A stretch of DNA of 40,943 bases. Origin: a virus. Positions 1 to 40,943 of this stretch are shown piece by piece (the stretch's first letter is position 1; each line of letters opens with the position of its first letter). The notes under the pieces were generated by a model. The model was not told the origin of the DNA. It ran no database searches and was given only the letters and a program-made list of their open reading frames with translations. The position numbers were made by a program, and so were the translations under genes. The stretch is from positions 1 to 40,943 of IMG/VR virus record IMGVR_UViG_3300034820_000003; one strand, 5' to 3'.

Positions 1-127
1 CAGGGGTCGTCCTCGTTACAATCGCGCATGGTGTTTTTCCTGGCTTAAGACTGAGTAGGGCTTAAAAGGTGGGCGTTTTCAGGCGTGACCGGATGGCGCA
101 CGTAATAGCCTTCCGCTTTGGTCGTAA
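1..127. repeat. Left copy of 127-bp terminal direct repeat
   Basis: Bases 1-127 are identical to bases 40817-40943. The repeat covers the first 29 bases of a leftward zinc-ribbon gene (its start codon is at 27-29) and the 3' part of the next leftward gene (stop at 45-47). A repeat of exactly 127 bases is what a de Bruijn assembler with k=127 leaves at the ends of a circular contig. The simplest reading is a circular or circularly permuted molecule of 40,816 bp, not a biological terminal repeat. Confidence 0.95.
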
Positions 128-329
128 AGGGTGGTTGGGTCATGCGCCAATCCTGCCACTCCTTTATCAATTCGCACTGTCGCTGATAGACCCTTGAACG
201 CAAATATCCCTCGGCCTCGTAGTTTCCCTCCTTGAGGCATCGCTTTAGCTCAGGCTCTATTTGCCGCCATTCTTTGGCGATCATCTTATTTAGCTTTCTG
301 AGCGTGGCTGCGATTTTCCTATCATCCAT
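45..329 (-). CDS. Hypothetical protein, charged helical, 94 aa
   Basis: I do not recognise a family. The protein is rich in Lys, Arg and Glu and looks largely helical in its first 65 residues, with a run of aromatic residues (WQDWRM) before a Pro-rich tail. No membrane segment or cysteine pair is present. The ATG at 327-329 is preceded by a purine-rich AGAGAG stretch that can serve as ribosome binding site. It lies in the leftward early operon between the 55-aa gene upstream and the zinc-ribbon gene across the circle junction. Part of the gene is duplicated in the right terminal repeat. Confidence 0.6.
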   Translation of the reverse strand: MDDRKIAATLRKLNKMIAKEWRQIEPELKRCLKEGNYEAEGYLRSRVYQRQCELIKEWQDWRMTQPPFTTKAEGYYVRHPVTPENAHLLSPTQS

Positions 330-344
330 GTCGTTGCTCTCTGT

Positions 345-512
345 TTAAGAAAGAAGCCGGAGAACGTCGCGTAGGGCTACCATATAGCCATAATGCCAAT
401 AGGCTCGCTCCGGCGAGTTCTCATCAAGGTGTTTTTGGTCCGCAACGACGTATGGGGCATTTTCAGCCATCCATTCTTCAATGCCCTTCAGCCTGTCTTT
501 GAGCTTATCCAT
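345..512 (-). CDS. Hypothetical small protein, 55 aa
   Basis: A short leftward frame from ATG at 510-512 to TAA at 345-347. It begins MDKLKDRLKG and ends with an aromatic helix containing YWHYGYMVALRD. The C-terminal pattern resembles small phage proteins of unknown role that I have seen in rhizobial phages. It fills the gap between the genes at 45-329 and 572-868 and keeps their orientation. The Shine-Dalgarno sequence is poor (a GGGG run). No function can be assigned. Confidence 0.55.
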   Translation of the reverse strand: MDKLKDRLKGIEEWMAENAPYVVADQKHLDENSPERAYWHYGYMVALRDVLRLLS

Positions 513-571
513 GCCGGGCCCCAAAGTCGGTTATATAAATACATATCGTCGTCTGCGTTCGCTGCTCAGGA

Positions 572-868
572 TCAATACGGCACGGCTTTAGGTGGCTGGT
601 TCGTGTCGTCGGGCGAGATGCAGCGGCCGCAATATTCCCACTGATCCTCACGGTCTGGCTGCGCCCACTGTCCCCACCCCTGGGCGCCATTTCGATGCCA
701 TAGCGCATTCCAATATAGCGGGATGGCTGGGCCGCCACGGAAGCGCCTGATCCAATGATAGCCGCTGATGTCGGGGTATGGCGGCACATAGCGCATGCGC
801 TTGATAGCTGCAAGATCGCGCTCGCCTAGCGTGCTCTTTTCGTGGTCAGTGATTTCGAGGTCGGTCAT
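572..868 (-). CDS. Hypothetical protein, Trp-rich, 98 aa
   Basis: Chosen start is the ATG at 866-868 (MTDLEITDHE), because GGAGCGG precedes it and the codon overlaps the TGA of the upstream gene as ATGA, the usual coupling in this operon. The protein has many Trp and Pro residues in its middle and one CGRC pair near the C-terminus. I do not recognise the family. The open frame extends upstream, but that part overlaps the neighbour and has no start signal. Confidence 0.6.
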   Translation of the reverse strand: MTDLEITDHEKSTLGERDLAAIKRMRYVPPYPDISGYHWIRRFRGGPAIPLYWNALWHRNGAQGWGQWAQPDREDQWEYCGRCISPDDTNQPPKAVPY

Positions 869-1080
869 TTTGCCGCTCCGCTTCCATCTCCATTCGGAAA
901 CAACGCGCGGGCCTCGCATAGCCCGCACTTGAAGGGGTTGTTGATTGTCTCCTTGTCGGCCGGGATCGGGTAGCCGCAAGCCTGCCTGAGTTGCCAATTC
1001 TCGGTTTGTAGGCGTTCAATCTCAGCCCGCATCAGTTGGGCTTCCTTGGCGTGCTCAAGCGCGATTTCCCATTGGTGCAT
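865..1080 (-). CDS. Hypothetical coiled-coil protein with Cys pair, 71 aa
   Basis: Residues 12-33 form a likely coiled coil (EAQLMRAEIERLQTENWQLR). A single cysteine (ACG) follows, and then a CGLC pair near residue 54, which could bind zinc or pair two chains. It overlaps the downstream gene by ATGA. Proteins of this design are common in phage early operons with unknown role. A dimeric scaffold or adaptor is possible but unproved. Confidence 0.65.
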   Translation of the reverse strand: MHQWEIALEHAKEAQLMRAEIERLQTENWQLRQACGYPIPADKETINNPFKCGLCEARALFPNGDGSGAAK

Positions 1081-1091
1081 ATCTGCTCTCC

Positions 1092-1286
1092 CTACTGATT
1101 ATCACCGCTACGGTAGCGGGCAAAGTCGTAGCCGCTGCCGTCTTCGTATTTCCGAACCCCGATGGCCTTGGCCAGCGCTGCGGCGTGCTTCTCGTGCGCC
1201 TCAGTATCGCGGCAACACGAACAACCCTCGCTGCGCATGTAGTCGGCAACAAGCCTTCTCAGTTCGGCCCGCTCTTTCTTGTCCAT
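1092..1286 (-). CDS. Small Cys-rich phage protein, 64 aa
   Basis: The protein reads MDKKERAELRRLVADYMRSE then GCSCCRDTEAH and ends GSGYDFARY. The CSCC-D-H centre followed by a KYxDGSGYDF tail is a pattern I recognise from small conserved phage proteins of unknown function. The cysteines and histidines could bind a metal. It lies in the leftward operon with 11 bases to the next gene. It has a clear ATG but no defined biochemical role. Confidence 0.7.
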   Translation of the reverse strand: MDKKERAELRRLVADYMRSEGCSCCRDTEAHEKHAAALAKAIGVRKYEDGSGYDFARYRSGDNQ

Positions 1287-1311
1287 GTTGTTATTCTCCT
1301 AGGAACGTCGC

Positions 1312-1530
1312 CTATTTGGCATCGACCTTGATGCCTTGCTTCGCCAGCGCCTTGTCGAAGTCGGGCTCAGAGCCAATGGCGTCGCTGATGCACTCTGCAT
1401 ATCCGTCATCGGCCCCCAGGAGGCTACACAACTCCAGTTCCATTTCGCGATATTTGGCGTAATGCTTGCTCGCGACGGCAAAAAACGCGAGGGATTGAAG
1501 ATATTCTGGGTAAGTAAGACGGCCCTTCAT
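1312..1530 (-). CDS. Hypothetical protein, 72 aa
   Basis: A short, mostly helical protein (MKGRLTYPEYLQSLAFFAVA at the start) with an acidic second half. Its ATG at 1528-1530 overlaps the TGA of the upstream 50-aa gene as ATGA, which supports both starts. A GAGGAG ribosome binding site sits inside the upstream gene's last codons. No family recognised. Confidence 0.6.
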   Translation of the reverse strand: MKGRLTYPEYLQSLAFFAVASKHYAKYREMELELCSLLGADDGYAECISDAIGSEPDFDKALAKQGIKVDAK

Positions 1531-1679
1531 TTTAACTTCTCCTCTTTCTTGGTTGGATGGTCTTCAAAAACATTGCCGTGAATCGGGCATATCCATAAGG
1601 ACATGGGCGTTCCGTCAGAGCGCTTGGAGTTAATGCGATGTGGCTTATCGCAATTGCACTTCAGCACCCTGCTGCACAT
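1527..1679 (-). CDS. Zinc-ribbon-like microprotein, 50 aa
   Basis: A 51-codon frame from ATG at 1677-1679. It contains C2, a CNC pair (C8, C10), H14 and CPIHG (C31, H34), a set that can ligate zinc. The tail is rich in Lys and Glu. GGGGAGAAT precedes the start, and the stop overlaps the next ATG as ATGA. The arrangement of C-x-C, H and C-x-x-H suggests a compact metal-binding fold. No named family. DNA, RNA or protein binding would be typical but is inference. Confidence 0.6.
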   Translation of the reverse strand: MCSRVLKCNCDKPHRINSKRSDGTPMSLWICPIHGNVFEDHPTKKEEKLK

Positions 1680-1705
1680 CTTCGTTATTCTCCCCAGAAT
1701 GCAGC

Positions 1706-2086
1706 CTAGCGGCCAAAGTGAAGCGTGGCGCCTTTGCCAAACTTGATAGTGTTTCGGTTCTTGGCCTCGATCGGATCGAGAATTTCCCTCATCCGGTTGT
1801 AGAGCCTTTCAGTGGCGCCTTCGTGCCACATGGCCTCAAGTTCCGCCCAGTGCTTCACCAAGCCCGCCCATTCCTTGCCGACCTTCGCCATCTCGCCCAA
1901 GCGCTCGCGATACTCCGGAACCGCCTCAAGCAATCTGATGCAGCGGCCGAGGTCCGACCCGTCGTGCGGGTAGCTGAAGCTGCTGCCCGGTTTCTCGCCG
2001 ACCATGACGGCCAGCAAGGCCAGCGACGACGCCCCGGTGCCCTTGGTTGCCGCCCACTTCGCGGCTCGCATTTCTGGACTGTCCAT
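1706..2086 (-). CDS. Conserved phage protein of unknown function, 126 aa
   Basis: The start chosen is the ATG at 2084-2086 (MDSPEMRAAKWAA) because GGAGG lies just ahead of it. The frame could also begin at a TTG at 2131, adding 15 residues. The segment with KWAATKGTGASS and FSYPHDGSDLGRC resembles a conserved early-operon protein of rhizobial phages. The C-terminal half is helical and charged. No catalytic motif is evident. Confidence 0.65.
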   Translation of the reverse strand: MDSPEMRAAKWAATKGTGASSLALLAVMVGEKPGSSFSYPHDGSDLGRCIRLLEAVPEYRERLGEMAKVGKEWAGLVKHWAELEAMWHEGATERLYNRMREILDPIEAKNRNTIKFGKGATLHFGR

Positions 2087-2183
2087 CTCGCCTCCATCGG
2101 CCGTAAATCGCGGCTGTTTGAGCCAAATCAACGTCGGGATGACTGAATGGCCCTAGACTTATCAAGGGCTTCGGCTCCTACCC

Positions 2184-2726
2184 CTAGAGCGCGCCAATCA
2201 CCCCAATCTGACGCTCCATGTACGGGCGCATCGCTTCCTCACCCGCCTCAGAAATGTTCTCGATCTGTGAGATCAGGATCTGAATGGCCTCCCGCTTAAC
2301 GGGGTCGGCACAGGCGTTGCGCTGGTTGATGAGTGCTCGGTGCTGCTGGTAGAACTCCAGCGGAACGCCGGGCTTGGGCTCACGTAGGGCGTTCGCGATT
2401 TTGACGGTCGGTTGCGGCTCCGGAGCCGCCTCGGCCGGCTTCGGCAGCGTGTCGATGAATTCCAGCAGCTCGGGCGCCGCGTGGAACCACTCCCCCTGAA
2501 TGCGGAGATGGTCGAACTTCTTGTGTGCGGCCTCCTCGGACAGGATCGTATCAAGGACGGCGCAAAGGACTACGAGAGGGCGCGGGTTGCCAACCTGGAG
2601 GCTGCTGAGCCGCCACCTTGCGTCATAGGACGCCCCGATTTTGATCGCCTCGCCATCCCGGATGAAGTAGGTGTATGACGGCACAGATTTGGCACGGTTA
2701 TTCCCCGACTTTCTCGTTCCGTTCAT
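2184..2726 (-). CDS. T5orf172 (GIY-YIG-like) domain protein, 180 aa
   Basis: Residues about 18-90 match the T5orf172/Mug113 branch of the GIY-YIG nuclease superfamily: YTYFIRDGEAIKIG at the start, then ARWRLSSLQVGNP, then EEAAHKKF and the terminal GEWF. Known GIY-YIG enzymes cut DNA with a Tyr/Arg/Glu centre; T5orf172 members are mostly uncharacterised. The C-terminal half (about 100-180) is helical and unrelated. A second T5orf172 gene lies upstream across a 123-base gap. A role in DNA nicking or attack on competing DNA is inference. Confidence 0.8.
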   Translation of the reverse strand: MNGTRKSGNNRAKSVPSYTYFIRDGEAIKIGASYDARWRLSSLQVGNPRPLVVLCAVLDTILSEEAAHKKFDHLRIQGEWFHAAPELLEFIDTLPKPAEAAPEPQPTVKIANALREPKPGVPLEFYQQHRALINQRNACADPVKREAIQILISQIENISEAGEEAMRPYMERQIGVIGAL

Positions 2727-2849
2727 GGTCTAAACCCTCATGTCTGACGTTAAAAATCAACAACTTAACTCTCTCATTGTTATCGGATGGAAGCAAGCTG
2801 GCTTTGAAACTGTTACCAAAAAATGATGGATAACTGTGCCGTGGCACGG
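2727..2849. other. AT-richer gap beside integrase; candidate attP or origin region
   Basis: This gap separates the two T5orf172 genes in an otherwise tightly packed operon. It is AT-richer than its surroundings, with three A-runs (TTAAAAATC, CCAAAAAATG, GCTAAAAAC), one DnaA-box-like TTATCCA on the minus strand near 2827-2833, and a small inverted repeat GCCGT/ACGGC near 2840-2852. Attachment sites of tyrosine integrases are often AT-rich and close to int. No tRNA-like identity segment or iterons are visible, so the role is open. Confidence 0.25.
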
Positions 2850-3173
2850 CTAAAAACTTGCGCGGTTGTCTACCCAGCCTCTTGCCGACCCAACTATCGC
2901 CTGCCGGCTCGCAATCAATTCCTTTAGCGCCTCATCAAAGGCGGTGCGCACCAGCTCGGCGGGACAGTCAAACCATTCCCGTCCAACCGCATATTGGGCG
3001 AGCGATCGGTGCATTTGCTTCTCTACCCAGTAGTTTTCTTTGACGATCCGCCGCAGCACAACCTTGAGAGGAAGCGGGTTATAAAGCCGAAAGGCGTGCA
3101 TTCGTCTCCGGATGTCGCTAGTCGCTCCGACCTTTATGAACTGGCCTGATTGGATGCCATACACGTATGTCAT
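2850..3173 (-). CDS. Second T5orf172 (GIY-YIG-like) domain protein, 107 aa
   Basis: Start at ATG 3171-3173 (MTYVYGIQSG), preceded by GGGGAG and overlapping the integrase stop as ATGA. Nearly the whole protein is one T5orf172 domain: YVYGIQSGQFIKVG, then DIRRRMHAFRLYNP, a VEKQMHRSL helix, and GREWF. It is shorter than the protein at 2184-2726 and diverged from it, so the two look like distinct family members rather than a recent duplication. Direct coupling to int suggests expression with the integration module. Nuclease activity is predicted from the fold only. Confidence 0.8.
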   Translation of the reverse strand: MTYVYGIQSGQFIKVGATSDIRRRMHAFRLYNPLPLKVVLRRIVKENYWVEKQMHRSLAQYAVGREWFDCPAELVRTAFDEALKELIASRQAIVGSARGWVDNRASF

Positions 3174-4192
3174 CGTGCTCTCCCCTCGATATTCGCGGCC
3201 CTTTCCTGGAAGTCCGGACTGTGGTGCGCATACACCCCTTCCAACGTCTTGACCGTCATTCCGAGGAAGCCCGCGGCCTCCCATAGCGGCACGCCAGCCT
3301 GAGCCATCCACGTCGCGCGAGTGTGGCGCAGCGTGTGGCGCGTCACGCCGTGCAGGCCGGATGCCTTGATGATCTTCTTCCATGCACCATGCGGGTCATC
3401 GACCTGTCGGCTGCCGGGATGCCACGGACTCTTGAAGTGGCAAACGATCTTCTCGCTGCCGTCGAGGCGCTTCCATCGCTTTAGGTGCGCCATGATGCGC
3501 CAGCCAAGTTTAACCTTCGGCGCACGCTTCTTCTTGTCCTGCCGCTTTCCTTCTGGTGTGCGCGACATGACGCCCGAAACAAAGTTGATTTGGCTCCATT
3601 GCAGGCTGAGCAAGACGCCGGGGCGCGATCCCGTATAGAGCCCGAGCAGGATTAGCCGGCGCATGTGCTGGTAGGGCTTTGCAGCTCGCAGCAATCGCGC
3701 GGCCTCCTCGCGGGTTAGCCATCTCTCCTTGGGAGGATTCCCCGCTGGCACCTCAAAGACCGGCATCGCTTCAAGCGGGCCATATTCCCCGTTCCAGTAG
3801 TTGACGGCAACGCGTAGCATCTTCAGATCCTGGGCCGCGGCCTGCTGTGGCTTACTCTCCACATAGGCCCGGCACGTCTTCTTGGTGATGTCGGCAACGC
3901 GCTTGTCGCCCCACCAGTTGAGCAGGCTGGAAATCTGATAGCCCATGTTACGCGCGCTTTTCATATTCGGCGCGACCTCGGTCCCATAGGCTGCTAGGAC
4001 TTCTGCGATCATTGGCGAACTCGACGGCGTAGGTCGATGCTTTTGCCCAAGGTACTGCGCGAGGAACTTTTCAGCCTTTCCGCGCTCTCCCTCGCCGCAG
4101 CCAGTGCGGACGAAGCGCGCTCCGTCTCGGATGGCCCAATGGCCACGCTTCGTATCGAGATAAAGCCTTGGCCCTTTTGATCGACGCGGCAT
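3170..4192 (-). CDS. int: Tyrosine recombinase (phage integrase), 340 aa
   Basis: Catalyses site-specific integration of the circular genome into the host chromosome. The catalytic domain shows Arg190 in GLYTGSRPG, the HxLRH box at 286-290, Arg292 and the nucleophile Tyr321 in VYAHHSPD. The usual second His (LGH) is replaced in FLGMTVKTLEGVY, a substitution common in alphaproteobacterial phage integrases. The N-terminal core-binding region spans about 55-150. The start region overlaps the excisionase-like gene by 184 bases in another frame. Length is normal for the family. Confidence 0.95.
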   Translation of the reverse strand: MPRRSKGPRLYLDTKRGHWAIRDGARFVRTGCGEGERGKAEKFLAQYLGQKHRPTPSSSPMIAEVLAAYGTEVAPNMKSARNMGYQISSLLNWWGDKRVADITKKTCRAYVESKPQQAAAQDLKMLRVAVNYWNGEYGPLEAMPVFEVPAGNPPKERWLTREEAARLLRAAKPYQHMRRLILLGLYTGSRPGVLLSLQWSQINFVSGVMSRTPEGKRQDKKKRAPKVKLGWRIMAHLKRWKRLDGSEKIVCHFKSPWHPGSRQVDDPHGAWKKIIKASGLHGVTRHTLRHTRATWMAQAGVPLWEAAGFLGMTVKTLEGVYAHHSPDFQERAANIEGRAR

Positions 4193-4356
4193 GCTTTGAC
4201 CATTTCCTTCACGTCAGCGGGCGTCGTGTAGTACCGCTTCCCAATCTTGTAAATCGCCAGCCGCCCGCGGTCAGCCTCCGTCCGCAGGGTATAGACAGAA
4301 AAGCCAAAGTGCGAGGCTGCATCCTTCAGCGTTATCGTGTCATCGTCGCGGGTCAT
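4009..4356 (-). CDS. Excisionase-like HTH protein, 115 aa
   Basis: Residues 8-55 form a MerR/excisionase-type winged helix: TLKDAASHFGFSVYTLRTEA followed by KIGKRYYTTPADVKEMV. Such proteins bend attachment-site DNA and direct integrase toward excision, or act as small regulators. The last 60 residues (Ser/Arg-rich) are read from DNA that also encodes the integrase N-terminus in a different frame. The gene starts with ATG at 4354-4356, overlapping the methyltransferase stop as ATGA. The position directly before int supports the excisionase call. Confidence 0.8.
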   Translation of the reverse strand: MTRDDDTITLKDAASHFGFSVYTLRTEADRGRLAIYKIGKRYYTTPADVKEMVKACRVDQKGQGFISIRSVAIGPSETERASSALAAARESAERLKSSSRSTLGKSIDLRRRVRQ

Positions 4357-4982
4357 TTGGCCTCTGTGCTGCTTTCATGCCGAGAGAATGCGGTCGATAC
4401 CTCGATGGCGTCTCCGCACTTCTGGCAGCGCCATTTGCCGTCGAGCCCGGAGATCGGAAAGTGTTGGCATGAGATGGCACCAGGTGCGGACGTTGAACCG
4501 CGGACCCATTTCGTCACAAGCACCATTGGGATCTTGGATTCCGCCAGTCGCATGGTGGCGTCCAGCCCGAATGCTGCCAGAACCGCCGGAGCCCCGCTGT
4601 TGGCCTTGGCGCGTCTACCGTCTGGATAATGGAAGTGCAACCTCTCCGTAAGGAAGCCTATTGTGCTCGCACAGCGCCAAATGGGTTCAAACCATTCAGC
4701 CTCTGTCCGCGCGTGAACCAGAGCGATGCCGTTGTTGTGCGCCGCTAGCTTCCCGATCCATTGAGCCACCTCGTAGCGGTGGAATGGCGGGTTGAGCCAC
4801 ACAAATCCATTCCATGGCCGACCCAAGCCGCCCCTCTTGTACCCGAGATCGGCGCAGGGCCACGGCTGCAAATCGCTCTCGCAGGGGTCTAAATCGAATG
4901 GCCCAAGGTCATCGATGATGAACTTTGGCGTGATCCAGCTCTGCGACTTGCCGACCGTTGTTTGATGGCTACCAAGGGTCAT
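4353..4982 (-). CDS. Phage DNA N6-adenine methyltransferase with C-terminal zinc ribbon, 209 aa
   Basis: Matches the phage Dam family (PF05869 type): QSWITPKFIIDDLGPFDLDP at the start, the catalytic motif IV NPPF at 64-67 preceded by W-G-FVWL, and a later segment resembling FLTERLHFHYPDG. It would transfer methyl from SAM to adenine N6, most likely for protection from restriction. After the enzyme domain come cysteines of a possible ribbon (SCQHF and CQKCGD near the end), unusual for this compact family. Start at 4980-4982 follows AGGAACAACG and overlaps the zinc-ribbon microprotein upstream. Confidence 0.88.
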   Translation of the reverse strand: MTLGSHQTTVGKSQSWITPKFIIDDLGPFDLDPCESDLQPWPCADLGYKRGGLGRPWNGFVWLNPPFHRYEVAQWIGKLAAHNNGIALVHARTEAEWFEPIWRCASTIGFLTERLHFHYPDGRRAKANSGAPAVLAAFGLDATMRLAESKIPMVLVTKWVRGSTSAPGAISCQHFPISGLDGKWRCQKCGDAIEVSTAFSRHESSTEAK

Positions 4983-5128
4983 CGTTGTTCCTGCAAAGGG
5001 ATGTCCACGCGCACAACCGGCGTGCACTTCTCACACCAAGTCCAGAGCTGGCCGAACTCCTCGATGCCGCGAACAGAGCCGCCACACTCGCATTTGCAGA
5101 CGAAGCGTCCTTCCTTTTTCTTAGCCAT
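4979..5128 (-). CDS. Zinc-ribbon microprotein, 49 aa
   Basis: Frame from ATG 5126-5128 to TGA 4979-4981. It contains CKCECGG (C11, C13, C15) and WCEKC (C32, C35), enough for a rubredoxin-like zinc ribbon occupying nearly the whole chain. AGGA precedes the start and the stop overlaps the methyltransferase start as ATGA, so the two proteins are probably made together. Function unknown. Confidence 0.65.
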   Translation of the reverse strand: MAKKKEGRFVCKCECGGSVRGIEEFGQLWTWCEKCTPVVRVDIPLQEQR

Positions 5129-5252
5129 CGTTGCGTTCCTGCGGAGCGCTCAACGCCCTGCGACGTTTCATCTCCTCGCGAATGGCCTCGATGAAATAGT
5201 CGCGATGCTGTCGGGCTGCGGCGGCAGCGGATTCTGCCCAGGTTTCCTTCAT
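5121..5252 (-). CDS. Hypothetical helical microprotein, 43 aa
   Basis: Reads MKETWAESAAAAARQHRDYF and continues with an Arg/Glu-rich helix. It starts at ATG 5250-5252, overlapping the upstream stop as ATGA, and runs 8 bases into the zinc-ribbon gene. The overlaps at both ends and unbroken orientation are the main support; no family is recognised. An amphipathic single helix is likely. Confidence 0.5.
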   Translation of the reverse strand: MKETWAESAAAAARQHRDYFIEAIREEMKRRRALSAPQERNDG

Positions 5253-5476
5253 GGCTTGGCGCTTTCCGTCGATGGGAGTAAGCTCATGCGGCCGTGCGGA
5301 TATCCGTCAATTGGTCCCGGCTCCTTGGATGCGGCCAACATCTTCCCAGCGTCGGCGCCGATGTTGTATTCAAAAAACTTCGCCTTGGCCGCGAGTTCGC
5401 TCTCGGTCATTTCCTGTGTGACACGTTTGCGCCTGAGATATCGAACGCAATTCTCATAGATCGTCACATCGCTCAT
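5249..5476 (-). CDS. Hypothetical protein, 75 aa
   Basis: Start set at ATG 5474-5476 (MSDVTIYENC) because GGAGG precedes it and the codon overlaps the upstream TGA. The frame could open 16 codons earlier, but without a signal. The first half is basic and helical (RYLRRKRVTQEMTESELAAK), reminiscent of a small DNA-binding helix pair, although I cannot place it in a family. Confidence 0.55.
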   Translation of the reverse strand: MSDVTIYENCVRYLRRKRVTQEMTESELAAKAKFFEYNIGADAGKMLAASKEPGPIDGYPHGRMSLLPSTESAKP

Positions 5477-5973
5477 GGTTGTTTTTCCTCCCGTGGGCTC
5501 GCGGAGGTGCGACACAAAGGACAATCCTCGATCAGATGTTCCTCCCGCTCCACGTCATGCGTTTCATAGGCAATGCCGTCGCGATAAGTGACGAAGCCTG
5601 CTCCACGGCAGAGGGCGCAAGGCTCTTCACTCCCAGGCGGTGACGGCGGGGGTGCGGCAGACCAGCAACGCAGCGCAGCTCGGATATGCGTCTGCGCGTT
5701 CGCAACCTCCGTCCAATTGCACTTGCCATCGGCATCGACCTCGATGTCGTCCAGGAAGTCGGCCGCGCAGGACAGGTCGTGCGACGTATTCCCACCTTGG
5801 GAACAACGCAGGTTATCCGGAGTGGTGATGGAAAAGTCACCGTGACCATTGGTGTATTCGATGACGGGGCCACCGAAGCGCGGCATCTTCCGGACGAAGA
5901 AACCTCGCTTCATCGGATTGTCCTCCGATGCTGAAATATTCTCGACAGGCGCCCCAAACTTCATCTCGGTCAT
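5473..5973 (-). CDS. Hypothetical protein with C-terminal double CxxC, 166 aa
   Basis: The N-terminal 110 residues have no recognised fold. Near the C-terminus a CALCRGAGF and a CPLCR pair, about 30 residues apart, resemble half of a DnaJ-type zinc centre. A Pro-rich linker (APPPSPPGSEE) separates the parts. The ATG at 5971-5973 overlaps the upstream stop as ATGA; an internal ATG at residue 21 is an alternative. It is one of several Cys-pair proteins in this operon. Confidence 0.6.
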   Translation of the reverse strand: MTEMKFGAPVENISASEDNPMKRGFFVRKMPRFGGPVIEYTNGHGDFSITTPDNLRCSQGGNTSHDLSCAADFLDDIEVDADGKCNWTEVANAQTHIRAALRCWSAAPPPSPPGSEEPCALCRGAGFVTYRDGIAYETHDVEREEHLIEDCPLCRTSASPREEKQP

Positions 5974-6209
5974 TTTGCCTCACCCCTTCGATAAACTGAC
6001 AGGAAAGCCGCCGCGCAGCACGCGAAGTAGGACACCAGGACGATCCCAAAATACCAAGCGATACCGATCAGCATCGAGACGCCCTGTTCGCCCATCACGA
6101 AGCGAACCGCCAACCAGATCACGAAGCCGGAAAGAGCGAAGATCGTCAGCGACTCCACGGCGTGCCGGGCGTTATCCTTTGGATCGGTGTTGCGGTCGTT
6201 CTCGGTCAT
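5970..6209 (-). CDS. Small membrane protein, two TM segments, 79 aa
   Basis: A polar N-terminus of about 18 residues is followed by two hydrophobic stretches, roughly 20-38 (LTIFALSGFVIWLAVRFV) and 46-70 (LIGIAWYFGIVLVSYFACC), and a basic tail. This predicts a hairpin in the inner membrane. It is expressed early and in the lysogenic-module operon, so a role such as superinfection exclusion is conceivable but unsupported. ATGA overlaps tie it to both neighbours. Confidence 0.6.
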   Translation of the reverse strand: MTENDRNTDPKDNARHAVESLTIFALSGFVIWLAVRFVMGEQGVSMLIGIAWYFGIVLVSYFACCAAAFLSVYRRGEAK

Positions 6210-6502
6210 GCTTCAATCCTCCGCTTCGACGGATTGAGCATGGCGGTGAAGATGGAGATGTCGGTCTTGCGCTCGACGATGGGGCGGAAGCGGGAGGAGG
6301 CATAAGCCCCATCCCAAGCAGAAGAGTTGGTTATCTCCACAAATTGCAGCCCCGTCAGCGCCTCACCGAGAAAACTGTCGAATATCTTGATGACACCCAG
6401 AATCGTATAGACGCCGCCAACTACTGGCTTATCGGCCATCCATTTTCGGCTTCCACTCTGGGAAACGTCCACACACACCACCTTCTGCCCCACTCGAAAC
6501 AT
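6206..6502 (-). CDS. Conserved phage protein of unknown function, 98 aa
   Basis: Starts MFRVGQKVVCVDVSQSG, includes a PVVGGVYTI segment and ends with FRPIVERKTDISIF. I recognise this as a conserved rhizobial phage/prophage family without an assigned role. The N-terminus resembles a small SH3-like beta barrel with a CxD edge. Its stop overlaps the downstream membrane-protein start. Upstream lies a 43-base gap after the HNH gene. Confidence 0.7.
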   Translation of the reverse strand: MFRVGQKVVCVDVSQSGSRKWMADKPVVGGVYTILGVIKIFDSFLGEALTGLQFVEITNSSAWDGAYASSRFRPIVERKTDISIFTAMLNPSKRRIEA

Positions 6503-6545
6503 TTGTCTCTCCTGCGATGTTGGATCGCTGCGTGATGGTCTGAGT

Positions 6546-6899
6546 TCAGGAACGCTGACGTGCGGCGATCACAACGTCTCCGTTGAATTTCCGCCAACGC
6601 GTGATCGTCCTGGGTTTCTTGATGCCGATGTGCTTGTCGCGAACGCGCTTGGATCTGGCGATCATGGGAATGTCGATCTTGCCCGTCTTGATGGCGTGGC
6701 AGGGCTTGCAGAGCACCTGACAGTTTTGAAGGTCGTTCTTGCCGCCGATGCCGTCCGGAATGATGTGGTCGTAATGATGCGGCTTGTGAGACAGGTTCGC
6801 GTTGCAGCGCGTGCCATCGGCTAGGATGCCTTCGCAGAGGCCTTCCGATCGCTCGTAGGTTTCGCGCATGGTCTTTTTGGTGAACTCGGTTCGGCTCAT
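6546..6899 (-). CDS. HNH endonuclease, 117 aa
   Basis: Start at ATG 6897-6899 (MSRTEFTKKT), overlapping the upstream TGA. The HNH fold is clear: C22 and C32 as first metal pair, HHYDHI at 41-46 with the catalytic His, an asparagine in NDLQN, and CKPCH at 64-68 as second metal pair. It would nick or cut double-stranded DNA using a divalent metal. Its place beside recombination genes suggests DNA processing during replication or recombination rather than packaging, since terminase is far away. A homing enzyme is an alternative. Confidence 0.85.
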   Translation of the reverse strand: MSRTEFTKKTMRETYERSEGLCEGILADGTRCNANLSHKPHHYDHIIPDGIGGKNDLQNCQVLCKPCHAIKTGKIDIPMIARSKRVRDKHIGIKKPRTITRWRKFNGDVVIAARQRS

Positions 6900-7414
6900 G
6901 CGCCAACTCTCTCCTTGGCCTGCCAAGCCAGGTATGCGCTGTCCAACAGGTTGAACATCGTTAGCGCTTTGTGATTGGCGGCGAGGTCGCGCTTGGATTC
7001 GATCTTGCAGATGAATTTCAGGCAGGCGTCGGCCTCGCCGGTCTCATGCCATTCGTCGGGATGCTCCTCCCGAAGATAGGCGGCGAACAGCGGTTCGTTG
7101 ATCCGGATGCCGGCGCGCTGTTGAGGAGGGAGATCGCGCCAATCCCGCTTGGCCCCGTCAGGTTGCGGGGATGCTGCTTCCTGACGGGGCGCGGGGTTGG
7201 CCTCCTTCTGCACGGGTTGTTCGTCGTCGCCGATCTCGACCAGCACCATCGCGTAACGCGTGCCCATGGGGGCCTGCGTCAGGCGAGTGTCCATATCGAT
7301 GCCCTGAACTGTGAAGGAGACCTTCCAGTCGCCAGACTGGCGCTGGGAAAGGGCATCCTTCTTCGCTTCGAGCGATATGGCGTGGTTGCGGGCGCGATCG
7401 GCGATATTCATCAC
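6896..7414 (-). CDS. Recombination-associated hypothetical protein, 172 aa
   Basis: Found directly after, and coupled by ATGA to, the Rad52-like gene. Residues 1-65 look like a beta-rich domain; 66-90 are a Pro/Gln-rich linker; 91-172 hold a helical domain (DWRDLPPQQRAGIRINEPLF, ESKRDL, AYLAWQAKERVG). The helical part is typical of proteins encoded next to phage single-strand annealing proteins. It may assist annealing or load the protein; this is inferred from neighbourhood. Two adjacent ATGs begin the gene. Confidence 0.65.
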   Translation of the reverse strand: MMNIADRARNHAISLEAKKDALSQRQSGDWKVSFTVQGIDMDTRLTQAPMGTRYAMVLVEIGDDEQPVQKEANPAPRQEAASPQPDGAKRDWRDLPPQQRAGIRINEPLFAAYLREEHPDEWHETGEADACLKFICKIESKRDLAANHKALTMFNLLDSAYLAWQAKERVGA

Positions 7415-8064
7415 GCGGCCTTCTTGGCTGGCAGCTTCGCGATGACGAGGGCTTTGAGTTCGTCAACCTGGGCCTGCGTCAGGCCGAAGTCGCGGCGGGC
7501 CTTCATCTGCTGTTCTGAAGCCCACCAATCGCGCAAAGCCGTATCGCCAATCTTGTAGCCGGCAATCGCCGTACGGCACTCCTGCATGAAGCGGGCGACG
7601 CTTTCGTCTACTTCATCCGCCACGTTGCTCTGCGACTTGTCATAGAGCGCGAGACCGAACGGATTGCCGAAGGTCATCAGGGCGCGCTTCATGGCGTCCG
7701 TCTCGGCTTCCTTGATCGCGCTTTCGTGAGCCTGTCCGAGGTCCACATCGATGCCATGCCCGGCGCCGACGCCTTCGCGCACGATGCTGAGATCGCTACC
7801 AGCCAGAACGCGGACCTTGGCGATGTAGGAAACGCCCCAGCCGGGCTTCTTGGCATCGCCTATCGTGCGTTCACGCTCGGACACGCACTTGATATCGACC
7901 GTCTCGCGGGTCCAGCCGTCGAACCCGAAGATGCGGTTTGCCTCCGCAATAGTGACCCAGCCCTCGATATAGGAGACCTCGCGGCCACCTTGCTTGCGAC
8001 CCTTGACATTGGAGCGGCTGAGCGGTGCCGCCAGTGCGGTCTTGGCCTCTTCGCTGAAACTCAT
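7411..8064 (-). CDS. Rad52/Rad22-type single-strand annealing protein, 217 aa
   Basis: The core about 28-147 fits the Rad52_Rad22 family: SYIEGWVTIAEANRIFGFDG, then WGVSYIAKVRVLAGSDL, a REGVGAG turn, the KEAETDAMKRALMTFGNPFG helix-turn and LYDKSQ. Rad52-like proteins form rings that anneal complementary single strands and drive phage recombination. The C-terminal 65 residues are helical and may contact a partner. No 5'-3' exonuclease gene is evident beside it. Coupled to both neighbours by ATGA overlaps. Confidence 0.9.
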   Translation of the reverse strand: MSFSEEAKTALAAPLSRSNVKGRKQGGREVSYIEGWVTIAEANRIFGFDGWTRETVDIKCVSERERTIGDAKKPGWGVSYIAKVRVLAGSDLSIVREGVGAGHGIDVDLGQAHESAIKEAETDAMKRALMTFGNPFGLALYDKSQSNVADEVDESVARFMQECRTAIAGYKIGDTALRDWWASEQQMKARRDFGLTQAQVDELKALVIAKLPAKKAA

Positions 8065-8291
8065 AGCCCGTTGTCCTTCTGTCCTTCGCGCCGCTTGACG
8101 AACAGCGGGCAGAACCCGCCGTTAATCCCGACGCAACGCATGTACGGTTCCTTGTCGATCCAGGCTGTGGGGGCGACAGGTGAAAGCCCTTCCAGTCTGG
8201 GAAACTTGATGCAGACCCAACGCGATGGTCCCTGCTTGCGCGTCTCCGCGTGCACGTTGTCGCAGTCCTCGCAGGGGGTCGGCGCGGTCAT
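8061..8291 (-). CDS. Cys-rich conserved phage protein, 76 aa
   Basis: Contains CEDC at 7-10, a TRK...P..WVC stretch, then EPYMRC and a C-terminal GGFCPLF. This cysteine pattern with W-C and RC...NGG-CPLF is one I recognise from small conserved proteins of alphaproteobacterial phages, always near recombination or replication genes. It probably binds zinc. Role unknown. Confidence 0.7.
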   Translation of the reverse strand: MTAPTPCEDCDNVHAETRKQGPSRWVCIKFPRLEGLSPVAPTAWIDKEPYMRCVGINGGFCPLFVKRREGQKDNGL

Positions 8292-8536
8292 TGCGCTGCG
8301 CGCCTTTCCAGCCGCTTCGCTACGAGGTACAGCGCGAAGATCGCGCCCATGATGCGATCCACGTCAGGCATCATGGTTTCGATGCCGTCCGGACTCTCAG
8401 AGAGAGAGAAATATTCGCGGGTGACATCTTCGAGGGAGCGCAGGCGCTCGATGGCGAGACGCTCTGTCGGCTCCGGCTCGCCGATGACTTCGCTGATGGC
8501 CTGCAATTGCATATCGAGTTCTGACATCGCGCCCAT
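8288..8536 (-). CDS. Hypothetical protein, 82 aa
   Basis: Start taken at ATG 8534-8536 (MGAMSELDMQ) because GGAG lies 7 bases ahead; it begins four bases after the upstream stop. An ATG three codons later is possible. The protein is helical and acidic in the centre with a basic C-terminal helix (LYLVAKRLERRAAQ). No family recognised. Confidence 0.55.
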   Translation of the reverse strand: MGAMSELDMQLQAISEVIGEPEPTERLAIERLRSLEDVTREYFSLSESPDGIETMMPDVDRIMGAIFALYLVAKRLERRAAQ

Positions 8537-8540
8537 AGGC

Positions 8541-8789
8541 TCACTCCGCCATTTCGAGCTGGAGGGCCTTCGCGTCACGGACGATCTCGGCGGTCACGTC
8601 CTCGATGAAGTTCCCATCGACATGCTTGACAAAGGAGACGCTATGATCGTTGGAGGCGAGGAGGTCGGCGACTTCGCTGACGATCTGCCGGCGGGTGTGT
8701 TCGGGGCTGACCACGGCCTCAAAGCCGGAGGGGCCACGCTTGCCGGGGTAGGACTTCCCGTAATCGACCATGAGGATGTAGAACTGCAT
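8541..8789 (-). CDS. Hypothetical protein, 82 aa
   Basis: Begins MQFYILMVDYGKSYPGKRGP and is mixed alpha/beta with no cysteines. GGAGCC precedes the ATG. It is the second gene of the leftward early operon and so among the first made after repressor loss. I do not recognise it. Confidence 0.6.
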   Translation of the reverse strand: MQFYILMVDYGKSYPGKRGPSGFEAVVSPEHTRRQIVSEVADLLASNDHSVSFVKHVDGNFIEDVTAEIVRDAKALQLEMAE

Positions 8790-8798
8790 GTGCGGCTC

Positions 8799-8948
8799 CT
8801 ATCGGACGACGATGACTTGATAGCTGGTGAAATCCGGATGCTGGCTCGCGACGAAGGCGACCAGATCATCGAAGGAGCTGAACTCGCGGTCGTAGTAGAC
8901 CTCGGTGTTTTCGAGGTTCACGTACGAGAGGGTGTAGTGGCTGGTCAT
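8799..8948 (-). CDS. First gene of leftward operon, 49 aa
   Basis: Start set at ATG 8946-8948 (MTSHYTLSYV) because GGGAGCCGCAC precedes it and the predicted promoter start lies about 20 bases further upstream. The open frame extends to 9002, but that part would lie inside the promoter and operators. The protein is small, aromatic and acidic (NLENTEVYYDREFSSFDDLV). No family recognised. As first gene of the leftward transcript it could be a regulator such as an antiterminator, but nothing in the sequence shows this. Confidence 0.6.
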   Translation of the reverse strand: MTSHYTLSYVNLENTEVYYDREFSSFDDLVAFVASQHPDFTSYQVIVVR

Positions 8949-8973
8949 GTGCGGCTCCCGAGTTGGTGGAGCC

Positions 8974-9017
8974 ATCCTAGGACGATCTGTCCTTAGCGTC
9001 AAGGACTATTTGTCCTT
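8974..9017 (-). promoter_or_regulatory. Leftward early promoter with two repressor operators
   Basis: Read leftward, a sigma70-type promoter is visible: -35 TTGACG (8997-9002), 17-base spacer, -10 TAGGAT (8974-8979). Two dyads of the form AAGGAC-N5-GTCCTT lie on it: one at 8979-8993 inside the spacer and one at 9001-9017 reaching the -35, with centres 23 bp apart. Binding by the adjacent XRE repressor would block RNA polymerase. The transcript would begin near 8967 and run through the whole leftward operon. Confidence 0.75.
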
Positions 9018-9035
9018 AGACTGAAATTATTTTTG

Positions 9036-9052
9036 AGGACCGATTTCAGGAC
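9036..9052. promoter_or_regulatory. Two direct AGGAC half-sites
   Basis: AGGAC occurs at 9036-9040 and again at 9048-9052 in the same orientation, just beyond the paired operators of the leftward promoter. They match half of the operator dyad, but no inverted partner is present. They could extend cooperative repressor binding or be degenerate operators. Confidence 0.3.
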
Positions 9053-9068
9053 AAAACGCAACGAAAAA

Positions 9069-9088
9069 CCCCGCCGGCTAGGGCGGGG
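9069..9088 (-). terminator. Intrinsic terminator of the repressor gene
   Basis: Seven-base stem CCCCGCC/GGCGGGG with a six-base loop at 9069-9088. Read leftward it is followed by TTTTT (9068-9064). It lies 25 bases past the repressor stop and upstream of the leftward early promoter, so it separates repressor transcription from the early operon. This is the clearest terminator in the window. Confidence 0.85.
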
Positions 9089-9112
9089 CTCTGCAACCTG
9101 GGTCAGATTGGA

Positions 9113-9430
9113 TTAGGCGGCTCGGGAGCGCTTGGCCCGCTTGGCCTTAGGAACCGGCTCGGCCGCGGGCTCAATCACATGGGTGGCCCGCAGTGGCTTG
9201 GCACCGCGCCCTGTGAACAACCAGTTCGGATCGACGTTCGTAATAAGGCAAAACCGGCCAATCAGATGGTGCGGCATTACCCGGCCGGACTCCCAGTGCT
9301 TGTACTGGTCCTGCTTGACGCCCATCAGCTCGGCCACCTGCCACTGCTTCTTGCCCGTGGCAATTCTTGCCGCCTTCACGCGGTCAATAAACTCTTGCTC
9401 GTATTGCTCTTTTTCGTCTGAATCGGCCAT
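9113..9430 (-). CDS. XRE-family repressor (CI-like), 105 aa
   Basis: Residues about 11-70 form an XRE-type helix-turn-helix: FIDRVKAARIATGKKQWQVA, then GVKQDQYKHWESGR and an IGRFCLITNVDPNWLFTG helix. The C-terminus is a short basic tail (PKAKRAKRSRAA). There is no LexA/S24 peptidase domain, so RecA-driven self-cleavage is not expected. The ATG at 9428-9430 has no Shine-Dalgarno and coincides with the predicted transcript start. An AGGAC-type operator lies immediately upstream, suggesting autoregulation. Its divergent partner is the Cro-like gene at 9516. Confidence 0.88.
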   Translation of the reverse strand: MADSDEKEQYEQEFIDRVKAARIATGKKQWQVAELMGVKQDQYKHWESGRVMPHHLIGRFCLITNVDPNWLFTGRGAKPLRATHVIEPAAEPVPKAKRAKRSRAA

Positions 9431-9431
9431 C

Positions 9432-9465
9432 TGGACAGTATGTCCTAAGACGTTAGTATCGTCTA
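9432..9465 (-). promoter_or_regulatory. Repressor promoter with overlapping operator
   Basis: Read leftward, -35 TAGACG (9460-9465), 17-base spacer and -10 CATACT (9437-9442) would place transcription start at the A of the repressor ATG (9430). A dyad GGAC-AGTAT-GTCC at 9433-9445, the same form as the operators on the early promoters, covers the -10. Both hexamers match the consensus at four of six positions, so this is a moderate prediction. It would give negative autoregulation and a leaderless mRNA. Confidence 0.5.
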
Positions 9466-9508
9466 AGGCCAAAACGTCCTTGCATTTAAGGACCGTTTGT
9501 CCTAAGGT
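9465..9508 (+). promoter_or_regulatory. Rightward early promoter with two repressor operators
   Basis: The arrangement copies the leftward promoter: -35 TTGCAT (9480-9485), 17-base spacer, -10 TAAGGT (9503-9508). Dyads lie at 9465-9481 (AAGGCC-N5-GTCCTT, one mismatch) and at 9488-9504 (AAGGAC-N5-GTCCTA), centres again 23 bp apart. The predicted start lies at about 9515, at the Cro-like ATG. The -10 is weaker than in the leftward promoter, and TAAGGTG could alternatively act as a ribosome binding site. Confidence 0.6.
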
Positions 9509-9515
9509 GCGGGCC

Positions 9516-9770
9516 ATGAGCGATTTGGCCCCCGCAGTTTTAACGCCTTCGTCCTTCCGGGACATCATCGACCTCTGGCCATCACCCGATGAGATGGCCG
9601 CCGAGCTCGAAGCTGGACGCTGGACGGTTCCGAAGTGGAAAACCCGAAACAGCATTCCTGCCGAGTGGTGGCAGCGCTTGCTCAAAACCGAGCGCGCAAA
9701 GTCGCACGGCGTTACCGCTGATTTGCTGACTGAGTTGGCGTCGCGAGAGATCGAAGAGGCTCGGGCATGA
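9516..9770 (+). CDS. Cro-like regulator, 84 aa
   Basis: The sequence FRDIIDLWPSPDEMAAELEA followed by VPKWKTRNSIPAEWWQRLL matches a small divergent HTH family (carph-isopro type) that commonly occupies the Cro position in alphaproteobacterial prophages. It probably binds the same operators as the repressor at 9113-9430 and shuts that gene off when lytic growth starts. The ATG at 9516 is about one base from the predicted transcript start. The stop overlaps the next ATG as ATGA. Confidence 0.8.
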   Translation: MSDLAPAVLTPSSFRDIIDLWPSPDEMAAELEAGRWTVPKWKTRNSIPAEWWQRLLKTERAKSHGVTADLLTELASREIEEARA

Positions 9771-10009
9771 GTCTCCGGCAGGCGAATTATTATTCCCATG
9801 GTTGTTATTACCCCGGCAGGTGGGACCGCGCCGCCGCACAGCACGAATACAACCTAACAGCGAGCACAAATTTTGGGAAGCAAAATCATGACGGCTTGAT
9901 GACACAAGGTCGTCAAGTCGCAGGGCAGCGTTCCTGCCGTGATGAACGGAATTTCTTTGATGTAAGTCAACGTGCATTGGCGTCGCTGAAATCCGCGAGG
10001 GCATCATGA
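9767..10009 (+). CDS. Possible hypothetical protein, 80 aa
   Basis: An open frame coupled by ATGA to the Cro-like gene upstream and to a membrane microprotein downstream. Its composition is odd (Tyr, Asn, Gln, Ser and Arg-rich) and base composition is AT-richer than in neighbouring genes. The second half carries an FNR-type palindrome. It may be a real gene or a largely non-coding regulatory spacer; the overlaps are the main argument for coding. Confidence 0.4.
   Translation: MSLRQANYYSHGCYYPGRWDRAAAQHEYNLTASTNFGKQNHDGLMTQGRQVAGQRSCRDERNFFDVSQRALASLKSARAS
9957..9970. promoter_or_regulatory. FNR/FixK-like box
   Basis: TTGATGTAAGTCAA matches the FNR/FixK form TTGAT-N4-ATCAA with one mismatch. 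It lies 36 bases before the start of the membrane microprotein at 10006. An eight-base match of this kind is expected by chance about once in a window this size, and no good -10 follows at the right spacing. Functional use is speculative. Confidence 0.25.
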
Positions 10010-10134
10010 GCCACTGGCGATCACGTTCGACTTCCACGACGGAAGATCGGGAGTTTGCTGCGGTCATGTTCTTTATCGTCGCCATCGGCTTCGGCCCGCT
10101 TGTCGCCCTGACCGTCGCGCTGATCTTTCAATAG
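10006..10134 (+). CDS. Single-TM microprotein, 42 aa
   Basis: ATG 10006-10008 overlaps the upstream stop as ATGA and the frame ends with TAG at 10132-10134. After a polar Ser/Thr/Arg-rich N-terminus of 18 residues, a hydrophobic stretch AVMFFIVAIGFGPLVALTVA runs nearly to the end, giving one membrane helix with the N-terminus probably inside. Similar small membrane proteins occur just after cro in other phages. Function unknown. Confidence 0.6.
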   Translation: MSHWRSRSTSTTEDREFAAVMFFIVAIGFGPLVALTVALIFQ

Positions 10135-10144
10135 GTACTCGATT

Positions 10145-10315
10145 ATGTTCCGCGTCACCGCGGCCAAGTGCAGAAATGGAAGCGGATCGTCCTTTGAGTT
10201 GTCGTTCATGTGTCCCCACTGCGTACCAGGAGCGTTTTTGATGCCTGAAACTGTGAGTCCAGCCTCTTGGGAGTTCACCAAGAACACTCCCAAAAGCCTT
10301 GGGAGGCCGCTGTGA
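10145..10315 (+). CDS. Hypothetical CPHC microprotein, 56 aa
   Basis: Begins MFRVTAAKCRNGSGSSFELS followed by FMCPHC, so C9 and the CPHC pair could hold a metal. The rest is Pro/Ser/Thr-rich. The stop TGA at 10313-10315 overlaps the GTG start of the next gene (GTGA), which supports both. Weak ribosome binding site (TAGG). Confidence 0.5.
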   Translation: MFRVTAAKCRNGSGSSFELSFMCPHCVPGAFLMPETVSPASWEFTKNTPKSLGRPL

Positions 10316-10671
10316 GCGACGCCGCAACGATGCTTCGGGAGCTTTCGTATCCATGGGCGCCGGGGGAATACGTCAAGACGGCCATCGGCCGAGCGGCTTC
10401 AATGGCAAGCCTTCAATACTGGCGGGCGTTCGACATCTGGTATCGCAAGGCCCGGAAGGTCGAGGACTACGAGATTGCCCAGATCGCAGATGCGTTGCGT
10501 ATCAAGAACGAGAAGGCGGCACGCAATGAACTGCATCAGGCCAAGCTCATCCTCGCCCGGCTCGAAGCGCGGCTTAATTCGGGCGATGCGGACTTCTATC
10601 GCGCGGACATTGACGGCCTTCGGGCGGCGGCTTCTGGAATGGGCGGAAGCAATTCTGCCAAGCGACGGTAA
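10312..10671 (+). CDS. Conserved phage regulator-like protein, 119 aa, GTG start
   Basis: GTG at 10312 chosen because GGGAGG lies five bases ahead; an ATG at 10330 is the alternative. The sequence LSYPWAPGEYVKTAIGRAAS, then YWRAFDIWYRKARKVEDYE and a long charged helix (AARNELHQAKLILARLEARL) is a pattern I know from rhizobial prophages without assigned role. The first half may be a helical DNA-binding fold and the second a dimerising helix. Eighteen bases separate it from the DnaA-like gene. Confidence 0.65.
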   Translation: MSDAATMLRELSYPWAPGEYVKTAIGRAASMASLQYWRAFDIWYRKARKVEDYEIAQIADALRIKNEKAARNELHQAKLILARLEARLNSGDADFYRADIDGLRAAASGMGGSNSAKRR

Positions 10672-10689
10672 ATAGGGAGGGCAGGGGGA

Positions 10690-11253
10690 ATGACAGCATC
10701 ACATCAACTGACGCCTTCGCAGGCGAGATTAATGCAGGAACACCGCGAGCGCCGGCAGCGCCTTGCGGCCAAGGCCAAGCCTGACAAGCCCCTTCAATGC
10801 CTTTCGGCATCCGAGCGCGCCGCGGCATTCGAGCCGCCCGTCATCAAGCTTCTGTCGGCCGAGGCTCCCGAAACTCCGCAGGAATGGGCCGCCCGTCAGC
10901 GCCAGCGCTATCAACCCTGGTTCGCAATCGAGGAAGAGATCGACCCGCCGGCAGTAATCCGGCCGACTATTGGCCTCGTTCAGCGTAAATGCTGCGTTCA
11001 CTTCGACATATCCCTGACCGCGATGTGCTCGCCGAGCCGCATGGGTAATGTGGTTCGGGCCCGGCAGGTGGCAATGTTCCTAGTCAAGGAATTGACGCTC
11101 AAATCACTGCCAGAGATCGGCCGTAAGTTCGGCGATCGGGATCACACCACGGTCCTGCACGCGGTCCGCAAGATTACCAGATTAGAATCTGAGGACAACG
11201 ACTTGGCCGAAGAACTTGCGACGCTGCGTGAGCAGATTCGAGAGGCCGTCTGA
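10690..11253 (+). CDS. DnaA domain IV-like DNA-binding protein, 187 aa
   Basis: The C-terminal half (about 90-165) matches the DnaA DNA-binding domain IV: RPTIGLVQRKCCVHFDIS, then RARQVAMFLVKELT and the signature GDRDHTTVLHAVRKI at 148-162, whose D151-H-T-T contact DnaA boxes in bacterial DnaA. There is no AAA+ ATPase domain. The N-terminal 85 residues are charged and helical. It may bind the phage origin, or compete with host DnaA. GGGAGGGCAGGGGG precedes the start. Confidence 0.88.
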   Translation: MTASHQLTPSQARLMQEHRERRQRLAAKAKPDKPLQCLSASERAAAFEPPVIKLLSAEAPETPQEWAARQRQRYQPWFAIEEEIDPPAVIRPTIGLVQRKCCVHFDISLTAMCSPSRMGNVVRARQVAMFLVKELTLKSLPEIGRKFGDRDHTTVLHAVRKITRLESEDNDLAEELATLREQIREAV

Positions 11254-11558
11254 TGGACCTCTTTTCGTGGACACCGCCGCCGCTACCGAGCCCCGCCAAG
11301 GAGCGGGCGTTCGATGGCGCGACGTATGATCCGCGAAGGGATTACGAGCGGCTGTCCGGTCAACTGAAGGCAGTCTTTGACGTGATGCAGGACGGCCGCT
11401 GGCGCACGCTGAAGGACTTGGCCGCTGCGGTCGAGGGATCTGAAGCGGCGCTATCAGCGCGCCTCCGTGACCTCCGCAAGCCCAAGTACGGCGCCCACAC
11501 GATCGAGCGCGAGCACATCGAGCGCGGCCTATACCGCTACCGCATGGTGCCGACATGA
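11253..11558 (+). CDS. Winged-helix protein, 101 aa
   Basis: Residues about 34-98 read RLSGQLKAVFDVMQDGRWRT, LKDLAAAVEGSEAALSARLR and then a wing (YGAHTIERE...GLYRYRMV), a winged-helix pattern common in phage early genes. It probably binds DNA; the target is unknown. It overlaps the DnaA-like gene by one base (TGATG) and the next gene by four. Confidence 0.75.
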   Translation: MDLFSWTPPPLPSPAKERAFDGATYDPRRDYERLSGQLKAVFDVMQDGRWRTLKDLAAAVEGSEAALSARLRDLRKPKYGAHTIEREHIERGLYRYRMVPT

Positions 11559-11746
11559 GCAAAAGCCCCATCACAGCCCTCAATGAAGTCCTCCTGGCTG
11601 CCGCTATCAGGGCAGAGCGAGCCAATGAGGAAAGGCTGCGCGAGAGCGAGCGCCGCCAGCTTGCCAAGCGCAACGACAACTACGCCAGTGAGTATCGGCA
11701 TCACCGTGTTATCTCGAACCCAAAGGATGCACGGGCAGGGAATTGA
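11555..11746 (+). CDS. Hypothetical charged helical protein, 63 aa
   Basis: A short helix-forming protein rich in Arg, Glu and Ala (AIRAERANEERLRESERRQL) with a basic tail. It is coupled by ATGA upstream and TTGA downstream. No family recognised. Confidence 0.55.
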   Translation: MSKSPITALNEVLLAAAIRAERANEERLRESERRQLAKRNDNYASEYRHHRVISNPKDARAGN

Positions 11747-12288
11747 GCAAGCGCGCTTGGATGCCTCTCTACGTTGGCGATTACCTGGGCGACACGGGCC
11801 ATCTGAGCACCGTGGAGCACGGGGCATATCTGCTGCTCATGATGCACTACTGGCGCAAGGGCGAATTGCCTGACGACGACAAACAGTTGGCCGCGATCAC
11901 CAAAATGCCGCTTCGCCAATGGCTTGCCTCGCGCGATACGTTGCAGGCGTTCTTCCATGACGGCTGGCAGCACAAGCGCATTGATGGGGAACTGTCTCGG
12001 ATGCAGAAGGCAACCGACAAGCGCGCCGCCGCCGGCCAGAAGGGCGGACTGCGCGCTGCCATGAACCGAATGATCCTGCAAGATGCGGTATCACGAAGTA
12101 GCAATGCTACAGCAAAGCTCAAGCAAGCACCTGCTACAGCAATGCTCGACCACTCACACTCACATAAGAATATAACTACTACTGTTGATGAGGATACAGC
12201 GGGAGGGCTTGGCAATGGGCAAGCGGCACCATCTCGCCTATCTCTCAGTCCACAGGCTTTGGAAACGATGAGGAAGATCGGAGCATGA
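11743..12288 (+). CDS. DUF1376 (YdaU-like) replication-module protein, 181 aa
   Basis: Residues 7-85 match DUF1376: MPLYVGDYLGDTGHLSTVEH, then GAYLLLMMHYWRKGELPDDD and LAAITKMPLRQW. This family lies in replication modules of many temperate phages beside helicase loaders and primases, with no proved biochemistry. A TTG start at 11743 overlaps the previous stop as TTGA; the ATG at 11761 is an alternative. The C-terminal half is low in complexity (Ala, Ser, Thr, His). Confidence 0.85.
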   Translation: MSKRAWMPLYVGDYLGDTGHLSTVEHGAYLLLMMHYWRKGELPDDDKQLAAITKMPLRQWLASRDTLQAFFHDGWQHKRIDGELSRMQKATDKRAAAGQKGGLRAAMNRMILQDAVSRSSNATAKLKQAPATAMLDHSHSHKNITTTVDEDTAGGLGNGQAAPSRLSLSPQALETMRKIGA

Positions 12289-12557
12289 ACGGGATCAATC
12301 GCGAGATACTTCCATACTGGAAGGCTTATGAAATTCGCCATGAATTCCGCGGCGAAACGGAGCTTTTGCATCAGCGCTGCGCCGACAGTTTTGCCGAATT
12401 CGGCCGCCAGATCAACCGAGAACTCTACGCTGATCCTATCCCATTTTCGCCGCCAAGTCGTTGGCAACGATTCAAAAACTGGATTGGCGACAATCGCATC
12501 ACGAACGCTTGGCTGGTGCTGATCGGCTGCGAAGACATAGATCGAGGAGATTACTGA
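12285..12557 (+). CDS. Hypothetical protein, 90 aa
   Basis: Begins MNGINREILPYWKAYEIRHE and continues as a charged helical protein with a Trp-rich third quarter. Coupled by overlaps to both neighbours (ATGA before, TGATG after). No family recognised. Confidence 0.55.
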   Translation: MNGINREILPYWKAYEIRHEFRGETELLHQRCADSFAEFGRQINRELYADPIPFSPPSRWQRFKNWIGDNRITNAWLVLIGCEDIDRGDY

Positions 12558-12790
12558 TGACCGACATCGCCACACTAGGCGTTCACGCGCAAACCCTCAT
12601 CAGGCGCTTGGTCGCGCCGGCCCAATGGCATTCGGTCTGGATCAGAGCGGAGACCGACGAGGACGGCAGGGCAACCGGCAAGCACGAACTCTGCGTATCC
12701 GTCCGCCCCGAGAAACTGAAACAGGTCAAGGTTCCCAAGGAGCATCAGGGTATTCCCGTGGTGCAGGTGCCTTGGCCGGAGGAAGGGTGA
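12557..12790 (+). CDS. Hypothetical protein, 77 aa
   Basis: Start at ATG 12557, sharing one base with the previous stop; GAGGAG precedes it. Reads MTDIATLGVHAQTLIRRLVA then a strand-rich region (VWIRAETDEDGR...KHELCVSVRPE). It may be a small beta-sheet protein. I do not recognise a family. Confidence 0.6.
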   Translation: MTDIATLGVHAQTLIRRLVAPAQWHSVWIRAETDEDGRATGKHELCVSVRPEKLKQVKVPKEHQGIPVVQVPWPEEG

Positions 12791-13077
12791 TGGCCCACAA
12801 AGGCAAGCTTCCGACCGATGTCAAAGCGCTGGCTCGCGTCCACACCGAGAGCGCGCTGAACGTCTTGGCCGGCGTCATGAACGCGCCTGATGCGCCGCAC
12901 ACAGCCCGCGTTGCTGCCGCCACTGCTATCCTCAATCGCGGGTGGGGCCAGCCTCATCAATCCATTGATATGACGGCAGAAGTTGTCACGACTAAGGTTA
13001 TCCGCACCCCAGCACCGACCAACAACCTCGATACCTGGAAGAAACAGTTCGAGGACAAGCCGGAGACGCTGCAATGA
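12790..13077 (+). CDS. Putative small terminase-type helical protein, 95 aa
   Basis: Start at ATG 12790 (MAHKGKLPTDVKALARVHTE), preceded by GGAGGAAGGG. The helix pair ALNVLAGVMNAPDAPHTARV and AATAILNRGWGQPHQS is typical of proteins encoded just before large terminases in many temperate phages, sometimes annotated as small terminase or terminase-associated protein. It lacks a clear HTH, so the TerS role, DNA recognition for packaging, rests on position and this resemblance. Two more small genes lie between it and terL. Confidence 0.5.
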   Translation: MAHKGKLPTDVKALARVHTESALNVLAGVMNAPDAPHTARVAAATAILNRGWGQPHQSIDMTAEVVTTKVIRTPAPTNNLDTWKKQFEDKPETLQ

Positions 13078-13220
13078 CCGCAGCTCAGGCCCGCCAAATG
13101 CTGCGCGCCATCCGCAGGACATCGGCCAACCCCGGCTATACCGAGCCGCTGTCTGACATCGAGATCGAGGGCTGGATAGCGCTGTTCAGTGCGCTTGGGC
13201 TTGTGACGGAGGAGGGGTGA
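13074..13220 (+). CDS. Hypothetical microprotein, 48 aa
   Basis: Frame from ATG 13074 (ATGA overlap upstream) to TGA 13218-13220. Reads MTAAQARQMLRAIRRTSANP then a Glu-rich segment with IEGWIALFSALGLV, a short helix. No family recognised. The overlaps on both sides favour a real gene. Confidence 0.5.
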   Translation: MTAAQARQMLRAIRRTSANPGYTEPLSDIEIEGWIALFSALGLVTEEG

Positions 13221-13564
13221 TGCGCGTTGTTGATCGGAAGACGTTCCTGACGCTGCCTGCCGGTACGATCTATTGCAAGGGCATCCAATGGGCTTTTGAC
13301 GGCCTGCACATCAAGGATGATTCCCTTGAGAATGACTGGATCTATCTCGATATGGCATGGCCGAATGCCTTCGACGCAGGGGATGCGGTCGATATTCTGC
13401 AACGATCGCTGGCAACTGGTTCATCGTTCGAGTGCGAGGATGCGTTCGGACGCGACGGCTGTTTCAACGATGACGCGGTTTTCCTCATTTTTGAGAAGGG
13501 TGACCTGATCGCATTGCGTGGCCGGATTGAGCAGGCGCTACAGCTTTGCAATGACTCAGCCTGA
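13220..13564 (+). CDS. Hypothetical acidic protein, 114 aa
   Basis: Start at ATG 13220 with GGAGG upstream; a GTG one codon earlier is possible. The protein is acidic, aromatic and probably beta-rich (MRVVDRKTFLTLPAGTIYCK; WIYLDMAWPNAF), ending in a helix. No cysteine motif. It overlaps the start of terL by 14 bases. I do not recognise it. Confidence 0.6.
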   Translation: MRVVDRKTFLTLPAGTIYCKGIQWAFDGLHIKDDSLENDWIYLDMAWPNAFDAGDAVDILQRSLATGSSFECEDAFGRDGCFNDDAVFLIFEKGDLIALRGRIEQALQLCNDSA

Positions 13565-15143
13565 ACTCGACATAATTTGGGACGCGCAGCCCAAGCAAGC
13601 CGCCTTCATCGCATGCCCTGCTGATGACGTGGCTTTCGGGGGAGCGCGAGGCGGGGGCAAGTCGGACGCGGTAATTGGAGATTGGGCGAGCCATGAAGAC
13701 ATTTATCACGAGCATGCGATCGGGCTGGCGCTACGACGGGAGAGAACGCAGCTTATCGAGCTTATCGAGCGAGCTAAGCAGATCCTTCTGCCAATTGGAC
13801 ACAAATGGCACGAGCAGGACAAATACTTTCGTGGTCCGAATGGGGGTCGTCTGCGCTTTGCTTATCTTGAGAATGATTCTGACGCTGACGCGTACCAGGG
13901 TCACGGCTACACTCGTCTTTACATCGAAGAAGTAGGCACGTTCCCAGCCGAAAGCCCGATCGCCAAGCTGCAAGCCACGCTGCGTTCCGGCCACGGCGTC
14001 CCCTGCCAGATGAAATCCACCTGCAACCCAGGCGGCCCCGGCCATCAGTGGGTCAAGGCCCGCTACAAGCTGGATACTCACCCCCACGGCATGGAAATCT
14101 TCCGGTTTGAGTATACCAACCCGTTCACCAAGAAGAAGATTGAAAAGACCCGAGTATTCATCCCGTCAAAAGTAGTGGATAACAAGTATTTGGGGGACGA
14201 CTATGTTGCCAATCTATTTCAGGTCGGCAGTGAAAATCTTGTAAAAGCTTGGCTAACAGGTGACTGGTCAGTAATCGAGGGGGCGTTTTTTCCCGAATGG
14301 AGCACTGATAGTCATGTCATCCGGCCCTTTGAAATCCCCGGAAGCTGGACGCGATTCCGCAGCGCAGACTGGGGATCAGCGAAGCCTTTCTCCGTGGGAT
14401 GGTGGGCGGTCGTGGGCGAAGATTACTCGCTGGGCCGAGGGCCTCCGTCGATTACCCAACGAATGGCAAATCCCGTTGGAGCACATTCACCTGCATTGCA
14501 AGGTGATGATCGACGGGGTGACCTATCTTCCGGGCTTGTACTGCCGAGAGGGTCGCTGGTCCGATACCGCGAATGGTACGGCGCGTCGTCGGCGAACGTC
14601 GGCCTCAAGCTCACCGCGGAGCAAGTAGCCGATGGCATCCGCGAGCGCGAACTCAAAGAGCCCCGAGACCTGGAAGGTCGGCCCGCTATTTCTTACGGCG
14701 TCCTTGACCCCTCCGCCTTTCGCGTGGACGGCGGCCCATCTATCGCAGAGCGAATGGCAGCGCCGCCAAATCGTATCTTTTTCCGCAAGGCCGACAACGC
14801 GCGAGTCCCGCAACGAGGCGCTATGGGAGGGTGGGATCAGCTTCGCGCTCGCCTGCTTGGCGACGGAGAGCGGCCAATGATCTATTTCTTCTCCACCTGC
14901 AAGGACTCGATCCGCACGCTGCCGGCGCTCCAGCACGACCCTGTGAAGGCCGAGGACGTGGACACCGAGCAGGAAGATCACGCACCGGACGACATCCGCT
15001 ACGCCTGCATGAGCCGTCCCTACATCCGCGACGCCAGCGTGAGGCCCAAGGGCAAGCTGCTGATGGTCGGCGCGGGCAACCAAGTTTCGCTAGACGACCT
15101 CTGGCCGATGACCGACGCAGAACGCAAGCGGGGGCGGGTATGA
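13551..15143 (+). CDS. terL: Terminase large subunit, 530 aa
   Basis: The DNA-packaging motor. Walker A GGARGGGKS at 30-38, Walker B LYIEEVG at 123-129 and the coupling segment STCNPGG at 156-162 form the ATPase. The RNase H-like nuclease follows with acidic residues in SADWG (D273), VLDPSAF (D386) and APDD (480-481). Residues about 290-330 form a Gly/Pro/Ser-rich insertion between two nuclease strands whose codon usage differs from the rest. Start at ATG 13551, overlapping the preceding gene. Length is normal. Confidence 0.95.
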   Translation: MTQPELDIIWDAQPKQAAFIACPADDVAFGGARGGGKSDAVIGDWASHEDIYHEHAIGLALRRERTQLIELIERAKQILLPIGHKWHEQDKYFRGPNGGRLRFAYLENDSDADAYQGHGYTRLYIEEVGTFPAESPIAKLQATLRSGHGVPCQMKSTCNPGGPGHQWVKARYKLDTHPHGMEIFRFEYTNPFTKKKIEKTRVFIPSKVVDNKYLGDDYVANLFQVGSENLVKAWLTGDWSVIEGAFFPEWSTDSHVIRPFEIPGSWTRFRSADWGSAKPFSVGWWAVVGEDYSLGRGPPSITQRMANPVGAHSPALQGDDRRGDLSSGLVLPRGSLVRYREWYGASSANVGLKLTAEQVADGIRERELKEPRDLEGRPAISYGVLDPSAFRVDGGPSIAERMAAPPNRIFFRKADNARVPQRGAMGGWDQLRARLLGDGERPMIYFFSTCKDSIRTLPALQHDPVKAEDVDTEQEDHAPDDIRYACMSRPYIRDASVRPKGKLLMVGAGNQVSLDDLWPMTDAERKRGRV

Positions 15144-15280
15144 AGCACTTCGGATGCCACCAGCCTGATTGGGCCGAGAAGATACTGCTGGAGGCCCATG
15201 CTCGCCTTCATTGGTTGAGTATCGAGATCAGGCAGAACTTTGCGCGCTTGGATGAGCGCCTAGAACGAGGAAGGGTTTAG
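15140..15280 (+). CDS. Hypothetical microprotein, 46 aa
   Basis: ATG 15140 overlaps the terminase stop as ATGA. Reads MKHFGCHQPDWAEKILLEAH and continues as one charged helix (WLSIEIRQNFARLDERLERG). No family recognised. It may be an accessory of the head module. Confidence 0.5.
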   Translation: MKHFGCHQPDWAEKILLEAHARLHWLSIEIRQNFARLDERLERGRV

Positions 15281-15283
15281 CCA

Positions 15284-15616
15284 ATGGCGGTAGGTATTCG
15301 CAATCCGGTCATGCGGGTCAACCCCAATTACGAGACGGTCGCGGCCGGCCAGACAGCGCAGGTGCTGGGCACGGCAGGTGCAAAGGGCGACTTCATCGCA
15401 GGCATCCTGGTCATCCCCGCAACGGTAGCGGGCGGCGTGGTGACGCTGATCGACGGCGCAACGTCCATTCCAGTCTACGTGGGCGGCGCGACCACGGCAC
15501 TGACCACTGTGGCGCCGTTCTACATTCCGCTGAACATCTTCAGCGCGTCTGGGGCGTGGTCCATTACGACGGGCGCCAACATATCCTGCATCGCCATGGG
15601 GAGCTTCTCGGTTTGA
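15284..15616 (+). CDS. Small beta-rich virion protein, 110 aa
   Basis: Rich in Gly, Ala, Thr and Val with alternating hydrophobic residues (ILVIPATVAGGVVTLIDGAT; IPVYVGGATTALTTVAPFYI), indicating a beta barrel. GAGGAAGG lies before the ATG. Its place between terminase and portal and its composition suggest a head decoration or head-tail accessory protein. Assignment rests on composition and context; at least four other beta-rich proteins follow in this block. Confidence 0.6.
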   Translation: MAVGIRNPVMRVNPNYETVAAGQTAQVLGTAGAKGDFIAGILVIPATVAGGVVTLIDGATSIPVYVGGATTALTTVAPFYIPLNIFSASGAWSITTGANISCIAMGSFSV

Positions 15617-15849
15617 TGAAGAAGCCAACCTATCTCGAATGGTACAGCATGGCTGAGACGGCCATCCGCCATTATGAGTCGTACAAGTTCTTTCAGGACG
15701 GTGCGGCGAGAGAGGCAGCGCTTGCCGCGGTATTGGCTCAGGAAAAAGGGTGTTCAGCCGAGGCCACTCTGAGCGAATTTTGCCGGGTGTTCGAAAGCAA
15801 GGGACACGTTTGCTATTTCGATGATCCCTGTGATGCGTGGGCCGCCTGA
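15616..15849 (+). CDS. Hypothetical protein, 77 aa
   Basis: ATG 15616 shares one base with the previous stop; the stop in turn shares one base with the portal start. Reads MKKPTYLEWYSMAETAIRHY, mostly helical, with three cysteines spaced too far apart for a clear metal site. No family recognised. Confidence 0.55.
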   Translation: MKKPTYLEWYSMAETAIRHYESYKFFQDGAAREAALAAVLAQEKGCSAEATLSEFCRVFESKGHVCYFDDPCDAWAA

Positions 15850-18233
15850 TGCCCGTCGCCCTCACCAAAGAAAACGAGATGGCCGCTCACTGGAAATCCC
15901 AGATCGAGCAGTGCGACAAGGCCACCAACAACTGGCACAAGCGCGGGGAGAAAATCCTCAAGCATTTTCGCGACGAGCGCGAGCAGCAGGACGCAGGCGT
16001 TGCCAAGCGCCTCAACCTGTTCTGGTCGAATAGCAAGGTCAAGAACCCTGCCGTTTACTCCAAGGCCCCGGTCCCGATCTGCGAGCGCCGCTTTCTCGAC
16101 AAAGACCCCACGGGCAGGGTGGCCGCGACGATCCTGGAACGCGCGCTGCGCTATGAAATGCCCACCTCGGGGTTTCACAAGACGCTGAAGCGCTGCCGGA
16201 CGGACTGGTCCATGGTCGGCCGCGGTCAGGTCTGGATACGTTACAACCCCAAATTCGGGATGGCGATCTCGCCCGAGCAGACCGCCGACAACGACATCGA
16301 CATCAACGGCAAGCTGGTCGATGAAGACGAGGAGCAGAACGACGAGGCCCAAGAGCGAGAGTTCCTGAGCGAAAGCCTCTGCGTCGATTACGTCCACTGG
16401 AAGGACTTCTACATCTTCCCGGCCTCGGCCCGGACATGGGATGAGGTCGAGGGCGTCGGCCGTAAAATCCTGATGAGCCGTCAGGACTGCATCGACAATT
16501 TCGGGGAGAGCATCGGCAAGGAGATCGAACTCGATTGCAAGCCCAAGACGGATGGCAATCAGGGCGGGGAAAGCACGCTATCCGGCAAGGACGGGATGCA
16601 GGCCACCACCTACGAGATTTGGTGGAAGCCGCTCAAGAAGGTCTATTTCATCGCGCAGTCCTACCTGAAACTCTGCAAGGAGGTCGATGACCCCCTGAAG
16701 CTGGAGAACTTCTTTCCGTGCCCCGAGCCGTGGTCGGCCACCATGACCAACGACTCGCTGATCCCCGTGCCTGACTATGCGGAGTGCCAGGATCAGTACA
16801 TGCAGATCGATGAGCTCTCCAAGCGCATCGACATTCTCACGGCATCCTGCAAGGTGGTTGGCGTCTATGATGCCTCGGCGCAGGCCCTGAAGCGGGTATT
16901 TCAGGAGGCGCAGGAGCCCAACCTGATCCCTGTGGATAGCTGGGCCATGTTCGCCGAGAAGGGCGGACTCAAGGGCGCTATTGACTGGGTGCCGATCGAG
17001 CAGATTGCGGCCGCGCTCAAAATCCTGATCGAAGTCCGCCAGCAGATGATCCAGGATCTGGACCGCCTGACCGGCATCAACGACATCATGCGCGGCACGT
17101 CCGACGCGCGGGAGACCATGGGCGCCCAGCGCCTGAAGACCAACGGCGCCAATATCCGCATCGATGACGATAAGGACGAGGCCAGCCGCTTCTGCCGCGA
17201 CATCATCGCCATCATGGGCGAGCTAATTGCAGAGCATTACGACCCGACGACGCTGATCCAGGTATCGGGCTCGATGTATGACGAGGGGCTAGATCCCCCC
17301 GAAGAGCCCGCGCCTAATCCGATGATGGGCCATAATGGTGGCCCGCCGCTCGCTCCACCTCTTGCGCCGCCGTTGTCGCCTCCGGCCGGCGCATTGCCCC
17401 CGCAGGCTGGACCAATCCCCCCTGCCGCGCCGCCGTCGCAACCGGCCGCGCCCATGCCTGCGGGGGCGCCTCCTATGGGTATGGGACCGCCGCCGATCTC
17501 GCCCGAGATCGTCAAGCAGCAGCGCAAGGACAAGATGATTGCCGACGCAATCATGCTGCTGCGCAATGACAAGCTCCGCGGCTTCAGGATTGACATCGAG
17601 ACGGATTCCACGGTCCAGCCCGACGCGCAGGAAGAGAAGGAACAGCGAATTTCCTTCATCGAGGGCGTGACGAAGTTCATCGAGCAGTCATCGCAGGTCA
17701 TGATGGCGGTCCCGGAGTTCGGCCCGCTGGCCGCCAAGATGCTGCAATTCGCCGTGCGTGGCTTCCGGGTCGGCCGCGATCTGGAAAGCTCGATTGAAGA
17801 CTTCTGCGAGAAGGCAGAGCAGAAGGCCAAGCAGGCCGCCAACAGCCCACAGCCACCAAGCCCCGAGCAGATCAAGGCCGACAGCGAGCGCTACAAGGCC
17901 GACAAGGAAGTCGAGCGCCAGCACCTCGAAAACGAGGGCGAGATGCGCAACAACATGATCGACCTCGAAAGCAAGAAACTCGACGTTCGCATGAAGGAAA
18001 TGGAACTGGAGATGAAGCGTCTCGAGTTCCACGCCAAGATGAACGAGCCAATGGAAGGCGAAGAGGGCGAGGGGACAACCAAGGTCCACCCCCATCTTGC
18101 GCTCAACCAGATTGCCGAGGCCGCCAAGGTCTTCGACCTCGCTTCAAAGCGTAACGCTGCCCCTCGCAGGATCGTCCGTGGTCCCGATGGCAAGGCATCC
18201 CACGTCGTCACGGATTTCCAGGAGAACGCCTGA
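15849..18233 (+). CDS. Portal protein, 794 aa
   Basis: The head vertex ring through which DNA enters and leaves. Its size, its place after terL, a middle region with DRLTGINDIMRGTSDARETM (a motif seen in podovirus portals) and a long C-terminal coiled coil (about 665-730, repeated charged residues) fit the P22-like portal group. Residues about 484-553 are a Pro/Ala/Gly-rich linker with MGHNGGPP at its start, unusual inside a portal. Start ATG 15849; a GTG 12 bases earlier is possible. Confidence 0.85.
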   Translation: MPVALTKENEMAAHWKSQIEQCDKATNNWHKRGEKILKHFRDEREQQDAGVAKRLNLFWSNSKVKNPAVYSKAPVPICERRFLDKDPTGRVAATILERALRYEMPTSGFHKTLKRCRTDWSMVGRGQVWIRYNPKFGMAISPEQTADNDIDINGKLVDEDEEQNDEAQEREFLSESLCVDYVHWKDFYIFPASARTWDEVEGVGRKILMSRQDCIDNFGESIGKEIELDCKPKTDGNQGGESTLSGKDGMQATTYEIWWKPLKKVYFIAQSYLKLCKEVDDPLKLENFFPCPEPWSATMTNDSLIPVPDYAECQDQYMQIDELSKRIDILTASCKVVGVYDASAQALKRVFQEAQEPNLIPVDSWAMFAEKGGLKGAIDWVPIEQIAAALKILIEVRQQMIQDLDRLTGINDIMRGTSDARETMGAQRLKTNGANIRIDDDKDEASRFCRDIIAIMGELIAEHYDPTTLIQVSGSMYDEGLDPPEEPAPNPMMGHNGGPPLAPPLAPPLSPPAGALPPQAGPIPPAAPPSQPAAPMPAGAPPMGMGPPPISPEIVKQQRKDKMIADAIMLLRNDKLRGFRIDIETDSTVQPDAQEEKEQRISFIEGVTKFIEQSSQVMMAVPEFGPLAAKMLQFAVRGFRVGRDLESSIEDFCEKAEQKAKQAANSPQPPSPEQIKADSERYKADKEVERQHLENEGEMRNNMIDLESKKLDVRMKEMELEMKRLEFHAKMNEPMEGEEGEGTTKVHPHLALNQIAEAAKVFDLASKRNAAPRRIVRGPDGKASHVVTDFQENA

Positions 18234-18601
18234 TGCGCAAGCAGATGGGCTACCTGATGATCGATCATCGCGCCTCGCCCGGCCTGCCCGAGGATGTCGC
18301 GCGATCGGTAGGCTATGATCCGAAATTCTGCGGCGAGGGCAAGGTCTACGAGGTCGATACCCTGACCTGCGCGCACTGCAAAAATACCGTTGTGCCGAAC
18401 ATGTTCCGGACCCGCGAGCGCGCCAGATGCTTCGACTGCGAGGCCAAGGGCGGCAAGTACATCTGCGATGTCTGCGCGTTCAAGGCCGCTCAGCCTGGTT
18501 ACGTTCACACCTCGTTCGCAAAAACCATCGAAAGCGTCATCAAGCAGGAGTTGATGCGAACGTCGATGGGTTCATCCCCAAAACTCCTGCTTCCAGACTG
18601 A
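18233..18601 (+). CDS. Zinc-binding conserved phage protein, 122 aa
   Basis: The sequence MGYLMIDHRASPGLPEDVAR, then TLTCAHCKNTVV, CFDCEAKGGKY and ICDVCA is a conserved family I recognise from rhizobial phages, always next to the portal gene. Three Cys pairs (CAHC, CFDC, CDVC) imply one or two zinc sites. Biochemical role unknown; its fixed place suggests a head-assembly or minor virion role. Confidence 0.75.
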   Translation: MRKQMGYLMIDHRASPGLPEDVARSVGYDPKFCGEGKVYEVDTLTCAHCKNTVVPNMFRTRERARCFDCEAKGGKYICDVCAFKAAQPGYVHTSFAKTIESVIKQELMRTSMGSSPKLLLPD

Positions 18602-18611
18602 GGACTAGACA

Positions 18612-19124
18612 ATGGCAAAGAGGATTTTTCAGCAGGCGACGTGGACCCCGACCGCGCAGGCGGATGGCGTTCTGACCGGATCATGGCAGGCCCTGAAGGG
18701 CGGCGCGGCGACCGACATCCTGAGGATCAACAAGATCATGCTGATGGGGCAGGCGTCGTCCTCGTCCGTCAACGCAATGTGCCTGGCGCGCTCGTCCACG
18801 CTTGCAATCACGCCCACAGCCCTTGCGCTGCCCAACTCGGATGCACCGGCCAACATCGCCGCGGCGACACTATCCAGCCCGCCTACGGCCTTTGTGGCAG
18901 CGGCCACGGCGCCGAACCGCTCGCCTGCCGTATCGATTGCCCGACTGAACCTCACCTTCAATTCGTTCGGCGGCATTCTGGTCTGGCAGACCAATCCGGG
19001 ATCGGATGAGGAGTGGATTTCCATCGGATCTGCCACGACCTCGAACTCCGAGAGCGTTCTGTCGGCATTCAACACGGGAACGGCCGGTCCGATGGCCAGC
19101 GATATTTTTTATGAGGTTCTGTAG
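18612..19124 (+). CDS. Beta-rich virion protein, 170 aa
   Basis: Begins MAKRIFQQATWTPTAQADGV and is dominated by Ala, Ser and Thr with short strands. The C-terminal FGGILVWQTNPGSDEEWISI resembles virion surface proteins. GAGGACTAGACA precedes the ATG. Probably a head decoration or accessory protein, from composition and from its place in the structural block. Confidence 0.55.
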   Translation: MAKRIFQQATWTPTAQADGVLTGSWQALKGGAATDILRINKIMLMGQASSSSVNAMCLARSSTLAITPTALALPNSDAPANIAAATLSSPPTAFVAAATAPNRSPAVSIARLNLTFNSFGGILVWQTNPGSDEEWISIGSATTSNSESVLSAFNTGTAGPMASDIFYEVL

Positions 19125-19129
19125 CCTGA

Positions 19130-20155
19130 ATGGCGAACGTCCTCCTCTACAACCTTGCGGCCATGACCGTTGCCAGCACGGGAACGGGCACGATTACGCT
19201 TGGTTCGGCAGCTACAATCAACGGCGTGCTGTTTCTGAGTTTTGCTGCTGCTGGCGTGAGCAATGGTGAGACGGTTGCTTATTCGATCCTCGATCCGTCA
19301 GGCGCCTCGGAAGTGGGATTCGGCGTCTATACGTCGGCCGGCACGACGCTAACGCGCAACGCGACGACATCGACCAACAGCAACAACGCGATCAACATGT
19401 CGGCGAACGCGATCGTTCGGATTTCGCCGCGGTTGCAGGACATCGGAACGCCGGGCCAGCGCCCGGCTACGACGACCAACGACAGCGCCAGCGCGGGTAA
19501 TGCGGGAGAATATCGCTACAGCAAGACCACGACCGGAACGTCTACGGTCACTATCTCCAATGCCTCGCCAGGCATCATTTCGTGGACCAACCATGGTCTC
19601 AACATCGCGTCCGGGGTGAATTTTACCACCACAGGCGCGCTGCCTACGGGGCTTTCGGTTGGAACTAACTATTATGTGTCATCGCAAAGTTTCGGAGCCA
19701 ACAGCTTTGCGGTTTCAACAAGCGTCGATAACGCTATCGCAGGAACCAGCGTCAATACATCGAGCGCGGGCTCAGGAACGCATACTGCTACCAGCACGAT
19801 CCTTCTGACGACCACGGGACAAATCAATGTAACCGGCATGTCACTCACGGCCGGCGATTGGGATGTGTTCTATCAGTCCACCAAAACCACGGGGACGGCG
19901 ACCAATACGACGGTTGCGGTTGCCAGCATTTCTTTGGTGAGCAGCACGGTCGATGGAGGCATGGGCAATTTCAACGTCATCAACTGTCCATCGACCGGAT
20001 TTGTAGCTCCAAACGGGGCTAATCTGATCGTGACAGTAGGGCCTGTTCGGCAATCATTTTCTGCGACAACGACTGTATACGCCGTGGATTATTCGGTCTT
20101 TACCGTCAGCACATTGACAGGTGCCGGCATCATGATCGCCCGCAGGGTACGTTGA
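19130..20155 (+). CDS. Thr/Ser-rich beta-structured virion protein, 341 aa
   Basis: Almost entirely Thr, Ser, Ala, Gly and Val with beta periodicity. Around 140-200 there is a repeat-like domain (TGTSTVTISNASPGIISWTN, LPTGLSVGTNYYVSSQSFGA) like those in phage tail-fibre and decoration proteins, and a C-terminal barrel-like region. No cysteines except one near 285. It probably sits on the virion surface. Next gene is an esterase-like protein. Confidence 0.6.
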   Translation: MANVLLYNLAAMTVASTGTGTITLGSAATINGVLFLSFAAAGVSNGETVAYSILDPSGASEVGFGVYTSAGTTLTRNATTSTNSNNAINMSANAIVRISPRLQDIGTPGQRPATTTNDSASAGNAGEYRYSKTTTGTSTVTISNASPGIISWTNHGLNIASGVNFTTTGALPTGLSVGTNYYVSSQSFGANSFAVSTSVDNAIAGTSVNTSSAGSGTHTATSTILLTTTGQINVTGMSLTAGDWDVFYQSTKTTGTATNTTVAVASISLVSSTVDGGMGNFNVINCPSTGFVAPNGANLIVTVGPVRQSFSATTTVYAVDYSVFTVSTLTGAGIMIARRVR

Positions 20156-21060
20156 TGATGGTATTTTTCCCAACCGTCAACACAGCGGCAGCCGTTGCCA
20201 ACTACGTCATGGGCGACGGGTCCATGTCGGTGGATTGCGGGACAAACCCGATCACAGCCAGATTGATGCAGGGGCTTGATCCCTATGCCATGCGCGACAT
20301 GGTTCCGTTCGGAAAGGGAAACGGCTATTCCACGCTGACGGGAAAGACGCCAACCACGCTGCCGATCTCGGGGCGTCGTGGGCTTATCTATGTGCGGTCG
20401 CAATCCAATGCCGGAAATGTCTCCGGGGCGACTGCCTACAACCCCGCCAATCCGAACGCGATTTTCAATATCAATCCGTTCAACGGGCTGGTCTACAAGC
20501 TGACCGATCCGATCCTAGGGGCGGATGGGCCGGGTGCATCATTCGTCACGCGGCTGGCGGACGGGTTGGTTTCATCTGGTCTGGTCGATACCGTTACCGT
20601 CATCAACATGGCCGTGGGAGCTACTACCGCCGCGCAATGGGCCAGCGGCGGCATCTGCTATCACCGCATTTTCGTGGCGCATCAGCGGGTATTGCAGCAA
20701 TCGAGTTTTGCCCCGTCATGGCGCATCTGGATTCACCATCAGGGCGAGAGCGACACGGCCGCGAGCACGGCAGGCTATCCCTATCAGGTCGCACTCGAAA
20801 GCACCCTGGCGCGCTGCAACGAGATGACCCCCGCCGCCATGCAGTTCGTCGGGAAGGTCAGCTTTTACAATACGCAGACCTCGGCAGCCATCACGCGAGC
20901 CCAAGCCAGCGTTGTCAGCCGTAATATTCGAACGCTCGGAGACTTCGACACCATCGACTGCACAGGCCGGTCTGCTGGCTGCATCGACTACAATACGGCA
21001 GGCGTCACCTCGGCGGCATCGATCGCTCAGACCCAGATCCAGAACTGGTTGACAGGCTGA
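20155..21060 (+). CDS. SGNH/SASA-type carbohydrate esterase-like protein, 301 aa
   Basis: Shows blocks of the SGNH superfamily, closest to sialate O-acetylesterase-like (SASA) proteins: SQSNAGN with the nucleophile candidate S84, NMAVGATTAAQW with an oxyanion Gly near 155, and HHQGESD at 194-200. Such enzymes remove acetyl groups from surface sugars. The usual C-terminal D-x-x-H is not seen; the matching region reads CIDYNTAG (276-283). So activity may be altered or absent, or the His lies elsewhere. Start at ATG 20155; coupled to the preceding beta-rich protein. Confidence 0.8.
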   Translation: MMVFFPTVNTAAAVANYVMGDGSMSVDCGTNPITARLMQGLDPYAMRDMVPFGKGNGYSTLTGKTPTTLPISGRRGLIYVRSQSNAGNVSGATAYNPANPNAIFNINPFNGLVYKLTDPILGADGPGASFVTRLADGLVSSGLVDTVTVINMAVGATTAAQWASGGICYHRIFVAHQRVLQQSSFAPSWRIWIHHQGESDTAASTAGYPYQVALESTLARCNEMTPAAMQFVGKVSFYNTQTSAAITRAQASVVSRNIRTLGDFDTIDCTGRSAGCIDYNTAGVTSAASIAQTQIQNWLTG

Positions 21061-21061
21061 C

Positions 21062-21907
21062 ATGCTCGGCTTTGGCGCATTAGGTGAATTTGCTTTAGGC
21101 GAAGGTCCGATCGCCAATCCTCCGCTTGGTGGCGGAAATTTCCCACCGGCAACCCCTGTTCGTCGCACTACGCCCCCCCGCGTCGTCTCAGTCAATCTAT
21201 GCCTGATCGCGAGCCTTGGTCCGTTTGCGCAGACCAATTATCCGCTGCCCAAATCGCTCAAGCCCGCGGCCCCGCTCGCAGCCCCATACAATAACAGCCT
21301 CTTGGCGCAACCGCTGCGGCAGACCGATTGGCCCGCCGCCAAGAGAGTGCCGTTAAGGGCCATTTCCAATTCATCGCCGCAGAACCTGCCGCTGATCGCC
21401 TCGCTCGGGCCGTTCAAGCAGACCGTCTGGACGCCTGCGCAGAAACCGCAAAATGCGGTGGGCGCAGTCCAGCCCAACGTCCCGCTGCTGGTCCAGCAAT
21501 CAACGCCGTTCGTAAACGTATCCTTTGCCGTCCCGGCCAAGGCCCGGTTCGCGCTGCCGTTCCAAGTGCCCAACACGGTGGTGTTCGTCCCGCCGCCCGA
21601 TACCCATGACGGCGGCGTATTCGTCAAGAAGAAGCGCAAGAAGATCGGCCCCGATCCGATCGAGCTGGAACTCGAAGAGAAGGCCAAGCGCCGCGCCGCC
21701 ATTGAACTTGCCATCTATGGCCCCGAAGTCACCTATGAGCCGCAGCGGTCGATCCTTGAAGCACCGCTGCCGCCCGCGCCGCCTCCGAACGTCGAAGACC
21801 TCGCCCGCGTCATGGTGCAGGTGAGATCGGCCGAAATGGAGGCGCAACGGCAGGCGCTCGAGCAGGACGATGAGGATGTGATTGAAATGATCCTGAGGGA
21901 CATCTGA
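21062..21907 (+). CDS. Repeat-containing structural protein, 281 aa
   Basis: Starts MLGFGALGEFALGEGP, a motif I recognise from many rhizobial phage structural genes. Between 45 and 170 there are about four imperfect repeats built on L-x-x-P-(F/L)-x-Q-T-x-(W/Y/F)-x-x-P (for example LIASLGPFAQTNYPLPKS and LIASLGPFKQTVWTPAQK). The C-terminal third has a basic KKKRKKIG stretch followed by acidic helices. It is probably a virion or assembly protein; role unknown. Confidence 0.65.
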   Translation: MLGFGALGEFALGEGPIANPPLGGGNFPPATPVRRTTPPRVVSVNLCLIASLGPFAQTNYPLPKSLKPAAPLAAPYNNSLLAQPLRQTDWPAAKRVPLRAISNSSPQNLPLIASLGPFKQTVWTPAQKPQNAVGAVQPNVPLLVQQSTPFVNVSFAVPAKARFALPFQVPNTVVFVPPPDTHDGGVFVKKKRKKIGPDPIELELEEKAKRRAAIELAIYGPEVTYEPQRSILEAPLPPAPPPNVEDLARVMVQVRSAEMEAQRQALEQDDEDVIEMILRDI

Positions 21908-22215
21908 TGCAGCGCATGTGCAAAGTCTGCGGCGATTGGCACGACCTCGACGAGCCCTGGCCCGCCAAATGCCGGGGAAATAGCGGCCGGTCATCGGCCC
22001 CCTACGTCATTTCCGACACTATGCAGCCCCTGAAACACATGGGCACAGGCGAAGTATTGGACAGTAAAGCCAAGTTTAGGCAGGCCACAAAAGCCTCCGG
22101 CTGCGTCGAGTTGGGCAACGAGTCAATAAAACCCCGCGCTCCGATCAAATTAGACAGTGGAAAACGCCGGGAAGACATTCAAAAAACTATATATCACCTC
22201 CGGAACGGCTATTAA
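21907..22215 (+). CDS. Conserved zinc-ribbon phage protein, 102 aa
   Basis: Reads MQRMCKVCGDWHDLDEPWPA with C5, C8 and C22 as ligand candidates, then APYVISDTMQPLKHM and a C-terminal segment with KASGCVELGNES. This is a family I recognise from rhizobial phages just upstream of scaffold and capsid genes, function unknown. One-base overlap with the previous stop. Confidence 0.75.
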   Translation: MQRMCKVCGDWHDLDEPWPAKCRGNSGRSSAPYVISDTMQPLKHMGTGEVLDSKAKFRQATKASGCVELGNESIKPRAPIKLDSGKRREDIQKTIYHLRNGY

Positions 22216-22243
22216 TACCAGCACTAGCATTCGGCGGGAGCCT

Positions 22244-23365
22244 ATGGAACTAGCTGACCAGCAAGTCCAGGAGAATGAGGGATCAGGCGGCCTTTCCGGC
22301 GCGGAAATCCCTGCGGCCGCGGATGTACCGGCGCAATCGTCGGCTCCCGCCGAAAAGCCTGCGAAGGAAGCCAAGCTTTCCATTCGCGAGCAGATCACCA
22401 AATCAGTCGAGGCTGCGCGGGTTGAGGAAGCCAAGCGCGCCCGAGCGGCAGGCGGCAAATTCACGAAATTGGAAGCTGGCGCGGCTGAGAAGCCTGCGAC
22501 GGCCCCTGAAATCCCGAAGCCTGAAGCGCAGGCGCAACCCGAAGCCTCAAAGCCTGTCGGGCCGCCTTCTGCTTGGAAGGCCATTTGGGAGAACCTATCC
22601 CCTGAAGCGCAAGCGCTCGCGGTCAAACGCGAAGCGGACGTTGAAAAGGGGTTCTCCGAGTATCGTACTAAAACCGCTCAACTCGCGGAAATCTCGCAAG
22701 TCTTTGAACCGATCCGCGCCGTTCTTCAGCAGAATGGCATCACATCGGACGTTCAAGCCGTCAAACAGCTTGCACAATGGGAAGGGGCGTTTCGCAACCC
22801 AGCGACGCGCACTCAGGCCTTTCACGACCTTGCCAGAACATACGGGGTTGATCTCGCAACCTTGGTCCAGAGTTCTTCATCCGCAGCGCCGTCAAATGCG
22901 CAGGATATTCCCGATCAGCTTCGGCCGGTCCTCGATCAGTTCGGTCAGGTTTCGCAGCAGGCTCAACAGGCGCTCGCCCGCGTTCAAACGTGGGAAGAGC
23001 AGCAGGCCGCTCGCGAAATCACTGCGTTCGCTTCCAACCATCCGCATTACGAAGCTGTCCGTGTTCAGATGGGCAAGCTGATTACTGCGGGCCTCGCCAC
23101 CAATCTCGATGACGCCTATCAGCAGGCGGTCAAGATTCATCCCGAGGTATCGGCCAAGATCGCCGAGGAAGAGCGCACCAAAGCCGAACAGAAGGCCGCA
23201 ACCGAACGAGCTGAAAAGCTCCGCGCCGCACAAGCGGCTGCGGTATCGCCTTCTCCAAGAGCCCCATTGGGCGCGGGTGCATCAGCACCACCCGGCAAGA
23301 AGGCAGGCGTAAGGGATTCCATCCTGTCGTCCATCAGCGCGCTCCGGGAGGAACAAAGGGCCTAA
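22244..23365 (+). CDS. Scaffolding protein, 373 aa
   Basis: Likely internal scaffold for procapsid assembly. Start at ATG 22244 (MELADQQVQE) chosen for the GGGAG just before it; the frame extends 29 codons upstream across the end of the previous gene. Low-complexity Ala/Glu/Pro-rich N-terminus, PSAWKAIWENLSPEAQALAV near 125, long Gln/Ala helices, and a C-terminal basic-acidic tail, the usual design of phage scaffolds. It directly precedes the major capsid gene. No protease gene is seen. Confidence 0.8.
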   Translation: MELADQQVQENEGSGGLSGAEIPAAADVPAQSSAPAEKPAKEAKLSIREQITKSVEAARVEEAKRARAAGGKFTKLEAGAAEKPATAPEIPKPEAQAQPEASKPVGPPSAWKAIWENLSPEAQALAVKREADVEKGFSEYRTKTAQLAEISQVFEPIRAVLQQNGITSDVQAVKQLAQWEGAFRNPATRTQAFHDLARTYGVDLATLVQSSSSAAPSNAQDIPDQLRPVLDQFGQVSQQAQQALARVQTWEEQQAAREITAFASNHPHYEAVRVQMGKLITAGLATNLDDAYQQAVKIHPEVSAKIAEEERTKAEQKAATERAEKLRAAQAAAVSPSPRAPLGAGASAPPGKKAGVRDSILSSISALREEQRA

Positions 23366-23381
23366 CCCAATGGGGTAGGCT

Positions 23382-24416
23382 ATGGCCTTTCCGAATCTCT
23401 CTGAAATCGTGACGACCACCCTGCGTTCGCGCACGGGTGAACTAGCCGACAACATGAGCCGCAACAACGCGTTGCTCGCTCGTCTCAGCCGGCGGGGCAA
23501 GGTCAAGACCTTCTCCGGCGGCCGAACCATCGTCCAGGAACTCAACTACGCCAACAACCAGACGTTCCAATGGTACAGCGGCTACCAGACGCTGAACATT
23601 GCGCCGTCGCAGACCTTCTCGGCTGCGGAATATCCCATCCGCCAGTCCGCAGTGGCTGTCTCGATCTCCGGCCTGGAAGAGCTCCAGAACTCCGGCGAGG
23701 AAGCGATCATCGACCTTCTCGAATCCCGCATCGAGAACGCCGAAGACACCTTCATGAACGGCATGAGCCAGGGCATCTACGGCGACGGTACCGTTACCGG
23801 CTCCGTCAACGGCCTTCAGCTCCTGATCGCCACGGCGCCCACCTCAGGCATCGTCGGCGGCATCGATCGCGCGACCTGGACCTTCTGGCAGAACCAGAAA
23901 TACGGCGCGGTCACGGACGGCGGCGCAGCGGCCACCTCGGCGAACATCCAACAGTACATGGATTCGATCTGGGTGACGCTGGTTCGCGGCCGTGACGCTC
24001 CTGACCTCATCGTCGCCGACAACAACTACTACAAGTACTACTGGCAGTCGCTGCAAGCCATCCAGCGCATCGCCACGGAAAACGGCTCGGGTGAGTTCGG
24101 CGCGCTGGGCTTCCAGACGCTGAAGTACAACACGGCCGACGTGGTGCTGGACGGCGGTTTCCAGGGCTACTCCACCGATCCGTTCCCGGGCGAACTCTCC
24201 TCGACCGTGACCGGCCTCGGCGGTGTCCCTGCGTCCACGATGTACTTCATCAACACGAAGTACCTGCATTGGCGACCGCACGCCCGCCGCAACATGGTCC
24301 CCCTCGATCCCGACCGCTTCAGCGTCAACCAGGACGCCATGGTCAAGCTCATGGGTTGGGCCGGCAACATGACCCTCTCGAACGCCTTCCTTCAGGGCGT
24401 CCTCTACAACACGTAA
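23382..24416 (+). CDS. Major capsid protein, 344 aa
   Basis: Forms the icosahedral shell. The N-terminus MAFPNLSEIVTTTLRSRTGE, the segment TIVQELNYANNQTFQWYSGY and the LMGWAGNMTLSNAFLQGV end are typical of a major capsid family of podoviruses and related phages. GC-rich codons ending in C/G dominate, as expected for a highly expressed gene. It lies right after the scaffold and ahead of a decoration-like protein. The long E-loop and spine helix patterns fit an HK97 fold, by inference. Confidence 0.9.
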   Translation: MAFPNLSEIVTTTLRSRTGELADNMSRNNALLARLSRRGKVKTFSGGRTIVQELNYANNQTFQWYSGYQTLNIAPSQTFSAAEYPIRQSAVAVSISGLEELQNSGEEAIIDLLESRIENAEDTFMNGMSQGIYGDGTVTGSVNGLQLLIATAPTSGIVGGIDRATWTFWQNQKYGAVTDGGAAATSANIQQYMDSIWVTLVRGRDAPDLIVADNNYYKYYWQSLQAIQRIATENGSGEFGALGFQTLKYNTADVVLDGGFQGYSTDPFPGELSSTVTGLGGVPASTMYFINTKYLHWRPHARRNMVPLDPDRFSVNQDAMVKLMGWAGNMTLSNAFLQGVLYNT

Positions 24417-24428
24417 GGAGCCACGCAC

Positions 24429-24992
24429 ATGGTCGCATACGCTGCTCAGTCCATCGAAGGCGTGGACGTTACGGGCATCTACACCATCTACAACCAGGCG
24501 GCGGCGCAATCCGCCACCAATACGCCGGACTATCCTGCGCTGCCGTTCAAGTTGGGAACGCAGGTTGTCTGCACGGACGGCTCGCGGTGGATCTTCGCCG
24601 ATACCACCACGACCATCGCGCAGGGCTATACGGTCGCCATCAACTCCACCTTCCGCGCAACTGCGATCGGTGGAGCGGGCGCGGCTACCGCCGTTCCGGA
24701 AGCGCTCGCCATGCAGATCGGGTTCTACCAGAACTCGACCTCGCTGACGACGGGTCAGGCTGCGTGGTTCATGATCCAGGGCGTTCCCACGGTGCTGGTT
24801 GCATCGGCCGGCATCTCCGTGGCGCTTTACAGTTCGGACACCGCGGGTGCTCTGACGGGCGCCACCAACACCGTCTCGCACTACCAGATCAGCGGCATCA
24901 CCTGCGTTGTGACGGCCTCGGGCAGCACCGCTTCGCTGACCTCGACCGTTGCCAACTCGGTCTCGGTGCGCAAGCCGCAGGCTGGTTCGTAA
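24429..24992 (+). CDS. Head decoration/accessory protein, 187 aa
   Basis: A strong AAGGAG precedes the ATG by nine bases. The protein is Thr/Ala/Ser-rich and beta-structured (VVCTDGSRWIFADTTTTIAQ; AMQIGFYQNSTSLTTGQAAW) with a typical decoration-protein profile. Its position immediately after the capsid gene supports a role on the capsid surface, and it is a plausible substrate for the sugar-modifying genes that follow. Confidence 0.65.
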   Translation: MVAYAAQSIEGVDVTGIYTIYNQAAAQSATNTPDYPALPFKLGTQVVCTDGSRWIFADTTTTIAQGYTVAINSTFRATAIGGAGAATAVPEALAMQIGFYQNSTSLTTGQAAWFMIQGVPTVLVASAGISVALYSSDTAGALTGATNTVSHYQISGITCVVTASGSTASLTSTVANSVSVRKPQAGS

Positions 24993-25570
24993 TGCTCATC
25001 TACGCCTCGGCATGCCCGGTCTACTACGCCGCGCATGGCGAGGCGTTCGTGCGTTCTGCCGCCCGACATGGCTATCAGGTCAAGATCGACATCTCGGACG
25101 GTCCCAACGACTACGCAGTGCCGAAGTGGAAAGCCGCGGCACTGCGCTTTTTGAACCTGCCGGAACTGCTCGACAGCAACGATCAGGTTCTGGTGCTGGA
25201 CATCGACTCCATCATCAACGGCCCGATCCCGGTTCAGGACGATTGGGACATGGCGCTGTTTTTCCGGCCGTGGATTCCGGAGGAAAACAAGAAGCTCTTG
25301 CTCGCCGCCTCCTACTGGACGCCGCGCGCCAAGCCGTTCGCCGAGCACATGCGCGCTCAGTACCACAAGAAAAGCAAGTGGCTGTCCGAACAGACCTACG
25401 CCTACCGAACGTATCTGGAGATCGGCGACCAGTTCAACATCGGGCGCCTCGACCAGAATTTCGTCAGTTACGATTTTCGCGAGAATGCGGCGATCTGGAC
25501 CGCCAAGGGTCCGGCGCGCAAGGGCGATCCCAAATACATCGAGCGGAGGGATAGTCATGTCGCTGCTTGA
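24992..25570 (+). CDS. GT-A-fold glycosyltransferase, 192 aa
   Basis: Start ATG 24992 (MLIYASACPVYYAAHGEAFV). The segment VPKWKAAALRFL followed by VLVLDIDSIINGPI carries the D70-I-D72 motif that binds metal and nucleotide sugar in GT-A enzymes; WKAAALRFL is the usual helix before it. The C-terminal IWTAKGPARKGDPKYI resembles the tail of small phage glycosyltransferases. It would transfer a sugar from a nucleotide donor. First gene of a three-gene sugar cassette in the late operon, directly after the decoration protein. Confidence 0.75.
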   Translation: MLIYASACPVYYAAHGEAFVRSAARHGYQVKIDISDGPNDYAVPKWKAAALRFLNLPELLDSNDQVLVLDIDSIINGPIPVQDDWDMALFFRPWIPEENKKLLLAASYWTPRAKPFAEHMRAQYHKKSKWLSEQTYAYRTYLEIGDQFNIGRLDQNFVSYDFRENAAIWTAKGPARKGDPKYIERRDSHVAA

Positions 25571-26321
25571 CCTTCATGAAGTAGGCCCGATCACGTCGTT
25601 CGCCGCGATGGATGACGACGTGCGCAACGAGCACGTCAAGCGCAACAGCAAGGCCGTCTATGGCAGGCTTCGCGATGACATTCCCCCGCACGACCGGCTG
25701 GCCTCGCTGGCGTGTTTCGGACCTTCTCTGAAGCAGACTTATCCCTTCCTCAAGGGCGACATCTATTGCGTCGGCGCCGCGCATGCGTTTCTGATCGATC
25801 AGGGTATCTATCCGATCGCCAGCATCGACTGCGACCCGCGGGCTCGGGTGGTGGAGCAGCTTGGCAAGCCGCACCGTGAGGTCAGCTACTGGCTCGCCTC
25901 CTGCGTCAACCCTGCCTATATCAAGAAGCTCGAAGGCTATGACGTAACGCTATTCCACCTGCACAACGGCGAGGCGTCGGCGAATTTCATCTGGGATCGC
26001 GAGCCCGATGCGTGGCTTCTGAACGGCGGCGGCAGCGTCGGCCTGCGCGCGATTTCGCTGCTCTATGCGCAGGGTTATCGCCGCTTTGAAATCCACGGCA
26101 TGGATTCGTCCTACGAGGGCGAACAGGAATATGCCGGCGCCCATACCGGACCCGAGAAGAAAAGCATCTTCCGCGTCATGTGCAGGGATCGCTGGTTCCG
26201 CACCAATCCGCAACTGATCGACTACGCCCGCCAATTTCTCTCCGACCGGCCAAAGCTCTGGCCGAACGCGGAAATCCGCCTCTATGGCGACGGGCTCTTG
26301 CAGGAGATGTGCCGTGCTTAG
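25557..26321 (+). CDS. DUF115/MptE-like (Maf-related) protein, 254 aa
   Basis: Start ATG 25557 with GGAGGG six bases ahead. FGPSL at 54-58, IYCVGAAHAFLIDQGIYP, the D91-C-D93 pair, NGGGSVGLRA at 156-165 and GMDSSYEG at 181-188 match the DUF115 family (6-hydroxymethylpterin diphosphokinase MptE-like), which includes Maf proteins that glycosylate flagellin with nonulosonic acids. A nucleotide- or sugar-transfer role is therefore likely. It sits between two glycosyltransferases and overlaps both. Confidence 0.8.
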   Translation: MSLLDLHEVGPITSFAAMDDDVRNEHVKRNSKAVYGRLRDDIPPHDRLASLACFGPSLKQTYPFLKGDIYCVGAAHAFLIDQGIYPIASIDCDPRARVVEQLGKPHREVSYWLASCVNPAYIKKLEGYDVTLFHLHNGEASANFIWDREPDAWLLNGGGSVGLRAISLLYAQGYRRFEIHGMDSSYEGEQEYAGAHTGPEKKSIFRVMCRDRWFRTNPQLIDYARQFLSDRPKLWPNAEIRLYGDGLLQEMCRA

Positions 26322-26976
26322 AGTATTCATCGGCTTCGATGATCGCCAGGCTGTGTCCTACCATGTGCTCTGCGCTTCCATCATGAAGCACGCGAGCAAG
26401 CCGGTCTCGATCACGCCTCTGATCTTGCCGTCGCTGCCAATCAAGCGACGGGGGCTCACGCCGTTCACCTTCTCTCGCTTCCTGTGTCCATATCTCTGCG
26501 ACTTCAAGGGAACGTCGCTATTTCTTGATGCGGATATTCTCGCGCGCGCCGATCTGGCGACGCTGCCGAACATCGAGGAAACGTATCACAACGTTGCCCT
26601 CGTCAAGAACAAGCTGAAGTTTGAATGGTCATCGGTGATGTTGTTCAACAATGCGTTCTGCCGCAACTTAACGCCGGAATACATTGACGATCTTTCGCAC
26701 AATCCAATGAAGATGGAATGGGCAATCGACATCGCTGAATTGCCGCCCGAGTGGAACCATCTCGTAGGCTATGACGAGCCCAACCCCAACGCCAAGCTGG
26801 TGCATTTCACGCAGGGCGTTCCGGTGTGGCCGGAAACCATGAACAGCGAGCACGCCATGGAATGGCGCTCCACCATGCTCGAATTGATCCAGGCAAAACC
26901 GTGGGCCGAGATCATGGGCAATTCGGTTCACGCCAAACCAGTTCTTGAACGACTGCAAACGGGAGAAGCAGCATGA
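26314..26976 (+). CDS. GT8-like glycosyltransferase, 220 aa, GTG start
   Basis: GTG at 26314 is chosen for the AGGAG ahead of it and because VLRVFIGFDDRQAVSYHVLC is the expected N-terminus. SRFLCPYLCDFKGTSLFLDADILARADL contains the D72-A-D74 nucleotide-sugar motif, and KLVHFTQGVPVW near the C-terminus is the typical His-containing closing motif of this group. Overlaps the DUF115 gene by eight bases. Together these genes probably modify virion proteins; an effect on the host envelope is less likely, given late expression. Confidence 0.8.
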   Translation: MLRVFIGFDDRQAVSYHVLCASIMKHASKPVSITPLILPSLPIKRRGLTPFTFSRFLCPYLCDFKGTSLFLDADILARADLATLPNIEETYHNVALVKNKLKFEWSSVMLFNNAFCRNLTPEYIDDLSHNPMKMEWAIDIAELPPEWNHLVGYDEPNPNAKLVHFTQGVPVWPETMNSEHAMEWRSTMLELIQAKPWAEIMGNSVHAKPVLERLQTGEAA

Positions 26977-27761
26977 ACGATCTCACTGAATTCCGTCCGA
27001 TGACCGGCATGGACTCCGCATCCATCGCCTCGCAGGGCTATGGCATGGTCCAGTACGGACCCGGCGACGACAAGCTCTTGGCCGGCTTCTACAAGAAATC
27101 CGTCCTCAACGCGGCGCAGTCGCGCGCCGAAGGCCGCCCGATCTACAACGGCGTGGATTTCGTCAAGATACAGCATCCCGGCGAAACCCTGAACGTGGTG
27201 GACCGGCCGGCGACCGAGCAGGACAAGCAGCGCTTCCAGCGTCAATGGGCGCAGTATTCCGCGGGTGTGACGCAAATCCCCGATGGCGTGCCGCTGAACC
27301 AACTCTTCCCCGATAAGCCGCAGATCGTGGACATGATGCGCGGCTACAACATCCACACCGTCGAGCAGCTTTCCAACCTGTCCGGCCAAGCCATCTCGAC
27401 GGTCGGCATGGGCTGCCAGGAATGGGTCAACCTCGCCAAGCGCTACATGGAGCGCGCCGAGAAGGGCGTCGATCACCACAAGTTCGAGACGGCGATGGCG
27501 CAGAAGGATCAAGAGATCGCCGCGCTGAAGCGTCAGATGGCGGAAGTAACCGCGCTGGTTCGTCAGCAGCAGTCGCAGGCGCCGCGCGCCATGCCGCAGA
27601 TGCCCGTCGTCGATGATTTACAGACCATGCAGATCAACACGGCTCACCAGAGCAACGAAGGTCTCACCCCACTGCCTGCTCAGTTCCATACGGATTTGTC
27701 CCCGCAGGTCCAACCCGCGCCGCGCCGTCCCGGCCGTCCGCGCAAATTGCAGGAGAACTAG
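26973..27761 (+). CDS. Virion-module protein with C-terminal AT-hook, 262 aa
   Basis: The start region (MNDLTEFRPMTGMDSASIAS), VDFVKIQHPGETLNVVDRPA and a helical segment with YNIHTVEQLSNLSGQ are conserved in phages of this group next to capsid genes. Residues about 165-195 form a coiled coil. The end reads PRRPGRPRKL, an AT-hook that binds the minor groove of AT-rich DNA. It may be a capsid-internal or connector-associated protein. GGGAG precedes the ATG. Confidence 0.6.
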   Translation: MNDLTEFRPMTGMDSASIASQGYGMVQYGPGDDKLLAGFYKKSVLNAAQSRAEGRPIYNGVDFVKIQHPGETLNVVDRPATEQDKQRFQRQWAQYSAGVTQIPDGVPLNQLFPDKPQIVDMMRGYNIHTVEQLSNLSGQAISTVGMGCQEWVNLAKRYMERAEKGVDHHKFETAMAQKDQEIAALKRQMAEVTALVRQQQSQAPRAMPQMPVVDDLQTMQINTAHQSNEGLTPLPAQFHTDLSPQVQPAPRRPGRPRKLQEN

Positions 27762-28133
27762 ATGGCCAAGAAAGAAGACTTGATGCAGGCTGGCTTTGCG
27801 TGGCCGTTGGCTCAGCTTGAAGGTCTGAGCAGCACCACCATTACGGCGGCCGGCACGACCTCGACGGATGCCACGGCAGCCAACTCGGTAGCCAATAACG
27901 TATTCATCATGACGGCATCGGGCTCCGATGGCATTCGCATGTCGTCGTCCACGCCGCTGCTGTCGATGGTCTTTGTCTGCAATACCGCGGCCGGTAACGG
28001 CAAGGTCTATCCGCATACGGGCGGCGCGGTGAATGGCGGCTCGACCGATGCCGGCGAAACCTGCAATGCCACGACGGTCCAAATCTGGATGCGCGTCAGT
28101 TCAACGGCATGGGTTGCTGTTCTGGGCGCCTGA
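27762..28133 (+). CDS. Small beta-rich virion protein, 123 aa
   Basis: ATG immediately follows the previous stop; AGGAG precedes it. Thr/Ala/Ser/Gly-rich with strand patterns (NVFIMTASGSDGIRMSSSTP; LSMVFVCNTAAGNGKVYPHT). The GKVYPHTGGAVNGG portion resembles a family of head accessory proteins in rhizobial phages. It probably coats head or tail; unproved. Confidence 0.6.
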   Translation: MAKKEDLMQAGFAWPLAQLEGLSSTTITAAGTTSTDATAANSVANNVFIMTASGSDGIRMSSSTPLLSMVFVCNTAAGNGKVYPHTGGAVNGGSTDAGETCNATTVQIWMRVSSTAWVAVLGA

Positions 28134-28136
28134 TCC

Positions 28137-29084
28137 ATGGCCCAACTGAACCTGTTGCAAATTATTCAGGCCGTAACCGGCGAACTCGGACTGGTGCAAC
28201 CGTCCGTGGTCGTCGGCGCGACCGATTTGCAGACGCTTCAGTTGTTCAACCTCTGCAACCGTGCAGGGGACAGCCTCAAGCGCGATCATGACTGGACGTT
28301 CTTGCAGTCGCTGTTCACGCTGGACGTAACCGCGCCGACCGTAACGACCGGGAATACCTCGGAAGGCTCTGCGGTCCTCTCCGGCATTCCATCAACGGCA
28401 GGCATCACGGCAGGCATCTACGTGGTGACGGGATCGAGCATTCCCGTTGCGGCCCGCGTGCTGTCGGTGGACAGCGGCACGCAGATCACCATGGACATGG
28501 TGGCGACGGGCACCAATACCGCGACCACGCTTACCTTCGCGCAGGACACCTATCCGGAGAACGCCGACTTTGACAGATTCCTCAATGGTACTGCATGGGA
28601 TCGCACTAATCGTTGGGCTCTTCTTGGTCCTGACAGTCCTCAATTGGACGAATATCATCGGTCGGGAATTGTCACTACGGGACCGCGCCGCCATTTCCGT
28701 CAGGTCGGGAATCTTGTTGCTGGCACTTACCGGCTTTGGCCGCCTCCTGCAACTGTAGATACGCCATTCCAAATCGCATGGGAGTACATCTCCCTGAACT
28801 GGGTCCGCGTCAACGGCGGCGCGACACTCGCCGCGTCCTTTGCGAATGACGATGACGTTCCACTGATCGACAGCCAGGCGCTGATCCTCGCCACGAAATG
28901 GCGCTTCCTCGAAGCCAAGGGCATCCCGACCGCTGCATCGATGCAGGTGGAATTTCGTGATTACGTTTCTCAGCTCATTGCGCGCGACGGCGGCGCTCCG
29001 ACGCTCAACATGGGCCGGCGCTTTGAACCGTACCTGCTCAGTCCCTGGAATATTCAGGATGCCAACTATCCGGGGAACACCTGA
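28137..29084 (+). CDS. Head-tail adaptor / tail tubular protein A-like, 315 aa
   Basis: The N-terminal helices (LLQIIQAVTGELGL; LQLFNLCNRAGDSLKRDHDW) and the C-terminal half (RFLNGTAWDRTNRWALLGPD; DSQALILATKWRFLEAKGIP) fit the podovirus adaptor group (T7 gp11/P22 gp4 type) that docks under the portal. Between them, about 60-135, is an inserted Ig-like or beta domain rich in Thr and Gly. Last residues overlap the next gene by one base. Adaptor function inferred from family resemblance and order. Confidence 0.78.
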   Translation: MAQLNLLQIIQAVTGELGLVQPSVVVGATDLQTLQLFNLCNRAGDSLKRDHDWTFLQSLFTLDVTAPTVTTGNTSEGSAVLSGIPSTAGITAGIYVVTGSSIPVAARVLSVDSGTQITMDMVATGTNTATTLTFAQDTYPENADFDRFLNGTAWDRTNRWALLGPDSPQLDEYHRSGIVTTGPRRHFRQVGNLVAGTYRLWPPPATVDTPFQIAWEYISLNWVRVNGGATLAASFANDDDVPLIDSQALILATKWRFLEAKGIPTAASMQVEFRDYVSQLIARDGGAPTLNMGRRFEPYLLSPWNIQDANYPGNT

Positions 29085-30700
29085 TGCGCGCGACACTCGC
29101 CCTTCAGATGGACAAGAAAACCCGCAATGGCTTCATGGCGGGAACTGGCTTGTCTTATCCGATGTCGATCCCGGCTTCCGTCAAGGGCTGGGACCAGATC
29201 AGCTCGCTCGCCAACATGGAGCCGGACCACGCTGTCCAGCTCGACAATTTCATCCCGCGTCCCGGCTATCTGGAAGTGCGGCGCGGCTCGCGGTCATGGG
29301 CAACCGGCGTCGGCTCTGGCCCCGTCGAAACCATCATGGCGTACAACGCGCCGAACCTCAACAATTCAAAGCTGTTCGCGATAGGTGGCGGCGCAATCTA
29401 TGACGTGACCACGCAGGGCGCAGGCTCAATCACGACCATCACGGGCCTTTCGAGCAACCGCTGGCAGTATTGCAATTTCACCAATGCCGCCGTGGCTGCA
29501 TGGCTTGTTGCCGGCAATGGCGTCGATCACCCCGTTATCTATGACGGTTCGACGTGGGCACAGATGACGCTCACTGGTATCTCTCCGGAAGATGTTGCGT
29601 CATGGACGGCATGGAAGGGGCGGCTGTGGTGTACGCTCGCCAACTCCACCAAGGTCGGCTATCTCGCCAATTCCGCGATCTCCGGCGCGGTCACGACGTT
29701 CGACCTCGGCCAGCAACTGACCCGCGGTGGCAACATCATTGCCATTGCCTCATGGACGCAGGACTCCAAGCAGACCGTTGACGAGTACATTGCGTTCATC
29801 TCCTCGCGCGGTCAGGTCGTGGTCTATCAGGGCACGGACCCGAGCACGGCCAACACCTTTGCACTGGTGGGCCTGTACGATCTCGGCGCACCGATCGGCA
29901 AGCGCTGCTTCCTGCGCATTTCCGGCAATCTCTGGATCATCTGCGTGGACGGCATCCTGCCGATGTCGGAGATGCTGACCATGGACCGTGCGGCATCGGC
30001 CAAGGTCGCGCCCACGACCATGATCCAGAACGCCATGATGACGGCGGCGCGGCTCTACAACGGCAATTTCGGCTGGCAGTTCATCGAATACGCCAAGGGC
30101 CAACTCGCCATCCTGAACATCCCGCAGGTCGAGAACAACACTTCCGTCCAGTTCGTCATGAACACGTTGACCGGCGCCTGGTGCCAGTTCACGGGCATCA
30201 ACGCCAACTGCTGGGAAGTGCTTAACGACGTGCCGTATTTCGGATCGAATGACGGTGGGGTCTATCAGTGGGATTACGGCTCGGGCGACTACATCGATAC
30301 GCTGGATTATCCCATCACGGCGACAGTGCAGACCGCGTTCAATTATTTCGAGAGCAGGGGACACCTGAAGCGCTGGACGATGGTTCGTCCGATCCTGACC
30401 ACGGACGGCTCGGTTACGCCGGGCGTTGGCCTCAACGTCGATTTCGGGACGGATGCGCCGATCTCCATTCCTTCGACCTCAAGCTCGGTTGCCGCGCTGT
30501 GGGATGTAGCACTTTGGGATGTCGCGATCTGGCCGATTAACTCGTCCGTGGTGGCGAACTGGACGACCATTGAGGGCATCGGGCAATGCGCTTCGATCAT
30601 CACCAAGGTTTCGACGACCGCGAACGGGTCAGCCAATGGCGTGACGCTTCAGCTCAATAGCTGGGATTTGATCGCCGAACCGGGAAAGGCGTACTTCTGA
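29084..30700 (+). CDS. Tail/DNA stabilisation protein (P22 gp10-like), 538 aa
   Basis: A long beta-propeller-like protein: PDHAVQLDNFIPRPGYLEVR near the N-terminus and repeated strands with SWTAWKGRLWCTL and FGSNDGGVYQWDYGSGDYID. These motifs mark the P22 gp10/T7 gp12-type tail hub or packaged-DNA stabilisation protein of podoviruses. It follows the adaptor gene as expected. No enzymatic motif. Overlaps both neighbours by one base. Confidence 0.82.
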   Translation: MRATLALQMDKKTRNGFMAGTGLSYPMSIPASVKGWDQISSLANMEPDHAVQLDNFIPRPGYLEVRRGSRSWATGVGSGPVETIMAYNAPNLNNSKLFAIGGGAIYDVTTQGAGSITTITGLSSNRWQYCNFTNAAVAAWLVAGNGVDHPVIYDGSTWAQMTLTGISPEDVASWTAWKGRLWCTLANSTKVGYLANSAISGAVTTFDLGQQLTRGGNIIAIASWTQDSKQTVDEYIAFISSRGQVVVYQGTDPSTANTFALVGLYDLGAPIGKRCFLRISGNLWIICVDGILPMSEMLTMDRAASAKVAPTTMIQNAMMTAARLYNGNFGWQFIEYAKGQLAILNIPQVENNTSVQFVMNTLTGAWCQFTGINANCWEVLNDVPYFGSNDGGVYQWDYGSGDYIDTLDYPITATVQTAFNYFESRGHLKRWTMVRPILTTDGSVTPGVGLNVDFGTDAPISIPSTSSSVAALWDVALWDVAIWPINSSVVANWTTIEGIGQCASIITKVSTTANGSANGVTLQLNSWDLIAEPGKAYF

Positions 30701-31119
30701 TGAAGACGTTTGTCCTTGGTCATGATGTGGAAGTCGCGCATTGGGCGTTCGGTACGTTCAACTTTGCGCCCGTCCCGTTTTGCATGGCGGTCGGCATCGC
30801 GGAGCGGGAAAAAGGCCTCGTCGGCGCTTTCCTGTTTCATGCGCACAACGGGCCAGATGTCGAGGTCTCCTATTACGGCCCCGGCACGATGACGCCTGAG
30901 ATCGTCAAGGGCATTGCCAAGATCGCCGTTGAACAGCTTGGCGTGTCGCGCATCACGGCGCGCACCAGCCGCGACAATCATTTGCGCAAGAGCATTCACA
31001 AACTCGGCTTCGAGTTCGAGGGCGTGCGCAAGTGCGGCTATGGCGAGGACCATGATGCACTGATGTACGGCCTTTATGGCAAAAACCTCGCGAAACTCGC
31101 GGGAAAGGCGGTGCATTGA
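30700..31119 (+). CDS. GNAT-like internal virion protein (T7 gp13-like position), 139 aa
   Basis: Resembles a GNAT acetyltransferase fold: strand pairs with FHAHNGPDVEVSYYG, a helix near IVKGIAKIAVEQLGV, and RTSRDNHLRKSIHKLGFEFE, which is like the acetyl-CoA-binding turn and last helix. Phage proteins of this type lie between tail-tube and ejection proteins, as T7 gp13 does. Enzymatic activity is uncertain; many are structural. Stop lies one base before the next gene. Confidence 0.72.
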   Translation: MKTFVLGHDVEVAHWAFGTFNFAPVPFCMAVGIAEREKGLVGAFLFHAHNGPDVEVSYYGPGTMTPEIVKGIAKIAVEQLGVSRITARTSRDNHLRKSIHKLGFEFEGVRKCGYGEDHDALMYGLYGKNLAKLAGKAVH

Positions 31120-31120
31120 C

Positions 31121-31984
31121 ATGAGCTTTAGCGCACCCAAGGCACCCGATCCCGCACAGACTGCCGCGCAGCAGCAGCAGTACAACATCGGCGCGGCCAA
31201 GCAGCAGAACGCCAACAACTCCTATGGGCAATCCTCTGCCTATGGCTCGATCAACTACGTCCCGGACTCCTCGCAGCCGTCAGGCTATCGCATCGAGAAC
31301 TCGTTCTCGCCGACGCAGCAGGGCCTCTACAACACAGCCACGGGGACGCAGGCGATCGCGGGGCAGACCGGACAGGACTTGCTGCGCAATACGCAGAGTA
31401 TGTATTCGCAGCCGTTCAATGGCAACAATCAGGCTGTCACCGACAAGCTGAACCAGTGGCAAGCGCAGTACCTTGCTCCGATCTTCAAGCAGCAGGGCTC
31501 GAACCTGGAAGCCGATCTGCGCAATCAGGGTCTGACGCCGGGCTCGGAAGCCTACAACAACGCCAAGAACCTGCTGGCGCGCAATCAGGGCGATGTCACC
31601 ACCAATTACCTGACCAAGAACCAACAGCAGGGCTTCGATCAGGCGCTGACGGAATACCAGACGCCATTGCAGACCATCGGCGGACTGTTCGGCATGGCTG
31701 CGCCGCAGGGCATCAACCCGCTGCAAACGCCGAGTTCGAGCGTGCAGCCGGCGAACTATGCGGGCCTCGTCCAGTCCAACTACGAGAACGAACTGAAGAA
31801 CTACGAGAACACATGGAACAACGTCGGCAAGCTCGGCACGGCCGCAGCCGGTCTTGCCTTCGCACCAATGACCGGCGGCACGTCGCTGGCGGGCATGTTC
31901 GGCGGATGGGCCGGAAATCAGGTCGGCAAGGCGCTCGGTCCATCCGGCGGCTACACGGGCTGGACTAGCGGAGGGTGGGGCTAA
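31121..31984 (+). CDS. Internal virion (ejection-type) protein, 287 aa
   Basis: Start ATG 31121 (MSFSAPKAPDPAQTAAQQQQ), a Gln/Asn/Ala-rich N-terminus typical of small ejection proteins of podoviruses. The middle is helical and Gln-rich (QWQAQYLAPIFKQQGSNLEA); the C-terminal 45 residues are Gly/Ala-rich and hydrophobic and could insert in a membrane. First of three probable ejection genes. Assigned by order and composition. Confidence 0.7.
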   Translation: MSFSAPKAPDPAQTAAQQQQYNIGAAKQQNANNSYGQSSAYGSINYVPDSSQPSGYRIENSFSPTQQGLYNTATGTQAIAGQTGQDLLRNTQSMYSQPFNGNNQAVTDKLNQWQAQYLAPIFKQQGSNLEADLRNQGLTPGSEAYNNAKNLLARNQGDVTTNYLTKNQQQGFDQALTEYQTPLQTIGGLFGMAAPQGINPLQTPSSSVQPANYAGLVQSNYENELKNYENTWNNVGKLGTAAAGLAFAPMTGGTSLAGMFGGWAGNQVGKALGPSGGYTGWTSGGWG

Positions 31985-33330
31985 TGGCTGAACTCTTCCC
32001 CGGCAACTACGTCAACCCGCAATACGCGACTCCCGAACAGCTCGCGATGCAGCGGGCCTATGCGGCCGAACTGACGAAGCGCAGCGGCGAGAACGTCAAC
32101 CGGCCGACCGGCGCACTCGCCAACATTCTGACTTCGATCACCGGAAGCCTTGAACGCAATCGCGCCAATGAAATCCAGCAGGAAGCTGCGGGACGCAATG
32201 CTGGCGATCTGTCTGCGCTGATCGCGCAGCTTCAGCGGAATCAGGTCGATCCGGCGACAGCAGGTCAAATCTACGCCAACCCGATGGCATCTCCCGAGCA
32301 TCGGGCGCTGGTCAGCGGCTTGGTCGCCCCGCAAAAGATTGAGGACGTGGCCGGGCGCCCCGGCACGTTCAGCCCTGCGGCTGGCGTGCATGCCGCTCCG
32401 GTCAATGGCGTTTTCCAGCCTGGCTTCCGTCAGCCCATGTCAACGCCAGATGCGAGCACAACGGTTCCTGTTCCAGCAGCGATGCCGCAGCAGCAGCCTC
32501 TGCCTCCTCCCACTGTTCCCCCCGGTACAGTACAGGGCGGCATGTTCGGCGGCATGAAATCAAAGCCCATTGGTTGGGACAATTCAGCTCCGCCCCCAGG
32601 TGGAGGGCCGCAGGCGCCTGTGTCAGGCCCTCCCGCTGTTGCGGCGCCTGCGGCCTCGTCCAATTTCCTGACGCTTGATGCTCTTGCTGCCAAGGGAAGA
32701 GAACTGGCGGCCGAGAGAGAGCGCACGCAGGGTGGTGCCAAGGCAGAAGGCGCGGTTATCAGCCAAGACCTTGCTGCGGCCAACGATGCGCCCAACGTGC
32801 TCAAGGGCGTCGGTACCATCAAGGACAATATCCAGAGGTTTGGCGACCAGATCACGTTTGGTCCGACCTCGCCATGGTCTCTTGAGATTAAGCGAGCGGC
32901 CGCCAACTACGCGCCCGGCATGATGAAAAATCAGCTAGAGGCAATCGCAGCCGCCGACTCGATCAACAAGGTTGGTATTGGACTGGCCGGCGTCCTCGCC
33001 AGCCAATTGCAGGGCGGCAACAACGCCGAGACCTTTGCAAAGTCCATGCAGGGCGTGCCGGGCCTGACGACCTCGAAAGAGGGTGCGTTGGCAATGGCCG
33101 ACATGATCCAGCAGTCTGCGGCAAAGTCGCAGCAATTGGGCGCGATCTATCGACAGTTGGAAGGAGCGGGACGCTTGCGTGAATACCAAGCGATGCGCGA
33201 GCGCTTCCTGACCGAGAACCCCGTTCTCAATCCGCTGACCAAGAACCCCATCGAGATGGACCTAGCCGCCGCCAAGAAGCGATCTGAGGGCGGTGGAGCA
33301 CGCATTATTTCCGTGGAGCCTGCGCGCTGA
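31984..33330 (+). CDS. Internal virion (ejection-type) protein, 448 aa
   Basis: Start ATG 31984 shares a base with the previous stop (TAATG). The N-terminus has long helices (NPQYATPEQLAMQRAYAAEL); residues about 150-220 are Pro/Gln-rich, and the rest is helical with Ala-rich stretches. It lies where P22 gp20/T7 gp15-like ejection proteins are found. These leave the head with the DNA and form a conduit through the cell envelope. Assignment by position and composition. Confidence 0.65.
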   Translation: MAELFPGNYVNPQYATPEQLAMQRAYAAELTKRSGENVNRPTGALANILTSITGSLERNRANEIQQEAAGRNAGDLSALIAQLQRNQVDPATAGQIYANPMASPEHRALVSGLVAPQKIEDVAGRPGTFSPAAGVHAAPVNGVFQPGFRQPMSTPDASTTVPVPAAMPQQQPLPPPTVPPGTVQGGMFGGMKSKPIGWDNSAPPPGGGPQAPVSGPPAVAAPAASSNFLTLDALAAKGRELAAERERTQGGAKAEGAVISQDLAAANDAPNVLKGVGTIKDNIQRFGDQITFGPTSPWSLEIKRAAANYAPGMMKNQLEAIAAADSINKVGIGLAGVLASQLQGGNNAETFAKSMQGVPGLTTSKEGALAMADMIQQSAAKSQQLGAIYRQLEGAGRLREYQAMRERFLTENPVLNPLTKNPIEMDLAAAKKRSEGGGARIISVEPAR

Positions 33331-35366
33331 TGGGCTCGATCTACACCATAGAAGTTCCTTCCGGGCATCGTCTCAAGATCGAGGCCGATACTCCGGACGA
33401 AGCTTTGAAGGCCGCGGATGGCTGGACGCCGCAGCAAGCTCCCATGGCTCCCGTCGAGAAGGCGCAGGATGTCATCAAGAGTGCGGCCGTTGGCCTTCCG
33501 AAGGGAGCAATTTCGCTCGCGGGCGCCATTCCTGACATTGCGTCCACGATGAAGGGCGCGGCAAACAACTATCTGTTTGATCCTCTGTTCAACGCGATCA
33601 GCGGTCCTCAGAAGGAAGGCCCAAAGCCATTTGATCTGAATGAACGCGCTGGTTCGGCAGCCATCAAGCGCGGCGTCGAGAGCGTTACGGGACCGCTTTA
33701 TGACCCGAAATCAACGGAAGGAAAGTTCGCTCAGGCTGCTACCGAGGCAGTTCCTGCGTCCCTGTTCGGCCCGGGCAGCACTGCCGTCAAAACGGTGATT
33801 GGTCTCGGTTCTGGTCTTGGAGGGGAAACCCTTGCGCAGAAATTTGCGGGCACTCCCTTTGAGCCTTGGGCAAGACTTGTGGGGGGCATTATCGGAGGCG
33901 CCGGCACGGCTGTTGGTACGAAGGGCGTAGAGGCGGCGCGCAATTACTCGGCGGCCAAGTCCACAGGGCAAGAGCTGGGTAACATCCTTGGAACGGATGC
34001 GATCAAGCCCGGTGCCGTGCGCCGCACTGCTCAAAGCGCTGCGGATGACGAACTATCGCTAACTGGGGCGCAGACCTCGCAAGCCAATCTCGGCCCGGAA
34101 GCCATGGTGATGGATCTGGGGCGCCAGATGCAGGGAAGGGCAGAGGCCGTCTCACTGCATCCTGGCAAGGCTCAAAACACGGTGCTGGATGCTGTCGAAG
34201 GACGTACTGGCGAGTTTGGGTCCGGTGCCCGCACCCGCATTGAAGATACGCTGAACAAGCATCTTGGGCCGAACGAAAACGTCGTCAAATTGATGGATGA
34301 CGTTGACGAATTGGTGCGGCAGCGCGCTACGCCGGCCTATGAGAAGGTGATGACGGATCATCCCGTCATCAACGTCCCCGCAGAAATCACGAGCCGCCCC
34401 GCCGTGGCGCAGGCCATGAAGGGTGCAGAAAGCCTTGCCAAGAACTACGGCGAGAAGCTTGCGACCTCAGAGACGAGGACCATTCTGAGCGGTCCCGGCT
34501 ATCATATTGCCGATGACGTAGCGCTGCCTGCGCAAACCTCCCTGAAATACTGGGATTACGTCAAGAAGGGGCTGGACCAGCGCATCAACGGAATGATGCG
34601 TCACGGCATGGATGACCTGTCCAGCGCCGAAAAGGCTGACTTGGGCGGACTCTTGAATGCAAAGCAATCCCTTGTTAGCTATCTGGATCAGGCCACCAAC
34701 GGTGCTTATGCGGATGCGCGACGGATTGCAGCGACCAAGCCCGAACTCCATGAGGCCATGGACTTTGGCCGCTCGATCTTCAATTCAAAACTTCTCCCTG
34801 AAGAGGTTGCCGCTCATATCGACGGCCTTAGCATTCCTGCGCAGGCAATGGCTCAGGTCGGCGCCCGTCGAGAGCTTGCCCGTGTTCTCGACTCTGCCAG
34901 AAACGACGGAGCCAAGGCCCGCAACTTCCTCGACACAAACAACAACCGGCAGAAAATCGCCAGCCTGTTCGGAGAAGATGCCGCGCAAGCTATCGAAAGT
35001 CGCGTTGCGGCAGAAAATACATTCCAAAACGCTACCGAAAGCATTGCGCGCAACTCGCGCACGGTCAGGCGCCAAGAGCTTATCAAGGATACCGAGACCC
35101 CTTCTCCCGCGCGGGTAGATACCACTCTCACGGGTCTCGCATTGAAGCCGGTCAAGGCCGGTTTTGCCTACGCTCTCGAACACGGCATGCAGAATACCCG
35201 CAAGGGTATCGCTGACATTCTCACCGCAAAAGGCGGTCAGATCGATCCGATCGTCGAGCAGCTTCTGAAATACAATCAGGCGAAATCCGCGAACGCGGCG
35301 ACGCCTTTGAGCCATCAGGCCGCCGCGCTGGTCCGCGCCTTGTTAGCAGGGAGCGGAACACAATGA
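33330..35366 (+). CDS. Large internal virion (ejection-type) protein, 678 aa
   Basis: Starts MGSIYTIEVPSGHRLKIEAD, a short beta motif often seen at the start of rhizobial phage internal proteins. Residues 50-220 have hydrophobic Gly/Ala-rich segments (VIGLGSGLGGETLAQKFAGT; ARLVGGIIGGAGTAVG) that could enter membranes; residues 230-640 are long helices. No lytic transglycosylase motif is evident, unlike T7 gp16. Its last 145 bases are overlapped on the opposite strand by a small membrane-protein gene. Confidence 0.7.
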   Translation: MGSIYTIEVPSGHRLKIEADTPDEALKAADGWTPQQAPMAPVEKAQDVIKSAAVGLPKGAISLAGAIPDIASTMKGAANNYLFDPLFNAISGPQKEGPKPFDLNERAGSAAIKRGVESVTGPLYDPKSTEGKFAQAATEAVPASLFGPGSTAVKTVIGLGSGLGGETLAQKFAGTPFEPWARLVGGIIGGAGTAVGTKGVEAARNYSAAKSTGQELGNILGTDAIKPGAVRRTAQSAADDELSLTGAQTSQANLGPEAMVMDLGRQMQGRAEAVSLHPGKAQNTVLDAVEGRTGEFGSGARTRIEDTLNKHLGPNENVVKLMDDVDELVRQRATPAYEKVMTDHPVINVPAEITSRPAVAQAMKGAESLAKNYGEKLATSETRTILSGPGYHIADDVALPAQTSLKYWDYVKKGLDQRINGMMRHGMDDLSSAEKADLGGLLNAKQSLVSYLDQATNGAYADARRIAATKPELHEAMDFGRSIFNSKLLPEEVAAHIDGLSIPAQAMAQVGARRELARVLDSARNDGAKARNFLDTNNNRQKIASLFGEDAAQAIESRVAAENTFQNATESIARNSRTVRRQELIKDTETPSPARVDTTLTGLALKPVKAGFAYALEHGMQNTRKGIADILTAKGGQIDPIVEQLLKYNQAKSANAATPLSHQAAALVRALLAGSGTQ

Positions 35367-35496
35367 CGCATGCCGTCACGAAGATGGTTGCCATCAAGGC
35401 AAGTATGCCCGCCGCAATCGGATTGGGCATCCAGCGATATTCGATATTCGACGCGATCACTCCGATGAAGGTCGCCGCCTGCAACAACTTCAGCAT
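35221..35496 (-). CDS. Antisense small membrane protein, up to 91 aa
   Basis: A leftward frame in a rightward block. The first 55 residues (MLKLLQAATFIGVIASNIEY, then WMPNPIAAGILALMATIFVT) give two membrane helices around a W-x-PN turn, a pattern I have seen in small phage membrane proteins. It starts in the 141-base gap after the ejection gene and its C-terminal Arg/Ser-rich tail reads through the end of that gene. A competing rightward 51-aa frame (35363-35518) occupies the same gap. No strong promoter or ribosome binding site is visible. Confidence 0.5.
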   Translation of the reverse strand: MLKLLQAATFIGVIASNIEYRWMPNPIAAGILALMATIFVTACVIVFRSLLTRRGPARRPDGSKASPRSRISPDCISEAARRSDRSDRLLR

Positions 35497-35507
35497 GGGG
35501 TGCTCAG

Positions 35508-36986
35508 ATGCCCTTTAACGGAAGCGGCACGTTCACGATCGTCAACACGTTCGTTCCCAATACGACGATCCTCTCGTCCGCAGTAAACCAGAATTTCACC
35601 GACATCGCCACGGGCCTGTCGGACTGCCTGACCCGTGACAATCAGGCCGGCATGACGGCTATTTTCAGGGCCGTCTCTGGTTCTGTCTCCGCACCTGGAA
35701 TTACGTTCAATTCGGATACGACGGCGGGGCTGTTTCTTTCTTCTACCGGCATTGTAGGGCTTGTCGCGAAGTCCTTGGGGTTGATTGTCAATTCCGCGAT
35801 TTACTGCATGTCCACAGTGGCTGTGCAGGCGGGCGGTTCCGGCTATGCAGTTGGGGATACCATTACCCTGACCGGCGGCACGGCGATTTCGCAAGCCGTC
35901 CTGACCGTGGCGACCCTGAGCGGTTCGGCCGTGGCGACGGCTACGGTCACTTATCCAGGCTTCTATACGGTGAAGCCGAGCGATCCGGTTGCGCAGGGAT
36001 CGACCTCGGGTTCAGGCAGCAGCGCGACGTTCAATATCACTTGGGTTGCGCAGTTCTCCAGCTCCATCGTGACGAATGAGGCCGGGGCCCTGTCTTGGCA
36101 GCGTCATGGCGCTTCTTCTTTCGTCTCCGGCATCATGGCGAAGGCCAATGCCTATGACTACGCCAAGGCGATCATGACATTCGGCTCGGGTGTGAGCCTG
36201 AGCAATTCGACCTCGCCGCCGACGTTGACTGCAACGGTCAATCCCACGTTTCTCCCGAACTTCATCGGCGGCCTGACACTTTCGACGGCGGGCAGTTCGG
36301 CAACGATGAGCATTTCTGCCGGGTCGGCGGCGGATAGCACAAATACGACGCTGATGAAACTCTCGTCTGCCATCAGCAAAACAACGTCGTCTTGGGCAGT
36401 CGGCACGGGCAACGGCGGCCTCGATACTGGCGCGATTGCCACCAGCACTTGGTATCACTTCTATGAGATCGAGCGCGTCGATACTGGCGTCGTCGATGTG
36501 GTGTTCTCAACCAACGCCACGACGCCGACGCTTCCTGCGAACTACACGCTGTATCGCCGTATAGGCTCCGGAAAAACCAATGGCTCTTCGCAGTGGACTG
36601 CCTTCCAGCAGAGCGGAAACAAATTCGAGTGGCTGACGCAAGTTGTGGACGTTGCGGGTGCCACGCCCGCCAGCAACAATCAGAACACGGTTACGCTGAC
36701 GGTGCCGACAGGCGTTGCTGTCGAGGCGATGATCCATGCCGGCATCGTCTACGCCAGCGGAAATGCGGTTCAGCTCTGGGTTTGGCCCAAGTTTCTGTCC
36801 GCCAAGCCTTCGATACAACTCGCAACAGGCTTTACCGCGCTGAACAGTCAGCCTGCCATGGCTTCTGGCTTGCGCATTACCACGGACACCAGCGCGCAAG
36901 TTTTCACAATGATCGCATTCTCTACTAGCTGCTCTTACTCTATTGAAACGGAAGGTTGGATCGACTGGCGAGGTCAGAATGTGTGA
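35508..36986 (+). CDS. Tail fibre / receptor-binding protein, 492 aa
   Basis: The N-terminal FNGSGTFTIVNTFVPNTTIL followed by a helix SAVNQNFTDIATGLSDCL matches the virion-attachment region of podoviral tail fibres. The rest is Thr/Ser/Gly/Ala-rich beta structure; a repeat-like portion near 105-175 (AVQAGGSGYAVGDTITLTGG) resembles fibre shaft modules. The C-terminal part (about 390-492) would contact the host. No depolymerase motif is evident. The end overlaps an antisense microprotein gene by 47 bases. Confidence 0.8.
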   Translation: MPFNGSGTFTIVNTFVPNTTILSSAVNQNFTDIATGLSDCLTRDNQAGMTAIFRAVSGSVSAPGITFNSDTTAGLFLSSTGIVGLVAKSLGLIVNSAIYCMSTVAVQAGGSGYAVGDTITLTGGTAISQAVLTVATLSGSAVATATVTYPGFYTVKPSDPVAQGSTSGSGSSATFNITWVAQFSSSIVTNEAGALSWQRHGASSFVSGIMAKANAYDYAKAIMTFGSGVSLSNSTSPPTLTATVNPTFLPNFIGGLTLSTAGSSATMSISAGSAADSTNTTLMKLSSAISKTTSSWAVGTGNGGLDTGAIATSTWYHFYEIERVDTGVVDVVFSTNATTPTLPANYTLYRRIGSGKTNGSSQWTAFQQSGNKFEWLTQVVDVAGATPASNNQNTVTLTVPTGVAVEAMIHAGIVYASGNAVQLWVWPKFLSAKPSIQLATGFTALNSQPAMASGLRITTDTSAQVFTMIAFSTSCSYSIETEGWIDWRGQNV

Positions 36987-37086
36987 CCGCGATCAGCGCA
37001 GCTATGGCCGCCGTCATCGCAATGGTCGCGGGAAGCCAGCGCGACTTGTGCGCCAGCATGAAGCGAAACAACTCGGCAAAACTCAT
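36940..37086 (-). CDS. Antisense single-TM microprotein, 48 aa
   Basis: Leftward frame from ATG 37084-37086 to TAG. It reads MSFAELFRFMLAHKSRWLPA followed by TIAMTAAIAALIAV, a short amphipathic start and one membrane helix, resembling small DUF5989-like membrane proteins. Third codon positions are about 70% G/C against about 55% for the competing rightward 45-aa frame at 36979-37116. It occupies the 129-base gap between tail fibre and endolysin and overlaps the fibre's end. No clear ribosome binding site. Confidence 0.45.
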   Translation of the reverse strand: MSFAELFRFMLAHKSRWLPATIAMTAAIAALIAVTHSDLASRSNLPFQ

Positions 37087-37115
37087 GCGCAACACCAAGG
37101 CTATGGAGCGGTCTG

Positions 37116-37889
37116 ATGGCTTTCATCAACACTCTATACAATCTCTGGCCCAATGGCGACGAAAAAGCGCCCGGACTTCGCGACGGAATCGCGGCTTCCG
37201 CGCCCTCCGTCTTTGCCAAATACGGCATTGATAGCCCGTTGCTGGTTGCACACGTCATGGCACAGATCAGCCATGAATGCGGGGCAGGGCATGACATCGT
37301 TGAGAACCTGAACTATTCGGCCGAGCGCATGACGCAGGTCTGGCCGTCGCGCTTCCCAACGATCTCCAGCGCGCAGCCGTATGCCCACAATCCGAAGGCG
37401 CTTGCCAACAAGGTCTACAACGGCCGCATGGGCAACCGGACTGGATCTGATGATGGATGGAATTTCCGGGGCCGCGGCGCATCGCAAACCACTGGCCGGG
37501 AAGGCTATGAGCGGGTCAAGGAAAAGACCGGCCTCGATGTGGTCGGCAATCCCGACATCTTGATCGATCCGAAATATTTCCTGTTCTGCGGCGTCTCGGA
37601 CTTCATCAACTGCGGCTGCCTTCCCTACGCCAAGGCTGACGACGTGTTGAATGTCACCAAGCGGCTGAACGGCGGCACCATCGGGCTCAACCAGCGCGTT
37701 GAATGGCTGAAGCGCTGGAAGGCCGCGCTCGGCTCCGGGCCGATCGATTTCAGCATCCCCCATGCTGTGCCCGAACTTCCTACGGCTCCTGAAATCGTCC
37801 TGCCGCCTCCGGGAACACAGGCACGCACCGACATTGCGCCGACCTTTGTCGGTCGCGTAGCCGATCTCTTCAAGCCGAAGGGAAAATAA
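37116..37889 (+). CDS. Endolysin, GH19 chitinase/lysozyme family, 257 aa
   Basis: Cleaves peptidoglycan glycan strands at lysis. Catalytic Glu54 lies in AQISHECGAG and the second Glu63 in ENLNYSAERM; AHNPKALANKVYNGRMGNR and DGWNFRGRGASQTTGREGY are standard GH19 motifs. There is no signal peptide, so release needs the holin genes downstream. A Pro-rich C-terminal tail (about 215-257) follows the catalytic domain, with no recognised wall-binding module. One base overlaps the next start. Confidence 0.92.
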   Translation: MAFINTLYNLWPNGDEKAPGLRDGIAASAPSVFAKYGIDSPLLVAHVMAQISHECGAGHDIVENLNYSAERMTQVWPSRFPTISSAQPYAHNPKALANKVYNGRMGNRTGSDDGWNFRGRGASQTTGREGYERVKEKTGLDVVGNPDILIDPKYFLFCGVSDFINCGCLPYAKADDVLNVTKRLNGGTIGLNQRVEWLKRWKAALGSGPIDFSIPHAVPELPTAPEIVLPPPGTQARTDIAPTFVGRVADLFKPKGK

Positions 37890-38131
37890 TGCTGAGCCTC
37901 AACGATTGGGGGAGGGTGCTGGTCTCCGTCATCGTCGTGGCGGGCTTCATCATGATCCTGGTGCTCGTACTCACGACAAAGCTCCAAGGCAACGCCAGCT
38001 CCGAAGTGATGCTTGTGATGCTCGGAGCGCTCGCCGCCGGGTTTGGTCAGGTGGTCAGTTATTGGGTCGGCTCGTCGGCGTCGTCCAGCGCCAAGGATCA
38101 AACCATCAGCACAATGGCGACCAAACCATGA
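37889..38131 (+). CDS. Small two-TM holin-like membrane protein, 80 aa
   Basis: Two hydrophobic helices, about 8-29 (VLVSVIVVAGFIMILVLVLT) and 39-60 (EVMLVMLGALAAGFGQVVSY), then a Ser-rich polar tail (WVGSSASSSAKDQTI). The YW-x-GSS tail is common in small membrane proteins encoded beside phage endolysins. Holin or antiholin role is inferred. Overlaps the endolysin stop and the next start. Confidence 0.65.
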   Translation: MLSLNDWGRVLVSVIVVAGFIMILVLVLTTKLQGNASSEVMLVMLGALAAGFGQVVSYWVGSSASSSAKDQTISTMATKP

Positions 38132-38625
38132 TCGCAATTCTCGCCGCGCTTCCTGCAATCCTCGGCGCACTCGCCGGCATGGTGCCCGCGATCGTGTCGC
38201 TGTTCACCCTGAAGGCCAACAATGCTCACCAGCTCGCAATGGCCCAACTCCAGCTCCAAGCTACTAAGGACGGCGCGGCGCTACAGGTTGATCTCGCAAA
38301 TGCTCAGGCTGACATTCGACAGGCAGACCATATTTACAGTTTTGGCAACGGCCTTACTGGCAACAAGTTTGTGGACGCGCTGGCCGTATTTGTGCGCCCC
38401 TACATCACCCTTGTTTTCTTCCATATGTGGCTACTTCTAGAGGCGTGTCTGTTCATCTACGGCGTGAACAGCGGCTACGACCTCGGCCAACTCTCCAAAC
38501 TGCTTTGGCCCGATGAAACTCAGGCCATGTTCGGCGCCATTATCGGCTTCTGGTTCGGTGATCGCATGATGCTGCGCAAGCAGCAGATGGCCGCCACACT
38601 CGCCGTTCAACCGAAAGGAACATGA
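38128..38625 (+). CDS. 3TM holin family protein (GTA-holin-like), 165 aa
   Basis: Start ATG 38128 with ATGA overlap. Hydrophobic N-terminal helix (ILAALPAILGALAGMVPAIV), a Gln/Ala-rich linker, then two helices in the second half (PYITLVFFHMWLLLEACLFI and MFGAIIGFWFGDRMM). The FWFGDR ending and spacing fit the three-TM holin family known from gene transfer agents and phages. It would make the membrane holes that release the endolysin. Confidence 0.8.
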   Translation: MIAILAALPAILGALAGMVPAIVSLFTLKANNAHQLAMAQLQLQATKDGAALQVDLANAQADIRQADHIYSFGNGLTGNKFVDALAVFVRPYITLVFFHMWLLLEACLFIYGVNSGYDLGQLSKLLWPDETQAMFGAIIGFWFGDRMMLRKQQMAATLAVQPKGT

Positions 38626-38626
38626 A

Positions 38627-38779
38627 ATGACGAATTGGATGATCTCTGGCGTTCTCGGCTTTGGCGCAGGCGGCGCGTTCATCTGGTTCCTGAAGGACAA
38701 GATTCAGGCGCTGGTAATCGACGCCAACACGCTGTCGGCACAGCTACACGCCAAGGCGGATGCGTTGCTCAAGAAGTAA
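38627..38779 (+). CDS. Single-TM lysis-module microprotein, 50 aa
   Basis: ATG 38627 follows AAAGGAAC. Reads MTNWMISGVLGFGAGGAFIW then FLKDKIQALV and an Ala-rich helix ending in KK. One N-terminal membrane helix and a cytoplasmic or periplasmic helix. I have seen close relatives in rhizobial phages after the holin gene, function unknown. An inner spanin component is possible but it is very short. Confidence 0.65.
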   Translation: MTNWMISGVLGFGAGGAFIWFLKDKIQALVIDANTLSAQLHAKADALLKK

Positions 38780-38784
38780 GAGAC

Positions 38785-38821
38785 GGGCGCCCACAGGTGA
38801 TCGAAACACTTGTGAACGCCC
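38785..38821 (+). terminator. Large stem-loop after the holin group
   Basis: GGGCG (38785-38789) pairs with CGCCC (38817-38821) and CACAGGTG (38792-38799) pairs with CACTTGTG (38807-38814, one G-U), with a 2x2 internal loop and a seven-base apical loop. It lies six bases after a stop codon in the widest intergenic gap of the late block (38780-38916). No U-run follows, so it may be a weak or Rho-assisted terminator, or an mRNA processing or stability element. Confidence 0.4.
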
Positions 38822-38916
38822 TAAGCACAAACCCTAGGGGTAGGGCTCATGCCTAGTCGGAATACGACCACAGGTTTCGTTAAAAAATTGTGTGCCGTTT
38901 CACAGAGGAAGGCAGC

Positions 38917-39231
38917 ATGTCTCCTCCATCGGGGTTGGAATTTTCGGTGATGATCGAACAGACCATCACCATCGGCAACATTATCGAGATTGGCGCTATT
39001 CTCGGTGGCGGCCTGACCGTGTTCATTACCCTGCGCAACACGGTCGCCAACATCAAGGCCGAAGTCGCCGGCATGCAGGTCGAGATCAAGAAGCTGGGCG
39101 AAATCCTCATCGCGCAAGCTGACATCCGCGGCGAGCTTCGCGTGCTCGGAACGCGCGTTACGTCCGCCGAGCAGGACATTAGAGAACTCCGTCACGGCGA
39201 CGGTTATGTCCTCTCAAAAAACCCCGCCTGA
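38917..39231 (+). CDS. TM plus coiled-coil protein, 104 aa
   Basis: Start ATG 38917 (MSPPSGLEFSVMIEQTITIG) after GAGGAAGG. One membrane segment about 19-41 (GNIIEIGAILGGGLTVFITL), then a coiled coil to the C-terminus (NIKAEVAGMQVEIKKLGEIL; RVTSAEQDIREL). This layout is common for small proteins of phage lysis modules and fits an inner-membrane spanin or accessory, though no partner lipoprotein with a lipobox is seen. Confidence 0.65.
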   Translation: MSPPSGLEFSVMIEQTITIGNIIEIGAILGGGLTVFITLRNTVANIKAEVAGMQVEIKKLGEILIAQADIRGELRVLGTRVTSAEQDIRELRHGDGYVLSKNPA

Positions 39232-39246
39232 ACTCAGGAGCACCAC

Positions 39247-39879
39247 ATGATCCGATTTATCATCGCGGCTACGCTTTTGCTGGCCTTCATGAATTCAGTG
39301 GAAGCACGACAGCGCAGCTACATCGCTCACCCAGATTGCAATATACTGTGGCCCTGCGAAGGTGTCGCCCCGTCACCCCGCGGCGAGAAGATCGCCAAGC
39401 AGATGGGTTTCGGTGCAGCGCAGAAAATCTACACTCCGCGCGAACAGCCGAGGCGGAACAGGACGGCCCGCAAGCCGGTCTCCATGCAGCAGGTCTCGCC
39501 AAAGGCGGCTCCGAACTATGCTGCCAAGCCGATCAAGACGACGGCCCTAGAACCTCAGATCGTCGCCCATCCTGACGGATGCCCCCGGCGTCTATTCTGT
39601 GGCTGTGGAGCGGCCAAGCGCCTCAAGGAGGTCTGGGGCATCATCGTCGAGAAACCCCGCGAGCTGTGGCTTGCAGCGAATTGGGGACGCTTTCCAAGGG
39701 CGACACCGGCACCCGGCATGATCGCCTACCGGCGCGGCCATGTGTTCGTGATCGAGGCCGACCTAGGGGGCGGCAAGGTCTACGCCTACGACGCCAATTC
39801 AGGCGGCCACAAGACCAGGATTCACGTTCGATCGCTGGCAGGCTATACGGTCGTCAATCCAAGGGGAGGCAGCGCGTGA
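39247..39879 (+). CDS. Secreted Cys/His protein, possible CHAP/NlpC-like fold, 210 aa
   Basis: A signal peptide (MIRFIIAATLLLAFMNSVEA, cut after residue 20) leads to a basic Pro/Gln-rich region and then a conserved C-terminal domain: CPRRLFCGCGAAKRL (C112, C118, C120), WLAANWGRFPRATPAPGMIA, GHVFVIEAD with H165, and YDANSGGHKTR with H188. I recognise this domain from secreted rhizobial proteins of unknown function. A Cys followed by His-V-x-V suggests a CHAP/NlpC-type hydrolase, not proved. AGGAG precedes the start. Confidence 0.65.
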   Translation: MIRFIIAATLLLAFMNSVEARQRSYIAHPDCNILWPCEGVAPSPRGEKIAKQMGFGAAQKIYTPREQPRRNRTARKPVSMQQVSPKAAPNYAAKPIKTTALEPQIVAHPDGCPRRLFCGCGAAKRLKEVWGIIVEKPRELWLAANWGRFPRATPAPGMIAYRRGHVFVIEADLGGGKVYAYDANSGGHKTRIHVRSLAGYTVVNPRGGSA

Positions 39880-39953
39880 GGACGTTCGGATACGTGCTGG
39901 CTGGATCTCCGCTGCTGCTCGTCGCCATGCTGTTCGCGGTCGGTCTATTGTGA
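39876..39953 (+). CDS. Membrane micropeptide, 25 aa, GTG start
   Basis: GTG at 39876 overlaps the previous stop (GTGA) and GGGGAGG lies eight bases ahead, an excellent ribosome binding site. The peptide is a single hydrophobic helix (YVLAGSPLLLVAMLFAVGLL). It is the last gene of the rightward transcript and converges with a leftward gene, overlapping it by nine bases. Function unknown. Confidence 0.55.
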   Translation: MRTFGYVLAGSPLLLVAMLFAVGLL

Positions 39954-40151
39954 CTGCCGCAGGAATGGCAGAACGCGGCTCACCCCGGTCATCTCCCGCT
40001 TCATCACTCGATGCGCGGCGCGAGCTCGCTTCAGCCAAAGGGCATGAACTACTTCGTTGTACCAAAGGCCGCTGTCCTGCCGGAAATGGCCAAGGCCGGG
40101 CGGCCCGTCATCTACCGCCATCTCCTGGGCGATGAGTTCGATCAGGTCCAC
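39945..40151 (-). CDS. Hypothetical protein, last gene of leftward operon, 68 aa
   Basis: GTG start at 40149-40151 with AGGAG seven bases ahead, a clear signal. Reads MDLIELIAQEMAVDDGPPGL then a helical basic segment (ALWLKRARAAHRVMKREM). The layout resembles a family of small helical phage proteins. The competing rightward frame in the same bases has poor composition. It ends by overlapping the 25-aa rightward gene, so the two transcripts converge without a spacer. Confidence 0.6.
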   Translation of the reverse strand: MDLIELIAQEMAVDDGPPGLGHFRQDSGLWYNEVVHALWLKRARAAHRVMKREMTGVSRVLPFLRQSQ

Positions 40152-40283
40152 TGAACATCTCCTGAAAGCTGGCCGCCGCAGGACTGCAACGTACCGCGGC
40201 GGCCTACTGCAACCGCCGGGGCATCATCACTGCGTCGGCGGCTGGTGGCAGCATATCATGCCCATGGGGGTTGTGAAACTCTC

Positions 40284-40511
40284 TCAGGGCAGTTTTGCTA
40301 GTGCCGACGTAAGCGCTTCTCTGAGAGTCTTGCCTTCAGTCTCGATTTCTTGAAGGTGATGGCCTGGATGGTAGAACTCTCCCTCGGTATTAGCGCGCTG
40401 AAACAGGTTGACAATATATACCTCTACTCCAGCCTTGCTCCAATCGGAGCCAATCCAAAAATCCCATCCATCAGGGATTTTTGCCAGCAAGTCATCAATG
40501 GGTTCAATCAT
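40284..40511 (-). CDS. Hypothetical protein, 75 aa
   Basis: Start ATG 40509-40511 (MIEPIDDLLAKIPDGWDFWI); a GTG three codons earlier is possible. The chain includes DWSKAGVEVYIVNLFQ and ends with a helix (TLREALTSALAKLP). This resembles small phage-encoded acidic early proteins that vary among relatives. Role unknown. The 132 bases downstream (40152-40283) before the last leftward gene hold no gene I can support. Confidence 0.6.
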   Translation of the reverse strand: MIEPIDDLLAKIPDGWDFWIGSDWSKAGVEVYIVNLFQRANTEGEFYHPGHHLQEIETEGKTLREALTSALAKLP

Positions 40512-40542
40512 GTTGTTCACTCAGGGGGAAAGAAGCGGCGCG

Positions 40543-40845
40543 TCAAAACGGTATTTCGTCGTCGGTAGCGGGGCGCGCGGATCGAAGCCAGCCACGCTTC
40601 TGTAGTTCCCAATGGATCGTCGCGATCGGGTGACGGACAGCCCAGAACAGGTCGTCCCACCATTTCCTACGATACTCGCGCTCCATCGACTCATGATACT
40701 CAGTCTCCCATCTGAGATGGGCGTCCATCTGCGCGGCCGTCATGGTCCAGCGCTCGCCACAGCGCCAGCAATGGGCGCGACCTTCGAGCAGGTCGAAGTC
40801 GTAGTCGTCGTGGTCGCAGGGGTCGTCCTCGTTACAATCGCGCAT
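40543..40845 (-). CDS. Zinc-ribbon protein across the circle junction, 100 aa
   Basis: Begins MRDCNEDDPCDHDDYDFDLL; C4, C10, H12 and the CWRCGERW pair (C27, C30) form a probable zinc centre in the first third. The rest is a charged helix rich in Trp, Arg and Glu. AGGA lies about ten bases before the ATG at 40843-40845, inside the terminal repeat; the same start recurs at 27-29. It follows the 94-aa gene in the closed circle. No named family. Confidence 0.65.
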   Translation of the reverse strand: MRDCNEDDPCDHDDYDFDLLEGRAHCWRCGERWTMTAAQMDAHLRWETEYHESMEREYRRKWWDDLFWAVRHPIATIHWELQKRGWLRSARPATDDEIPF

Positions 40846-40943
40846 GGTGTTTTTCCTGGCTTAAGACTGAGTAGGGCTTAAAAGGTGGGCGTTTTCAGGC
40901 GTGACCGGATGGCGCACGTAATAGCCTTCCGCTTTGGTCGTAA
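40817..40943. repeat. Right copy of 127-bp terminal direct repeat
   Basis: This is an exact copy of bases 1-127. It lets the leftward operon be followed across the junction: the gene that starts at 40845 is followed downstream by the gene at 45-329. Bases 40861-40943 repeat the 3' end of that second gene and should not be annotated twice. Confidence 0.95.

Follow-up and report, generated by a model that had tools for sequence, protein, structure and literature searches.

A Maf-like DUF115 gene flanked by glycosyltransferase genes in a phage head operon: a putative virion-protein glycosylation cassette exchanged together with a decoration-like gene

Why would a phage carry three genes of sugar-transfer type among the genes for its head? 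The question is raised by the window analysed here, a 40,943-nt virus record of a soil phage, namely a ~40.9-kb temperate podovirus-like contig with Mx8-like head genes. The window encodes a tyrosine integrase together with an HTH repressor-like protein, which makes the phage probably temperate. We predict, and consider it probable, that the cassette enzymes glycosylate a virion protein, the likeliest being the product of the Ser/Thr-rich decoration-like gene immediately upstream.

The three ORFs of the cassette are listed in Table 1 with their neighbours. All are present as a preliminary description of this DNA had reported them, with the DUF115 gene in the middle and the DID and DAD motifs in the flanking products. 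That description also had all three genes overlapping, and every junction does overlap, including those with both outer neighbours. The GTa start overlaps the end of the decoration-like gene as TAATG at 24992, GTa and the DUF115 gene share 14 nt (25557-25570), the DUF115 gene and GTc share 8 nt (26314-26321), and GTc overlaps the p50-like gene as ATGA at 26973. The cassette had further been placed between the capsid/decoration genes and the tail adaptor gene. The position stands, but the adaptor is not immediately next, as two genes intervene. The window major capsid protein (MCP) shares 49 % identity with the protein annotated in Mx8 as major virion structural protein. At 57-62 % GC, the cassette is similar to the surrounding DNA, so composition gives no mark of recent import. 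No promoter-like or terminator-like sites were found within 23300-28300, and the cassette enzymes have no transmembrane segments.

Table 1. Genes of the cassette and its surroundings in the window
Feature	Coordinates	Strand	Details
Major capsid protein, Mx8-like, upstream flank	23382-24416	+	phrog_9953, E 6e-112
Decoration-like head protein, proposed acceptor	24429-24992	+	24.6 % Ser+Thr
GTa, GT-A fold glycosyltransferase, 192 aa	24992-25570	+	LDIDS motif, DID 70-72
DUF115/MptE-like protein, Maf/sialyltransferase-like core, 254 aa	25557-26321	+	PF01973, E 3e-11
GTc, GT8-like glycosyltransferase, GTG start, 220 aa	26314-26976	+	DAD 72-74; PF01501, E 1.5e-4
Downstream flank gene, Mx8 p50-like	26973-27761	+	phrog_20268; similarity to Mx8 gene at p50
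Second small Ser/Thr-rich putative decoration protein, alternative acceptor	27762-28133	+	23.6 % Ser+Thr
Tail accessory/adaptor gene	28137-29084		
Gene at P22-gp10-like ('stabilization') position	29084-30700		

Three further genes of the window were noted in passing. A SASA-type hydrolase (sialic-acid-specific acetylesterase family, E 8e-8) is encoded at 20152-21057, between the portal and scaffold genes. The product of 29084-30700 carries the PHROG label 'amidase' (phrog_5107), which may be wrong; 'phage stabilization protein' is annotated there in L083 and L086. Directly after this gp10-like gene, 30700-31119 gave a weak GNAT acyltransferase match, and acetyl- or acyltransferases are annotated at the matching place in Bradyrhizobium phage ppBjS10J-1, BUCT555 and two Manatee Spring phage records.

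The middle protein had been described as a DUF115/MptE-like protein related to Maf, and both profile and fold place it nearest to a Maf. It matches PF01973 (DUF115/Maf_flag10) with 43.7 bits against a cut-off of 34.6 (E 3e-11), and a profile search against the PDB returned Maf 5MU5 (E 7e-10) and MptE (E 0.0035). For an AlphaFold2 model built from 13 homologues (mean pLDDT 89.9), the best Foldseek match in the PDB was again the Magnetospirillum Maf 5MU5 (E 2.6e-6), with archaeal MptE (HPPK) ranking second and mammalian sialyltransferases after it, and the model has a sialyltransferase-related fold. The Maf version of this central domain is similar to the sialyltransferase Cst-II (PMC11339370). 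Maf proteins are extended by an N-terminal Rossmann-like domain and a C-terminal helical domain, both of which the window protein lacks (254 aa, compared with 666 residues in 5MU5). It is a stand-alone core domain, which contains a GPS motif, and is not classed as a full Maf. MptE, the 6-hydroxymethyl-7,8-dihydropterin pyrophosphokinase, is not its closest match, being second in Foldseek and having a weaker profile E value than Maf. A single-protein search with the DUF115 protein found no match in phage GenBank records or IMG/VR, and its relatives were reached only by alignment search.

GTa has no Pfam or PHROG match, and a sequence search against the PDB found nothing, so that a fold model was needed. 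The AlphaFold2 model (10 homologues, pLDDT 85.5) has a GT-A fold, with the best Foldseek match to 2P6W, the PBCV-1 capsid glycosyltransferase (E 2e-9), the next to the UGGT catalytic domain, and further matches to many other GT-A enzymes. Though 2P6W is virus-encoded and is described as an enzyme that glycosylates the major capsid protein, it is only 15 % identical to GTa and comes from a eukaryotic algal virus. Because GT-A folds are widespread, this match proves the fold of GTa and not its function. Residues D70, D72, W169, K172 and G173 are invariant in the 10 GTa homologues. GTc falls just under the cut-off for the GT8 Pfam family PF01501 (21.9 bits against 24.3), and a GTc homologue in the podovirus record ctDrO704 exceeds it (36.6 bits, E 5e-9). 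D72, D74, W105SS and H164-T166-G168-P170 are invariant in 11 GTc homologues. The GTa and GTc profiles, compared with each other, did not match significantly, and the two share no demonstrated homology beyond the GT-A fold.

Whether the arrangement is peculiar to this phage was addressed in a total of ~160 viral contigs, with a capsid-protein search giving 79 IMG/VR loci and the DUF115 alignment search giving 80 viral loci. The relatives are metagenome phages, and they were compared using sequences and models; no isolate in the phage collection searched carries the cassette. Head/neck genes of the window phage type adjoin 74 of the 80 viral DUF115 loci, and 53 have the MCP gene upstream and the adaptor/gp10 genes downstream, though near-duplicate contigs are included (e.g. 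L103-L105) and these counts are not of independent loci. Among the six others, L095 is near a portal gene, L107 is near a virion protein gene and L098 has a weak head-protein match only. The gene pattern is not due to chance, since dozens of relatives have a DUF115 gene at the matching place. In GTDB genomes, the DUF115 pattern found one locus only (L174, a MAG contig), which itself carries phage MCP, adaptor and gp10 genes. Because this sole GTDB locus adjoins phage head genes, the sequences suggest that the DUF115 subfamily is largely viral.

The contents of the slot, which lies between the decoration-like gene and the p50-like gene, vary even among phages with MCPs 84-94 % identical to that of the window. 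In this set, DUF115 is accompanied by one or two glycosyltransferases in the window, L002, L004 and L014, a distant DUF115 is alone in the slot of L005, L006, L009, L011, L012 and L044, a TPR-glycosyltransferase is found in L010, and the slot of L007 is empty. The L017 slot is similar to the DUF115 plus glycosyltransferase type. A protein combining TPR with a GT9-like part is present in 11 relatives (L010, L015, L018, L023, L027, L038, L041, L064, L065, L068 and L079), and the ten besides L010 have MCPs, where intact, that are ~70-78 % identical to that of the window. The TPR assignment is clear and the GT9 match is weak (E 4e-4 in L010, 0.019 in L023). In the slots of L068 (11938-13804) and L079, a DUF5672 protein and a Glyco_trans_1_2 glycosyltransferase were also observed. 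DUF115 is fused in one ORF to a glycosyltransferase in L047 (phrog_1962, E 1e-28) and to a methyltransferase domain in L002 and L014. In the otherwise distant ctDrO704, the interval from the capsid genes to the tail genes contains genes for a TPR protein, a methyltransferase and the GTc homologue. The head modules of Myxococcus phage Mx8 and of ppBjS10J-1 share the capsid family of the window and the gene order around the slot, but no DUF115 or glycosyltransferase gene was detected in their slots.

Other variation was seen around the capsid gene. The MCP genes of L013 (1057-2815), L064, L065, L071, L073, L074 and L076 are interrupted by insertions. As GIY-YIG endonuclease ORFs lie near such insertions (L171:603-1718 and its homologue L065:9363-10484), introns or homing elements in capsid genes are suggested. 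An extra ORF between the capsid and decoration-like genes of L002 (9054-9689), HNH-like by eye, has homologues in L010, L013 and L055. Homologues of the window 27762-28133 gene directly follow the MCP gene in some relatives, e.g. L033 and L064.

Some relatives also encode a candidate sugar pathway. NeuB was found in 4 of the 50 records searched and a CTP_transf_3 CMP-sugar synthetase in exactly those 4, all of which hold DUF115 in the slot. In three phages, L033, L035/L173 and L073/L171, the pathway genes are inside the slot, in the order one or two DUF115, GNAT, NeuB, CMP-sugar synthetase, LegC-family-like aminotransferase, NeuC. L171 has two DUF115 genes. NeuC is above its NCBIfam cut-off in L033 and L171, and LegC and NeuB are below theirs. 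The fourth phage, L011, has a cluster of NeuB, methyltransferase, CMP-synthetase, aminotransferase and SDR genes elsewhere in the genome. From its sequences, the pathway in the three slots appears to be of CMP-legionaminic-acid type; no dehydratase for the first pathway step was identified in the phages with nonulosonate genes. The DUF115 proteins linked to these genes are only ~20-26 % identical to that of the window, and a search of the window for a CMP-sugar synthetase of this family was negative. The set of partners of Maf in bacteria includes the same nonulosonate genes (PMC13317340).

These neighbours bear on another identity for the DUF115 protein, namely that it is an MptE-like pterin or nucleotide pyrophosphokinase with a metabolic role and that the glycosyltransferases are unrelated passengers. 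The 'MptE-like' label in Pfam and in viral structure-library entries, and the second place of MptE among the fold matches, are what recommend it. Given that sequence and fold are both nearer to Maf, that glycosyltransferases and methyltransferases are what DUF115 repeatedly adjoins or is fused to, and that nonulosonate genes adjoin DUF115 in three relatives, we regard it as very improbable.

If the cassette is a protein glycosylation system, the acceptor may be sought among the genes that move with it. The upstream decoration-like gene sits where Mx8 has the 'major virion structural protein' AAK94384, to which its product has no sequence match, and the homologue in L007 matches the virion structural protein phrog_29386 (E 2e-7). 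Pairwise identities of the DUF115 and decoration-like proteins are correlated (raw r 0.84; partial Mantel r 0.85, p 0.0002, n 14), and in partial Mantel tests DUF115 identities are uncorrelated with those of the MCP, the p50-like protein (r 0.08, p 0.22) and the adaptor. Individual phages illustrate this. L181 combines a far backbone (MCP 60 %, p50-like 36 %) with a close module (decoration 75 %, DUF115 63 %, GTc 68 %), and L005 shows the reverse, its backbone being close (capsid 92 %, adaptor 76 %) and its module distant (decoration 35 %, DUF115 25 %). In L010, the MCP is window-like (90 %), but the slot enzyme is a TPR-glycosyltransferase and the decoration protein is of the TPR type (61 % vs 34 %). 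Physical linkage could contribute to the co-exchange of decoration and DUF115 genes, but breakpoints are seen repeatedly on either side of the module. Because the decoration-like gene is exchanged with the enzymes and the flanking genes are not, we infer that its product is the best candidate acceptor.

Composition is consistent with this choice. The Ser+Thr content of the decoration-like proteins is 24.0 % in DUF115 phages (n 17), 21.7 % in TPR phages and 19.4 % in phages with no cassette (n 8), and the DUF115 phages exceed those with no cassette (Mann-Whitney p 0.0005, not corrected for kinship). An S-x-T-N-x-P-type loop near residue 30 is found in 12 of the 17 decoration-like proteins of DUF115 phages and is absent from all nine TPR-type decoration proteins tested. 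In the window protein the Ser/Thr-rich loop reads SATNTP. However, L007 has no cassette and yet encodes a similar decoration-like protein with this loop, so the loop may be older than the enzymes, or may be left after enzyme loss. Since L007 keeps such a protein, the modification would also not be essential for it.

The same phage can be cited for a different acceptor, be it the second Ser/Thr-rich protein, which is almost as rich in these residues (Table 1), the capsid or a tail fibre, with the co-exchange reduced to a by-product of recombination boundaries. L007 retains a related decoration-like protein where the enzymes are missing. However, it is the decoration-like gene that covaries with DUF115, while the neighbour on the opposite side does not, and in L010 the decoration-like gene has switched to the TPR-cassette type along with the enzyme. 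We therefore consider another virion acceptor unlikely.

The target might also lie outside the virion. Lipopolysaccharide or capsule could be altered during infection or lysogeny, leading to superinfection exclusion or serotype change; the phage is temperate, serotype-converting phage glycosyltransferases are well known (PMC12619734), and surface polysaccharides also contain nonulosonic acids. Against this, the cassette is translationally linked to the head genes, its enzymes lack membrane segments, no GtrA/GtrB partners or flippase were seen, and the slot position is kept in distant relatives and exchanged with a head-protein gene. Modification of the host surface is accordingly a decidedly improbable role. 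Glycosyltransferases of DNA-hypermodifying phages are also known (PMC12619734), but the scanned window genes include no hypermodified-base pathway and only a weak Dam-like methyltransferase match, protein is the substrate of Maf-type and FlmG-type enzymes, and it is with a head-protein gene that the module is exchanged. We give almost no weight to a role for the glycosyltransferases in modifying phage DNA.

Virion proteins thus remain the preferred target, as the preliminary description had proposed when it favoured them, and perhaps Ser/Thr-rich beta proteins among them, over the surface of a lysogen. The proposal is backed by conservation of the slot within the head operon over a broad range of these phages, by nonulosonate genes beside DUF115 in three relatives, by replacements with TPR-glycosyltransferases of FlmG-like architecture and by the lack of transmembrane segments. 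The choice of a Ser/Thr-rich target gains from the exchange of the upstream gene with the enzymes, and a role in lysogeny is unlikely even though an integrase is encoded.

We infer the catalytic activity, donor, acceptor, transfer order and biological purpose as follows. GTa, the DUF115 protein and GTc would be soluble cytoplasmic protein-glycosylation enzymes, translated with the head genes, and would modify a virion protein, most likely the 24429-24992 product, before or during assembly. For the DUF115/Maf-like enzyme, the probable reaction is transfer of an activated ulosonic acid, either onto Ser/Thr or onto a first sugar, and the two GT-A enzymes would add nucleotide-diphospho-sugars. Candidate donors for the DUF115 enzyme are a CMP-legionaminic/pseudaminic-type sugar or host CMP-Kdo, a common Gram-negative metabolite. 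Some Maf enzymes accept CMP-Kdo (PMC11339370). As the window is without a CMP-sugar synthetase of this family, the sugar donors of the window phage would be supplied by the host. The purpose may be a sugar coat that alters adsorption, stability or recognition.

A broader reading, which we put forward tentatively and judge to be a little short of probable, is that a large group of podoviruses has a dedicated hot spot immediately behind the decoration gene, where acceptor and enzyme are exchanged together in Maf-type, FlmG-type and CMP-nonulosonate-producing versions, giving a sialic-acid-like virion coat made by a flagellin-type O-glycosylation system that is independent of flagella. If true, both flagellin O-glycosyltransferase types, Maf and FlmG, are matched in phage head operons by counterparts that may be related to them, with each phage enzyme type tied to one small candidate acceptor, and the natural matched and mismatched pairs make acceptor specificity testable. 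It would also account for those phage proteins that currently bear the label 'MptE-like pterin diphosphokinase', and would suggest that among phages of soil and water a sugar-coated virion is commoner than the isolates indicate.

A phage-encoded Maf-like virion glycosylation system had been flagged as new, and in the literature searched, which included few subscription papers or preprints, we found no description of a phage head operon with a system of DUF115/Maf or TPR type, or of its link to nonulosonates. Virion glycosylation itself is known, and the part that appears to be new is the Maf/FlmG-type, nonulosonate-linked version. In mycobacteriophages, capsid and tail proteins bear glycans with which phage-encoded glycosyltransferases are associated (Freeman et al. 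2023, as cited in PMC11256854 and PMC12619734); these are different phages and hosts, and no DUF115 or nonulosonate component is mentioned in the citing passages. The second known type of flagellin O-glycosyltransferase is FlmG of Caulobacter, which consists of TPR and GT-B parts and binds flagellin via the TPR part (PMC7591256). The TPR plus GT9-like slot proteins of the 11 relatives, a type absent from the window, are likened to FlmG by domain architecture only.

Among the closest known systems is Maf (PF01973; A. caviae Maf1, M. magneticum 5MU5 and C. botulinum Maf), with which the window protein shares the core domain, fold and solubility. Maf glycosylates flagellin in the cytoplasm (PMC4065374). 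It belongs to a flagellar locus with flagellin as the acceptor, whereas the window protein is encoded in a phage head operon without flagellin and is flanked by two GT-A glycosyltransferases. Bacterial Maf proteins are often encoded beside their acceptor and CMP-nonulosonate genes (PMC4065374, PMC11339370, PMC13317340), and three window-type phages share the linkage to CMP-nonulosonate genes.
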